Below are positions 1 to 48,684 of a stretch of 48,684 nucleotides of DNA, one piece after another. The DNA lies in the NCBI GenBank assembly GCA_903916735.1, contig CAIWXX010000084.1:1-48684 (forward strand), in the 5' to 3' direction. The position numbers and the translations under genes were made by a program. How positions within the stretch are numbered: the stretch's first letter is position 1; the number at the start of each line of letters is the position of its first letter. The notes beneath the pieces are model-generated. The model was not told the DNA's origin, made no database searches, and saw only the letters and a program-made list of their open reading frames with translations. The DNA is from an uncultured Acidobacteriota bacterium (GTDB taxonomy: Bacteria > Acidobacteriota > CAIWXX01).

Positions 1-1013
1 GTGGCCAACCCACGCGTACGGCTGCGTGAAATGGCCCTCTCCATGCGCATGAAAGCCCCGGTGTATCCACCATGCCGCTCAAACATGTCGGCAGCCGCAC
101 GCAGAGTCGCGACCGGGTTCACGAGCCCTCGCCCGGCAATGTCGTCGGCCGAGCCGTGCACAGTCTGATATTCGACCAGCCCTTCGACTTCCGGCGCGAG
201 GTAGACGTTGCGACTGTGACGATTCTCCTGCTGCCCCATCCCGTAGCGCGCCAACAGGTCTACATGCATGATATCCAGCCACTCATTGCCGCCGATGATG
301 AGCAGATTTCCTTGGAAAGTTCCTCGCAGCAGATGGCGGTTCATTGTGTCGGGCTGAAACAATTTCAGAGTGACATGGCGCGAATCGGAATACTCCTCGA
401 TCCACCGTGCAAAACGGTTGTCGAGCAGGTGGAACTTGTAGGCGAGCAGAATGTGATCGATCCTATGCTGACCGCCCCAGTGCGTGGCTGCAGCGGCACG
501 TGCGTAGTCGAGAAGCTTCTCGGTCCAGTCACGGCGAAACTCGCAGGTACGCCGAATTATGTCCCCCGCACCGGTGTCATTGCTCCCGGAGTAGAACCCC
601 TGCGCCTCGTCGCGAACGAGAAACATTTCTCCACGCGGTATCGGAATCACCTCTAGCTTCACACCGCACAGCCGTTCCCTGACCTGGTACAGAGTCTCGG
701 CGTTGATGGCCGTACGGAAGACCGTCCGGCAGCCTTCGCCGTAGACATCCCGCAAAAACTCCATGTATTGGAAACAGTCGTCATCTTTGACCGACACCAC
801 GTGGGCCGTCGGCAGGCTCGGGTCAATCGACGCACTAAATGTCCGAAAGCGCCGTGGGCATGTGATTACCTTGACATCGACCCCATAGATTGCAGCCAGC
901 ACGCCGACGGCGTGCTGGAAGACCGATGCCAGTTCCGGCCCTGTACCTTCGCCTATGGCGAGTCCGATCGTGAAGGGGCTCGGGTGGTTGTTCGCTCTAT
1001 TAATGGCTGACAA
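1..1013 (-). CDS. isocitrate/isopropylmalate dehydrogenase-like protein (partial, C-terminus off the left edge)
   Basis: Reading the minus strand gives one open frame that leaves the window at base 1, so the protein is about 337 residues and incomplete. Family signs are an N-terminal IGLAIGEGTGPEL (the IALIPGDGIGPE element), a Lys in LLAYKFHLLDNRFARW, paired acidic residues in EWLDIMHVD for divalent metal, and YQTVHGSADDIAGRGLVNP, the NAD-binding VHGSAPDIAGKGIANP block. The family oxidatively decarboxylates beta-hydroxy acids with NAD(P). The usual ENTEG element is changed to RDEAQGFYSG, so the substrate probably differs from isocitrate and 3-isopropylmalate. A TTG at 1011-1013 with GGGGAG about 11 bases upstream was taken as start. 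A GTG at 1053-1055 would add a hydrophobic lead. It lies downstream of and codirectional with the ABC exporter, and may supply a keto acid to the neighbouring adenylation protein; that role is inferred. Confidence 0.8.
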   Translation of the reverse strand, partial: MSAINRANNHPSPFTIGLAIGEGTGPELASVFQHAVGVLAAIYGVDVKVITCPRRFRTFSASIDPSLPTAHVVSVKDDDCFQYMEFLRDVYGEGCRTVFRTAINAETLYQVRERLCGVKLEVIPIPRGEMFLVRDEAQGFYSGSNDTGAGDIIRRTCEFRRDWTEKLLDYARAAAATHWGGQHRIDHILLAYKFHLLDNRFARWIEEYSDSRHVTLKLFQPDTMNRHLLRGTFQGNLLIIGGNEWLDIMHVDLLARYGMGQQENRHSRNVYLAPEVEGLVEYQTVHGSADDIAGRGLVNPVATLRAAADMFERHGGYTGAFMRMERAISRSRTRGLA

Positions 1014-1055
1014 AAATAAATCTACTCCCCAAGGTGCGACAAGGATCAATGCCAC

Positions 1056-1349
1056 GGCTAGGAAGAAACTCAGGCCGAAATTTATAGCATACGTCCTGGC
1101 ATGTTAACAATGCCCGCAACCCGGCGTCAAGGTTCTTGCATCGTCTGGCATCCTATCTTGCAAATGAAATCTCAACGACATGTGGGATGGCCGCCGGATC
1201 AGGGGATGCCAGGCTATCAACTGGACCAAGGGCCGTGCTGGTGTGCAGTTCTGGCGCGGCCTTACTTCTGCATCGTCATGCGGAGGAGGACCGCGCAGGG
1301 CGATGGGGGCTCGCTACCGATCTTCGCACGCGACCGCTCCCGGCGTGGT
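1056..1349. other. intergenic stretch between dehydrogenase-like gene and ABC transporter
   Basis: No convincing gene was found here. On the minus strand, the dehydrogenase frame stays open upstream to a TAA near 1098 and encodes a hydrophobic stretch (INFGLSFFLAVALILVAPWG). It has no start better than GTG at 1053-1055. No tRNA or clear terminator was seen. Confidence 0.4.
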
Positions 1350-3257
1350 CTAGCTGAGTGCCCTCCCAGGGGCGGAGACGGCCTCTTCGGATTGCTGTGT
1401 CAGGAACAGGCGGCGGTAAAGCCCATCACGGTTCATCAATTCCTCATGCGTTCCATCCTCGGCCAATCGCCCGCGATCGAGCACGTATATCCAATCGGCT
1501 CGGGTCACCATCGACAGGCGATGCGCAATGACCAGGAGGGTCCTGCCATGACAGTACTCCTCGATTCCGCTCATGATCGCCTCCTCGGTCGGGCAGTCCA
1601 CATCGTTGGTGGCTTCGTCAAGGACGAGGACCTCCGCATCGAGAAGGAGAGCGCGGGCCAAAGCAATGCGGCGGCGCTGGCCGCCGGAGAGCCGAGTCCC
1701 CCGATCTTGTAGAAGAGTGGAATAGCCATCGGGCATCGCGACTATGAAATCGTGAGCCTGTGCCAGCCGGCACGCCTCCACCACCTGGCTGTCAGTCGCA
1801 TCGGGACTGGCGAAACGCAGATTGTCCATCACGCTCGCATGAAACAAGAAGACATCCTGTGCTACGACAGCCACGCGCCTTCGCCAGCTCGTAATCTCCA
1901 GTTCGCGCAGGTCGACGCCGTCCACACCAATCAACCCCTCCGTGGGATCAGAAAGGCGCGAGAGGAGATTGACAAGAGTCGACTTTCCCGCACCCGATGG
2001 GCCAACCACCGCAACTCGCCCTCCCCGAGGTATCGTGAGGTCGAGACCATCCAGGACGAGCGGTTCGTCATGCGAGTATCGAAACGAAACCCGCCTGATG
2101 CTCACCGATTCGCGCAGCGAAGTGAAAACGATCGTTCCCCCCCTCGGTGCAGTTGGGGTTGTCGTGTGAATCGTCTCCATCAAAGTGTGCAGCATCGGTG
2201 CGACTTGGGCGATCTGGGTGTGAAGGCTAGTGAGGGTTCCGGCGGGTCCCATCAACCGTATTGCGATGACCAGGAAGACCACGAGGAGGGCCGGGACCGT
2301 GTGAGCTGATGCAGGAAGGAACAATGACCCGACGGCCAAAACGGCGGCAAGCAGAGAGACGTTAAGTGCATTGAAAAGCGGGCGTGCCAAGCCGCCGATA
2401 GCCGACGCACGGTACTCGTGCTCTTGGAGGGTTTGGATGTGCCGTGTGAAGCCGGCTTGGCTCCATTCTTCCCGCCCAAAGACGCGCACAAGCTTCATCG
2501 CAGAGAGCAGCTCCTGGATGGCACCCTGTGTCTCACGAAGGTTGTCATGGAGTTTCCTGCTGGCCTTCCGCAGACGCACCGCTACCGCAGGGCGGAGCAG
2601 GAAGCTCACGGGGGCGAGAAGCAACAGACAGAGCAGAGTCAAGCGCCAGGAGAGAGCCAGAGCCAACACGACATAAGTGATCGTCACCGCAATGCTTGCG
2701 GCCGCCTGCCCTGCCTGGAGAGTCAAGGCTCCGACGTTGCGCACAAATGAGTCGAGCAACGCAACGATGCTCCCACGGCGTTCGCGTAGAAAGGCATCGA
2801 GCGGCATTTCGCAGAGACGACGGAAAACCGCTTGCTGCAAGGCGAGCTGGACGTGCCTTCGTAACCGGAGCGACGCGAGAGTCTGTGTGATCTGCAGGCA
2901 GGCCCTCAGGAGGGCAAACGAAACTAAGGCGGTAGCGGCAATGCGGATCCGCACCCCTGCGGGCAGGCTCGATGCATACAAGACGATCTTCGTCAGCCGA
3001 GGCCCTTCTGGCACAGCGGCATCTCGCCCTGCGGCCAGAAGAATGAAGACGTAACCAATCCCGATTGCTTCGGCTGCCACTTGAAGGACCGCCGTGACCA
3101 CAAGGAGACCTAGGAGCCAGCGATGGGGCGAGATCAGCATCAGAAGTTCAACCAAACATTTCGCCGCAGATGACCGAACGTCTTGTGCGGTGGAGGATTG
3201 TCCATCAGGCATCGATCGCGAGGGATGGGTGCCGGTTGGGGCTCTATGTGTATTCAT
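1350..3257 (-). CDS. ABC transporter, fused transmembrane and ATPase domains (exporter type)
   Basis: This is a type I exporter half-transporter of about 635 residues. The first 300 or so residues are membrane-spanning, with about six hydrophobic segments. The C-terminal ATPase domain carries Walker A (VGPSGAGKST), a Q-loop (VAQDVFLF), the signature LSGGQRRRIALARAL, Walker B with DEATNDVD, and the H-loop IAHRLS. Such proteins dimerise and export lipids, peptides or drugs. The ATG at 3257 was chosen. An upstream TTG at 3311 would add 18 residues that do not look like transporter sequence. The gene is divergent from the adenylation/acyltransferase fusion (193 bp between starts) and codirectional with the dehydrogenase-like gene, so export of the fusion protein's product is a reasonable guess. 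The MsbA-like layout would suit an amphipathic product. Confidence 0.93.
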   Translation of the reverse strand: MNTHRAPTGTHPSRSMPDGQSSTAQDVRSSAAKCLVELLMLISPHRWLLGLLVVTAVLQVAAEAIGIGYVFILLAAGRDAAVPEGPRLTKIVLYASSLPAGVRIRIAATALVSFALLRACLQITQTLASLRLRRHVQLALQQAVFRRLCEMPLDAFLRERRGSIVALLDSFVRNVGALTLQAGQAAASIAVTITYVVLALALSWRLTLLCLLLLAPVSFLLRPAVAVRLRKASRKLHDNLRETQGAIQELLSAMKLVRVFGREEWSQAGFTRHIQTLQEHEYRASAIGGLARPLFNALNVSLLAAVLAVGSLFLPASAHTVPALLVVFLVIAIRLMGPAGTLTSLHTQIAQVAPMLHTLMETIHTTTPTAPRGGTIVFTSLRESVSIRRVSFRYSHDEPLVLDGLDLTIPRGGRVAVVGPSGAGKSTLVNLLSRLSDPTEGLIGVDGVDLRELEITSWRRRVAVVAQDVFLFHASVMDNLRFASPDATDSQVVEACRLAQAHDFIVAMPDGYSTLLQDRGTRLSGGQRRRIALARALLLDAEVLVLDEATNDVDCPTEEAIMSGIEEYCHGRTLLVIAHRLSMVTRADWIYVLDRGRLAEDGTHEELMNRDGLYRRLFLTQQSEEAVSAPGRALS

Positions 3258-3531
3258 AGAGTGCTGTCCCAGAGATACCTTTGCAAGCGCTGCGACCACC
3301 CGTAAACGCAAACGAATCGTCGACGTCGGCTTTCACGTTCACGATCACGACCTGCACGCCGGCAATACGAGCTTTGCGCATTTGCGGCGGCCAAGGATTG
3401 TTTGAGACACTACAATAATCAGCACATAACCCCGGCCTACAGCCACAAACATGAACGGCCTTGTCATAGCGAGACTATATTCGGGGGGGCTGCTTGTTGC
3501 AAGAATCCACATGAGACTCTCAGAAGGTGAG

Positions 3532-6500
3532 ATGCAAAATGTGCAAAAATGGCCTAGGATATCGGTCATGGACCGCTCGGCGAAAGGGGCCACCGATTCC
3601 GCGATGGAACTCGCACGGGCGAGCACTCCGACGGATGCCTTCGAAACTCAAGTGGCGCGGAAGCCGCAGGCTGTCGCGCTGGAGGGCGATGGCGTCAGGC
3701 TGACCTATGCAGAACTCGATTCCCGCGCCAATAGACTGGCTGCCACCATCGCGGAGCGGCACGGCACATCCAATACCCCGATGCCGTTGTTGTGCGGTCA
3801 CCGTGCAGAAGCCATCCTCGGAATCCTGGCCGTACTGAAGGCAGGAAAGTGTTTCGTCCCACTGAATCCCGCGAATCCGGCGGAGTATCTCAAGCGAATC
3901 TGGACGCATTCCGGCGCATCGGCCATCCTGGCCGGCTCCCCGGAGCTCCCGCTCGCCCGGCAGATCTGCGGGACAGTGGACGGTTGTATCCCGCTGGATA
4001 TCCGCGCGCCATTCGAGAGCGCCGCGCCGCCGCTTCTCGATCGCGATCCTGAAAGACTGGCGGCGATTGTATACACATCGGGTTCTACCGGAGAGCCCAA
4101 AGGAGTGATGACAACACATCGCAGCATCCTGGTGCGAGTGCAACATCAAGCCCTCGTAGCGAGCTATGTCTCCGGGGATCGCCAGGGATCGATCGTTCAT
4201 TGGGGCCACAGCGCCTCTTTTCCGGATGTCTTTGGGGCTCTGTTGCATGGGATCAGGCTGCTGCCGTTCGACATTGCGGCGGAGGGCATGATGCGACTCA
4301 TCAGCTGGCTGCATGAGGAGAATATCACTCTCCTGCAAATGCCGGCTGCCGCCGTCGCCGGATTCCTAGATGTGGCCGTTGCAGGCGAAATTCGCCTTCC
4401 TCATATCCGTCTGGTCTCTCTGAGCGGCAGCCGATTGTGCCGGGCGGAAGCTCTCGCTTTGTGGAGAGTTTTTCCACGTGCCTGCCTACTGCATGGCTAT
4501 GGATCATCGGAGGCGAACCTGGTGGCGCAGCAGATCATGCACCCCTGCCTCGTCCCCGACGGCGATCCTTTGCCTGTGGGCTACGTCGTGGCGGGAAAGC
4601 AGGTGAAAGTCGTCAACGACCTGGGCCAACCTGTCCCTGATGGAGTGACTGGCGAATTGGTGGTGGTCAGCGACCACCTGTCGCCTGGCTACTGGGGCGA
4701 TCCCTCCGCGACCAAGACCTCGTTTTACGAAGAGGTCAATGGCCGACAACGTTGCTTCCACACTGGGGATTTGGGCTGGTGCAGGCCAGACGGATTGCTT
4801 GTGTTGGCAGGACGCAAGGACTTCGTGGTCAAGATCCGGGGAAATCGAGTGGATTTGGCCGAAGTGGAGATGCGTCTCAGGAGCTCCGGCTGGGCCAGGG
4901 AAGCGACGGTCATTGTTCATCACAGGAGATCGGGCGAAGCCATTCTGATCGCCTATGTCGTCCCCGGGCAGAAGGTGAATCTGGCGCCAAAGGATCTCCG
5001 TGAGGAGCTGGAGAGAACGTTGCCACCGTATATGGTGCCGGGCCGGCTCATTCTCATGGAGGCACTTCCGTTGAGCGCAAGTGGCAAGGTGGACCGTAGC
5101 GTCCTGCCACCTCCCGACAAGGCGCGTCCCACAATACATGTAGCCTTCCGATCGCCCGAGAATGAAATGCAGAAACTGGTCTGCCGGATTTGGGCGGAGC
5201 TGTTGGAAGTGTCGGAAGTAGGTATGGATGATGACTTCTTCGATCTGGGCGGCGATTCCCTCAGTGCAATGAGGATGCTGGCGCAGGTCGAGCAAGAGCT
5301 GGGAGCGAATGTGCCCATGGCTTTCTTCGAAACCCCAACCGTGTCAGCGCTCCTCGCAACTATTCGCTCGGACCCGGGGTCGGGACCTCGACTGCGCCCG
5401 ACGGAGTGCCGGCCTGGAACGAACGCGTTCGTCCGCCCGGAACGGCAGTGGAGGCACATGTTTCGAGGCGCTTGGGATTGGGTGCGTGCTTTCCTCGGGA
5501 AGCCCGGCAGGAACGCCAAGCTCGCGGAGATCGCGGCCCCGACTGCAGCCATGCTGATGCCATACACGGTGGGCTGTCGATGGCTTGCCTGGTGGTGCTC
5601 ACACGCCGACATAGTCGAACGGATCTACTGCCGACAGTACAGTCTCTTCGGCCGGTTTCTATCCGATTTCGGCTGCCACGCATCGGATCCTGAGGCGGCT
5701 TTCCGTAGCAGCCTTCTCGGAAATCTTGCCATGCTTTCTATGTTTCATCGGCTTCACATTCCGGCGGAGTATTCCGGCCGTCTTCTGGATGCACTCAAGG
5801 CCTCTCCGTTGCCATTTCGCCGGTCGGCGGGAAACCTGATCGAGCGGGCCGGAATCGACGAGCTTCGTAAGTGGTTTCACTATTCGGGATTGCAGTTTCT
5901 CGAAGAGATGCTGGCTCTGAAGCGGGGAGTGATCCTGCTCTCTTATCATGGCACGGGACAGTTGCTGGCATCGAGGGCGTTGCGACGCTTTCTCGACAAC
6001 AGGCCGATCCAGTTCCTCAGCCGACACGCCAGCCGTAAGCGTGGGCAACGGAGAATCGAGAAGGGCGGGAGCAGCTCAACGATAGCAGCTATCGAAGTTG
6101 TCAGGGATACCTTGGCCGCGCGGCGAAGTCTGGAAAGCGGAGGGCTCGTGCAGATTGTGCTTGAAAATTCTCCAAGTCCAAGCGCAATCGCCTGTTCCAT
6201 CGGCGGGCGGCTCTATCATCTCGAGTCCGGCTTCGCCGATTTGTCCATTTCGACGGGAGCCGCGATCATTCCGTGGGATGCCCATTACGGCGAGCGCGGT
6301 TGCATCCGCGCGCAGTTTCGGCGCCCCCTGACAAACGACAACACCGACGCCGGCCGCGAAGCCCAGGCTGCTGCCCTGGTGCGACGATACGCCGGGCTCC
6401 TTGAGTCAATCTGGCAGGAGGCCCCCTCCTCTCTGGACTGGCGACTCATCAAGATGCATTATTCCTTGCCCGAAGCCGTCGATGCGCAACCGACGCAGGG

Positions 6501-6534
6501 ACCCTCGTCCGATACTGATGGCGACAACTTGTAG
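3532..6534 (+). CDS. adenylation domain - carrier protein - LpxL-like acyltransferase fusion (NRPS-like)
   Basis: A protein of about 1000 residues. Numbering here counts from the first ATG of the open frame at 3451. The adenylation domain spans about 60-550, with YTSGSTGEPKG (A3, ~208), GYGSSEANL (A5), HTGDLGW and GRKDFVVKIRGNRVDLAEVE (A7/A8, ~437-472) and the catalytic Lys in SASGKVD (A10, ~545). It activates a carboxylic acid as AMP ester. A carrier domain follows with DDDFFDLGGDSLSAMRM; Ser ~603 is the phosphopantetheine site. Residues ~780-1015 resemble the lipid A acyltransferase family (LSYHGTGQLL, GFADLSISTGAAIIPWDA, LDWRLIKMHY). The usual FD at A4 reads HS (GHSASFPDVFGALL), so the substrate may not be a standard alpha-amino acid. 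The start is uncertain: AGAAGGTGAG lies just before the ATG at 3532, and GTG 3541 or ATG 3568 are also possible. No condensation or release domain is visible. Confidence 0.9.
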   Translation: MQNVQKWPRISVMDRSAKGATDSAMELARASTPTDAFETQVARKPQAVALEGDGVRLTYAELDSRANRLAATIAERHGTSNTPMPLLCGHRAEAILGILAVLKAGKCFVPLNPANPAEYLKRIWTHSGASAILAGSPELPLARQICGTVDGCIPLDIRAPFESAAPPLLDRDPERLAAIVYTSGSTGEPKGVMTTHRSILVRVQHQALVASYVSGDRQGSIVHWGHSASFPDVFGALLHGIRLLPFDIAAEGMMRLISWLHEENITLLQMPAAAVAGFLDVAVAGEIRLPHIRLVSLSGSRLCRAEALALWRVFPRACLLHGYGSSEANLVAQQIMHPCLVPDGDPLPVGYVVAGKQVKVVNDLGQPVPDGVTGELVVVSDHLSPGYWGDPSATKTSFYEEVNGRQRCFHTGDLGWCRPDGLLVLAGRKDFVVKIRGNRVDLAEVEMRLRSSGWAREATVIVHHRRSGEAILIAYVVPGQKVNLAPKDLREELERTLPPYMVPGRLILMEALPLSASGKVDRSVLPPPDKARPTIHVAFRSPENEMQKLVCRIWAELLEVSEVGMDDDFFDLGGDSLSAMRMLAQVEQELGANVPMAFFETPTVSALLATIRSDPGSGPRLRPTECRPGTNAFVRPERQWRHMFRGAWDWVRAFLGKPGRNAKLAEIAAPTAAMLMPYTVGCRWLAWWCSHADIVERIYCRQYSLFGRFLSDFGCHASDPEAAFRSSLLGNLAMLSMFHRLHIPAEYSGRLLDALKASPLPFRRSAGNLIERAGIDELRKWFHYSGLQFLEEMLALKRGVILLSYHGTGQLLASRALRRFLDNRPIQFLSRHASRKRGQRRIEKGGSSSTIAAIEVVRDTLAARRSLESGGLVQIVLENSPSPSAIACSIGGRLYHLESGFADLSISTGAAIIPWDAHYGERGCIRAQFRRPLTNDNTDAGREAQAAALVRRYAGLLESIWQEAPSSLDWRLIKMHYSLPEAVDAQPTQGPSSDTDGDNL

Positions 6535-6909
6535 AGGCCTTCGGGGCGAATCAGGTTGTCCATTGTGCCGCAACGGCGGCGCCAGTTGCTCCGCCTAAAC
6601 TCCTCGACTCGCAATTGCCCGCCATGCAACCCCGGCTTCAAATAGACTTATGGCGCCATGCCGGAACTGACAATTGTGATGCCCGTTGAACTGAGCCGCT
6701 GGCGCGGGCCTATGTGGATTGTTTCCCGCGCTAGTTGAACTCGCTTACTGTGATGGAGTGGGTAGCATGTGATGTTTGGTCCGGGCAGGAAACGGCGTAG
6801 GAACTGGACAGAATCGAGAGTCCTCGTCTCGAAGTGTTGCCCTCGGCGCTGTCTCTGTAGGCGAATGTCACTCACACCCAATCATCCGAATTAATATTTC
6901 GTCGACAGC
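6535..6909. other. non-coding/decayed stretch after the NRPS-like gene
   Basis: No intact gene. It contains one short open frame that starts like a glycosyltransferase (listed separately) and otherwise only short frames broken by stops in all directions. No clear terminator was found after the NRPS-like gene. Confidence 0.4.
6658..6738 (+). pseudogene. possible 5' stub of a family 2 glycosyltransferase
   Basis: The frame begins MPELTIVMPVE, close to the MPELTIVMPVYNE opening of many family 2 glycosyltransferases. It then loses resemblance and stops after 26 codons. Ten matching residues are weak evidence, but the neighbourhood is clearly degraded, so a truncated gene start is plausible. Confidence 0.2.
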
Positions 6910-7461
6910 ATGAAGGGCGAGTTCGGGCCGGATCTCAAGCCCGTGACATGGGTGTGGAAAAAAGAAGGAAGTTGGACACTGACGCCGACAATCTATGTGC
7001 CCGAAAAGAAAGTCGAATTCGTTGGCCCGAACATGCAAGGAACTTACCTGATCACAGTGACTTTCGATTTTCTACGCAAGGACGGCAAAAATATCTTTCG
7101 AATTACGGAATGTGGATGGAAGAACTCTGATTTGCGAGCAGCCTTCATGATGTGTGAAGGCTGGACGGCAGTTTCACACTTATCTGAAAGCATATCTGCT
7201 GACAGGCAAGGATGTCATGAGAAAGGGATAGGGACAAAGCGCGAAATTCCAAATAAAAATTCAAAAAAAGGAGGCTCTACTGGAAGTCGCCGGAAAAATC
7301 TGAAATCTTTGCTGAAACAACTGATCACGGCAAAGATTGGCGGAGGGCATTTGCAGATGCTCTTGTCCTCACTCAAGCGCCCGACTGAAAGTGCATCCGT
7401 ATCGAGTACCGACGTACAGAGCTTTCGTCCCCTCCGCTTGGAGCGCAACGAATCTGGGTGA
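6910..7461 (+). CDS. hypothetical protein, possibly a gene remnant
   Basis: The open frame is 183 codons and no family was recognised. The first 75 residues (VTWVWKKEGSWTLTPT, GTYLITVTFDFLRKDGKN) have an alternating hydrophobic pattern like a beta-sandwich. The second half is Lys/Ser-rich and poorly ordered. There is no ribosome binding site before the ATG. The 3' end overlaps, on the other strand, a recognisable beta-propeller fragment, so at least the C-terminal part is probably not a genuine protein. It may be the remains of a gene disrupted by the same events that left the neighbouring stubs. Confidence 0.25.
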   Translation: MKGEFGPDLKPVTWVWKKEGSWTLTPTIYVPEKKVEFVGPNMQGTYLITVTFDFLRKDGKNIFRITECGWKNSDLRAAFMMCEGWTAVSHLSESISADRQGCHEKGIGTKREIPNKNSKKGGSTGSRRKNLKSLLKQLITAKIGGGHLQMLLSSLKRPTESASVSSTDVQSFRPLRLERNESG

Positions 7462-7593
7462 GGGGAATCGCGCCTCCCCACTTAGATTACTCCACAGGAT
7501 CCCGCCATTTTGACTCCGGTAGACACGTCCCTCCGAACTCACTGCATAGAGCGTCTCCGAAGCCGACGGATCGATGAGGATGAAGCTCATCAA
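7369..7593 (-). pseudogene. fragment of a BNR/sortilin-type beta-propeller protein
   Basis: The 74-codon minus-strand frame reads ILIDPSASETLYAVSSEG, then GRVYRSQNGGILWSNLSG, then LQAEGTKALYVGTRYG. This is the IDPsnpsTLYA..GvyrStdGGatWs repeat that builds sortilin-like propellers. Whole proteins of this kind have 350-1000 residues, as with the one at 43051-45738, and here only about one and a half repeats remain, with no signal peptide and no continuation on either side. It is read as a decayed remnant. Confidence 0.6.
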
Positions 7594-7674
7594 TGATCTC
7601 GATCTGTCCTATGGATAGGACATCCGAAATGTGTTCCGACTTGCTTAAGCTACTGAAAAAAAACACAAAAAATC

Positions 7675-7690
7675 TGGCACCGAATTTGCT
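7675..7690 (+). promoter_or_regulatory. sigma-54 (-24/-12) promoter of the DUF6600 gene
   Basis: TGGCAC-CGAAT-TTGCT matches the sigma-54 consensus TGGCAC-N5-TTGCW. GG (7676-7677) and GC (7688-7689) are separated by exactly 10 bases. It lies about 42 bases before the ATG, with a strong Shine-Dalgarno sequence in between. Transcription would need a bacterial enhancer-binding activator, and none is visible nearby. Confidence 0.65.
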
Positions 7691-7731
7691 CAACATCATG
7701 GTGTGAGCGTAATAAGGAGGAGGTTACTAAA

Positions 7732-8787
7732 ATGAAGTACCTGCAAAAAACATTGGTCGTTCTGGCGGTTCTCTCGTTGAGCGGACTGCCGGCCGCCTAC
7801 GCGTCCATTGACGTCGGCTTCTCCATCAATTTCCATAGCTCACTCACACCCTACGGATCATGGGTCAACGTTGGAGCCTATGGATCTTGCTGGCGTCCCT
7901 ATGCTGCTCGAAATTCCGGATGGAGGCCATATCTGAATGGCCATTGGACTTACACAAGCTACGGCCCTACCTGGATGGGAGATGAGCCGTGGGCATGGTG
8001 TGCATATCACTATGGTCACTGGGGTTATGACAATTACTATGGATGGGTGTGGGTTCCCGGCTACGATTGGGTACCAGCTGATGTGTCCTGGTCATATGGC
8101 GATGGCTATATAGGCTGGTGTCCTTCCTACTGTGCTTCCAATAGCAACCCGTTCAGCGCCAACCTGTGGGTGTTCGTCGATCGAGATCATTTCGGTTACA
8201 ATAATTACGCACGGTGTGCGATTGGACCCGACGTCGTCCGGAATTTCTTCTACCATGGAAATCGACACATCGATCGTTTTGCGCCTCGACGGGATGAGTT
8301 GGAGCGCTTTACACGCCGACAAATCCCCATGGAGTCTGTTCGTGAACATGAAGTCTTCGCCGACGGTCATCGAGCTCGCTTGATTGTCCCTCAGCACGAA
8401 GAGTCGACGGTGCTCAGAAATATGACCGGTTTCGCTGAACGGAGTGCCCCCATTGTGCAGGAAAGAAAATACAATGGACAGCAGAGATATGTCCCTGAAG
8501 TTCGGGAGAGGCAGTCTCGCTCCGACATCCCCGCTTATCGCGGCGAGTTCTCTCAGCAGCCGAGATACGAATCACGGACCTACGTGCCACCTCGCGACGA
8601 CCAGAGAAATAGTTACGGGCGAGTAGAAAATAACAATATTCAGAGATACGCTCCCTCTATCGAGAGGACGCCACGAAATCAAGAGACGCACATCAGCCGA
8701 TCTCCATATGTCGTGCAGCGTCCCCAGACCCATCAATCGCAGCCGACGAATAGAGGCGGACAATCATATCGTCAGCCAAGAAGATAG
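7732..8787 (+). CDS. secreted DUF6600 protein (Tyr/Trp-rich repeats)
   Basis: 351 residues. There is a clear signal peptide (MKYLQKTLVVLAVLSLSG... cleaved near AYA). Residues ~35-150 are dense in Trp, Tyr and Gly (SLTPYGSWVNVGAYG, WRPYLNGHWTYTSYGPTW, GHWGYDNYYGWVWVPGYDWVPA), the pattern of DUF6600 proteins. Residues ~215-351 are rich in Gln, Arg, Ser and Pro and probably disordered. The family has no established function. An outer-surface or periplasmic structural role is a guess. AAGGAGGAGG ends 7 bases before the ATG and fixes the start. A sigma-54 promoter precedes the gene and a folded 3' end with a terminator follows, so it forms its own transcription unit. Confidence 0.85.
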   Translation: MKYLQKTLVVLAVLSLSGLPAAYASIDVGFSINFHSSLTPYGSWVNVGAYGSCWRPYAARNSGWRPYLNGHWTYTSYGPTWMGDEPWAWCAYHYGHWGYDNYYGWVWVPGYDWVPADVSWSYGDGYIGWCPSYCASNSNPFSANLWVFVDRDHFGYNNYARCAIGPDVVRNFFYHGNRHIDRFAPRRDELERFTRRQIPMESVREHEVFADGHRARLIVPQHEESTVLRNMTGFAERSAPIVQERKYNGQQRYVPEVRERQSRSDIPAYRGEFSQQPRYESRTYVPPRDDQRNSYGRVENNNIQRYAPSIERTPRNQETHISRSPYVVQRPQTHQSQPTNRGGQSYRQPRR

Positions 8788-8806
8788 AGCTTGAAACAGA
8801 GAGGGA

Positions 8807-8823
8807 TCCTGCCGTACGCAGGA
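8807..8823 (+). other. hairpin at the 3' end of the DUF6600 transcript
   Basis: TCCTGC-CGTAC-GCAGGA, a perfect 6-bp stem with a 5-base loop starting 20 bases after the stop codon. No T-tract follows, so it is not a terminator by itself. Confidence 0.4.
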
Positions 8824-8834
8824 CGACTTAACAA

Positions 8835-8875
8835 GAGTCAGGCGCAAAGGCGCTGATCAGCCGCTTCGGCGACTC
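8835..8875 (+). ncRNA. three-way-junction-like folded RNA element (unknown class)
   Basis: GAGTC (8835-8839) pairs with GACTC (8871-8875) and encloses two hairpins: GCGC-AAAG-GCGC (8842-8853) and GCCG-CTT-CGGC (8860-8870). The terminator follows 8 bases later. No known riboswitch or ribozyme class was recognised. It could be a 3' UTR stability element or the body of a small 3'-derived RNA. Confidence 0.35.
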
Positions 8876-8883
8876 TGATGAGA

Positions 8884-8907
8884 GGGGGTTCAAGAACCCC
8901 CCTTTTT
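8884..8907 (+). terminator. rho-independent terminator of the DUF6600 gene
   Basis: GGGGGTT-CAAG-AACCCCC followed by CTTTTT. It sits just before the convergent DUF4019 gene. Confidence 0.85.
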
Positions 8908-8921
8908 ACTTTTCTCCCCGT

Positions 8922-9344
8922 TCATTTAATGAAGTAACCGGATACTCTCCACACTCCGTCCTTATCCATCATCGGAGTGACGGTCTCGACTGAATATTTC
9001 TTGTTTTCGAATGAGGATTCGAATTCCATAACAACGTACTGTCCATCGGGAGCGCCAGGCAGAGTTGTTGTGTAAGAGGCACTCTTTTCTTGCCTTGAAA
9101 TAAGCTTTCCATAGGGCTTCCGATGCGCTTGCAATGATTGTTCCCACTGTTCCATCGTGACTGCATTTTTGAAATAGGCGGCTGTTTCTTTCCAGCTCTC
9201 CGCATACTTCTCTTCATCCACAATCGTCAGCCATTTCTGGGCTATGACGACGGCAGCCTTTTCCTTTTCGGTGTCCGCTGCTCGGCAGACAACTGCTGCG
9301 AAGATCAGAGTGACCGCGAACAGACATGTCATTCTGCGAAACAT
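8922..9344 (-). CDS. secreted DUF4019 protein
   Basis: About 140 residues. A signal peptide (MFRRMTCLFAVTLIFAAVVCRA) precedes a DUF4019 domain: AQKWLTIVDEEKYAESWKE, MEQWEQSLQAHRKPYGKL, GQYVVMEFESSFENKK and a C-terminal DGVWRVSGYFIK. The family is small, periplasmic or exported, and of unknown function. The ATG at 9344 is preferred because AAGGAG lies 7 bases upstream; a longer frame begins at 9368. It converges on the DUF6600 gene and is the last gene of a minus-strand run, 222 bp from mrfB, and is probably transcribed alone. Confidence 0.8.
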   Translation of the reverse strand: MFRRMTCLFAVTLIFAAVVCRAADTEKEKAAVVIAQKWLTIVDEEKYAESWKETAAYFKNAVTMEQWEQSLQAHRKPYGKLISRQEKSASYTTTLPGAPDGQYVVMEFESSFENKKYSVETVTPMMDKDGVWRVSGYFIK

Positions 9345-9566
9345 TTTTCTTCTCCTTGATGTGACCACTTGTTATGCTTCAGATCCAGCAAGCATGCAGG
9401 TATTTTACATCAAATATCAGCCGGCATATTTGTAGCATTCTGCGGGATCAATATCATCCAATCCCGCCGATCGGCGATTTGTCGTCTCATCTCGATCAAA
9501 CTCGTTCCGAGAAATCCGTTCCCGGTTCCGTGACCGTACTTTGACCCGACTCGACTTGGCAGGGCT

Positions 9567-10904
9567 CTACGACCCTGTTCGAGGGACTTTCTTCCGGAGT
9601 CGATCGCGGCGTTTTTCGAAGTCGGTTTGATGCCGGAGGAGTTTGGCGCCACCGATCCCGCGGTCGCGGAGGTTGGCAATCCGATCCAGAGCATCATCGA
9701 CGAGTGCCAGCGCATCAGCATAACGACGCTCATGATGCTCCAACTGTATGGCCATGTTCCGCAGAAAATCGATGGCGGCAAAGCCGTCTTCCTGAGCGCC
9801 ATCGCTCCACAAAGCCATCGCCTCGTCGCGCTTTCCGGCCTTTCGATGCAGCTCGGAAGCGCGTCGGATGGCTTTGACTCGCCGCTCGCGATCCGCTCCC
9901 GTTTCAAGCGCTTCTGAAAAGAGAAGCGTCGACTGTTCATAGTTATTTCTACGTTCATAGAAAAAAGCGAGACCAAGCGTTTCCTGCCAATCGTGCGCCA
10001 GGTGCTTGCCGGCCACGAGATCGTGGCAGAAGGATAAAAGGCACATCATCGAGACGATGTCCAGCCGATTGTGGTGAAAGATTTTTGAGATCCAATATGG
10101 ATTCCGCGACCGGAGATACTCGAAATAGACATGGGGAATCTCGGCGCCGGGAATATCACCGTGGCGTTCGACGCCGAGCAGGTTGTATTCGAGGCTCTTC
10201 AGCGAGCAGCTTTCGAAGCGTTCCCGCCAGATCTGCCGGCTCGGGTAGAGAAGATCCAGGTGCGGCAACTGACTTAATCGTGTCCGGCGCCGCGCCAGCA
10301 CGAAGCGGCTTTCAATAAGGGGCAGATCGAAAGCGCGCCCATTAAACGTGACGACGGCATTGAATTGAGCTACAAACGCTTCGAGTCGATCGAGTATCTC
10401 GATCTCATCCGAAAAATCACGCATGAAATGCTGCCGCACACGAAATTCGTCGCCCGCGAAATATCCCAGACCAACCATGAAAGCGTAATTCGAGCTGCCG
10501 GGAGAGAGTCCCGTGGTTTCCAGGTCGAGGTAAAGAATCTTGGCCGGATCCACGGTTTGAAACGCATCATCCCGGCTGATCAGGGCGAGTATGTCGCTTT
10601 TCAGTTCCAATGCCGATCCGATACGAATGCGTCCATGATAAGAATCGGCCGGAAATGGGCACTCGGCGGCGTTTCCGCCTGCAAAAAGATCTCCTTCAAA
10701 ACTGACCGGCGGAGTATCGTCGCCCTGACTTTCATCCCACCCGAGCTCCTCTTCTCGCGGCTCATCGAGGCGATGCTTCTTCGGCGGCCGCTTTTCAGAT
10801 GCCCTCTGCAGCAGGCGCTCAAGCTTCTCCTTTAGAGACCCCTCCTCCTCCGTCTTGATCCGACGCCACTCGTCTTCGACATTTCGTTTATCCTGTTGCG
10901 ACAT
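9567..10904 (-). CDS. mrfB: MrfB-like DEDDh exonuclease with C-terminal helical repeats
   Basis: 445 residues. An RNase H-fold exonuclease domain covers ~122-290: YLDLETTG gives the D and E of motif I (127, 129), NGRAFDLP gives the motif II Asp (193), and HHNRLD gives the His-x4-Asp of motif III (277-282). The set fits a DEDDh nuclease. The last 150 residues look like TPR-type helices (ALETGADRERRVKAIRRASE, AGKRDEAMALWSDGA). In Bacillus subtilis MrfB (YprB) acts with the helicase MrfA in repair of mitomycin C damage. The helicase homologue lies directly upstream on the same strand (190 bp gap), which supports the assignment. The first 80 residues are charged and probably flexible. Confidence 0.88.
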   Translation of the reverse strand: MSQQDKRNVEDEWRRIKTEEEGSLKEKLERLLQRASEKRPPKKHRLDEPREEELGWDESQGDDTPPVSFEGDLFAGGNAAECPFPADSYHGRIRIGSALELKSDILALISRDDAFQTVDPAKILYLDLETTGLSPGSSNYAFMVGLGYFAGDEFRVRQHFMRDFSDEIEILDRLEAFVAQFNAVVTFNGRAFDLPLIESRFVLARRRTRLSQLPHLDLLYPSRQIWRERFESCSLKSLEYNLLGVERHGDIPGAEIPHVYFEYLRSRNPYWISKIFHHNRLDIVSMMCLLSFCHDLVAGKHLAHDWQETLGLAFFYERRNNYEQSTLLFSEALETGADRERRVKAIRRASELHRKAGKRDEAMALWSDGAQEDGFAAIDFLRNMAIQLEHHERRYADALALVDDALDRIANLRDRGIGGAKLLRHQTDFEKRRDRLRKKVPRTGS

Positions 10905-11094
10905 GATGGCTTACAAACCGATGAATGATCTTTGCCTTTTGCATTATTAAATCAAAGCACAGCGGCGTGAAGGATTTCCACCGATAACTCCTTCCCTCAG
11001 ACCCACGTCCCCAGCGCCCGACCCCTCGGTCGATCGAGTACCATTCCAACGAGAAGCACGATCACTCCATCTGCCAAATAGTAGTGACATATTG

Positions 11095-13500
11095 TTACTC
11101 CCCCGCGGCCGTCACGCTTCTCAGGAGATCAGACACCATCCGTTTCAGGCTGTGGGATGGTTCAATATGCGGGCCGATGCATGAAGGGCAACCGGCGGCG
11201 CATTCGCACTGCGCCAACACTTCCTGCGCTTCTTTCAGGAGCCTGCTGGAAAGCCGGTGGAGCGGTTCGCTCAGCCCGATGCCTCCTGGATAATTATCGT
11301 ACAGGAAAATAACCGGTTCAAAACTTGTCGGTGTTGGTTCACGCGGTTGTCCACGGACCGGCGGGCGCATGCCGGATGCATACAACGGGGCTTTGGTCTG
11401 GTCATCGCAGACAGCTTCATCCAGATCCCGCAGATCGCACATGAGAAACAATGGTGCCAGCCGGTGCATCAGATAGCCCAAACCCCACACAGCCATCACG
11501 CGTTCATCGGGAGTACCTCCGAGGGAGCTGACGAGCTTGGAATCGATTCGCAGCCAGAAGGAGGTCGTTTGCAGGTCGTCTTGCGGGAGCTGCAAATTTC
11601 CATAGCCGACGTTCTCCATCGTGTTGAACTTCACCTTCTTGAACCCAACAACCTGGCGATCCACATGGACTTCGCCATGCGATGATCGCCCTGCCGCCGG
11701 GATGTCATTGCCGGCGAACTCGTCGAGCACTTTCACGTTCCGATAGGAAATGGCATCCGTGAAGTAATCAACTTCCGTTTTTTTCACATAAGCCTTGCGC
11801 TCGTCATAATCCATCTTCTCGACGATGAAACGGCGCCCTTCCAGCAGGTAAATGGCCTTTTCGTGCAGTGTTGTCAGAGCAGAACGGAAATCCACCTCAG
11901 CAATGATTTCGGGCTTCCCTTCCGTTTGATCGACGACAACGAAGTTGTCTGAGCTGATTGACCGGAGGCTCACCGCATCGGCCGGATAGGCTTCCTGAAT
12001 CCAATAATGCCTCCCCTGGCTGATATGCAGGTAGCCGCGATCGACCAGCATGGCGAGTATTTCGCGCAGCGGGCGCATCCCAAACCGCTCCCCTTCCTCA
12101 ATCGGCAATTCAAAAGCGGCGCACTTCAGATGTTCGAGAAAGATGTTGAGATTGTCGGGATTGATGAGTCCCATCTCGACATTTTGCGAGAAGAAATACG
12201 AGGGATGATTAATGATGTACTGATCGAGTGGGCTGGAGCTGGCGATGAGGATGGCCAGAGATGGCGCGTTACGCCGGCCGCAGCGGCCGGCCTGTTGCCA
12301 CGTTGAACTGATCGTGCCAGGGTAGCCGGCCATGATCGAAACGTCCAGCTGGCCGACATCGATTCCAAGCTCGAGCGCGTTGGTCGACACAACCCCGCGG
12401 ATCTCGCCCGATCTGAGTCCGCTTTCGATTTCACGCCGGCGCTTCGGCAAGTAGCCGCCCCGATAGCCACGCACGGTGTCGGCATCCAGAACGGTTTTTT
12501 CGAGGTCCTGTTTGAGGTAAGTAAGGAGGATCTCGGTCGAAAGCCGACTGCCGGCAAATACAATCGTCTGGAATCCATTCTTGATGAGCCGGCTCGCGAG
12601 TGTTCTAGCCTCCTGCAGATATGATCGTCTTATTCCCAACTCCCGGTCGACGATCGGGGGATTGTAGAAAATAAAATGTTTCTCAGCAGTCGGCGCGCCG
12701 TTTCGGTCAATGAGCTCGACCTCGTCTTCGATCATGGTGCGAGCGAGATCGGCTGGATTGGCGATGGTCGCCGATGAGAAAATAAATGTGGGGTTGCTGC
12801 CGTAGAAGCGGCAGATGCGCTTCATGCGGCGGAACACGTTGCAAAGGTGGCTGCCGAAGACTCCACGATAGACATGCAGCTCATCGACAACAACAAACTC
12901 GAGGTTCTCGAAAAACCGCGCCCACTTTGTATGGCACGGGAGGATCCCCGCATGCAGCATATCGGGATTCGTCAGCGCGATGTGAGCTTCGCCGCGAATG
13001 GCCTTCCGAGCATCATTCGGAGTATCCCCGTCGTAAGTATGCGTTTTGACCGGTTGGGGCAGGAGGTCGCTGATGCGCTTGAGCTCGGCCAGCTGATCCT
13101 GCGCCAGGGCTTTAGTCGGGAAAATATAAAACGCACGGACCGATGGATTTTTCAGAATTCGATCGATGACAGGGAGATTGTAACAGAGCGTCTTGCCGGA
13201 GGCTGTCGGAGTCACGACAACGAGATTTTTTCCGGCGCTGGCTGCTTGGTAGGCCGCTGCCTGGTGTGAATACAATCGATCGAGGCCACGATGACGAAGG
13301 GCGGCATCGAGAGCCGGATGCAATCCATCGGGGAATTCCACGTACTCACCTTCCCGGGCCGGAATCTGACGAACTGCCATGATCCGGCCGGACTTGCCAT
13401 AGCGACCCTCAAGATCTCGAACAGCCTCGGAAATGGAATCGACCTGTGCATAGAGCTGAAGCTGCGATTCCGGTTTCTCGTCCGGCGGAAGATTTTTCAA
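11095..13500 (-). CDS. mrfA: MrfA-like DExH helicase with DUF1998 zinc-binding C-terminus
   Basis: 801 residues. It is a superfamily 2 helicase with a Q-motif (YSHQ, ~80), Walker A TPTASGKT (~97-104), a DELH box (206-209) in place of the usual DEAH, motif III FSSAT (~243) and motif VI with QQAGRCGRR. The C-terminal DUF1998 part holds the four-cysteine cluster CECAAGCPSC. MrfA (YprA) of B. subtilis unwinds DNA 3' to 5' and, with MrfB, removes mitomycin adducts independently of UvrABC. The gene order here, helicase then exonuclease, matches that pair. The frame opens with TTG at 13500 and GGAG 11 bases upstream; an in-frame GTG further upstream is also possible. It probably shares a transcript with mrfB. 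Confidence 0.9.
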   Translation of the reverse strand: MKNLPPDEKPESQLQLYAQVDSISEAVRDLEGRYGKSGRIMAVRQIPAREGEYVEFPDGLHPALDAALRHRGLDRLYSHQAAAYQAASAGKNLVVVTPTASGKTLCYNLPVIDRILKNPSVRAFYIFPTKALAQDQLAELKRISDLLPQPVKTHTYDGDTPNDARKAIRGEAHIALTNPDMLHAGILPCHTKWARFFENLEFVVVDELHVYRGVFGSHLCNVFRRMKRICRFYGSNPTFIFSSATIANPADLARTMIEDEVELIDRNGAPTAEKHFIFYNPPIVDRELGIRRSYLQEARTLASRLIKNGFQTIVFAGSRLSTEILLTYLKQDLEKTVLDADTVRGYRGGYLPKRRREIESGLRSGEIRGVVSTNALELGIDVGQLDVSIMAGYPGTISSTWQQAGRCGRRNAPSLAILIASSSPLDQYIINHPSYFFSQNVEMGLINPDNLNIFLEHLKCAAFELPIEEGERFGMRPLREILAMLVDRGYLHISQGRHYWIQEAYPADAVSLRSISSDNFVVVDQTEGKPEIIAEVDFRSALTTLHEKAIYLLEGRRFIVEKMDYDERKAYVKKTEVDYFTDAISYRNVKVLDEFAGNDIPAAGRSSHGEVHVDRQVVGFKKVKFNTMENVGYGNLQLPQDDLQTTSFWLRIDSKLVSSLGGTPDERVMAVWGLGYLMHRLAPLFLMCDLRDLDEAVCDDQTKAPLYASGMRPPVRGQPREPTPTSFEPVIFLYDNYPGGIGLSEPLHRLSSRLLKEAQEVLAQCECAAGCPSCIGPHIEPSHSLKRMVSDLLRSVTAAGE

Positions 13501-13732
13501 GCTTCGCCTACTCCATTTGCAGAGGGGCCAGGGTTGAGGGGCCAGGAACCAGATCGGAAAAATCGAACTCCCTTCGCATCACTTCCAGGCACATGCTGAA
13601 TCTAGCACTGCTCAGCTCCGGATCGCAATCTCTCCTGTGACTGAATGTCATCGACCTCCTATGATGAGGCGTCGTCGATTTCGTTAAAGAGATGATGATC
13701 GATGAAATGGGCCTCTTCGGATCGGTCCCTTC

Positions 13733-15925
13733 CTACTTGATCAGCAGAGGCACCCAATCCGTTGCCGATTTTCGGGAGATCTTATCTTCCGCATAGACCT
13801 TCAGCCAGCACAATCCCGGAGGAAGTTTTTCGGTCTGAATCTGGAAAAGATATTCCAGGTTCGTTTCTGAAATCCGATTGGATTTTTCCATGAGCTGATA
13901 GCCGGGTGTTGTCAGATGCTTTCCCGTTGAATCCATAATTTCCCACGAAATAGCGACATCCGGATCCTTCTTCCCAGGTTCGAGTCCAAAATTGTACAGC
14001 TTGACCAGCAACCCACGGCCCTTGCCATCCAGCAAATTCGGATAGATCTCTACCGGGCACGGCTTGCTCCGATAGGTGATTGGATATTCCTGAGCGGTTA
14101 ATCCAGCGCGGGCGGGAGGTTTCTCCGGATTGTATCCCAGAACATTGGTCCACTCAGACTTGCTCGGCACGAAAAAGGGTGTGGCCATATTAAAGGAATT
14201 CGGGTCTTTGCGAGTAGTGACTTTCACGGTCATCGCACCGAGCTCGCCGGTCGAATTGTCTCTCACAACGACACGAATCTGATAGTCGACACCTGCCCGG
14301 AGCACCATCACATCGGAATAGCGGATGCCGTTCTGTTGGAGTTTTCCATTGGCATCGCCGGATGGCACTGTGCAGAAGCCGTGTGTATAGGCCTCAAATC
14401 CTTTCTCAGGGCCGACCGCAAATGTATATACTTCGATCGGAATATCGCGTTTGGCTCTTTCAAACTGCTCCCCCGGGATCTGCAAACAGACGGCGACAGG
14501 GCTTCGACCGTCCTTTTCAGGGAAGGCGATCGCCTCGGCCTGGAATCGCAATCCTTCCGGAGCCAAATTATTGTTGATGATCTCAGCAACCTGAAGCTGT
14601 CGGTCCTCTGCTGTCAGGAGCTTAAACGGCAGCGGTTCGTTATATCCTTTCCGAAAAGTGAAATCGATTCCGGGTCGTGTCATTTGAACCTTGATCTCGT
14701 GATATTCCCCCGGTTTTTTCGAAGTGTGTGAAGGCGGCGTATAGGCGAGCATGTAATAGTATTCGGTTGATCGCACGATATCATCGATAGCCTTGTCCGG
14801 CTCAATAGCATTCTTGTAAAAGGTCCCGCCTGTTTCATCGGCAAACGAGAAAAGTGATGCCTGTCGTCGTCCGATCGATTGCTGGTCGATGGTGGTGTCG
14901 GTCACGGATGAGATATTGGCATCATTGGCCATTCCTCCAATATCGACGGGATACACACGGCAATCGGCAGAGGAGAAGAACCTCATCGCCTGGGCCAGCA
15001 CGCTCGCCAGATCAAGTCCCGTATTCCGTCCACGGGCGCTCTCACTGGCGCCCCACTTTTCAAACTCTCCGCGCATCAAGGTCTCAGCATCCTCGGCAGC
15101 CAGATTCGGATCGCGATCTCCAAGAACTTTCGTGTCAAATCCACTAGAGAAAAAGAGAAGGAACTTGCGGCCTGGAAAATACTGCATGGAACGTGCAAAA
15201 TCCCTGATATTCGAAACATAGCCTGCAACGGTGTTGACATAGAAGTCTTCATCATTGCGCTTGAATCCGGCATTAAGATCCCGTATAGCCTCTTTCACGG
15301 CTATGTCGGAGACGACGCGGCCTCCAGGCGTTGTTTTACCATTAAGAATGGGTTTCTCAACCTTTAGACCGGACAAGGTCATTTGCTCGGCCAACATGAC
15401 CGAATTGAAAAAGCCGGCGGAATCGGCCACTGATTCAAAACGGCGGTCCATGCTGAGAGAATCGATAGCGGCGTGCAGCAGCCGTCGATCAGATGTGAAG
15501 TTTGACACCATGAAAACGCCCTTCAGTGATGAAAAAGCATAGACAGACGCTTCATCTCCATCAGGCATCCCGGTATCCACAAATCGAGCGGCGGCGTTCC
15601 TTGCCTGCACGAGCGGCCCGAGCGAATTGAATGTCACATCGAAGAAGAGAATGAAATTGCGGCGCGTTACCTCTGTCGGCAGCCTAATATCCTCCCGCTT
15701 CCGGAGATCAATCGGCAGAAACATCTCAACCTTTTGCTCTTTGCCATCTTCAAAGACACGCACCTCATCCTGCCGGATGTCGATCACCGGTTTCCCGGCC
15801 TTATCACGCACAAAAACAGGAACTTCCACAATCGACACACCGGCCTGCTCCTGTGGCTCAACAGCCGGCAGAGGAAATGGAAGCGTCAAGAAGAACGATG
15901 CAATCACAGCCAATCTTTTCAACAT
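13733..15925 (-). CDS. secreted VWFA-domain protein (acidobacterial VWFA-related family)
   Basis: About 730 residues. A signal peptide (MLKRLAVIASFFLTLPFPLPA) is followed by the N-terminal block VPVFVRDKAGKPVIDIRQDEV and FEDGKEQKVEMF that marks the acidobacterial VWFA-related family. The von Willebrand A domain covers ~85-400. Its metal site is degenerate: FFDVTFNS replaces DxSxS. The C-terminal 300 residues look like beta-sandwich domains. The role is unknown; protein-protein contact outside the cytoplasm is typical of VWFA folds. AAGGAGGAGAGGG just upstream supports the ATG at 15925 over the longer TTG frame. It is 71 bp downstream of the CDF transporter gene and probably cotranscribed. A paralogue lies two genes upstream. 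Confidence 0.87.
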   Translation of the reverse strand: MLKRLAVIASFFLTLPFPLPAVEPQEQAGVSIVEVPVFVRDKAGKPVIDIRQDEVRVFEDGKEQKVEMFLPIDLRKREDIRLPTEVTRRNFILFFDVTFNSLGPLVQARNAAARFVDTGMPDGDEASVYAFSSLKGVFMVSNFTSDRRLLHAAIDSLSMDRRFESVADSAGFFNSVMLAEQMTLSGLKVEKPILNGKTTPGGRVVSDIAVKEAIRDLNAGFKRNDEDFYVNTVAGYVSNIRDFARSMQYFPGRKFLLFFSSGFDTKVLGDRDPNLAAEDAETLMRGEFEKWGASESARGRNTGLDLASVLAQAMRFFSSADCRVYPVDIGGMANDANISSVTDTTIDQQSIGRRQASLFSFADETGGTFYKNAIEPDKAIDDIVRSTEYYYMLAYTPPSHTSKKPGEYHEIKVQMTRPGIDFTFRKGYNEPLPFKLLTAEDRQLQVAEIINNNLAPEGLRFQAEAIAFPEKDGRSPVAVCLQIPGEQFERAKRDIPIEVYTFAVGPEKGFEAYTHGFCTVPSGDANGKLQQNGIRYSDVMVLRAGVDYQIRVVVRDNSTGELGAMTVKVTTRKDPNSFNMATPFFVPSKSEWTNVLGYNPEKPPARAGLTAQEYPITYRSKPCPVEIYPNLLDGKGRGLLVKLYNFGLEPGKKDPDVAISWEIMDSTGKHLTTPGYQLMEKSNRISETNLEYLFQIQTEKLPPGLCWLKVYAEDKISRKSATDWVPLLIK

Positions 15926-15996
15926 GACCCTCTCCTCCTTCAAAAATTAACCGACAATACAAACCCATATGTCCACGCCTTCGATCCTTCTACATT

Positions 15997-17442
15997 TTAC
16001 TTTGTATAAGGCGGCTCCGGTTGGATAAACAGATATCGCAGCGTCGGGATCAACTCGCGCATTTCATTCTGGAGGATGTCATCGAGTTCATGGATCCGGC
16101 GCACCAACATATCCTGAGACAGGGTGCAGTGACAGGAAATGTCGATGACACTGGAGCCGTCTTTTTGCCGCGCCCCAATGTGATGAACGATGAGGTCATG
16201 AACATTGTCAATTTCGGGGTGAGCCAGCAACACATCGCGCACTTTTTGTATCGCCGCTCGCATATCGAGCGCCGCCGTCCCCAGGTTGTCCACCACGAAG
16301 CTTCTTGGATCAAAATGGACATTGATGCTTTCGGCGTTGGGGAGCTCCCGACGAATGGACGTTTCGAGCTGCTGAGCGAGCACCCACACATCCCGGAGCA
16401 ACGAATCATCGGGCACTTCCAGGTGATAATTCACGTGTTGCTTTCCGCCGGACTCAAAAACGACGACGTTATGCACCTTCATATCCAAGCGGGCCGCGCT
16501 GACCTGTACTTTTTCGATTGACGATTCAACGCCGGCGGTGATGGGTTTCGCGTGAACGGTGACATCCGCGCCCGGGTAGAGCATTTGGAGCTGTTTCTCA
16601 ATTTGAGCGCTGATCTCGGCCGCTCGTTCGAATGCCTTCTTCCGATCCAGTTCGATTTGAATCTCGATGAAATATTGCCCGCCGACCTCTCGCACTCTGA
16701 CGCGGGAGACCTTACTGACACCAGTGACCTTCGCCGCTTCTGATTGCACGGTGAGGCTCACATCGGGGCGGACACGGTCAAGAAGCGCGTCAACCGTCTG
16801 CCGGCCCAGCCTGAAACTCACGTAAATGACGATGGCCGAGACACCGAGCGCGGCGAGTGAGTCGGCTCTTTCAAGAAATCGCAATGTCGGATGACGATCG
16901 CCGAACCAGACACAGAGGAGGCCGAAGATGACAACCAGAGAGCTCCAAATGTCGGTTGAAAAATGAAGCGCGTCCACTTCCAGAGCCTGGCTTCGATGCT
17001 TTTTCGCCGCCCGCATGAGGGACCGCGACCGGCCGTAGTCGATGACGATGGATATGCACATGACGGCAAATCCCCAAAAGCTTGGATCGACTTCCATGCT
17101 GCCGCTGCGGAGACGCTGGACCGCCTGGGAGATGATCCAAACACAGGTTGCCAGAAGCAACAATGTTTCGACGAGCGCCGAAAGATTTTCGACTTTGCCG
17201 TGGCCGTAGGTGTGATCCAGATCGGGGGGGCGTCCGGCAAAGCGCACGGCGAAATAGGTCACAAGAGCTGCCACCAGATCCAGCCCTGAATGAGCGGCTT
17301 CGGCAAGGATGCCGAGGCTCCCAGTGGAAAGGCCGACGATGATCTTGAAAACGGTGAGGCCGATGGCAGCCAATGCGGACTTCGCCGCGACAGATGCCTT
17401 CTCCTTCTCGGCTGATTTGTGTTCTTCCAGGGTTGTGTGCAT
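15997..17442 (-). CDS. cation diffusion facilitator (CDF) metal transporter with extended C-terminal tail
   Basis: About 481 residues from the ATG at 17442 (a longer frame starts at 17613 but adds sequence unlike the family). Six membrane segments lie within about 1-220. Metal-binding HxxxD sites are present in AEAAHSGLD and in LHFSTD, the pairing seen in Zn/Fe-type CDFs, and DHTYGHGKVENLSA is the typical loop. The transporter exports divalent metal in exchange for protons. CDFs usually end after one cytoplasmic ferredoxin-like dimerisation domain (about 300 residues total). Here three such segments seem to follow in tandem: around VREVGGQYFIEIQIELD, around ESGGKQHVNYHLEVPD and around SSVIDISCHCTLSQDM, each with a helix pair. 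Confidence 0.88.
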   Translation of the reverse strand: MHTTLEEHKSAEKEKASVAAKSALAAIGLTVFKIIVGLSTGSLGILAEAAHSGLDLVAALVTYFAVRFAGRPPDLDHTYGHGKVENLSALVETLLLLATCVWIISQAVQRLRSGSMEVDPSFWGFAVMCISIVIDYGRSRSLMRAAKKHRSQALEVDALHFSTDIWSSLVVIFGLLCVWFGDRHPTLRFLERADSLAALGVSAIVIYVSFRLGRQTVDALLDRVRPDVSLTVQSEAAKVTGVSKVSRVRVREVGGQYFIEIQIELDRKKAFERAAEISAQIEKQLQMLYPGADVTVHAKPITAGVESSIEKVQVSAARLDMKVHNVVVFESGGKQHVNYHLEVPDDSLLRDVWVLAQQLETSIRRELPNAESINVHFDPRSFVVDNLGTAALDMRAAIQKVRDVLLAHPEIDNVHDLIVHHIGARQKDGSSVIDISCHCTLSQDMLVRRIHELDDILQNEMRELIPTLRYLFIQPEPPYTK

Positions 17443-17609
17443 TGCCTGTGCATCATAGCCCGATTTCCCGAAAGAAGGAATCCTCATCTGAGTTCGAAAT
17501 TCCTTGGAGTTCAAGGCTGCAGCCCGCACGTCGACTTGCTGGTGATTGAACGAGCGCAGGGGCTTATGAGCCGGAGTCAGGCTCATAAACACCGCATTCA
17601 TTGAGTGCA

Positions 17610-18779
17610 TCAATCGTTTAAATATCCTGTCCGATACCGAAGTCGCACGCCTTGCCGCCCGACCGTATCGATTTTGATCTCATGCCATGAGCGCTTGCTG
17701 GGCGGAGGAGGATATCCGAGGGAATACTGCCAGCGGAGTTCTTCAGCGATGGCGGCGTAGAACTTGCCGACTTCATTAACATCGTTCGTGAAGAAGGCGC
17801 GGCCGCCTGTCTGGCGGGCCCAATCTTCCAGGATATCACGTTGCTTCTCTTCGATGTTCAGCAGCCCTAGCCCGACGGCATACACCGTCGTATCGCCTCG
17901 CAAGAGGGCGTCGGTGGCGTCTCCAAGGCTTGCGACACTGTGCTCATCCCTCCCATCCGAAAAAACAACAATCACTTTTCGCCCTGGCCTTTCATTCAGC
18001 TTGCGCGTGGCGGCAATGAGTGTGTCATAGAGAGCCGTGCCGCCGCCGGCGACAAGACTCTCAATCCGCGGTGTCAGACTCGCTCTATCGGTCGTGAAAT
18101 CACCGAATGAATACACGCCGTTATTGAAAGCAATCGCCATCACGTGATCCATGGGCCGGAGAGAATTGAGGAATTCGCACGCCGCTTTTTTTGATTTCTC
18201 GATGCGCAAGCCCGTCAGCATGCTCTTGCTGACATCCAGAAGCATCGCCAGGGACAATGCAGCATCCCCCTTGTAAAAATGCGTTGCCTGTCTGCGGGTC
18301 CCATCTTCGAAGACTTCGAAATTGGCGGCTTCCAGGTCTTTGACGAAATTGCCTTTGCCATCCAGCGCGGTGACTGAGATCTGCCGGAGTTTGACATCGA
18401 CCGTCTCTGTACTATCGACCCCGGCTGTCCGTTTGGAGGCTCGTGCCGTATGTCCATCGTCATCGGTGGCCACGACCATGATGGTTCTGACTCGAGGTGT
18501 CGGCCCCGCATCCCACTGGTATTCATATGGGGGCGCCGGGTCGACAAACGCCAATCGGCCATCAAAATAAAAACTGACCTTTGCCGTTCCCGTTCCGCCG
18601 ATGACATCGGCGTGTACCGTGATCGGCCCGGCCACATAATCGCCCGATTTCGGATTGACCAGATCGACTCTCAGTGATCCCACTTCTCCCGTGACCGCCT
18701 GGACCGTCAAGATCATAGCCACAACAGAGAGCGCATATTTTCCAATGTGGGTTTCGTTGCGGCGAAAATGCATCCGCAT
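17610..18779 (-). CDS. secreted VWFA-domain protein (acidobacterial VWFA-related family)
   Basis: 389 residues. An N-terminal hydrophobic signal (KYALSVVAMILTVQAVTG) leads to an Ig-like segment (VNPKSGDYVAGPITVHADV, ~35-110), then the family block VTALDGKGNFVKDLEAANF and VFEDGTRRQATHF, then a VWFA domain (~175-385). Its metal site is intact: MLLDVSKSM gives DxSxS, with a Thr in GGGTALYDT and Asp in VFSDGRDEHS. GGGGAGG lies 7 bases before the ATG. The start is only 22 bp after the stop of the 1078-aa unknown, so the two are probably one operon and may act together in the periplasm or at the surface. Confidence 0.87.
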   Translation of the reverse strand: MRMHFRRNETHIGKYALSVVAMILTVQAVTGEVGSLRVDLVNPKSGDYVAGPITVHADVIGGTGTAKVSFYFDGRLAFVDPAPPYEYQWDAGPTPRVRTIMVVATDDDGHTARASKRTAGVDSTETVDVKLRQISVTALDGKGNFVKDLEAANFEVFEDGTRRQATHFYKGDAALSLAMLLDVSKSMLTGLRIEKSKKAACEFLNSLRPMDHVMAIAFNNGVYSFGDFTTDRASLTPRIESLVAGGGTALYDTLIAATRKLNERPGRKVIVVFSDGRDEHSVASLGDATDALLRGDTTVYAVGLGLLNIEEKQRDILEDWARQTGGRAFFTNDVNEVGKFYAAIAEELRWQYSLGYPPPPSKRSWHEIKIDTVGRQGVRLRYRTGYLND

Positions 18780-18801
18780 TTGTGTACCTCCCCTGTCGAT
18801 C

Positions 18802-21800
18802 TCAATCCGCCGTGAGTATAGGATTTGGGCCCCGCGTGAGTGATTCCACGATTTCGCGGAGCGTCGTTTCAGTTGTCACCCGTCTCGCAGCTTCCTCCAC
18901 TGTCAACCAGTCGGTGGCATAGAGCTCGCGTGAGCCATTGAGGATTCGATCAAGAAGTGCCGGCTGCAGAGCCGGCCGAAGCCGCGAAGGAAGATTCATG
19001 CGAGACATCATCACGCAGAGCAGGATTCGAGGGTTGATACGTTCCACGACGCGGCCCCCCGTCGAATCCAGTTCAAAGAATTCATAGGGCAGGAGTTGTT
19101 CATCGACGAGACCGATTGAGCCTGTGGTTCGGCGCATTGGTATTCCAATCAGTTCGCGCACCGACGCGCGAACACCCACCTGCTTCCACTGGTTCAAAAG
19201 CCGCGCCACGTGAACCGGATCGACGATGGCTGCCCATTTTTCGAGGTGAGCCCGGTCAGCCTCCTTCAAGATGTCAATCCCCAGCATGTAAACTTCTGAA
19301 GGCGTCAGTTCCTCTTCGCCGATTCCCGTCACATGAAGATAGGTCTGCAGAACGGCGAATCGCCGGGGTCCGACAATTTCTTTGAGAGCGGACATGACAA
19401 TCTGCCGTGATGCAGGATCCGTCGCGGCCACGGCGGAAGCGCCGAGTCCATAGCAGTCGGTGACAAAACGAAGGCCCTCATCGGTCATGTGCATCGCGGA
19501 AGGCAGTGAACAGATGGCGCTAAACTGAGCCTGCAACTCGGAATTGGCCCGGCTTGAGGAGGCATTGAGATCAAGAATCTGCCCGAGCCTGTACTCGCGC
19601 ATGGCGAACGGGATGTAATCGACGCTACCCGACACTACACCCTTTTCTGTACATTGCCCGCTGTTCCAGGTGAGATCCACTCGCTCACCGTCAGCCCACG
19701 GATTGGAATTCTCTCCTCGAGGCCCGCCCGACTGATCAAAACAGTGTCCGATCACAATGCCTGACTTGACCGGGTATCGCGGATCGATGCATTCAGCGTA
19801 GATGTAGCCAAGCAGGGTATCAGAGAGAATGCGATCCAATGGCCCCGCTGCATCATCGACCAAATCCGCGATCTTCTCGGCATGTTTGCGGATATCGGCG
19901 TACTGGTTTTTAGAGTCCTTTCCTTTTGATTGTGATTCGATGAGCCGTTTGATCTGAAGGAACTCTTCCTGTATTCCTTGCGATATCCGAATGATCCTCG
20001 TTTTCGTATCAATGAGTTCCTTGCTTATGGGATCGCACTCGTAAGAGGCCCACAGCTGAAGCTCCGGCACGGAAAGTCCCTGGCCTGTTATCCGCTGCTC
20101 ATGAACGAGCCTCCTGAGACTCGACGTATCCGGAACGGGAAGCTCATCGACACCTTCGAGAACCATGCCGACCTCTGTCTCAAAGGACTCCAGCCCTCTG
20201 ACGGCGTCTTTCGGATCAGGCATCTTCATGCTGAGGTCGCGACACTGGTGGAAGGCGCCTTCCAGAGCAAAGTATTCATCAATGCGGCTGACTTTCTGCT
20301 GCGAGAGGAAATTGGCAGCAGCGGCCGCAGCAATCCGGGCCGGATCGTATCGATAATAGTAGATCCCGACTCCAGGCCGTTCCAACGGAACATCGATCGG
20401 CTGATCCGATCCTGTCAACGCAACAACAAGAGTGCCATGCGTGTCCCCGCCCACCGGGCAACCCAGTGCCTCAAAGAAAGATCTGAGGCAGTCACCGGCC
20501 CCGTAGCCAAACCCGGAATCGCCATCAACGGGCAGAGCCATGAGCCTGTCGAAAAGCTGTTGAACGACATCATCCGACGGCCTTCCATGAAGCGCGACCA
20601 GTTGAATCATACGTAACAGCGATTGGAAAATTTTGACCGTGGTGTTCCTGACTTCCCGATTCTGGATTCGGTCAATCCTCTGCATTTGGATCAGAAAGTT
20701 GATGATCCTCTGCTGCAGGCCGCCCAGTGGGATTCCTTGAACAAGGCGATAGGCCGCACCATATCTTTCGAAGTTCCAATACAAAGCTACGAGCGCGACA
20801 TCTTCTGCCGCCTGTGGATCGTTTCCAAAAATGGCCTGGATCGCTTCGAATGCCTGCACCGGGCTGATGCGATTCGCGAGCAGGATATCTCCCCGGTCGC
20901 TATTCAACCTTTCTGCAATGCAGAGGAAACTCTCAAGAGGACTGATGCTCTGCTGCTTGTCCTCGGGGAGTTTCCGACGGATGTCTTCGACATCTCGCTC
21001 ATCGTGAAAAGAACCCCCACTGCTTTCGAGTGCCATGTGCCAGGCTTGGGGGCTACCGAGAATTCGCGGTATGCCGGCATGTTCATCGACGTCGACGAGA
21101 GTGACCAGATCCTGGAAATCCCACCGGCGGGACCAATCCATGCGACCCGCATCATAAGCGCTGGGATAGGGAAGCCGAACAGATTCGAAGAGACGATGAG
21201 CGAAGGATATGGCTTCAGACGGAGGAAGGTTGACACCGAGAAGTATCTGTTGCTTGGCGGTCGGCTGTTTCGACATCACATCGTAGAAGTAGGCCATGGT
21301 TGCGTTTTCGAAGATGTGATGGATGAGCTTTTCAGGGTCGTCGACGGAACAGCCGAGTAGTTCCGACCAGATCCGGATCGAAGTTGTTTCCAAACGCTTG
21401 ATGTTTGCGAAAGCATCACGATTGTTCTGATCGGCGTCCAGATCCGCCAGCGAAGGCATCCCCGGCAGCCGGATGCGCGTTGTCTTATCGGAGGAATCGA
21501 CGATGAGTGAATCGCCGAAGTTGAAAAGCCCCCAGAGAAGACGACGGTTCAAATAAACCTGGCGAAGTCCGATGGAACGGCGCACCAGTTGCCGAGCCGG
21601 CTCATCCATTCGAACCAGCGCCATGTAAAGCAGATCGGCATTCCAATCGGTCAGGAAGAGAGGGAGAATGCGATCTGAGGTTAAGCTGGGGTCGTGCAAA
21701 GCATCCTTGAACCAGGCTGTCTGCTCATCTGGAAGCTTCGCATCGAAATAGGGAATGTGCAGGTCGATTTCCTGACCGGCGCGCAATCGCTGAACCAGAA

Positions 21801-22266
21801 GTTCGATGTCAACGCCTGCTCGTTGGATCATCATCCGGCGAAGGCGACCTTCCTCTCCGCCCGCCGGTTCGATAATCCGCTCGGGGATTTTCTCGTACCC
21901 CATGAATGTCAGCAGAGCAGTGGTTTTTGAATCCTTCTTCACGAGGCTCAGAGGGCCCGGGCCAAATTCACGGTCCAGATCCCGAAGCTTCGTCCTGAGG
22001 CTCTCCAGTGTGCGGACTTGCCTCCTAAGGTCGGAGTGCTCTTCCCATGACTCGTTCGGCTTGAAGGTGAGATTGTGGCTCAGGAACAGATATTGGAGAT
22101 ATCGGGGCATTCCATAATTCCCACCGTTGAAATCGATCACAGGGGTCGCGCCCATAATTGAAGAGGCGGGGGGAGCTTGGGGAACGGCGACGCCGACAGC
22201 CAACGATATTCCAATGGCAAAGGATCCCACCAGAAAAAGGATTGCGCACAGCCGGATGTGCTTCAC
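18802..22266 (-). CDS. large secreted protein of unknown function
   Basis: Not recognised. From a GTG start (ATGGAGGATTGTCTT directly upstream contains GGAGG at ideal spacing) the product is about 1154 codons, beginning with a signal peptide (KHIRLCAILFLVGSFAIGIS). An ATG at 22281 or a longer frame from 22359 is possible. The mature part is mostly predicted helical and acidic, with leucine-rich amphipathic stretches (LRRQVRTLESLRTKLRDLDREF, long charged helices near the middle) and no repeats or catalytic motif that could be identified. A coiled-coil-like stretch lies around IQEEFLQIKRLIESQSKGK. It is the first gene of a tight operon with a VWFA protein 22 bp downstream, suggesting an envelope complex. 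Function is open. Confidence 0.75.
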   Translation of the reverse strand: MKHIRLCAILFLVGSFAIGISLAVGVAVPQAPPASSIMGATPVIDFNGGNYGMPRYLQYLFLSHNLTFKPNESWEEHSDLRRQVRTLESLRTKLRDLDREFGPGPLSLVKKDSKTTALLTFMGYEKIPERIIEPAGGEEGRLRRMMIQRAGVDIELLVQRLRAGQEIDLHIPYFDAKLPDEQTAWFKDALHDPSLTSDRILPLFLTDWNADLLYMALVRMDEPARQLVRRSIGLRQVYLNRRLLWGLFNFGDSLIVDSSDKTTRIRLPGMPSLADLDADQNNRDAFANIKRLETTSIRIWSELLGCSVDDPEKLIHHIFENATMAYFYDVMSKQPTAKQQILLGVNLPPSEAISFAHRLFESVRLPYPSAYDAGRMDWSRRWDFQDLVTLVDVDEHAGIPRILGSPQAWHMALESSGGSFHDERDVEDIRRKLPEDKQQSISPLESFLCIAERLNSDRGDILLANRISPVQAFEAIQAIFGNDPQAAEDVALVALYWNFERYGAAYRLVQGIPLGGLQQRIINFLIQMQRIDRIQNREVRNTTVKIFQSLLRMIQLVALHGRPSDDVVQQLFDRLMALPVDGDSGFGYGAGDCLRSFFEALGCPVGGDTHGTLVVALTGSDQPIDVPLERPGVGIYYYRYDPARIAAAAAANFLSQQKVSRIDEYFALEGAFHQCRDLSMKMPDPKDAVRGLESFETEVGMVLEGVDELPVPDTSSLRRLVHEQRITGQGLSVPELQLWASYECDPISKELIDTKTRIIRISQGIQEEFLQIKRLIESQSKGKDSKNQYADIRKHAEKIADLVDDAAGPLDRILSDTLLGYIYAECIDPRYPVKSGIVIGHCFDQSGGPRGENSNPWADGERVDLTWNSGQCTEKGVVSGSVDYIPFAMREYRLGQILDLNASSSRANSELQAQFSAICSLPSAMHMTDEGLRFVTDCYGLGASAVAATDPASRQIVMSALKEIVGPRRFAVLQTYLHVTGIGEEELTPSEVYMLGIDILKEADRAHLEKWAAIVDPVHVARLLNQWKQVGVRASVRELIGIPMRRTTGSIGLVDEQLLPYEFFELDSTGGRVVERINPRILLCVMMSRMNLPSRLRPALQPALLDRILNGSRELYATDWLTVEEAARRVTTETTLREIVESLTRGPNPILTAD

Positions 22267-22281
22267 AAGACAATCCTCCAT

Positions 22282-22933
22282 TTGATAATTCTCCGTCGCG
22301 CGCGATTGGAAATCAGGATCGCCGGCATCGTCGCACGGGATTCCAGATGACCGCCGCATGCAGAGCTTTTAGGAAAGGAAACCCGGATGGGGGAATCCTT
22401 GAACCCCCGGCATCCATCTTTCGATCCAGAGTGGCCCTGATTTTCATACGGTATTCATAGCTTGCCAGAACTAACCATCGTTTGCTACTGCCGAAAGACA
22501 GTATTTGGAAATATCTTTTGAAAAACTCACTTTTCAGAATTCCCGTTGTCGTATCTCCATCCCGGCGCTTTTATCCGGCTTGAATATCGGAAAGCATCGT
22601 CACCGGAGCTGAAGGCGCAAGCCGGCGTTTTAGTGCTTCCATGACCGTGCCACACAGGGTGAGTCCACCGGCGGGCCTGATTTTTATCTGCGTTCATCCG
22701 TGATTCCTTTCCTCGGGCCTTGGCGTCTTTGCATTGAAAAAACCGGCCGATTCGCCGGTGACGCCTGATGCGTTTTGAGGAACAGGTTGGTAGTCATGCA
22801 CCTGCGCATCACCCGGAGCTTGAAAAGCAATGTAACCATGGCACTCTTCTGTTGACAGGAACACGGATCAGGCTGATCATATTATAGTAAACAGCCGGGG
22901 GGTGGCCGCCGGCCATTATCAGAGGAGTCAGCA
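22282..22933. other. 650-bp divergent intergenic region
   Basis: No gene seen. It separates the minus-strand run from the SPFH gene. It holds a minus-strand terminator-like hairpin at 22737-22759 with no gene to serve. There is also a TTGACA at 22852-22857 followed by the palindrome GATCAGGCTGATC and TATTAT, at a spacing (22 bases) too long for a standard sigma-70 promoter. The rest is unremarkable. Confidence 0.4.
22737..22759 (-). terminator. orphan rho-independent terminator on the minus strand
   Basis: Read on the minus strand: ACCGGC-GAATCG-GCCGGT followed by TTTTTC. It is well formed, but no minus-strand gene lies between it and the SPFH start at 22934. It could end an antisense or small RNA. 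Confidence 0.5.
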
Positions 22934-24076
22934 ATGGGGATCATGGATCGAATCATGGGGCAGTTCATCGAGGTTATCGAATGGGTCGACGACTCGTCCG
23001 ACACAATGGTCTACCGTTTCCCGGTCTACAGCAAGGAGATCAAAATGGGCGCGCAGCTCACTGTGCGCGAAACACAAGCGGCTGTTTTCCTGAATGAAGG
23101 AAAAGTTGCCGATGTCTTCAGTCCCGGGCGCTATGAGCTCACGACGCAAAACCTCCCGATCCTGACGACACTCCGCAGCTGGAAGTACGGGTTTAATTCT
23201 CCATTCAAAGCGGATGTTTTTTTCCTGAACACGCGGCAGTTTACCGACCTTAAGTGGGGCACGGCGAACCCGATCATGATGCGCGACAAGGAATTCGGCA
23301 TGATTCGGCTTCGCGCCTTCGGCATCTATTCAATGAAGATCATTGATCCGAAGACATTCTATATGGAGATCGCCGGTACTCGAGGATTATTCACGACGGA
23401 AGAGATCACCGAGCAACTTCGAAAAGGGATTATTTCATTGTTCACCGATCTGCTGGCTGAATCAGCAATACCGGCGCTGGACCTGGCCACCAAGTACGAT
23501 GAGCTTTCAGCAGCCGCGCGACAAAAAATTTCTCTCGATTTCAACACCTACGGGCTCGAGCTTGTCAAATTCTATATTGAGAACATCTCTCTGCCAGAAG
23601 AGGTGGAGAAGATGCTCGATAAACGCACTTCGATGGGAATCGTCGGTGATCTGAGCAAGTTCACATCCTTCCAGGCTGCGACATCGATGGAAGAGGCCGC
23701 ACGCAACCCGGGAGGGGGCGCCGCCGCGGCCGGTGTCGGCCTCGGTGCAGGCCTCGGCATGGCGCAGGCAATGAATCAGGCATTCGCCGCGCAGCAGGCG
23801 GCTTCGGCCGCATCGCCTGCTGCTGCAACAGCCGGGATCAAATGCCCGACGTGCCAAGCCGTGATTCCCGACGGCAGCAAGTTCTGCCCCGGCTGCGGCA
23901 AAGTTGCCATGGCTCCCGGCGCCATTCTCTGTCCGAAGTGTGGGATGTCCGCGCCGGCAGGAAGCAAGTTCTGTCCAGGATGTGGCGCAACGATGGTCAA
24001 CAAGTGCCCCGGCTGCCAGGTCGAATTGCCCACCGGCGCGAAATTCTGCGCCTCTTGTGGACAAAAAATCTCCTAG
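22934..24076 (+). CDS. SPFH-domain protein with C-terminal zinc ribbons (YdjI-like)
   Basis: 380 residues. Residues ~1-240 form an SPFH/band 7 domain of the YdjI or virion-core-protein-like type (VIEWVDDSSDTMVYRFP, VRETQAAVFLNEGKVADVF, SPGRYELTTQNLPIL). A Gly/Ala-rich linker (~250-295) follows, then three zinc-ribbon units with paired CxxC motifs: CPTCQAVIPDGSKFCPGCG, CPKCGMSAPAGSKFCPGCG and CPGCQVELPTGAKFCASCG. SPFH proteins form membrane-associated oligomeric scaffolds. In B. subtilis YdjI works with YdjG and YdjH in recruiting the PspA homologue YdjF to membranes. A YdjG-like gene follows 171 bp downstream, which supports the assignment. GGAG at 7 bases sets the start. Confidence 0.9.
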   Translation: MGIMDRIMGQFIEVIEWVDDSSDTMVYRFPVYSKEIKMGAQLTVRETQAAVFLNEGKVADVFSPGRYELTTQNLPILTTLRSWKYGFNSPFKADVFFLNTRQFTDLKWGTANPIMMRDKEFGMIRLRAFGIYSMKIIDPKTFYMEIAGTRGLFTTEEITEQLRKGIISLFTDLLAESAIPALDLATKYDELSAAARQKISLDFNTYGLELVKFYIENISLPEEVEKMLDKRTSMGIVGDLSKFTSFQAATSMEEAARNPGGGAAAAGVGLGAGLGMAQAMNQAFAAQQAASAASPAAATAGIKCPTCQAVIPDGSKFCPGCGKVAMAPGAILCPKCGMSAPAGSKFCPGCGATMVNKCPGCQVELPTGAKFCASCGQKIS

Positions 24077-24247
24077 GGAAAACACTGATCGACGCGATGG
24101 GCAATCACCGGTAACAACAGAGCAACTAAAACGGCAGATGCGCGTAGGAGCTGAGAGTCGGTCGAGTCACCTCGGCACCTCCGCTCTTCCGCTCTTCAGC
24201 CACTTCATTTTGTATGGAATCCTCATCAGAAACGGATAGCAAACATC

Positions 24248-25318
24248 ATGGCGGAAAAAATTCATAAGTTTCCCTGCAGGCAATGCGGAGCGGATCTGGT
24301 TTTTACCCCTGGCGGACAGAGCTTGAAGTGTGAATACTGCGGCTATGCCGAGGAAATTCCGAAATCGAAAGAAGCCATTGTCGAGTATCCTTACAACGAG
24401 AAGCTCGCGCCGGCCCGCCAGAGCGGCTGGGGAACAGAGCGGCGGAGTATCAAGTGCGAGAATTGCGGGGCGACATCTAACGATGATCCGACGATTGTGT
24501 CGAGCCGATGCCCCTTCTGCGGTTCGCCACGCGTTGTCGAGTCTCAGCCGTCAGTGGACCTGATCCGGCCCGAAGCGTTGCTCCCTTTCGCGTTCGATCA
24601 ACCGAAAGCACGAGATTCCTACAGAAGATGGCTGTCATCTCTCTGGTTTCGTCCATCCAATCTGACTCGCGAAAGCACTCTCGCAAATCTCTCCGGCATC
24701 TATGTCCCATACTGGACCTTCGATGCAAGCACGCACTCTTACTGGGAGGCCGAGGCCGGTTATTATTACTACACGACCGAGACGCATACAGAGGGTGGGC
24801 AGACGAAGACGAGGCGGGTTCAGCACATCCGGTGGGAACATGCATCAGGCATTTACGATGCGTTTTTCGACGACGAGCTTGTCTGTGCATCTTCGGGCCC
24901 TCCGAAAAAAATCGTGAAGGATATCGAGCCATTCGATACAACGGCGCTGACTCCCTATGATTCGAAGTACCTCTCCGGCTGGAAAGCTGAGCAGTATTCG
25001 GTGGAGCTCAAGGATGGCTGGAGCCAGGCCAAGGATTCCATCGATAATAAGATTCGAAATGCGTGTTCACAGAGAGTGCCGGGAGATACGCACCGCAATC
25101 TGAGTGTCAATTCGGCCTATAGCGGGATCACATACAAGCATGTCCTGTTGCCGCTTTGGATCGCGGCCTTCCTCTACGGGGGCAAAAGTTACCAGGTCAT
25201 CATCAATGGGCAAACAGGACGCGTTTCCGGAAAGGCACCTCTCTCCTGGCTGAAGATCACACTCGCATTCATCGTCGCCTTTATCATTTTATTGTTGATC
25301 CTCAAGCTCGCCGGTTGA
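24248..25318 (+). CDS. zinc-ribbon membrane protein (YdjG-like)
   Basis: 356 residues. The N-terminus has two zinc-binding modules: CRQCGADLVF... with CEYCG (~10-35) and CENCGATS... with CPFCGSP (~75-97). The middle is a beta-rich domain with VPYWTFDASTHSYWEAEAG. One C-terminal transmembrane helix (LKITLAFIVAFIILLLILKL) anchors it with the bulk in the cytoplasm. Proteins of this kind are often mislabelled as primosomal helicases, but no helicase motif is present. YdjG in B. subtilis is the membrane anchor for the SPFH/PspA-like assembly, and here it sits directly after the YdjI-like gene. No PspA homologue is visible in the window. The Shine-Dalgarno sequence is weak, as expected if it is coupled to the upstream gene. 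Confidence 0.85.
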   Translation: MAEKIHKFPCRQCGADLVFTPGGQSLKCEYCGYAEEIPKSKEAIVEYPYNEKLAPARQSGWGTERRSIKCENCGATSNDDPTIVSSRCPFCGSPRVVESQPSVDLIRPEALLPFAFDQPKARDSYRRWLSSLWFRPSNLTRESTLANLSGIYVPYWTFDASTHSYWEAEAGYYYYTTETHTEGGQTKTRRVQHIRWEHASGIYDAFFDDELVCASSGPPKKIVKDIEPFDTTALTPYDSKYLSGWKAEQYSVELKDGWSQAKDSIDNKIRNACSQRVPGDTHRNLSVNSAYSGITYKHVLLPLWIAAFLYGGKSYQVIINGQTGRVSGKAPLSWLKITLAFIVAFIILLLILKLAG

Positions 25319-25578
25319 TGACCGCCCCTCAATCGCCGCCAAATGGAGAGTTGAAGAAGGCGAAAACCAAGTGACAGCCAGACACAGCGCGCACGACCAG
25401 AGTCTTCACAGAGGGCTTTTCTGATGGGCATTTTCATTCACAATGTATTTTGCATTTTGCACCTGGAAATGTAAATTTAAGAGCATAGGGTCTGAACGCT
25501 CAGTCCCTGAACTCAGGTTCTTTATTATCGGCGTGCCTTGCAGAGGGGGATTTCAAACTAACGACAGGGAGATAGAAA

Positions 25579-26013
25579 ATGACTCCACAGATGATTCACG
25601 GTGTTCTTGTGCACTTTCCGATCGCGTTTCTTGTCGGAGGGTTCTTTTTTGAGCTTCTTGCGCTGATCTTCGATAGAGAATGGCTATCAAGGGCGGCGCT
25701 CATTCTCCTATTAATGGGAGTCATCGGAGGCGCCGGCGCCATCATTACTGGCGATAGGGCATCGGGCAATCTGTCGGGCGATGAGGCGCTCAGTCAGATG
25801 GTTGAAACACATGCCACAATGGCCCATATGGCAATCGCAACGGCGGGGATTGCGGTGCTGGTGAGGCTGTTCCTGCTGATGAAAGGGATGACGGGCCGCC
25901 GAACAACATTGATTGTGTTTCTTCTGGCGTTGCTTTCCATGGCATTCGTCTTGAATGGCGGCCGGATCGGCGGCGAGTTGGTGTACAAACACGGCGCCGG
26001 AATCAGCCATTGA
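25579..26013 (+). CDS. DUF2231 four-helix membrane protein
   Basis: 144 residues with four hydrophobic helices. The opening MIHGVLVHFPIAFLVGGFFFELL carries the conserved His-x6-HFP signature of DUF2231, and a later helix has His residues in ETHATMAHMAIAT. The family is an integral membrane protein, often suspected of binding heme or metal through these His residues, with no proven function. GGGAG upstream of the ATG supports the start. It stands alone between the YdjG-like gene and the PQQ-propeller gene. Confidence 0.85.
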   Translation: MTPQMIHGVLVHFPIAFLVGGFFFELLALIFDREWLSRAALILLLMGVIGGAGAIITGDRASGNLSGDEALSQMVETHATMAHMAIATAGIAVLVRLFLLMKGMTGRRTTLIVFLLALLSMAFVLNGGRIGGELVYKHGAGISH

Positions 26014-26332
26014 AGGTGGAGTTTGCCAGCCAGCGGGCATCGAGTTACGAGAAACTCAATATCGCAAAAGCAACTGATTCTGAACTCCATCATCTTCTCT
26101 CGCTTCGTCCTGATATCACACAAGGGAAAAATCTTAATGTCCAAAACCGAATATCCCCCTGGGTAAGACGCCTACCCTGCCGGGTATGAGCCAAAACCGC
26201 AGAAACAACATATATTTCCACGCCAATTCCGGGATAGTCTGTCGATTGAACCATACCTGGTGGGCCTTTTCAATCGAAGGGCTGAGGTTCTGAATTACTT
26301 GAAATGAACGGCTTTTATCGCCTCGTTTTCGT

Positions 26333-26348
26333 TGGCACGCAAAGTGCT
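26333..26348 (+). promoter_or_regulatory. sigma-54-like promoter
   Basis: TGGCAC-GCAAA-GTGCT. GG and GC are 10 bases apart, as sigma-54 requires, and only the first base of the -12 element differs from TTGC. It lies about 240 bp before the PQQ-propeller gene and about 87 bp before a short frame at 26435. Confidence 0.45.
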
Positions 26349-26434
26349 ACTATGAGGAGTTGTGATCGATGATGAACCGATGAAAGGACAACACCGTCAT
26401 GGGATATTGGTCGGAGATTATCAGGAGGGTGAGA

Positions 26435-26566
26435 ATGACCAGTCGGAATTCAGGCCTCTCCGGCGAAATCCGTTTCCTATGGCGCTGCTGCAACATGCTT
26501 TCGATTGATTTCTGGGGGAGGATCGTTTTTTCTGATAGGGCGTGTCCTCACTGCACACAAGAATAA
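26435..26566 (+). CDS. possible small protein (43 aa)
   Basis: ATG preceded at 6 bases by a strong AGGAGG. The frame reads 43 codons with paired cysteines (RCCNM, CPHC) and ends 20 bp before the PQQ-propeller start. An in-frame ATG at 26399 would extend it to 55 residues. No family is recognised. The ribosome site and its position between a sigma-54-like site and the next gene are the only support; it may be a leader peptide. Confidence 0.35.
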   Translation: MTSRNSGLSGEIRFLWRCCNMLSIDFWGRIVFSDRACPHCTQE

Positions 26567-26586
26567 TTTTCCTGGAGGTATTCAAG

Positions 26587-27894
26587 ATGTATAGACTCAA
26601 TCTCATTGCGGGTCTGGCTCTCGTGCTTTTGCAATGGACTCTCTGTACGGGCCCAATCAACGCCGGCAACTGGCCTCATTTCGGTTACGATGATCAATAC
26701 ACTTCGTTCAGTCCTGCGGCTACTCGGATCAATCCGAGCAACGTCGGCAAACTGCAGTTCCAATGGGGCCTCAGTTGTGACGACGGCTACTTTTTCTTGG
26801 TCTATGGCTCACCGGCTCTCTATGCGGGTGGCGTCTACGGGAGCGGCGCCGGCCAGCAGCTGACCGGCATGAATGCGAGTGATGGAACCATACTCTGGCA
26901 ATTCGGCCCGAATAATTCTGGATGGGCTCCACAGCCGGCTATTTCAGCCGATGGTATCATCTATTATTTGCTGGGCGCGAACCCGACCAATTTGTATGCT
27001 GTCACCAGGAGCGGCACGCAGATCTGGAAAGCCCCAATCGCGTTCGACTTTGGGTTCCAAGAAGCAACGCAGGCCGTGCCGACCATCGATGAAGGAAAAA
27101 AAATCATCTATGTGGTCGAGAATCCGTTTGCCTCAGAAGGCGGAAAGCTCTATGCACTCAGCAAGGCTTCCGGAAAAGTGCTCTGGTACAAGAGCAAGGC
27201 AAAAGACGGAATGGCCTTCCGCGGGCGGTACGTTCTGCTGAAGGGGTCGACGATCTTCGCCGATGCTCTTATCCCAGGAACCAGCTATTGGGGCGATGAG
27301 ACACTAGTGCGCATCAACCCGACGACAAAGAAGATCGAAATCAAGTATGCGCGGCCTTCGTCCAGTAGCGAGCTCGTGATCGGACGCTATTCCCTCTGCA
27401 ATGATACTCTCGTCGTCGAGTATTGCGACAGAGACCTGATCATACCCGGATACAAGAAGATCAGCATTGTCGCAACATATAATGTCAACTCTCCGAAGAT
27501 CGTCTGGCAGAAGGACTTTTCCAAAACACCGCTCACAGGCGCCTTCGCATGCAATACAAAAACCAAGCGGCTTTACGTCCCGACCAATCCCTATCTCTAC
27601 TCATTCGATGTCGCCACAGGGAAGCAGTATTGGAGATACACCGGCTATGATGAGATCTACTCTCCTTCCATCGCGAATGGAGTTATTTTCTTCACATCCG
27701 AAACCAATATGTACGCTCTTAACGAAGCGACTGGGAAAAAGCTGTTCGCCTATGACTACGGCTATCATGATGATTCAGGAACTGCAACAACCCAGGTCGC
27801 TATCGGAGACGATATGGTGTACCTGTCAGGGAGCGGCGGCACATGCGATTTCGTCGCGCTTTCACTGCCGACGAGTGAATCTCAAACCCCGTAG
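26587..27894 (+). CDS. secreted PQQ-like beta-propeller protein
   Basis: 435 residues. A signal peptide (MYRLNLIAGLALVLLQWTLCTGPINAG) precedes repeated propeller blades with the Trp-docking pattern: MNASDGTILWQFGPNN, VTRSGTQIWKAPI, LSKASGKVLWYKSKAKDG, FDVATGKQYWRYTGYD and LNEATGKKLFAYDYG. This is the PQQ/BamB-like fold. No quinone- or calcium-binding residues of an alcohol dehydrogenase were recognised, so a binding or scaffold role outside the cytoplasm is more likely than catalysis. CTGGAGG at 8 bases supports the ATG at 26587 over the longer frame from 26542. Confidence 0.85.
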   Translation: MYRLNLIAGLALVLLQWTLCTGPINAGNWPHFGYDDQYTSFSPAATRINPSNVGKLQFQWGLSCDDGYFFLVYGSPALYAGGVYGSGAGQQLTGMNASDGTILWQFGPNNSGWAPQPAISADGIIYYLLGANPTNLYAVTRSGTQIWKAPIAFDFGFQEATQAVPTIDEGKKIIYVVENPFASEGGKLYALSKASGKVLWYKSKAKDGMAFRGRYVLLKGSTIFADALIPGTSYWGDETLVRINPTTKKIEIKYARPSSSSELVIGRYSLCNDTLVVEYCDRDLIIPGYKKISIVATYNVNSPKIVWQKDFSKTPLTGAFACNTKTKRLYVPTNPYLYSFDVATGKQYWRYTGYDEIYSPSIANGVIFFTSETNMYALNEATGKKLFAYDYGYHDDSGTATTQVAIGDDMVYLSGSGGTCDFVALSLPTSESQTP

Positions 27895-27904
27895 AATATC
27901 GGCA

Positions 27905-28070
27905 TGGGCAGGGGCACGGCAGGGCCGTGCTCCTGACACCTCTACCCCCGACGCGCAGGTATCACGTGCCCCAGAGGAGCGATGGCGTGTCATGACTGAA
28001 GCAGATAACAGCCAGTGGCATCGCCCCCCCGGCAGGAGCCGTGCCCTCACCTCTCGCTCAGCATCGATCG
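27905..28070. repeat. GC-rich nested inverted-repeat segment after the PQQ-propeller gene
   Basis: GGGCACGGC (27912-27920) is complementary to GCCGTGCCC (28038-28046), and inside them GCGATG (27979-27984) to CATCGC (28019-28024). The left arm also folds locally (GCACGGC-AGG-GCCGTGC, 27914-27930). No open reading frame of note. It may be a structured transcript end or a degenerate mobile palindrome. Confidence 0.4.
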
Positions 28071-28149
28071 GCGGTCGGGAGCACTAACCTCCAGATGAAC
28101 TTTCATGTCACAATGATGTCGCGCGCGGCCTGATAATTCTTCCGCATTT

Positions 28150-28491
28150 TTATTTGACCTGTGACGGGCCTGAAGATCGATCTTCGGTCGAAGCGCCTGC
28201 TTCTACCAGGCGGCGCATCAGGATGCAGAGAGCGCTTGCGCATACGATCGCAAGAAAGAATCCCTTAAATCCAGTAAGCCCGAGAAAAGCCCTGGTCGCG
28301 AGGCCGACTGTGCCAAACGCGAGGAAGAATATAGCGGTGGTCATCGGCCATAGAAGATACGATCTGATTCTGCCGCAAGCATCTCCCATGCTTTCATCTT
28401 TTCCGATAAAAAGAGAGAAAACAAAACTGACCAAAGTGAGGAGACAGCCTGTCATGAAGCAGAGTGAGTAAAAAATCACATTCGTCATCAT
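28150..28491 (-). CDS. small membrane protein of unknown function
   Basis: 113 residues from the ATG at 28491 (a TTG at 28506 would add five). There are three hydrophobic helices: VIFYSLCFMTGCLLTLVSFV, YLLWPMTTAIFFLAFGTVGL and GFFLAIVCASALCILM. A polar Ser/Glu-rich tail follows. No family recognised; the first two helices somewhat resemble the N-terminal membrane part of NfeD-neighbour proteins. A TATAAT-like box lies just upstream of the start on the minus strand. It converges on the inverted-repeat segment after the PQQ-propeller gene and diverges from sppA. Confidence 0.6.
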   Translation of the reverse strand: MMTNVIFYSLCFMTGCLLTLVSFVFSLFIGKDESMGDACGRIRSYLLWPMTTAIFFLAFGTVGLATRAFLGLTGFKGFFLAIVCASALCILMRRLVEAGASTEDRSSGPSQVK

Positions 28492-28649
28492 CTGGCTTCG
28501 CCACAATTTATTATAACGGATTTCTGCTGCATCAGAATACGAATCGCAGAGCGGTCGACTTGAATCCGTTATTGAAGGCCTTAGTGTCTAAACGGCGAAA
28601 TGTCGACACGAAATGGTAAGATCTTCGGAATATGCGAGATCCCATCCGA

Positions 28650-28753
28650 ACCTCTCAGGAATGCAGGAAGTAAGGAAACCAGGAACGAACCGGTCATTGC
28701 CAGCACACCGTTTTTCGTTCCTGCATTCCTCCCTTCCTCGCTTCCTGAGAGGT
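28650..28753. repeat. palindromic repeat element, copy 1
   Basis: Left end ACCTCTCAGGAA (28650-28661), right end TTCCTGAGAGGT (28742-28753), a perfect 12-bp inverted terminal match inside an imperfect inverted repeat of about 40 bp per arm built from AGGAATGCAGGAA-like units. The centre holds TTGCCAGCACACC. A further 52 bp (28754-28805) after the right end also recurs at copy 3. Confidence 0.8.
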
Positions 28754-28930
28754 CCAGAGTCGCGCGGGTGGCGCGGCCACCGTCTTTGGTTCTGGCTCCG
28801 CCAGGCTAGGTTGGAAGCAATTCACGGTTTCACTATTATTTATGGCGTGAGCGGGGAGAGATGGCATTCATCAAAAAACAAAAAGAGTCGACCTACGTAG
28901 TAGTGGGTGTACGAACTGGGAGGTTATTAA

Positions 28931-30652
28931 ATGCCCCGATCCGGGACAAAAATATTCGCCATCTTTTTTATCATGGCCTTGATGGCTCTGGCAGCCATTG
29001 CCGGCTTTTTTTATTGGAGATCATCGAGAGGGCCATCAATTTCCGATAAGTCGGTGCTGCTCCTAAAGATCGAAGGGGAAATGCCTGAATATGCTCCACC
29101 GCCGCTTCTCGGCACGGGAACTTATCAGCTGAGCGTCTGGGAGACACGCGACCTGCTTCAGAAGGCAGCTGTGGATCCACGAATCGCGGCTGTCTGGGTC
29201 TGGATCGACATGCCCTGGATCGGTTGGGGGAAGGTCGAGGAGCTCAGTTCCTACATCGAACAATTCCGGAAAAGTAAGAAGCCGATCATTGGATATCTTA
29301 ACGCCGCCGATGAACGAGGATATTCCCTTGCACTTTCATGCGATCAGATCTTTGCTCCTGGCGAAGCGTTTCTCGAAATGAACGGGCTCGCCGCCGAAAT
29401 CATGCACTATCCGGGACTCCTGGAAAAACTCGGCATCAAAATACAATTCGAAAGGTGCGGCAAGTACAAATCGGTATCGGGTGAAGCCTACGGCCGGAAG
29501 GATCTCTCGGAACCGGTCCGCGAAATGATCAACTCTCTTGTCGAAGATGATTTCCAGATGTTGGTGTCACGCATGAGTGAACGGCGGAAAATGACCAAAG
29601 AGCAGATTGTGGCGATTCTGGAACGCGGTCAGTATTTTGCACGAAAGTCCATCGACGCGGGCCTACTGGATGGGGATCGCGATGAAATCGCCATGGAGGA
29701 TTATCTGAAGCAGAAGATCGGCGAATCCGGAAAACTGCACATTGTCCATGGGGCGAAATACCGCAACGTCCCACGATCGGCTGTCGGGCTCGATGAGAGC
29801 GGCGACAGGATCGCCGTCGTTTTCGCTCAAGGGATGATCATGCAAGGGAGAGGTGGTTTCAATCCAATCTTCTTTGAAACAGAGCAGGGGTCGGATGCCA
29901 TCAACGAAGCCCTCGATAGTGCCGCTGAAGACGATAGCACTAAGGCCATCGTTCTGCGCGTTAACAGCCCCGGCGGCAGCGGCTTCGGTCCCGATGTTAT
30001 CTGCAACAAGATCGTGCAGGTTCAGAAGAAAAAGCCGGTGATCATCTCGATGTCCGACTACGCTGCATCGGGCGGCTACTGGATATCGATGGCCGCGCGT
30101 AAGATCGTTGCACAGCCGATGACGGTCACAGGATCGATCGGGGTCTGGGGCATCTTCCCGGATTTTTCAGAGTTCCATTCCAAGCTCGGCCTCACGGTGG
30201 ACATCATCAAGCGAGGCTCGCACGCCGACATGCTCCTCGCCGACCGTCCCTTCGATGAAACAGAGCGCGAATTATTCCGGCAGAGTATCTTCGATACCTA
30301 TAATGATTTCGTCAGGAAAGCATCGCAGTATCGGCACATGCCGCTCACTAAAATGGAAGACATCGCGCAAGGCCGCTCTTGGCTGGGCGTCTCAGCCCTG
30401 AAAAACGGCCTCATCGATGATCTCGGCGGAATCGACCGAGCAATCGAGATCGCCCAGAAGGAGGGCAAGGCACAGGGGCCCGTGGAACTATGGCTTCCTG
30501 GACAGAAGAGCTGGTTGGATCGAGTGATCGAGAAAATCGACTCGCAAACTTCCGAGGATACCCCGCTCTTGTCGGAGGTCGAAAAAGTCATCCGCGAGCT
30601 GAGGTCGGTGTGGTTGTATGAAGCCGATCCTCAGCTCGTGGAAGTGAGATAA
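28931..30652 (+). CDS. sppA: signal peptide peptidase SppA (67K type)
   Basis: 573 residues. One N-terminal membrane anchor (IFAIFFIMALMALAAIAGFF) is followed by two tandem ClpP-like S49 domains. The catalytic Ser is in MSDYAASGG (Ser ~375, second domain) and the general-base Lys in CGKYKSVSGEAYG (Lys ~180, first domain), the split dyad typical of the long SppA type. It digests cleaved signal peptides in the membrane. The segment VLRVNSPGGSG in the second domain is the oxyanion-hole loop. The ATG follows GGGAGG at 7 bases. The gene is preceded by repeat copy 1 and followed by a hairpin shared with the convergent HU gene. Confidence 0.93.
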   Translation: MPRSGTKIFAIFFIMALMALAAIAGFFYWRSSRGPSISDKSVLLLKIEGEMPEYAPPPLLGTGTYQLSVWETRDLLQKAAVDPRIAAVWVWIDMPWIGWGKVEELSSYIEQFRKSKKPIIGYLNAADERGYSLALSCDQIFAPGEAFLEMNGLAAEIMHYPGLLEKLGIKIQFERCGKYKSVSGEAYGRKDLSEPVREMINSLVEDDFQMLVSRMSERRKMTKEQIVAILERGQYFARKSIDAGLLDGDRDEIAMEDYLKQKIGESGKLHIVHGAKYRNVPRSAVGLDESGDRIAVVFAQGMIMQGRGGFNPIFFETEQGSDAINEALDSAAEDDSTKAIVLRVNSPGGSGFGPDVICNKIVQVQKKKPVIISMSDYAASGGYWISMAARKIVAQPMTVTGSIGVWGIFPDFSEFHSKLGLTVDIIKRGSHADMLLADRPFDETERELFRQSIFDTYNDFVRKASQYRHMPLTKMEDIAQGRSWLGVSALKNGLIDDLGGIDRAIEIAQKEGKAQGPVELWLPGQKSWLDRVIEKIDSQTSEDTPLLSEVEKVIRELRSVWLYEADPQLVEVR

Positions 30653-30657
30653 AGACG

Positions 30658-30688
30658 GCACTCCGATGCCACGGAGGCATCGGAGTGC
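30658..30688. terminator. bidirectional terminator hairpin between sppA and HU genes
   Basis: GCACTCCGATGCC-ACGGA-GGCATCGGAGTGC, a perfect 13-bp stem. On the minus strand it is followed by CGTCTTTAT, a modest T-tract, so it best fits the HU transcript. It also ends the sppA transcript by position. Confidence 0.7.
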
Positions 30689-30700
30689 TCGCAAGCCCGA

Positions 30701-30988
30701 TTACTTCTTCAGAAGAACCGAGTCCTTGGCGATCTTGGCGATTCGGAATTTCAGAACTCTCTTGGCAGGAATCTTCATTTTTAGGCCGGTCGCAGGATTG
30801 CGGCCCATCCGAGCCTTGCGATTGACGATAACGAGTTTTCCCATGCCAGGGAGCGTGAAACCATTCTTGGCTTCTTTGTAAGCGATACCAACCAGACAAT
30901 CCAGGATGCCGACGACCTGTTTCTTCGACAGCTGACACGCTTCAGCTACCTTCGAAATGAGTTGGGACTTGGTCATTGCTTTTGCCAT
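30701..30988 (-). CDS. HU-family DNA-binding protein
   Basis: 95 residues, the normal HU length. MTKSQLISKVAEACQLSKKQ forms the N-terminal helices, and the beta-arm region shows GKLVIVNRKARMGRNPATG, the DNA-intercalating GRNPxTG loop, followed by a basic C-terminus. HU dimers bend and compact DNA without sequence preference; IHF-type specificity cannot be excluded. The start may be the ATG at 30988 or 30976; AAAGGAG lies 12 bases before the first. A TATAAT box at 31018-31023 lies upstream. It is a single-gene unit. Confidence 0.92.
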   Translation of the reverse strand: MAKAMTKSQLISKVAEACQLSKKQVVGILDCLVGIAYKEAKNGFTLPGMGKLVIVNRKARMGRNPATGLKMKIPAKRVLKFRIAKIAKDSVLLKK

Positions 30989-31017
30989 TGTTTGTATGCA
31001 CTCCTTTCAAGTAATGC

Positions 31018-31023
31018 ATTATA
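31018..31023 (-). promoter_or_regulatory. -10 box of the HU gene
   Basis: TATAAT on the minus strand, 30 bases before the ATG at 30988. The -35 region (TTCCCT at 17 bases) is poor, so strength or activator dependence is uncertain. Confidence 0.5.
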
Positions 31024-31313
31024 AACAGTCGCAAGCCTGTAGGGAAGCCCTTTTTTTATCGGGTCTCCGACGCAATCACGATTCCGGGCTTGCGAGAAGC
31101 GATGAGAATGATTGTCGACTGCCATTAATGAGATACGGAAAGAAAGAAAACGAGTCGAGCTAACGAATGCATTTTGCCGCGACGGCCGCCTCAGAGGCAA
31201 AGCAGCAGGGGTTGGTGTTTTTGACAATAGGCGCTTCAAAATAGTGCCGGTGGAAGGAAGGAATCCTCCCACCGCCAACATGCGCAATATTAATTGCCGG
31301 CGATTTCCTTGAT
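31024..31313. other. intergenic region upstream of HU
   Basis: No gene supported. It contains the upstream part of the HU promoter region and short frames only. Confidence 0.35.
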
Positions 31314-31652
31314 TTACTGCTTCACGTTCAGAATGGATTTGCCCTTGGAGACCCGATTGAACTGCGATGTGGGGAGCCTCAAGGAATGAATCAACAGGCT
31401 TGCGAAATTCGACGATAGCCCCTGGTCGGATTCAAGAATCAGTTCGTCCAATGATACCGGACGGCATGATTGGTTACGAATCACGGTAGGAGATGTGAGG
31501 GAGAGCACAGTGTTAAGAGGCGTCGCGAAGTTGACAATTCTCTGAGGCCTCAACACGGCATCGCCGCCTTGCTTGATCCATGTTAGGACCGGCACATAAC
31601 ATCTCGGATATGCAGATGAGGGTTGGTGCGAAACGCGGCCCTGGAAAAACAC
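31314..31652 (-). CDS. hypothetical protein, possibly a C-terminal gene fragment
   Basis: 112 codons with no recognised family. The part from PQRIVNFATPLNTVLSL to the end LPTSQFNRVSKGKSILNVKQ has the feel of a real protein C-terminus. The first 25 residues do not, and there is no ribosome binding site. It may be the tail of a truncated gene. It lies between the HU and Fe-S carrier genes. Confidence 0.25.
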   Translation of the reverse strand: MFFQGRVSHQPSSAYPRCYVPVLTWIKQGGDAVLRPQRIVNFATPLNTVLSLTSPTVIRNQSCRPVSLDELILESDQGLSSNFASLLIHSLRLPTSQFNRVSKGKSILNVKQ

Positions 31653-31726
31653 AATCCGCTGGATCCTTATCTCCTACTTCCGCGTAAGGCTCACGGATGG
31701 CTCCGATTCGTCGTCGTTCGACAACG

Positions 31727-32050
31727 CTAAAGGCTGAACGAGTTGCCGCAGGCACAGGATCGAGCAGCCTTCGGATTGCGAACCTTGAAGCCGCTCCCCA
31801 CGGGGCTCGTGACGAAATCAATGCTGGAGCCCTCCAGAAATGAGAGGCTCTTCCTGTCCACGATGACCTTCACGCCGCCGCTGTAGAGAACCTCGTCGGT
31901 CTCTCCGACATCGGTATCAAATTTCAACACATAGCTGAACCCTGCACATCCTCCCCCCTGCACGGCGACTCGAAGTGCCGGTTCCATCCCTTCTTCGGGA
32001 TCCACTAGCTTGCGAATTTCCTCAACGGCTTTGTCAGTCAGCGTTATCAT
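31727..32050 (-). CDS. A-type iron-sulfur cluster carrier (IscA/ErpA family)
   Basis: 107 residues from the ATG at 32050, the usual family length. It starts MITLTDKAVEEIRKLV. The three conserved cysteines are present in GGGCAGFSY and near the end in SCACGNSF, in the standard spacing. Such proteins carry a 2Fe-2S or 4Fe-4S cluster between scaffold and client enzymes. The frame opens further upstream (32179, 32101) but those extensions are not family-like. No other Fe-S assembly gene is adjacent, so it is a stand-alone carrier (ErpA-like rather than part of an isc operon). Confidence 0.9.
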   Translation of the reverse strand: MITLTDKAVEEIRKLVDPEEGMEPALRVAVQGGGCAGFSYVLKFDTDVGETDEVLYSGGVKVIVDRKSLSFLEGSSIDFVTSPVGSGFKVRNPKAARSCACGNSFSL

Positions 32051-32290
32051 TTGTCTCTCAGCGCTCGTTCCTGGATTCGGCTCAACCATATCCTTCTTCA
32101 TTCTATATTTTACTCGTGAATTTTTCACTATGGATGGGTTATCCGAAATCCGCATCTTGAAACCAGGCGATGTGATCATTCCGAATCGGCGGGCATTGCG
32201 TGAGATGTTGAGTACGGGTCCTGCTCAATGCACAACCGATGGTGAGGTCAAGTAAAACCGGATCCTGGTTAATAACAAGAAAAGAGCGTT

Positions 32291-32319
32291 TTGACAGCCC
32301 GTCCCAGGGTCGATATATT
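32291..32319 (+). promoter_or_regulatory. sigma-70-type promoter of the murA gene
   Basis: TTGACA (32291-32296), 17-base spacer, TATATT (32314-32319). The start codon is about 80 bases downstream. Confidence 0.75.
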
Positions 32320-32399
32320 TCATCGAGAGCTTGGTGAAATGAACATCCACCGGATATTCAGCGACGAAAATCGCCCACGACGAGAGAAAGAATAATCAC

Positions 32400-33704
32400 A
32401 TGTCAATTTTTGAAGTCTATGGGGGCAAGCAGCTGAAGGGCGACCTCTATCCCCAGGGCGCCAAGAACGAAGCGTTGCAGGTCATCTGTGCCTCTCTTCT
32501 GACTCCCGAAAAGGTTACAATTCACAACATTCCGGAAATAAGCGACGTGATCATTCTTATTGACTTGTTGAAATTGCTTGGGGCGGGCATCGAGAAAATT
32601 GGACCATCCTGCTATGCATTCAAGGCTGAGCAGATTGATATCCAACAGATGAGATCGGCGCCATTCCTGAAAAAGGCCGTCCGCCTCAGGGGATCCTTCA
32701 TGATTATGGGGCCTTTGCTGGCTCGCTTCGGCAAAGGGTACATTCCCAAGCCCGGCGGCGACATGATCGGCCGCCGTAGGATCGATACGCACATCTTCGG
32801 ATTCAAGAAACTCGGAGCGGAATTCGCCTTCGATCTCAAACAGAATGTTGTTTCGGTGGAAGCTCGGGAGCTCAAAGGGAGCTACATGTTGCTCGATGAA
32901 GCATCAGTCACCGGGACCGCCAACATCATCATGGCAGCCGTGATGGCCAAGGGTACGACCACCATTTATAACGCCGCTTGTGAGCCCTATGTTCAACAAC
33001 TCTGCAGGATGTTGACACTCATGGGAGCTAGCATCCAAGGAATTGGTTCGAACCTGCTGACGATTGAAGGCGTCAGTCGCCTCAGCGGTTGCGAGCACAC
33101 GGTTCAGCCGGACATGATTGAAGTCGGCAGTTTCATCGGACTGGCCGCCATGACCCGGTCTGAGATCACAATTAAGAATGTGTCTTTCGAGAACTTGGGC
33201 ATCATTCCGGATTCCTTCAGAAGGCTTGGCATTGCCCTTGAACGCAGAGGCGATGATATTCACATTCCGTCACAAGAGGAATATGAAATTGAAACATTCA
33301 TTGATGGGTCAATATTGACCATCGCCGATGCACCATGGCCTGGTCTCACGCCGGATCTTCTGAGTGTCTTCCTCGTCATTGCCACTCGCGCGAAAGGCAG
33401 TGTGCTCATTCATCAGAAGATGTTTGAAAGCCGGCTATTCTTTGTCGACAAACTGATCGACATGGGTGCTCAGATCATCCTCTGCGATCCGCATCGTGCC
33501 ACTGTCATCGGTCTGGGCAGCCGTCTGAAGTTGCGCCCGACCATCATGAGCACACCGGATATCCGGGCCGGCGTCGCTCTGCTGATTGCTGCGATGTCGG
33601 CCAACGGCAAGAGCATTATTCATAATATTGAACAGATCGATCGAGGATATTTTCGGATCGACGAGCGATTGAATTCCATCGGCGCGGATGTGAGAAGAAC
33701 CTGA
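32400..33704 (+). CDS. murA: UDP-N-acetylglucosamine 1-carboxyvinyltransferase with Asp at the fosfomycin site
   Basis: 434 residues, normal length. MurA transfers enolpyruvate from PEP to UDP-GlcNAc, the first committed step of peptidoglycan synthesis, in the cytoplasm. Lys22-Asn23 in PQGAKNEAL are the conserved PEP/UDP-GlcNAc residues. The loop reads PKPGGDMIGRRRIDTHI: residue 121 is Asp where E. coli has Cys115. That swap is naturally found in fosfomycin-insensitive MurA enzymes of Mycobacterium, Chlamydia and Borrelia, so this enzyme should escape the drug. The N-terminus and the GRRRxDTH loop resemble Bacteroidota-type MurA. It has its own promoter and no cell-wall neighbours. Confidence 0.93.
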   Translation: MSIFEVYGGKQLKGDLYPQGAKNEALQVICASLLTPEKVTIHNIPEISDVIILIDLLKLLGAGIEKIGPSCYAFKAEQIDIQQMRSAPFLKKAVRLRGSFMIMGPLLARFGKGYIPKPGGDMIGRRRIDTHIFGFKKLGAEFAFDLKQNVVSVEARELKGSYMLLDEASVTGTANIIMAAVMAKGTTTIYNAACEPYVQQLCRMLTLMGASIQGIGSNLLTIEGVSRLSGCEHTVQPDMIEVGSFIGLAAMTRSEITIKNVSFENLGIIPDSFRRLGIALERRGDDIHIPSQEEYEIETFIDGSILTIADAPWPGLTPDLLSVFLVIATRAKGSVLIHQKMFESRLFFVDKLIDMGAQIILCDPHRATVIGLGSRLKLRPTIMSTPDIRAGVALLIAAMSANGKSIIHNIEQIDRGYFRIDERLNSIGADVRRT

Positions 33705-34192
33705 CACCAACGCTGCATGGCCGCAACCAAACAAGGTGGCTTTAACAATCGTCTCTCCCGAACCTCTCAGGAATGCAGGAAGAGAAGAAAGCAGGAACGG
33801 ATTTTTATGTCGACCAGCAGCGGTGGTTTCATAAGCCATTCCTGCATTCCTTTCTTCCTGGCTTCCTGAGAGGAATTCAAGATTATGCCCGATCACAGGT
33901 CTTGCCGTTTTGTGCACAGAGTCTAGGTTCATTCCACGGCTCCGTTTTTAATGAAGGGCTCACTGCGCTCGCAGACCACTTTGTCGATCGGCGCCTTTGG
34001 CCCACGTCTCCGACTACGATATGTGCTCTGGAGTCTCTGACAACATGTTGGTAAGGATCAAGCACTAAGGCGCCTCTAGGCTTGTAGAGAAAAGCGGCCT
34101 GTTTTTAATAATGCGGTTGAAGACCCTCTATGGCACCATAGAGAGGACATTGGTGAACGAGCGGGGAAAGGCCGGCGTGAGGAGGAAATCTC
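33705..34192. other. intergenic region with repeat copy 2 and no gene
   Basis: Repeat copy 2 fills 33762-33873. From 33874 to 34192 no coding feature was recognised. CTCTATGG-CA-CCATAGAG near 34125 is an 8-bp-arm palindrome, possibly an operator for the stub that follows. Confidence 0.4.
33762..33873. repeat. palindromic repeat element, copy 2
   Basis: Left ACCTCTCAGGAA (33762-33773) and right TTCCTGAGAGG (33863-33873). Each arm is about 38 bp of near-identical inverted sequence and shares AGGAATGCAGGAA units with copies 1 and 3. The centre carries GACCAGCAGCGGTGG. It lacks the 52-bp extension of copies 1 and 3. Confidence 0.8.
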
Positions 34193-34459
34193 ATGGGAAG
34201 CAATTTCGTGGTGCGATTCGGGATATTCTTGAATATTCTGTTTATCAGCTGCAACGCGTACGCAACTCCGCTCTTTCAAAAATCTGTGGAAACCAGCCGT
34301 TTTCGAATTGTCGCCGACGTTTCGGAAATCGCCAACCTCACTTATCAGCTTCATGACCTCATTCATTTCCTTTTTAATACGGCGCTCACGGAACGATCAG
34401 ACGACATGACGATACTGCATTTGCCGGATGTGCCGCATGATGTCCCTCGCCAGCGGTAA
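34193..34459 (+). pseudogene. truncated secreted-protein gene (5' stub)
   Basis: GAGGAGG 7 bases before the ATG and a clean signal peptide (MGSNFVVRFGIFLNILFISCNAYA) show a genuine gene start. About 36 further residues (RFRIVADVSEIANLTYQLHDL) look native. From about codon 58 the frame runs antisense into the 3' end of the glycoside hydrolase gene and ends after 88 codons. The natural explanation is that a deletion or rearrangement removed the rest of the gene. The original family could not be identified. Confidence 0.5.
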
Positions 34460-36177
34460 AATCGCCATCCTTTTGACGCCTTGACTCTGAGCGCGACGGA
34501 TCTCCCGGCTGGGAAATCAGCGGAACACAGCGTAGGGCAGTTGATACCGGATGGACTGCTTGTGACATGGCCCTTTCCGTTGATGGTCACAGCAAGGTGT
34601 TGGGTCTTTCCCCCTCCATCAATGTACGTGAATCCATTATTAAGGACTCCACTCTGACCATCAGGATTCTTAACCTCAAGGGTGACGGGGCCTGCCGCAT
34701 GAGGAAGAGTTGTGGAGTTGATCGTCGTCGGAGCGAAGATCGTCGCTGAGGTAGTGACCCCGCCAATCTTGAGGATGGCTCCATCAGCGAAATGTGCGCC
34801 TTCTATCACGACAGAAGTACCGCCTGTGACTGGGCCGGAATGCGGGGACACAGTACTGATCGCGGGGGCAAAGACCGGCGTCGATTCATTGAGAAAAACC
34901 GCGGCGGAGTATGGAGGTAATGTCACATTTGAAACGGCCTGATATGCGAGGCTCCCTGTCGGGATGCCGTTTTCAGGCACAGCGCCTCCTCCACTCGGCT
35001 GAGCCATCTTGTATGTGCCGCCAAGATTGACATCCACGGTTATCCCCGTACCATCCCACGGACTCGTCGGATTCACGAGCACAAAACCGTTGGCAAAATT
35101 GCGTCGATAAACCCGATGACTGCTATCGTAGAGAGCCGAGATATTATTGCCTGCACTTTGAGTAGCCGTGCCGATGGGAATATCGTATTCAGGCCACCAT
35201 TCGGCTTCAAGGCCGAGATCAATGTTGATGTAGCTGCGAGAGCCTTTGATTAGCAAGTAGCTGCCGATGGCGAACATTCGTTCTTGAGCGCCGGCGGCGT
35301 AGCTTTGAGCGAGAATCGCCTGATTTCGGCCAACCGCGCCGAGAATACGGTTCATCTGCAGTTGCCAATCTTCGAGGTTGTAAGGGCTCAGATCGGCCTC
35401 GATCGCAAAGCCCTCGATCATGAGCCCGTCAGCAGCGCTCATATCGGTCGGATCTCTTGTCGTGACCCAACTGCCGACATTCGGGACAAGATAGTACGCG
35501 CCGAGTGGGCGGCTCTGGAGCCATGAGAGCCAGCTGTTGATGCGGTCGGCCCATGCACTTTCAAAAGAACCATCTACAGATGGCAAATGAGGGCTGTAGC
35601 TGTCGGCTCCAAGGTAATTGGGCACGCTGAGGCTATCCATGAACACGCCGTCATCATCATTTGCCTGAACCTGACGGAGGACCTCATCGTGCCACCAGGA
35701 CCGCCAGCCCGCATTGTTCAATTCCATGAGATACCATCCCCAATCGCAATTCAGGACACGTGGCCCGCCGCTCTCAGGCCAGTGATAGAACCAGCTTTCC
35801 TGCACAACACCATCGCCGGGCCATTCCTGTACCCAATTATCGCCTTCAATCACACGCAGCCACTCTCCCGTCGGCAGGCACCCCGATTGAGTTGCACGAT
35901 AGCCAAGCCCATGCCCAAGGCGATAATGCAGGATCAGGAAATTTGGGTTAAACGAGCGCAGGCGATCGGCGAAGGAGCGCGTCATCTTCTGGGTTCCCGC
36001 GTAATGAGTCGCCGAGAATCGAAGTTGTGCGTCGGTGAGATACGACGCCAGCTGATCATTGAAGACATGAATCCCGTGGGTTGTATCGGGCCATGGTCTG
36101 GATCCAGCCGATGCCTGCCACGAAAACACCCAAAAAATGGCCGTTGTAAGCCCGAAAAAGTTAATCGTCTTGATCAT
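34363..36177 (-). CDS. secreted putative glycoside hydrolase (GHL15-like) with IPT and InlB-like repeat domains
   Basis: 604 residues. A signal peptide (MIKTINFFGLTTAIFWVFSWQASA) comes first. Residues ~30-400 resemble hypothetical glycosyl hydrolase family 15: FLILHYRLGHGLGYRA, an Asp in DDDGVFMDSLSVPNY, and VPNVGSW. Residues ~410-495 form an IPT/TIG Ig-like domain (AISTVSPHSGPVTGGTSVVI, VKNPDGQSG). The last 90 residues (GKGHVTSSPSG, CPTLCSADFPAGRSVALRV, GWRFYRWRG) match the divergent InlB-type repeat of surface proteins. The probable role is extracellular polysaccharide processing, but no substrate is known. Its 3' end overlaps the broken stub on the opposite strand, and repeat copies 2 and 3 flank it. 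Confidence 0.82.
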   Translation of the reverse strand: MIKTINFFGLTTAIFWVFSWQASAGSRPWPDTTHGIHVFNDQLASYLTDAQLRFSATHYAGTQKMTRSFADRLRSFNPNFLILHYRLGHGLGYRATQSGCLPTGEWLRVIEGDNWVQEWPGDGVVQESWFYHWPESGGPRVLNCDWGWYLMELNNAGWRSWWHDEVLRQVQANDDDGVFMDSLSVPNYLGADSYSPHLPSVDGSFESAWADRINSWLSWLQSRPLGAYYLVPNVGSWVTTRDPTDMSAADGLMIEGFAIEADLSPYNLEDWQLQMNRILGAVGRNQAILAQSYAAGAQERMFAIGSYLLIKGSRSYINIDLGLEAEWWPEYDIPIGTATQSAGNNISALYDSSHRVYRRNFANGFVLVNPTSPWDGTGITVDVNLGGTYKMAQPSGGGAVPENGIPTGSLAYQAVSNVTLPPYSAAVFLNESTPVFAPAISTVSPHSGPVTGGTSVVIEGAHFADGAILKIGGVTTSATIFAPTTINSTTLPHAAGPVTLEVKNPDGQSGVLNNGFTYIDGGGKTQHLAVTINGKGHVTSSPSGINCPTLCSADFPAGRSVALRVKASKGWRFYRWRGTSCGTSGKCSIVMSSDRSVSAVLKRK

Positions 36178-36255
36178 CTGACCACCCCCTTAATATGTTA
36201 TCGGTGAAATCCGTGCACAAAATGGCAAAAGTTGTGATGGGGCAGAATTGTGAAT

Positions 36256-36357
36256 ACCTCTCAGGAAACCAGGAAGGGAGTAATATTTTTGTTAGCCACT
36301 GCTGGCGGAAATAAAAGTCCGTTCCTGCTTTCATTTATTCCTGCATTCCTGAGAAGT
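36256..36357. repeat. palindromic repeat element, copy 3
   Basis: Left ACCTCTCAGGAA (36256-36267) and right TTCCTGAGAAGT (36346-36357; one mismatch to the inverted left end). The inside is more diverged than in copies 1 and 2 but keeps AGGAA/GCAGGAACGG units and a central GCCACTGCTGGC. The 50 bp that follow (36358-36407) match the extension of copy 1. Confidence 0.78.
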
Positions 36358-36568
36358 CCGGAGTCGCGAGTGGTGCGACCTCCGTCTTTGGTTCCGGCTA
36401 CGCCAGGTTATGGAAATCGTGTCGCTTCCGTCATTGGCTGGGTTCACGGAGTGGAACCATGCGCTGGTTAAGCCGCCATAGGCCGTGTGCCATGGCAAAT
36501 GGCTCCTCCAACGGCAATTGTGAGAGCAGTTTGCGTGATGTCAGCTCGCATGATCGGCAAAATCTCTT

Positions 36569-36597
36569 TTGACCCTATACGAGAACACGAATTTAAT
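36569..36597 (+). promoter_or_regulatory. sigma-70-type promoter of the propeller pseudogene
   Basis: TTGACC (36569-36574), 17-base spacer, TTTAAT (36592-36597). It lies 40 bases before the ATG at 36637. Confidence 0.5.
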
Positions 36598-36636
36598 CTA
36601 ATCATAGCAAATATATTCAACAGGAGAATACCAGCG

Positions 36637-39125
36637 ATGGCCAAAACAAAACGTGCGCTTATTTATTGTGGATCTGCGGCGATCGTTCTTCTAGGGGTCG
36701 GTCTTGCCGGCAAACATGGCTATGAGCTCCAGAGTGGCGCGGAGCCGGGCGGGTTTGTTCGACCGCCTGTGGCCGAAGCCGACAAGAATGACAAGCCAGG
36801 CGAAGCGCAGGAATTCTATCTGAGCAAGCGTTCGCCCGACGGGAAAAGCGCGATACCAGTTGCACGCTATCTCGTCGCGCGGAAATCAATGAGAGACATG
36901 CCGCACTACTCCACCGTCTCCGCCGCGTACCTGCCATCAGATGCAGCACACGAAACGTCCTCAATGGCCGATTTCGCCTCGCCCTGGACCTACCTCGGGC
37001 CCGGCAACATCGGCGGCGCACACGTGCCCTCGTGATTGATCCCACATCTCCAAACACGATGTACGCGGCCGGAGTTGCAGGGGGGATATGGAAGACGACC
37101 AATGGGGGCGCGAAATGGACCGCCCTTGACGATATGCTCCCCAATCTTGCTGTCTGCTCACTGGCCATGGATCCCAAGAATTCGAAAATACTGATCGCGG
37201 GCACCGGCGAGGGGTATTTCAATGGAGACGGTGTCAGAGGCGCAGGCATGTTCAAGACGACGGACGAAGGCTTGCATTGGGCACTCCTGCCGTCAACACA
37301 AAACTCGGACTTTTATTATGTCAACGATATCATCATCAGCCCGAACGACTCGCAACGCTTCTATGCCGCTACTGGTACCGGTGTCTGGCGATCCACGGAT
37401 GGAGGGTCGATCTGGAGTCGTGTTCTTCCAACGAAAGTGTACGGCGGTTGTCTCGATCTCGCAATTCGAACCGATCAATCGACCGACTATCTTTTTGCAT
37501 CATGTGGAACATTCCAGCAGGCGACCATTTATCGCAACACGGATGCCGGCAGAGCAGGATCATGGAGCTCGGTTTTCACCGATCCGGATATGGGGCGCAC
37601 ATCATTGGCGATTGCTCCTTCGAATCAAGCGGTCATTTATGCGCTTTCGGCGAGTAACGCCGATGACGATTACCAATACGGACTCCTCGCCGTTTTTCGT
37701 TCAACCAGCAGCGGCGATTCCGGGAGTTGGAAGACGATGGTGAGGAACACTGACAAGACCAGGCTCAATACCGTTCTGCTGACCAACCCCGTTTACGCAT
37801 TTTACAAGGAATGCGGTTGGGGATCTGAGGAGTACTATTACAATCAAGGATGGTATGACAACGTGATCGCCGTCGATCCGAAAGATCCCAATCGTGTCTG
37901 GGCCGGCGGGATTGATCTTTTCAGATCGGATGATGGCGGAGCGAATTGGGGCCTGGCTTCGTATTGGTGGCTGGATCCCGATCGACGCTACAACCATGCG
38001 GATCATCACGCCATTGTTTTCCATCCGGGCTATAAAGGTGCAAGCAACAAGGTGATGTTTATTGGAAACGACGGTGGAGTCTTCAAGACCTTGAATGCCC
38101 ATGCCGCAACAGCGAAAGGCACAGCAGCTCCGTGCGCGGCCCATGGAGGCTTCGCCTGGATCAACCTCAATAACAATTACGGTGTGACTCAGTTTTACCA
38201 CGGCACAGCCTATCCTGGAAGAGGAACATATTTCGGGGGAACTTAAGATAACGGTACGGTCGGCGGCCAAACCAGCTCCGGTCCCAACAGATGGACCACA
38301 CTCATGGGTGGAGATGGGGGCTTTGTCGCGGTTGATCCGACGAATACCAGCACTTTGTACGCCGAGTACACCGGACTCTCCCTCCAGAGATCAATCAACG
38401 GTGGAAACGATTTCTCAAGTGCCACAACAGGAATAACCGAGCCATCCTATGGCTTCCTTTTCATCACACCCTACGTGATGGATCCAAATAACTCTCAGCG
38501 ACTCTGGATCGGGGGGAGGTATCTCTGAAGGACGACCAATGGAGCTCAGAGTTGGACCAAAGCCAGTGCGGTTTTCTCCGGGAGCACGTATTCAGACCTC
38601 AGCGCCGTTTCCGTCGCCCTGGCCGACTCGAACTATGTCCTCGCCGGCACCTCCGAGGGCTACATCCATCGCACGAACATCGGACTGACGACCAAGAGCA
38701 CGACGAAATGGGCATCGACACGGCCGGCTCACGGCTACATCTCTTCATGTGCCTTCGATCCGAGCGATAAGAACATAGCCTATGCAACCTACTCGACATT
38801 CGGCGTCAAACATGTCTGGAAGAGCACCAACGCAGGGGCCACCTGGAAATCAATCGATGGATCCGGCAACACCGGGATTCCCGATATCCCCGTTTTCTCG
38901 ATTGTGGTGAATCCCAATAACAGATCGACTCTTTACATCGCCACTGATCTGGGCGTGTTCATCAGCATCGACGGTGGCAATACATGGGCCGTGGAGAACA
39001 CCGGGTTTGCAAATGTCAGCACCGAGGCGCTTTCGATTGGTGATGACAAAGGCGTGCCGGCTGTGTTCGCATTCACTCACGGCCGCGGCGCATGGCGACT
39101 CGCCTTATCCGCCCGCTCGCGTTAG
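36637..39125 (+). pseudogene. BNR/sortilin-type beta-propeller gene broken by one frameshift and two stops
   Basis: The start is good (CAGGAG, then ATG; signal/anchor RALIYCGSAAIVLLGVGLAG). The frame breaks near 37017: WTYLGPGNIGG continues as RTRALVIDPTSPNTMYAAG only if one C is restored. The second frame has repeated blades (GGIWKTTNGGAKW, GVWRSTDGGSIW) until TAA at 38244-38246, where GGT-stop-DNGTVGG should be GGTQDNGT (CAA to TAA). It continues open to TGA at 38526-38528, where GGRYL-stop-RTTNGA should be GGRYLWRTTNGA (TGG to TGA). After that the same frame is open to 39125 (TLYIATDLGVFISIDGGNTW). Repaired, it would encode about 829 residues. Three independent lesions argue for a pseudogene, though assembly errors cannot be excluded. 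Confidence 0.85.
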
Positions 39126-39220
39126 TGTCACCATCAATCAGGACTCTGCGCCTGCGTGAGATTCCAGCGGGCGCAGGGTTCTCTATTCAAGGGATGGCAT
39201 CCGGCATTCAGATCAGCCGA

Positions 39221-40162
39221 TCAGGGTTCCTGTTGAAGAATGATCTCTCCGATGCCACCTTCGATGCTCAGATGCAAGGTCACAGCGGACTTCCCATAGG
39301 CCTCGTTCACATAAGCGCCGGCCTCTCGCCTGAGCCCACCTCGCGCTGTGATCGAGCCCAGACCTCCCTTGGCATTCACATACACTCCAACGTTCTTCGG
39401 CAGACGAATGGTTGCAGAACCGACGCCGCCTCGGATACTGGCATCGAGATCTTTCTTCCAATCCCCTGTGAGGTCCACATCGAGCTCCCCGGCTCCAATC
39501 TGAATATCAAGTTTCGTCAGCTGAAGTCCCTTCAACCGGAGATTGCCTTGGCCGGCGCCCATTCTTAATCTGAGTTCCAACGGAACGGCATCGCTGAGCC
39601 GAATATCCCATTCATTATTGGTCTTTCCGATGTGCACGCCTGTGAAGCCGGTGCCAGGCTGCACAATCGATAACGAGCCGTGGTTACCCGAAACATCGTA
39701 GCCGACCCGCGGCTTCCCATCGGCTTCGCTGTAAACAAAATCGGCTTCCATCAACTTGCTCGCACCGCCATTCAGCCGCATCTCCCCTGCACTCATCTCG
39801 ATCCGCGCATCGACGGCCTCAGCGCCTCGGAGCTCGACAGATTCAGTCGACCGAATTTCACGCTTACTGCCGCCGCGATGCCGGTGGAGGACGGCGCCAA
39901 AAAAGAGAAGGATGACTAGAAGAGCAATAACCAATCCACTGAAGCCGGATGTCTGAGCGGCTTCAGGATGGCGACGGAGCCAGAAATAATCCCACAGCTT
40001 TCCAATACCAAGAAAAATAAGCAATGCGGGCCAGTAGCGCGCGATCAGCGGCCAGGGATCCCATTCCGGCCGAAGATTACCATAGAGGAAGAAGACACCA
40101 AGACCGATGAGCAATACCGCTCCGAAAATGGACCCCTGGCGATAGATCCTCTCTTTTGACAT
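39221..40162 (-). CDS. LiaF-like membrane protein with toastrack domain
   Basis: 313 residues. The first ~95 residues hold three hydrophobic helices (FGAVLLIGLGVFFLYGNL, YWPALLIFLGIGKLWDYFWL, GLVIALLVILLFFGAVL), the LiaI/LiaF-like membrane region of DUF5668 proteins. Residues ~105-313 form a beta-strand-rich repeat (MSAGEMRLNGGASKL, RMGAGQGNLRLKGLQL, IQIGAGELDVDLTGDW, LGSITARGGL) typical of toastrack (DUF2154/DUF4097) domains. In Firmicutes LiaF restrains the LiaRS envelope-stress system. No kinase partner is visible here, so only a membrane-stress association is suggested. GGAGG sits 7 bases before the ATG. Confidence 0.82.
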   Translation of the reverse strand: MSKERIYRQGSIFGAVLLIGLGVFFLYGNLRPEWDPWPLIARYWPALLIFLGIGKLWDYFWLRRHPEAAQTSGFSGLVIALLVILLFFGAVLHRHRGGSKREIRSTESVELRGAEAVDARIEMSAGEMRLNGGASKLMEADFVYSEADGKPRVGYDVSGNHGSLSIVQPGTGFTGVHIGKTNNEWDIRLSDAVPLELRLRMGAGQGNLRLKGLQLTKLDIQIGAGELDVDLTGDWKKDLDASIRGGVGSATIRLPKNVGVYVNAKGGLGSITARGGLRREAGAYVNEAYGKSAVTLHLSIEGGIGEIILQQEP

Positions 40163-40443
40163 GCTTGAACCTCCACTCTGCTGGGCGATCCCAGCTCAAT
40201 CGAGACAACTTTACATCAAGTGCCTCTCAAAGAGTATGGTACGGATCTGCCTAGCAATCAGTTCCATGTCGGCGGCATCACAACGGACTTCACTGTGGTA
40301 TCCTGGGCCGCAGTATGACGATCAATGAAACGGCACATCGTTCGGAGAGTGGCGTTGATGCTAAGCGAAATGGACTGCACCGGCGAGTAACAGACTCTTG
40401 AGGCGGACACGATCGCATTTTTTAATTGAGAACCGCATTCATC

Positions 40444-41709
40444 ATGGATGCAGATAAGACGTTTTCTTTCGCTGAGCTACTTCGGCGAGCCATGCCGGCA
40501 GCAGGGATGGAGTGTGTTCGCATCGGGAGAGATGTGGAGCCCCTGGCGAAATTGGACTACGCCTTGGAGATCACTGTGAAGACGAACGCCTTCGCCGGCT
40601 TCTGGGGAAAGCATACATTACCCGGCTCGCCTGAAGCAGTGATTCCCTCGCCCAAGGCCCGTCATTATCGTACGACGACGAAGCGTCGAGCTGTGATCGC
40701 GCGAGGGAGATTATCCATCGCCTTCGCCGAAGACGAGGCCACGAGTGCGCTTGCCAAAGACGTGGCCTTCAGAGAGTCCATTCTGGAGCCGCCCGAGCAT
40801 GCGCGGATTTACCGCTATCTGCTTAATGCCTTCAATCAGCCGGCCTTTCAACCGGCGGCCCGCTATCTGAATTACCTGATTGTAAGAGGGAGCTACACCG
40901 AGTTCGCGACCATCTTCAACGTCAATCGTCTGGATTCAGACCTCATCCGCAAATTGAGATCCCTGGCAGATCGTTTGCGCACGGCCGAACCGGCAGTCAC
41001 GGCCGCATTTGTTTTCTTTGATCCAACTCGTTCCATATATTACCTGGATCAAAAGCGGCCCCCGCATGGCCTCAAGCTGAAAAAGCTGTTCGGGCATGAG
41101 AAGATTCGCATTGATTTCAGCGGCTATCGCTATGCCTTTTACCCGACTGGATTCTGTCAGATCAACGGCGCCATGGTGCCCGGGATGATGCAAACAGTCC
41201 GAGAATTGCTGATGCCTCAGCCAGGCTATCGCCTGATCGACCTGTATTGCGGCTATGGGCTCTTTTCTCATTATCTGACAGAATGCTTTGCCCAGGTATT
41301 GGGACTGGATGCGGACCCGCTCTCTATCAAGGCTGCAAGGGAAAATGCTGCGCTTCATGCGGGAGGCGGGCGTGCCACGTTCGCCGAAAGCCGGATTTTC
41401 AGCCGGACCTTGGCGTCAACACTGCCCAAGCCGAGTCGTACTGGAGAGGCAATCCTGCTGGATCCGCCGCGACAAGGGGTGGATCGGGGCGTCATCGAGA
41501 TCCTTGCCGCACGGCGGCCGTCGGTAGTCGTTGAGGCCTTCTGCGGGATCGAAGCAATCCCCCAACAGGTTCGCACATGGGTCAGGAGCGGATACCAGGT
41601 GGCTCGGATTGTTCCCTTGGACATGTTTCCAGGCACCCCCAATCTGGAGGTGCTTGTTTCGTTCACACCCGCACCAGGCGTCATAGGAGCATCAGGGTCA
41701 TCACAATGA
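40444..41709 (+). CDS. TrmA/RumA-family RNA (uracil-5-)-methyltransferase-like protein
   Basis: 421 residues from the ATG at 40444 (a TTG 18 bases upstream is possible). It is a class I SAM methyltransferase: LIDLYCGYGLFSHYL binds SAM, GFCQINGAMVPGMMQ is the family lead-in, LLDPPRQGVDRGV is motif IV, and DMFPGTPNLEVLVSF has the terminal Glu. The family adds a methyl group to C5 of uracil in tRNA or rRNA. The catalytic Cys is usually in SCNPxTLARD; here that segment reads VEAFCGIEAIPQQVR, so the Cys is present but its surroundings are altered. No TRAM domain or N-terminal FeS cysteines are seen. It may act on an unusual position. Confidence 0.82.
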   Translation: MDADKTFSFAELLRRAMPAAGMECVRIGRDVEPLAKLDYALEITVKTNAFAGFWGKHTLPGSPEAVIPSPKARHYRTTTKRRAVIARGRLSIAFAEDEATSALAKDVAFRESILEPPEHARIYRYLLNAFNQPAFQPAARYLNYLIVRGSYTEFATIFNVNRLDSDLIRKLRSLADRLRTAEPAVTAAFVFFDPTRSIYYLDQKRPPHGLKLKKLFGHEKIRIDFSGYRYAFYPTGFCQINGAMVPGMMQTVRELLMPQPGYRLIDLYCGYGLFSHYLTECFAQVLGLDADPLSIKAARENAALHAGGGRATFAESRIFSRTLASTLPKPSRTGEAILLDPPRQGVDRGVIEILAARRPSVVVEAFCGIEAIPQQVRTWVRSGYQVARIVPLDMFPGTPNLEVLVSFTPAPGVIGASGSSQ

Positions 41710-41713
41710 CCCT
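41694..41713 (+). terminator. hairpin at the end of the methyltransferase gene
   Basis: AGGGTCAT-CACA-ATGACCCT, perfect 8-bp stem overlapping the stop codon. A T-rich run (ATTTTTTCTT) lies about 14 bases further on, so termination is possible but not standard. Confidence 0.4.
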
Positions 41714-41772
41714 TGACTGAGCTCAATATTTTTTCTTCTCATCTCCTATCTTTTATGATAGAAGGAGAACCG

Positions 41773-41913
41773 ATGCAACACGTGGGCAGGAAGTCATCCT
41801 GTACGCGGCAATTCATATTACGCTGCACGCGCGATTGTGACTTTCATTGCGCCACGACATCTGGACAGCCAAGGAGGGCCGGACGCCACTTGATAGGCAT
41901 TCAACAGGGATAA
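41773..41913 (+). CDS. possible small Cys-rich protein (46 aa)
   Basis: AGAAGGAG precedes the ATG at good spacing. The frame has four Cys residues (KSSCTRQFILRCTRDCDFHC). No family is recognised. It lies alone between the methyltransferase and response regulator genes and could be spurious. Confidence 0.3.
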   Translation: MQHVGRKSSCTRQFILRCTRDCDFHCATTSGQPRRAGRHLIGIQQG

Positions 41914-41998
41914 GGACTTCTTGGAACAACTATCCACGTGTCAGCGGGAACCAGGAGAACGCACTGGAGTGATTCTCAGTACTCATCGGGAGAAATGT

Positions 41999-42817
41999 AT
42001 GACTCAAGACCAACCGGCAACTTCATCTCACTCTATGATTATCGATCCGGTCAATCGGAAAGCACCGATGGAAAAAGGCACATCATATAAAGGCCCCGAG
42101 CGCCGTATCCATCACATCTTCGTCACAAGACATACTGAGTACCATATCCGTGAAGGCATCTGCGTCGCGGTCAAACAGAACGAGAATCAGGAGTCCGCAG
42201 TGAGTCGGCAGGCTTTGAATATGCGAATGTTGGGCTACTACGGCCCTGGGACTCTCTGTGCACATCCCGGCCCTCCGGATCTCGGCTTCAGTCTCCACTT
42301 TTCCAATCAATCTAAATTCGTCGTCACAAGCCCAGTCGTCGCCGTCAAGCGGCCTCCAAAAGAAATCGCCGACTCCTATCCGCCCCGCACGATTCTGGTC
42401 GTCGATGATGATCAGGGAGTTCGGGATCTCATTGAGAATATGCTTGTCGCGAAGGGTTATTCAGTGCGCTGCGCCAAGGATGGAATTGAAGCAATCGCCC
42501 TCTACAAAGAAAATATGGCCACCACAGGTCTGGTGATTCTCGACATTCTCATGCCTCGCATGGGCGGCCGGCAGACATTCGCCGTCATGAAAGAGCTCAA
42601 CCCGAACGTGCGCATTCTCTTCATTTCCGGGTATTGCCATGATTCATTGAGCCTAGAGATGGCTGACAAGAGCGTTTTCGGATATATCCGCAAGCCTTTC
42701 AGCCTTTCAGAGCTGATATCGAGTGTTGAAGCAGGAGTGGGGCGCGGAACCGGCATGGCCTACAATATCGATGTGCTTGCAAGCCCCCCCTGCAAAAAAT
42801 CCGAAGTATCGGCCTGA
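41999..42817 (+). CDS. response regulator with unusual N-terminal extension
   Basis: 272 residues. The receiver domain is at the C-terminal end (~125-250): acidic VVDDDQG, phospho-acceptor Asp in VILDILMPRMGG, Ser in LFISGY and Lys in YIRKPFS, so it should be phosphorylated. The first 120 residues (YKGPERRIHHIFVTRHTEYHIREG, ALNMRMLGYYGPGTLCAHPG) contain no recognised output domain. No DNA-binding domain follows the receiver. GGGAG at 6 bases supports the ATG at 41999 over the longer frame. No sensor kinase is nearby, so the partner is unknown. Confidence 0.8.
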   Translation: MTQDQPATSSHSMIIDPVNRKAPMEKGTSYKGPERRIHHIFVTRHTEYHIREGICVAVKQNENQESAVSRQALNMRMLGYYGPGTLCAHPGPPDLGFSLHFSNQSKFVVTSPVVAVKRPPKEIADSYPPRTILVVDDDQGVRDLIENMLVAKGYSVRCAKDGIEAIALYKENMATTGLVILDILMPRMGGRQTFAVMKELNPNVRILFISGYCHDSLSLEMADKSVFGYIRKPFSLSELISSVEAGVGRGTGMAYNIDVLASPPCKKSEVSA

Positions 42818-43050
42818 TTGCCTCCTGGCAATTTCATCGCATGGCTCTTCCATCTTTACTGTGGAATTCTGCAACATGTGATCGAACTCACAGAAATTTC
42901 CTCGGTATTGATCCTCCAGTCGTGTCAGACGCCTATTGCCGGGGAAGAGCCGATGCGTCAATGATTGCTCCTGGCGTGAGCACCGGACTATACTCGATAA
43001 TCTGAAATGAATAAGTACATATGTCTTCTTAATCTCAGGAGATCAAGTTT

Positions 43051-45738
43051 ATGATTCTTGCCCGATTGTTCGACGCAATTCTTCTTGCAGGACTATCCGT
43101 TACTCTCGTCGCCGGCGATCAGCCTAAGCCCCACTCCGAAAAGCCTTCAACCGTGCCCATCGTGGCGACAGCCCCGCGCATTGAGGCGGTCATGCTCAAG
43201 GCCCTGAAGGCCCGCAGCATTGGGCCGGCGCTGATGAGCGGCCGGGTGTCTGACATCGCCATCGATCCTCAAACACCGTCCACATTTTATGTCGCGCTGG
43301 GGACCGGCGGTGTCATGAAAACAACCGATAATGGATGGACGTTCCAGGCCATCTTTGAGAAGGAAGCAGTAGCGGCAGTCGGAGCAATCGCAATCTCGCC
43401 CTCTGACCCCAAGATACTGTGGGTTGGAACCGGAGAGGCCAATGACCGGAATAGCTCAAGTTGGGGCAATGGTGTTTATCGCTCGACGGATGGTGGATCA
43501 TCATGGACAAACACAGGACTATCCGACAGCAAAACCATTGCACGTATCGTCGTGCATCCCACAGATCCAAATACGGCATGGGCGGCAGTCGTGGGGGATT
43601 TGTGGGGCCCGAGTCCCAATCGAGGCCTTTTCAAAACAACTGATGGCGGCAAGACATGGAAAGCAGTTCTTCATGCACCTGCTCCTTATTCCAATCGAGT
43701 AGGCTGCGGGGAAGTGGTTTTGGATCCTAGCGATCCCAACGTGCTCTATGCGGCGCTTTATGCACGGCAGCGCACGCCCTGGTCTTTCGTCGCAGGCCCC
43801 GATGAGACGGATGGGAAAGATCTTGGCGGCATTTTCAAAACAACTGATGGCGGAGCGACATGGAAGAAACTAGAAAAGGGACTCCCTGCAAAAACCGGCC
43901 GCATCGGATTGGATATTTTTCGGAAAAATTCCAAGATCGTCTATGCGATCGTGCAGTCGGACGAAGGCGGACAGAGCGGGATCGATGAGATACGCAGCAA
44001 GCGAGGTGGGGTCTTCCGTTCTGATGATGGCGGAGAAACATGGACACACATGAACCCACTCAACCCGCGCCCTTTCTACTTCAGCCAGATCCGAGTGGAT
44101 CCCGCGAACGACCAGCGCATTTATCTGCTCGGATATGCCTTGCATGTTTCGGAAGATGGTGGCACATACTTCCGCGAGGACCATTTTGAGAAAGTTCATC
44201 CGGACTGCCACGCCTTTGCCATCGATACGCACGACCCAAAGCGGGTCATCCTTGGTACTGATGGCGGAGCCTATGTCAGCTACGAAGCTGGGAAATCATG
44301 GGCGCTTTTGAATAATTTTGCGGGTGGCGAGTATTACCGCATCGCTGTCGACATGAGCCGACCCTATCGAATCGCAGGCGGATTGCAGGACAACACGAAT
44401 TGGGTCGGCCCAAGTGCAACTCGATCCAAGGATGGCATCATGAATTGCCACTGGACCAACATCCTCGGCGGCGATGGGTTTTATTGCGTATTCGATGAAG
44501 AAAATCCCAACATACTTTATGCGGAATCGCAGGGGGGTGAAGTCCATCGCCTGAATCTGGAGAACGGCGAACAGAAGAGCCTGCAGCCCCAGCCGGCAGA
44601 AGGCCAGCAGCGTTTTCGTTTTCATTGGAATTCGCCTCTCATCCCGAGCCTTCACCACAAGGGGACGATGTATCTGGCCGGAAATCATGTTTTCGAGCTC
44701 ACAAACCATGGCGATGAATGGAGCATGATCAGCCCGGATCTGACGATGCAGGAGCCGGTCAAAATTGACTCGGTCGGAAGCGGTGCAGAAAATTACGGAG
44801 TTGTGTACACGCTTGCCGAATCCCCAATCAAAGCCGATTTGCTCTGGGCCGGAACCGACGACGGCAAACTCTGGGTCAGAGATGGCGAGACGTGGATTGA
44901 TCTCACGACCAATCTCCCCGCGGCTGCAAAAGGGCAGTGGATGAGTCGCATTGAAGCAAGCCATTACGACGCGATGGTCGCATACCTCGCCGTCGACGCT
45001 CATCGCACAGGAAACTATGCGCCACTCGTCTATCGCACGGCTGATCGAGGGAAGACGTGGCAGAGCATCACATCGGACCTCCCGCAAGACGGCCCCGCCA
45101 AGGTCATCCGGGAAGACCTGAAGAACCAGAACCTGCTTTTTCTGGGCACCGAGTTCAGGCTGTGGGCCAGTTTTGATCGCGGCGGCCATTGGATCACGTT
45201 CGGCGATCTGCCGACTGTCGCCGTCGACGACATCGTGATCCACCCACGCGATCTGGATCTTGTGGTTGCTACTCATGGCAGGAGCCTCTATATCCTCGAT
45301 GACATCAGGCCACTTGAGGAACTAACGCCGGAAACGGGTGCGAAAGAAGCTCACCTCTTTTCTCTCCGACCGGCCTTCGGAATCTATCAGATTCCTGACT
45401 GGGTTGATTCGAGTGGAAATGCCGTTTTTCGAGGGGCCAATCCGCCGGAAGGCGCAATCATCAACTACTACGTGAGAGAATACACAGGCGACCCAGTGAA
45501 TATCTCCATCACAAACCCCAAGGGTCAGCCGGTGGCGAAAATCACCGCGCCCGGCACGCCTGGGATCAATCGTGTCATATGGGATCTCAAGCCGGGGAAG
45601 GATTTCCTGATCGAGTATGGCGGAGAAGGTTCCAAATTCGTTCGCCCGGGCGACTATGACATCACCTTGACATACGGCAAAGTGAAACAGACACAGAAGT
45701 TGCATGTCGAGATTGCGCAGGGATTGGAGACGCGCTGA
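43051..45738 (+). CDS. sortilin/BNR-type beta-propeller protein (secreted, glycosyl-hydrolase-like)
   Basis: 895 residues and intact. A weak signal peptide (MILARLFDAILLAGLSVTLVAG) starts it. Many blades of the type GGVMKTTDNGWTFQAI, GVYRSTDGGSSWTN, GLFKTTDGGKTWKAV and GVFRSDDGGETWTHM follow, with Asp-box (SxDGGxTW) turns, giving a ten-bladed sortilin-like propeller. GGLQDNTNWVGPS is a family signature. The last ~130 residues have a separate beta-sandwich (YYVREYTGDPVNISITNPKG). Members are annotated as glycosyl hydrolases, but catalysis is unproven. It is the likely intact counterpart of the pseudogene at 36637. CAGGAG precedes the ATG. Confidence 0.92.
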   Translation: MILARLFDAILLAGLSVTLVAGDQPKPHSEKPSTVPIVATAPRIEAVMLKALKARSIGPALMSGRVSDIAIDPQTPSTFYVALGTGGVMKTTDNGWTFQAIFEKEAVAAVGAIAISPSDPKILWVGTGEANDRNSSSWGNGVYRSTDGGSSWTNTGLSDSKTIARIVVHPTDPNTAWAAVVGDLWGPSPNRGLFKTTDGGKTWKAVLHAPAPYSNRVGCGEVVLDPSDPNVLYAALYARQRTPWSFVAGPDETDGKDLGGIFKTTDGGATWKKLEKGLPAKTGRIGLDIFRKNSKIVYAIVQSDEGGQSGIDEIRSKRGGVFRSDDGGETWTHMNPLNPRPFYFSQIRVDPANDQRIYLLGYALHVSEDGGTYFREDHFEKVHPDCHAFAIDTHDPKRVILGTDGGAYVSYEAGKSWALLNNFAGGEYYRIAVDMSRPYRIAGGLQDNTNWVGPSATRSKDGIMNCHWTNILGGDGFYCVFDEENPNILYAESQGGEVHRLNLENGEQKSLQPQPAEGQQRFRFHWNSPLIPSLHHKGTMYLAGNHVFELTNHGDEWSMISPDLTMQEPVKIDSVGSGAENYGVVYTLAESPIKADLLWAGTDDGKLWVRDGETWIDLTTNLPAAAKGQWMSRIEASHYDAMVAYLAVDAHRTGNYAPLVYRTADRGKTWQSITSDLPQDGPAKVIREDLKNQNLLFLGTEFRLWASFDRGGHWITFGDLPTVAVDDIVIHPRDLDLVVATHGRSLYILDDIRPLEELTPETGAKEAHLFSLRPAFGIYQIPDWVDSSGNAVFRGANPPEGAIINYYVREYTGDPVNISITNPKGQPVAKITAPGTPGINRVIWDLKPGKDFLIEYGGEGSKFVRPGDYDITLTYGKVKQTQKLHVEIAQGLETR

Positions 45739-45744
45739 GGAGCA

Positions 45745-46581
45745 TCATCCTTGAGCCAATAGCTTCCCGATGCACCAGGCAGGCCAGCGGCACTCGACGA
45801 GAGCGCCCAGAAACAACAGGAGAAAGCCGGCAGCCGCGAGCGTCAGTGATGCAATGATGACGCGGCTGAATCGGCGGTCTCGCCATCGGTATTTTTCGAA
45901 GGCCTTGGCCACAAAAATGCCTGCCATTGTTCCAGTGATATAGGCGGATGCCTCGATGACAAGATGCGGCGTAATGCCGATAGCGACAGCCGTCACAATC
46001 CGTGTAAGAGAACTGCCTCCCATAACAACCGTTAATCGGGAGATGTGCGCATAGCTCAACGCCCAGATGGATGCGTTCCACGAGAGAATCAGCAGGGCGC
46101 CTCCTGAGCGGAAGACAGCCGAAACAGCGATGGTCATGAGGAGTAACGAAACATTGTGCCAAAACAAGGGTTCGAATTGGCCGAATTGGAGGCGAGTGAG
46201 ATTGATGGCCTCGAGAGGCGATAGTTGAAGCTGCATTGAAAAAATCACGCGCATGATATCAGCCGGCAAGGACCAGGCAATTCCGCTGAACGCAAGAAAA
46301 CATCCCATGAAGATGGAGACGAGCGCCGAGACCAGCCAAACATTTGCCATGTAAGGATCCAAGCGTCCTTCCCAGATATCCTTCCTGTTGCATTCAAGGA
46401 GGATTGAGAAGCTTTCCTGCATCCCAACGCAGATGAGAAAAACGGCGATGAGCCCTGCGGCCGCCGGGAAAATAAGCCACGCAGTGCCTGTTCCGATGAG
46501 TGTGACGAGGACCGATTCAAGGAAGATTAATATGAGAGCCGGCCGGACTCTCTTGCGATGCCAGATGTCAATTGGAAACAC
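45745..46581 (-). CDS. SpoIIM-family integral membrane protein
   Basis: 278 residues with about six hydrophobic helices. The diagnostic motif is GITPHLVIEASAYITGTMAGIFVAKA, the P-H-x2-E element of the stage II sporulation protein M family, near residue ~205. SpoIIM-type proteins occur widely outside spore formers and act with MoxR/RDD or peptidoglycan-hydrolase partners in membrane events. No such partner is next to it. It converges on the sortilin-like gene and diverges from the DUF6345 lipoprotein. The ATG at 46581 is the only sensible start. Confidence 0.85.
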   Translation of the reverse strand: MFPIDIWHRKRVRPALILIFLESVLVTLIGTGTAWLIFPAAAGLIAVFLICVGMQESFSILLECNRKDIWEGRLDPYMANVWLVSALVSIFMGCFLAFSGIAWSLPADIMRVIFSMQLQLSPLEAINLTRLQFGQFEPLFWHNVSLLLMTIAVSAVFRSGGALLILSWNASIWALSYAHISRLTVVMGGSSLTRIVTAVAIGITPHLVIEASAYITGTMAGIFVAKAFEKYRWRDRRFSRVIIASLTLAAAGFLLLFLGALVECRWPAWCIGKLLAQG

Positions 46582-46606
46582 GTGATTCCCCTCACTGCTT
46601 TTTCTG

Positions 46607-46641
46607 CCGATCCGTCTTAGGATACACTAAGAATAGATCGG
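46607..46641. promoter_or_regulatory. inverted-repeat operator candidate between divergent genes
   Basis: CCGATC (46607-46612) and CTTAG (46616-46620) mirror CTAAG (46627-46631) and GATCGG (46636-46641), a symmetric site centred at ~46624, between the divergent SpoIIM-like and DUF6345 genes and 30 bp before the latter's start. Confidence 0.35.
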
Positions 46642-46670
46642 AAAGCGGATCGTCGGCAAGGAGGACAGAG

Positions 46671-48443
46671 ATGTTTCGCAAAGAGGGCTTAATCCTGATC
46701 ATGATCACACTGGTTTACGCGGCCTCCTGTTCGAAAATGCAGAAGTCGCCGACAGGTCTGGCGGCCGGGCTGGGCGCCAACTCGAGCGACCTCATCGCTT
46801 CAGGCGATCTGCCTCCCTATAACGAAAATCCGGTTGCACAATCGGCTCAGCCACTCAAGACATCCCCTCCCGCAGCAGCCAACATCCATGGAACATTCAG
46901 CGTGCAGGATTTCATGGGTTGGATGCCTGAGCTCAACCACACACACGAATCCGCCGCGGGGTTTCGAAAATACCTTGCTCGCTGGTATGCTCCCAATTTC
47001 GTCTATCGCGATACCGGCGTTGGCGCATGGGCCTTCTTGGACGATCCCAATGGCGATGAAGATACCTGGGAGAGCAAGGGAGTCGAACGCGGAGTTGATG
47101 CGGTGCTCGTCGCCTACCACTCGAGTCACGGGAATATGCGTGCCGATGGGATCTACATGACATGGATGGGCACGAATATCACCGGCAAAGGGTGGTCGGT
47201 TCGTTCCGATCATATGGCACTCGGCGGGGGTTACGACAAGCCCGATTCCGAACGCCTCCGATATATGTTTTGGGATACGTGCTACGGCCTCCGATTCAGA
47301 AACGGACAGAATCCGATGCGGACATGGGCGCCTCATGCCAAGGGCATTCGGATGATCTTCGGCTACGAATCTCCATCCTTGGACAGTCCGAACTACGGGC
47401 AATTTTTTTGGGAAGAATGGAACAAGAACAAGAGCCTGTCGACGGCGTTTCTTGACGCGAGCTGGCGGATTTGCCGGCAGCAGACCCCGGTTGTTCTGGC
47501 TTTCGGGGCGACCGACAACGAAGCGTCGGCCCGGCGTGACGGCGAACGGCTCTTATTTTCCGAAGGCGCGTCGTCACAATGCGGAGCATGGCGCTGGTAT
47601 TCAAGTGAGGCAGGCAGTGCTGCCTCACAACAACAGGCAGGTGCCGCCCTTATGCCGACGCACGCGAAAATTTTCGACGTCGCCGCTGATGGCAATTCCG
47701 ACACCGAAGTCGAACGGATTGCGCAGTCCGTCGGAATCATGGTTGTGAATCCGAGCGCCGTTGAAGCTCGCCCATTCGGTATGCGTTCCATAAGGACGAA
47801 GGGACTGACGCTGACCGTCGGTCGCGATGGCAGCTACGAACTGGCACTCACCACCAAGCTGAAACGAACGGCTTCGGCATCAGCCGTTGCGAATGATGCT
47901 GAGCTGATCCAAAAGGCCAAAGATATCATCTCAGAATTCGATCTGGCTCAGGGCAGCGACTATCAATTCTCTGTGATGCGTTTCACGAATGTGAGCTCAG
48001 GGACAGTGGCGGCGCCGTCAGGGAACCCGGTTGTCGTCGAGAAGACCGCGATTTTCGACCAGATTGTCAATGGTCTCCCCTTCATCGATCCGGATGCGGG
48101 GCATCTGGAGATCACGTTTGACGCACAAACGGGCGAAGCGAAAAAGTTCCGCAACACCATTCATCGAATCCGGGATAATCCGACCCGGATGGCAAGCGCG
48201 TCGGCACCAGCCTTGACGATTGAACAGGCCAGGGATGCGGCGCTTCAAACAACTGATCAGACACCCTCTCCCGGTGAGCCGTCACTGGACGCAGCGTATG
48301 AAATCAAACATGAAAACGAATCAACGGGATACTACATTTTGGATGGCAAAGCCATCCCTGTTTACCGAGCCTACATAACAAGCAGGAAATTTCCTGAAGC
48401 GCGCCCGCGCGAAGTGCTCATCCCGCTGGCAAAAGCAGAATGA
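46671..48443 (+). CDS. secreted DUF6345 lipoprotein, possible clan CD cysteine peptidase
   Basis: 590 residues. A lipoprotein-like signal ends VYAASC, putting the protein at the outer face of a membrane. A DUF6345 domain covers ~80-310. In it, AVLVAYHSSHG (His ~153) and RYMFWDTCYG (Cys ~204) look like the hydrophobic-strand-HG and DxC blocks of caspase/gingipain-type peptidases, followed by FFWEEWNKNKSLSTAF as in their third strand. The C-terminal part (VMRFTNVSSGTVAAPSGNP, VEKTAIFDQIVNGLPF) is PepSY-like. The peptidase idea is an inference; the family has no proven activity. CAAGGAGG precedes the ATG at 46671. Confidence 0.8.
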   Translation: MFRKEGLILIMITLVYAASCSKMQKSPTGLAAGLGANSSDLIASGDLPPYNENPVAQSAQPLKTSPPAAANIHGTFSVQDFMGWMPELNHTHESAAGFRKYLARWYAPNFVYRDTGVGAWAFLDDPNGDEDTWESKGVERGVDAVLVAYHSSHGNMRADGIYMTWMGTNITGKGWSVRSDHMALGGGYDKPDSERLRYMFWDTCYGLRFRNGQNPMRTWAPHAKGIRMIFGYESPSLDSPNYGQFFWEEWNKNKSLSTAFLDASWRICRQQTPVVLAFGATDNEASARRDGERLLFSEGASSQCGAWRWYSSEAGSAASQQQAGAALMPTHAKIFDVAADGNSDTEVERIAQSVGIMVVNPSAVEARPFGMRSIRTKGLTLTVGRDGSYELALTTKLKRTASASAVANDAELIQKAKDIISEFDLAQGSDYQFSVMRFTNVSSGTVAAPSGNPVVVEKTAIFDQIVNGLPFIDPDAGHLEITFDAQTGEAKKFRNTIHRIRDNPTRMASASAPALTIEQARDAALQTTDQTPSPGEPSLDAAYEIKHENESTGYYILDGKAIPVYRAYITSRKFPEARPREVLIPLAKAE

Positions 48444-48461
48444 TATTGTTCATCAAAGAGT

Positions 48462-48485
48462 AGCGGGCGGATTTCAGGGCCCGCT
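48462..48485 (+). terminator. hairpin after the DUF6345 gene
   Basis: AGCGGGC at 48462-48468 pairs with GCCCGCT at 48479-48485. No T-tract follows, so termination is weakly supported. Confidence 0.4.
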
Positions 48486-48491
48486 GCCGGC

Positions 48492-48520
48492 TTGACACAG
48501 CATCTTCTATCCACTATTTT
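48492..48520 (+). promoter_or_regulatory. sigma-70-type promoter ahead of the TPP riboswitch
   Basis: TTGACA (48492-48497), 17-base spacer, TATTTT (48515-48520). The riboswitch RNA would start within about ten bases. Confidence 0.75.
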
Positions 48521-48531
48521 CACAGTGTCAT

Positions 48532-48610
48532 TGGGGTGCCCGCCGGGGCTGAGAGGAACAGCCAGTTCCAACCCGTTGAACCTGATCTGGGTCATACCAG
48601 CGTAGGGAGC
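48532..48610 (+). ncRNA. TPP (THI-element) riboswitch
   Basis: The conserved strings of the thiamine pyrophosphate aptamer are all present in order: GGGGTGCCC, GGCTGAGAGG, AACCCGTTGAACCTGATC, TGGGTCATACCAGCGTAGGGA. The start codon follows about 5 bases after the aptamer, so translation (or early termination) would be blocked when thiamine pyrophosphate binds. It implies that the following gene makes or imports thiamine or its precursors. Confidence 0.95.
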
Positions 48611-48615
48611 TAGCT

Positions 48616-48684
48616 ATGTTATTCATCACGCCATTTCGCCATCGCGAGGCGACGGTTGTTGAAAACACAGGCGAATGTTTTCCA
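48616..48684 (+). CDS. TPP-riboswitch-controlled gene (first 23 codons only)
   Basis: ATG follows the aptamer, with AGGGAG overlapping its end as the ribosome site. Only 23 codons are in the window (MLFITPFRHREATVVENTG...), too few to name a family. By riboswitch logic it belongs to thiamine synthesis or uptake. Confidence 0.6.
   Translation, partial: MLFITPFRHREATVVENTGECFP

Follow-up and report, generated by a model that had tools for sequence, protein, structure and literature searches.

The locus and its continuation on a second contig

The window analysed here, a stretch of 48,684 nucleotides, is a whole contig (C84) of the genome assembly of an uncultured Acidobacteriota bacterium (5.37 Mb, 183 contigs). 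Near its beginning, on the forward strand, lies a gene (3532-6534) whose product carries an adenylation (A) domain, a carrier (PCP) domain and an LPLAT domain of the LpxL/PatA type, and which we call the fusion. Its reading frame is intact and open from 3451 (ORF 3451-6534, 1027 codons), and the ATG at 3532, with AGAAGG just 5' to it, is likely the true start. An assembly or frame artefact as the origin of the fusion was rejected, as the gene forms a single ORF with an even GC3 (0.61-0.74, similar to that of the adjoining genes) and shows no sign of a misjoin.

A divergent intergenic region of 220 bases (3312-3531) separates the fusion gene from an ABC exporter gene on the reverse strand (1350-3311), which encodes both transmembrane and ATPase parts. 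The best scores of the exporter are to HepA (8.6e-116) and MsbA (4.1e-103), and although neither reaches its equivalog cut-off, we assign it on their basis to the MsbA/HepA kind. The third gene (1-1055, reverse strand) is truncated at the end of the contig and encodes the N-terminal part of an Iso_dh-like protein of the tartrate/isopropylmalate dehydrogenase family (8.8e-9). An earlier note on this DNA had described the fusion, a divergent ABC exporter and an isopropylmalate-dehydrogenase-like enzyme as linked genes of a compact locus. All three genes are indeed linked in the window and domain profiles bear out the exporter; the dehydrogenase assignment holds as well, but it covers just the N-terminal portion of a protein with two domains, and the locus is not compact, since it runs on to another contig.

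Contig C175 of this genome begins with an exact copy of bases 1-141 of the window, the only other occurrence of this sequence in the assembly, and a 141-base overlap is of the sort left by an assembly graph. The two contigs are thus likely joined here, as judged from this one overlap and from the continuity of the domains across it. The joined frame encodes a 586-aa protein in which Iso_dh precedes a cysteine hydrolase domain of the isochorismatase type (PF00857, 3.8e-31); bases 1-844 of C175 hold the part missing from the window, including the C-terminus of the dehydrogenase (PF00180 positions 283-341). This is an odd pair of domains, in which most Iso_dh motifs are kept, and a search of 395 further genomes from the phylum at 1e-20 found no relative of the Iso_dh-like part. 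After this gene comes one for an A-PCP-thioesterase (TE) protein (C175, 855-3494; PF00975, 5.7e-17), whose A-PCP part shares 34% identity with that of the fusion. Just past it, in convergent orientation, a small ORF (C175, 3529-4113, reverse strand) shows a sub-threshold ATP-grasp match (PF14398, 0.00068) and may or may not be a member of the locus. Farther along the window, a 1185-aa ORF (18802-22359, reverse strand) without a Pfam match at 1e-5 adjoins a VWA/Ig-domain protein.

The adenylation domain of the fusion probably activates a non-alpha-amino acid

The first 640 residues of the fusion match the Pfam profiles AMP-binding (5.2e-60), AMP-binding_C (5.8e-10) and PP-binding (1.7e-16), and constitute an NRPS adenylation-carrier didomain. 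The A domain (PF00501 and PF13193; 3640-5088, forward strand) contains the core motifs YTSGSTGEPKG, HTGDLG and SASGKVDR, and the carrier domain (5176-5364, forward strand) has its phosphopantetheine serine in GGDS at 5257. As the earlier note had stated, neither a condensation nor a thioesterase domain was found in the protein by Pfam; a generic NRPS fragment, as an identity for the fusion, was rejected on account of the absence of both.

Aas is an acyl-ACP synthetase fused to a lysophospholipid acyltransferase, in which acid activation and LPLAT-type transfer take place in one chain; its LPLAT, of the PF01553 type, stands at the N-terminus, its activating part is a fatty-acid ligase, and its carrier is not fused. 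As the fusion also joins these two activities in one chain, it could in principle recycle fatty acids onto lysolipids in the manner of Aas. We consider this very improbable, because the top NCBIfam matches of its A domain are NRPS adenylation modules and DltA rather than fatty-acid ligases, its carrier is built in, the match of its LPLAT domain is of the PF03279 type, with PF01553 absent from the matches listed up to E 10, and the gene sits in an NRPS-like locus.

The A4 motif of the fusion reads GHSASFPDVF, which places a serine at the position of GrsA Asp235, and the same serine is seen there in the alignment with LgrA. The whole specificity code, which we take to be S A P Q S S G L V K, was mapped by hand onto the GrsA numbering. 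As the pocket lacks the aspartate that binds the alpha-amino group, an alpha-amino acid is an improbable substrate; together with the relatives described below, this suggests a keto or hydroxy acid, or some other non-amino acid. The A-PCP-TE protein encoded on C175 also lacks Asp235 and has alanine in its place.

Within the phylum, the A-PCP part is closest to A-PCP-TE proteins (31-37% identity). Asp235 is kept in those of C-A-PCP-TE organization, and is replaced by S, A, G and G in four stand-alone or short A-PCP-TE proteins; such proteins in Acidobacteriota might form a family of keto- or hydroxy-acid synthetases. More generally, the nearest A-PCP kin of the fusion are the stand-alone A-T-TE NRPS-like enzymes, which comprise the terphenylquinone and furanone synthetases as well as the acidobacterial A-PCP-TE proteins, several of them without Asp235. 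Unlike these enzymes, which end in a thioesterase, the fusion has an LPLAT domain at its C-terminus, and the C-terminal thioesterase is found instead in its neighbour on C175. The fungal A-T-TE enzymes activate aromatic alpha-keto acids (PMC9047271).

The C-terminal domain belongs, by profile and predicted fold, to the LpxL/PatA branch

For the C-terminal part (5722-6471, forward strand), the earlier note had proposed an LpxL-like acyltransferase, with an LpxL-family profile search and a structure prediction as possible checks. The former gave a divided answer. On one hand, Lip_A_acyltrans (PF03279) matched the whole fusion with E 0.08 (12.6 bits) and the C-terminal part alone with 0.0068 (16.1 bits), both under the curated Pfam cut-off of 22.3 bits. 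On the other hand, an HMM made from 23 LPLAT proteins, built without the window sequence and run with Z set to 5000, matched the fusion at 2.2e-22 and no other ORF of the window. In tblastn searches of Acidobacteriota, the LPLAT part found free-standing LPLAT proteins, with E down to 1.3e-9 per genome, in alignments that span the core and share the same histidine; a phmmer search of PDB sequences gave no match to it.

The structure prediction bore the proposal out. The core of the domain was modelled by AlphaFold with pLDDT mostly 75-94, in a model that was built on an alignment of the loci of LPLAT relatives and leans on them (single-sequence AlphaFold gave pLDDT 36). This model matched PatA (Foldseek 1.6e-11, Z 22.0) and LpxM (6.9e-11, Z 18.6), and PlsC came next with Z 10.9; the Foldseek rows ranked below LpxM were set aside as unrelated ATPases. 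The domain showed no strong hydrophobic helix. Taking the relatives' profile and the predicted fold together, the C-terminal domain is a divergent member of the LPLAT superfamily, of its LpxL/PatA branch. It is near certain that A, PCP and LPLAT follow one another in one chain, as the earlier note had maintained. The likeness of the C-terminal fold to LpxL/LpxM, the late acyltransferases of lipid A, and to the PIM acyltransferase PatA (Z 18.6-22) has its limits, however, because these proteins are free-standing, use fatty acyl-ACP or acyl-CoA, and have the HX4(E/D) motif.

The LPLAT active site is altered

In the fusion, the corresponding motif is LSYHGTGQLL, in which the histidine (at 5947) is kept and the acid of HX4(E/D) is absent; its position is taken by leucine or, assuming a one-residue deletion, by glutamine. 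HX4(E/D) is present in 39 of the 39 relatives in which the motif was readable. Two further changes are seen: FFGR has become IGGR, and the conserved aspartate of ILxDxN is replaced by glutamate. In LpxM, the glutamate of HX4(E/D) is treated as catalytic (title of PDB entry 5knk, E127A). As the fusion has lost the motif acid, normal LpxL chemistry should not be assumed for it, and the altered motif would mean either a changed chemistry or a dead domain.

If the domain is catalytically dead, its role might be to anchor an otherwise plain A-PCP loading enzyme to the membrane, or to dock it. The loss of the HX4(E/D) acid, of FFGR and of the ILxD aspartate, together with the weak family score, would fit this explanation. 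We nevertheless find it improbable, as a confident model retains both the histidine and the core fold, and neither the reading frame nor GC3 shows any decay.

In the main rival to the mechanism proposed below, the LPLAT domain would serve to release or condense a small natural product destined for secretion, in the place of a TE or C domain and with no membrane lipid modified. A soluble partner, for which the product of the A-PCP-TE protein is a candidate, would receive the PCP-bound acid on one of its hydroxyl or amine groups, and the ABC exporter would secrete the result. The altered motif would be consistent with this, as would the position of the domain, which is exactly where the nearest A-PCP relatives carry their TE, and the presence of both an A-PCP-TE gene and an ABC exporter gene in the same locus. 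Still, the LPLATs of known function with which we compared the domain work on lipids or lipid-linked sugars, and the portion of the locus that was read contains no condensation domain or further module. We regard release of a soluble product as rather unlikely.

The arrangement was found in no other genome searched

In searches of about 500 distinct Acidobacteriota genomes, the A-PCP-LPLAT order turned up in no protein besides the fusion. Plasmids likewise yielded neither a match to the LPLAT part nor a second fusion; an Agrobacterium plasmid match covering 72% of the query was rejected as such, since only the next NRPS domain is present there. Two pattern scans of genome contigs from 84,980 species also revealed none, though such scans reach close relatives only and a distant fusion in another phylum could escape them. 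The scan with the LPLAT part of the single protein returned 0 relatives, and that with a three-sequence alignment returned 12 free-standing LPLATs, none with A-PCP in its flanks. Literature searches found no NRPS-LPLAT fusion. As the genomes searched here yielded no other instance of the arrangement, no argument from conservation can be made for the fusion.

A candidate mechanism and its relation to known systems

An A enzyme, a carrier and an LPLAT-type transferase are an established trio for the modification of lipid A (PMC3783018, PMC4790380). In the Vibrio AlmE/AlmF/AlmG system, an LPLAT-family protein moves glycine from the carrier to lipid A (PMC3783018, PMC4790380, PMC11631085). The fusion resembles AlmE-AlmF-AlmG of Vibrio cholerae in having in series an A enzyme, a carrier and a transferase of the LPLAT family that is a distant relative of LpxL, and it presents this set as one chain. 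It differs from the three proteins of AlmEFG, which handle glycine, in being a single polypeptide that has lost Asp235; AlmG was compared by its description only.

By analogy with this system, we infer a function for the fusion as a single-chain enzyme that both activates an acyl group and transfers it from its own carrier to a lipid or another hydroxyl acceptor, a reading whose chances we put a little short of even. The A domain would adenylate a small non-alpha-amino carboxylic acid, possibly a keto or hydroxy acid produced by the neighbouring dehydrogenase-isochorismatase protein, and load it onto the carrier serine. The LPLAT domain might accept the carrier thioester, as LpxL-type enzymes accept acyl-ACP, and esterify a hydroxyl (or an amine) on a hydrophobic acceptor such as a lipid, and the MsbA/HepA-type exporter would move the product. 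The neighbouring A-PCP-TE protein would handle the same or a related acid and release it by its own thioesterase.

The first two of these steps, activation and loading, are supported by the motifs, and from there we infer the acid, the acceptor and the transfer. In favour of the mechanism, the A, AMP-binding_C and PCP motifs are intact, the LPLAT histidine is kept, and kinship to LPLATs is indicated by profile, tblastn and model; against it, the HX4(E/D) acid, FFGR and the ILxDxN aspartate are changed and the Pfam score is below the cut-off. LpxC is encoded in the host genome (5.2e-101), and therefore lipid A should be available as an acceptor. The idea of the earlier note that an acid is activated on the carrier and joined to a lipid thus survives in part: it is the best reading by analogy with Alm, and the loss of Asp235 fits an acid, but the altered LPLAT motif weakens the transfer to a lipid. 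A more specific form of it, in which the thioesterase has given way to an LPLAT domain that, with its active site remodelled, delivers the PCP-bound non-amino acid directly to a lipid, we propose tentatively, at well below an even chance.

NRPS lines usually end in hydrolysis, cyclisation, reduction or condensation. If the candidate mechanism is true, a terminal lipid-acyltransferase domain would be a further ending, linking NRPS-type activation to the modification of membrane lipids and tying secondary-metabolite enzymes to the lipids of the cell envelope. The fusion would also be a one-protein version of the AlmEFG logic, offering a simpler assay than three proteins do, and it could show whether LPLAT activity is possible once the HX4(E/D) acid has been lost.

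The host genome is otherwise rich in NRPS genes, with 12 condensation-domain matches on four contigs (C155, C76, C53 and C46).

Follow-up and report, generated by a model that had tools for sequence, protein, structure and literature searches.

What does a protein do whose sole recognizable part is a domain of unknown function, and could it be a peptidase? This question is raised by the DUF6345 gene at the end of the window, as we call the whole 48,684-nucleotide stretch of DNA from an uncultured Acidobacteriota bacterium that was analysed here. A preliminary description, made from the sequence of this stretch, had read the product as a candidate clan CD cysteine peptidase on the basis of a histidine and a cysteine in two short motifs. 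The open reading frame is real and has a good ribosome-binding site (Table 1). DUF6345 (PF19872) is the sole Pfam domain detected in its product P0001, covering residues 78–292 with an E-value of 1.6e-10 and a score of 41.3 bits (cut-off 26.9), and a search of P0001 against NCBIfam and the PDB sequences gave no useful match. Residues 17–20 read AASC, which by eye is a plausible, non-canonical lipobox. Upstream lies a divergent gene for a SpoIIM-like membrane protein (sub-threshold in Pfam), and as the contig ends 241 bases beyond the DUF6345 gene, the downstream context is unreadable. The window also codes for two Sortilin/Vps10-like proteins (43051–45735 and 37059–38243), and its genome contains five matches to CHAT and, at E 0.001, none to C14 or C25.

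Table 1. Features of the DUF6345 gene and its product, in positions of the window.
Feature	Position	Strand	Basis
CDS, DUF6345 protein P0001	46671..48443	+	590 aa ORF and Pfam
Shine-Dalgarno-like AGGAGG ahead of ATG 46671	46659..46664	+	Direct sequence reading
N-terminal hydrophobic signal, possible non-canonical lipobox AAS-C20	46671..46730	+	Sequence inspection
DUF6345 domain, predicted clan CD catalytic domain	46902..47549	+	Pfam, models, fold comparison, C14 profile
His153, predicted catalytic His, follows strand 147-150	47127..47129	+	Conservation, position
Asp202, Cys204 minus 2, candidate S1 residue favouring Arg/Lys	47274..47276	+	PmC11 Asp177/Cys179 equivalence
Cys204, predicted nucleophile, follows strand 198-201	47280..47282	+	Conservation, position
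C-terminal YycH/YycI/thermolysin-propeptide-like domain, proposed regulator	47646..48440	+	VIA-align, Foldseek, weak FTP/YPEB Pfam in relatives

The occurrence of DUF6345 is patchy and spans Bacteria and Archaea. A whole-genome profile search found PF19872 in 9 of 396 genomes of the window's phylum; the domain was present in 31 of 246 genomes from the phylum to which a MAG titled Methanotrichaceae archaeon belongs, in 11 of 346 genomes of the Amycolatopsis phylum (9 above the cut-off) and in 4 of 244 genomes of the Microcystis phylum. Methanosarcina acetivorans was the only carrier among 14 named control genomes. The architecture of the window protein recurs in records of Blastocatellia, Methylobacter, Methyloglobulus, Cytophagales, Methanotrichaceae, Microcystis, Amycolatopsis, Thalassocella and Bacteroidota, as well as on Paracoccus plasmids. 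Relatives in genome contigs were found with a two-protein alignment, a scan with the single protein having returned none, and nine divergent DUF6345 domains, once aligned, proved too variable for pattern scans. No DUF6345 relative was found in the viral contigs and phage records searched. An archaeal-phylum genome (G617, contig C1, 1421677–1461319) has four DUF6345 matches, three of them about 10 kb apart, suggesting a repeated array; a Blastocatellia DUF6345 protein (L031:3455-5584) has a region resembling fascin in its N-terminal part (Pfam hits to Fascin, FRG1 and DUF7910); and in the copy of a Porphyromonas sp. MAG (L032) the catalytic half is missing from the open frame, so that this copy is probably a remnant.

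Within the window protein, His153 is part of the motif YHSSHG and Cys204 of the motif FWDTC. The order of the two residues, their distance of 51 residues and the predicted strand ahead of each (Table 1) are as the preliminary description had read them. A family profile was built from the first nine aligned domains, in which Asp143, His153, Cys204, Gly225 and Gly231 (P0001 numbering) are the invariant columns, and it aligned 64 of the 68 fetched DUF6345 loci. The predicted catalytic positions hold His in 60/60 filled rows and Cys in 63/63; rows with gaps (L032, L061, L080, L081) come from fragmentary copies, from a stop within the frame or from an alignment that was split, and in L080 an FTGHG sits just beyond the aligned part. 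The profile did not align L065, L067, L069 and L071, but these four loci, too, have the xGHG and xxC motifs when inspected by eye. A 60% identity filter kept 39 of 60 rows, the four loci with gaps having been left out beforehand, and among the 185 occupied columns of these 39 non-redundant domains H153 and C204 are the only ones conserved at 100%, the next being D143 (94.7%) and G231 (92.3%). Conservation of exactly these two residues across DUF6345 was the test set beforehand, and it came out in favor of the proposal in every filled row, including 39/39 of the non-redundant set; because both residues had been named in advance, chance is a poor explanation for their conservation. The distance between them varies from 34 to 60 residues across the family, with a median of 44. 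Clan CD peptidases have a glycine beside the catalytic His; the residue after the His is Gly154 in the window protein, but across the family it is G in 49, A in 7, S in 3 and T in 1 of 60 rows, a variation that weighs against the clan CD reading. Cysteine and histidine are also common metal ligands, and the pair might be metal-binding or structural, with any similarity to clan CD being coincidental; a further His close by (HSGHG), present in many window-like members, would suit such a role, yet this second His is not conserved, with H in 24 of the 60 filled rows.

To place the family, the DUF6345 profile (55 of 64 rows kept, nine left out) was compared with profiles of C14, C25, CHAT and DJ-1 domains made from related genomes. 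For the C25 set 4 of 30 loci were dropped, for the C14 set 4 of 28 and then three more without the motifs, and for the CHAT set 8 of 30, partly through an HG requirement, while the DJ-1 set kept 29. The C14 set is thereby filtered for a GHG-type and a Cys motif, and HG filtering of the C14 and CHAT sets could raise the scores slightly, a composition that the shuffles retain. Against C14, DUF6345 scored 54.6 (probability 94.4%, E 8.7e-8); the reversed profile scored 14.8, and none of 200 column shuffles reached the observed value (maximum 17.2). Scores were 24.9 against C25 (shuffle maximum 18.7) and 20.4 against CHAT (maximum of 100 shuffles 19.7). DJ-1, a different fold with a catalytic Cys, gave 8.9, a value equalled or bettered by 95 of 200 shuffles, i.e. 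no signal. By the same method the accepted families score 33.7 (C14–C25), 44.2 (C14–CHAT) and 31.5 (C25–CHAT) with each other, and the match between DUF6345 and C14 is stronger than those of the C14, C25 and CHAT profiles among themselves. The xGHG and xxC motifs of DUF6345 were aligned onto the matching motifs of all three families, and in the alignment with C14, which covers only about 120 columns, GHG/SGHG and DAC/DTC are in register. The Pfam model for C14 (PF00656) gave no match in 11 members at E 1 or in 9 members at E 0.5, nor did that for C25 (PF01364) in the window protein, the DUF6345 members scanned or the window's own genome. The gingipains (C25) were considered as the nearest family and are ruled out by the profile scores, 24.9 versus 54.6 for C14; of the two likenesses put forward earlier, to caspases and to gingipains, the profiles favor that to C14, the caspases and metacaspases. 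A C14 match so far above the shuffles, with the motifs in register, together with structural match lists that agree with clan CD (see below), makes a purely metal-binding or structural role of the His and Cys very improbable.

Two structural models were compared with known folds, and both are of moderate confidence. The full-length model, made with 11 sequences, has a pTM of 0.74 and a mean pLDDT of 65.9; the domain-only model has a pTM of 0.66 and a pLDDT of 58.0, with values under 50 for construct residues 31–82 (ending at the His) and 95–123. VIA-align matched the full model to legumain (Z 9.0, 185 residues, 3.9 Å), clostripain (8.6), caspase-9 (8.5), a Bacteroides C11 enzyme (8.5), MALT1 (8.1) and CHAT proteins (up to 5.9), and these clan CD structures superpose mostly on its N-terminal half. 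For the domain-only model, ranks 1–45 were taken by CHAT/Csx29-type proteins, C11, caspases, RgpB, separase, MALT1, the cysteine peptidase domains of toxins and DdvA, and the first clearly unrelated entry was a ribokinase at rank 46 (Z 2.5). Many of the Z values are under 8, a range that the tool flags as possible background, and the absence of a family from these lists does not exclude that family. Foldseek alone gave no significant clan CD match for the catalytic half, its best hits being MALT1 (E 0.056, full model) and a C11 enzyme (E 0.49, domain-only model). In the predicted structure His153 comes just after core strand 3 and Cys204 just after core strand 4. Clan CD is characterized by a dyad placed where these two strands end on their C-terminal side (McLuskey and Mottram, PMC4357240), and the modeled dyad is predicted to occupy this very place. 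The VIA-align lists, in which clan CD families dominate, point to the caspase-like fold of the clan, for which a six-stranded sheet is expected, and, within the confidence of the models, bear out the comparison with caspase and gingipain folds that the preliminary description had called for.

The DdvA entry is an observation in its own right: residues 801–991 of this anti-sigma factor (PDB 8rw5/8rot) match with Z 8.2 for the full and 6.5 for the domain-only model, which hints at a caspase-like domain in that protein. It also bears on whether a clan CD fold might here have a non-proteolytic job, such as the binding of a ligand, or catalysis of the transferase or amidase type by the same Cys/His pair, since this C-terminal part of DdvA belongs to an anti-sigma factor and not to a peptidase, and the peptidase activity of DUF6345 is predicted only. 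Full conservation of the dyad over Bacteria and Archaea nevertheless argues for catalysis, and a peptidase-propeptide-like domain is fused to DUF6345 on either side. We therefore regard a non-proteolytic job as unlikely and prefer a peptidase.

This fused domain forms the tail of the window protein (residues about 326–590). In VIA-align it matched YycH (Z 12.7), YycI (11.3) and the vibriolysin propeptide (6.5), and Foldseek matched it to YycI with an E-value of 7.7e-5. Pfam gave no match to the tail in P0001 itself, and weak hits among 11 relatives, to FTP in two and to YPEB-PepSY in one. Three proteins (L005, L072 and L085) have DUF6345 at the C-terminus, and their N-terminal regions were matched by a profile of 15 tails with a score of 47.0 over 244 columns, a value reached by none of 150 shuffles (maximum 19.1); singly the three match the tail weakly, so that the relation on either side depends on the profile. 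The presence of a tail-type partner on either side of DUF6345 suggests a functional link. YycH and YycI are regulators of a sensor kinase, and their Z values exceed that of the vibriolysin propeptide, as would be expected if the tail of a clan CD peptidase served as a sensor or docking domain rather than as an inhibitor, a reading that is a rival to no more than the final step of the mechanism proposed below. The weak FTP hits (2/11 relatives) and the fusion on both sides fit a propeptide-like role as well, and we give a sensor or docking tail a real chance, somewhat short of even. The tail is suggested to be a built-in inhibitor or chaperone; propeptide-like control is preferred, with sensing as its rival.

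Caspase-7 has Gln184 two residues ahead of Cys186, and PmC11 has Asp177 ahead of Cys179 (PMC4357240, PMC4850288), so the Cys-2 position helps to choose P1. Across DUF6345 this position is D in 19, H in 14, S in 12 and A in 6 of 63 rows, with other residues in the remainder; because of this variation, the members are unlikely to share a single P1 preference. Among 16 window-like proteins inspected by eye, a hydrophobic signal-like N-terminus is present in six and absent in ten. All six with the hydrophobic N-terminus (the window protein, L007, L020, L021, L022 and L031) have Asp at Cys-2, and all ten without it have Ser. From this pattern two branches are predicted, which would differ in substrates and location. 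As 10/16 start without an apparent N-terminal signal, surface anchoring, which had been proposed as a trait of the family, is not a family property.

Neighboring genes at three window-like loci give modest support for the peptidase reading. A Peptidase_M6-like gene of Microcystis (L027:2227-3951) ends about 35 bases upstream of DUF6345, and L025 and L026 have an ORF that matches it in size and place; a Bacteroidota MAG (L030) has a subtilase gene upstream, and about 10 bases downstream of the gene in a Cytophagales MAG lies a small ORF (L023:5567-6043) that looks like a lipoprotein and matches chagasin (I42) below the threshold. A search for a conserved operon partner found none, and most of the flanking genes examined are unrelated to proteolysis; among the neighbors scanned or annotated in L020, L021, L022, L024, L028, L029, Paracoccus and Deinococcus, none is peptidase-related.

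The reading as a clan CD cysteine peptidase is thus supported by conservation, by structure comparison and by profile comparison with controls. We conclude that DUF6345 constitutes a clan CD family of its own, whose nearest profile is that of C14 and not that of the gingipains, and that it is probably a protein-cutting enzyme with its own regulatory domain. In the mechanism that we propose, the protein would adopt a caspase-type fold in which the third core strand leads to His153 and the fourth to Cys204, the two residues of the catalytic dyad; conservation, profile and model support this fold and dyad. By reference to other members of the clan, Cys204 would attack the peptide bond, and His153 would act as the base. 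Asp202, two residues ahead of Cys204 in the window protein, probably belongs to the lining of the S1 pocket and would favor Arg or Lys at P1. The window protein is probably exported and possibly lipid-anchored, and its YycH/YycI/propeptide-like tail probably serves as an intramolecular chaperone or inhibitor, whose effect would end upon cleavage or a signal. A caspase-type dyad peptidase with a regulatory tail is very likely the best explanation overall; its activity, P1 specificity and autoinhibition are what we infer from the evidence above. More tentative, and to our judgment possible rather than probable, is the wider picture of a new clan CD family of Bacteria and Archaea, in which a caspase-like domain is joined in either order to a YycH/PepSY-type inhibitor or sensor, and which comprises two branches, one exported and with Asp at Cys-2, the other non-exported and with Ser there.

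Our search found no literature report on DUF6345/PF19872 or their clan CD kinship; most subscription papers were outside this search, and prior recognition in a database is possible. If the proposal is true, a domain of unknown function from distant bacteria and archaea becomes a peptidase family that experiments can test and whose catalytic residues are named, the caspase superfamily gains a branch under the control of PepSY/YycH-type domains, and Microcystis and others hold a further caspase-like protein beside their known metacaspase homologues.

Compared with known systems, DUF6345 is closest to C14 (caspases, metacaspases and paracaspases), with which it shares the His-then-Cys order, the xGHG and DxC motifs, the arrangement of strands and dyad and the best profile match; it differs in lacking a Pfam C14 hit in every member scanned and in having another accessory domain. 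With C25 (gingipains) it has His and Cys in register and a structural match to RgpB (Z 6.5, domain-only), but the profile score is much weaker (24.9) and there is no Pfam C25 hit. C11 (clostripain, PmC11), which was compared by structure, matches with Z 8.6 and 7.5, and the window protein has Asp at Cys-2 as PmC11 does, whereas the C-terminal domain of C11 is unlike that of DUF6345. CHAT proteins, including Csx29/Craspase, provide the top domain-only match (8tl0, Z 9.2) and have His and Cys in register, but their profile score of 20.4 barely exceeds the shuffle maximum of 19.7. Finally, YycH/YycI and the FTP/PepSY propeptide domains share the fold of the C-terminal domain of the DUF6345 protein; in the window protein this domain has no Pfam match and differs from them in being fused to a clan CD-like domain.
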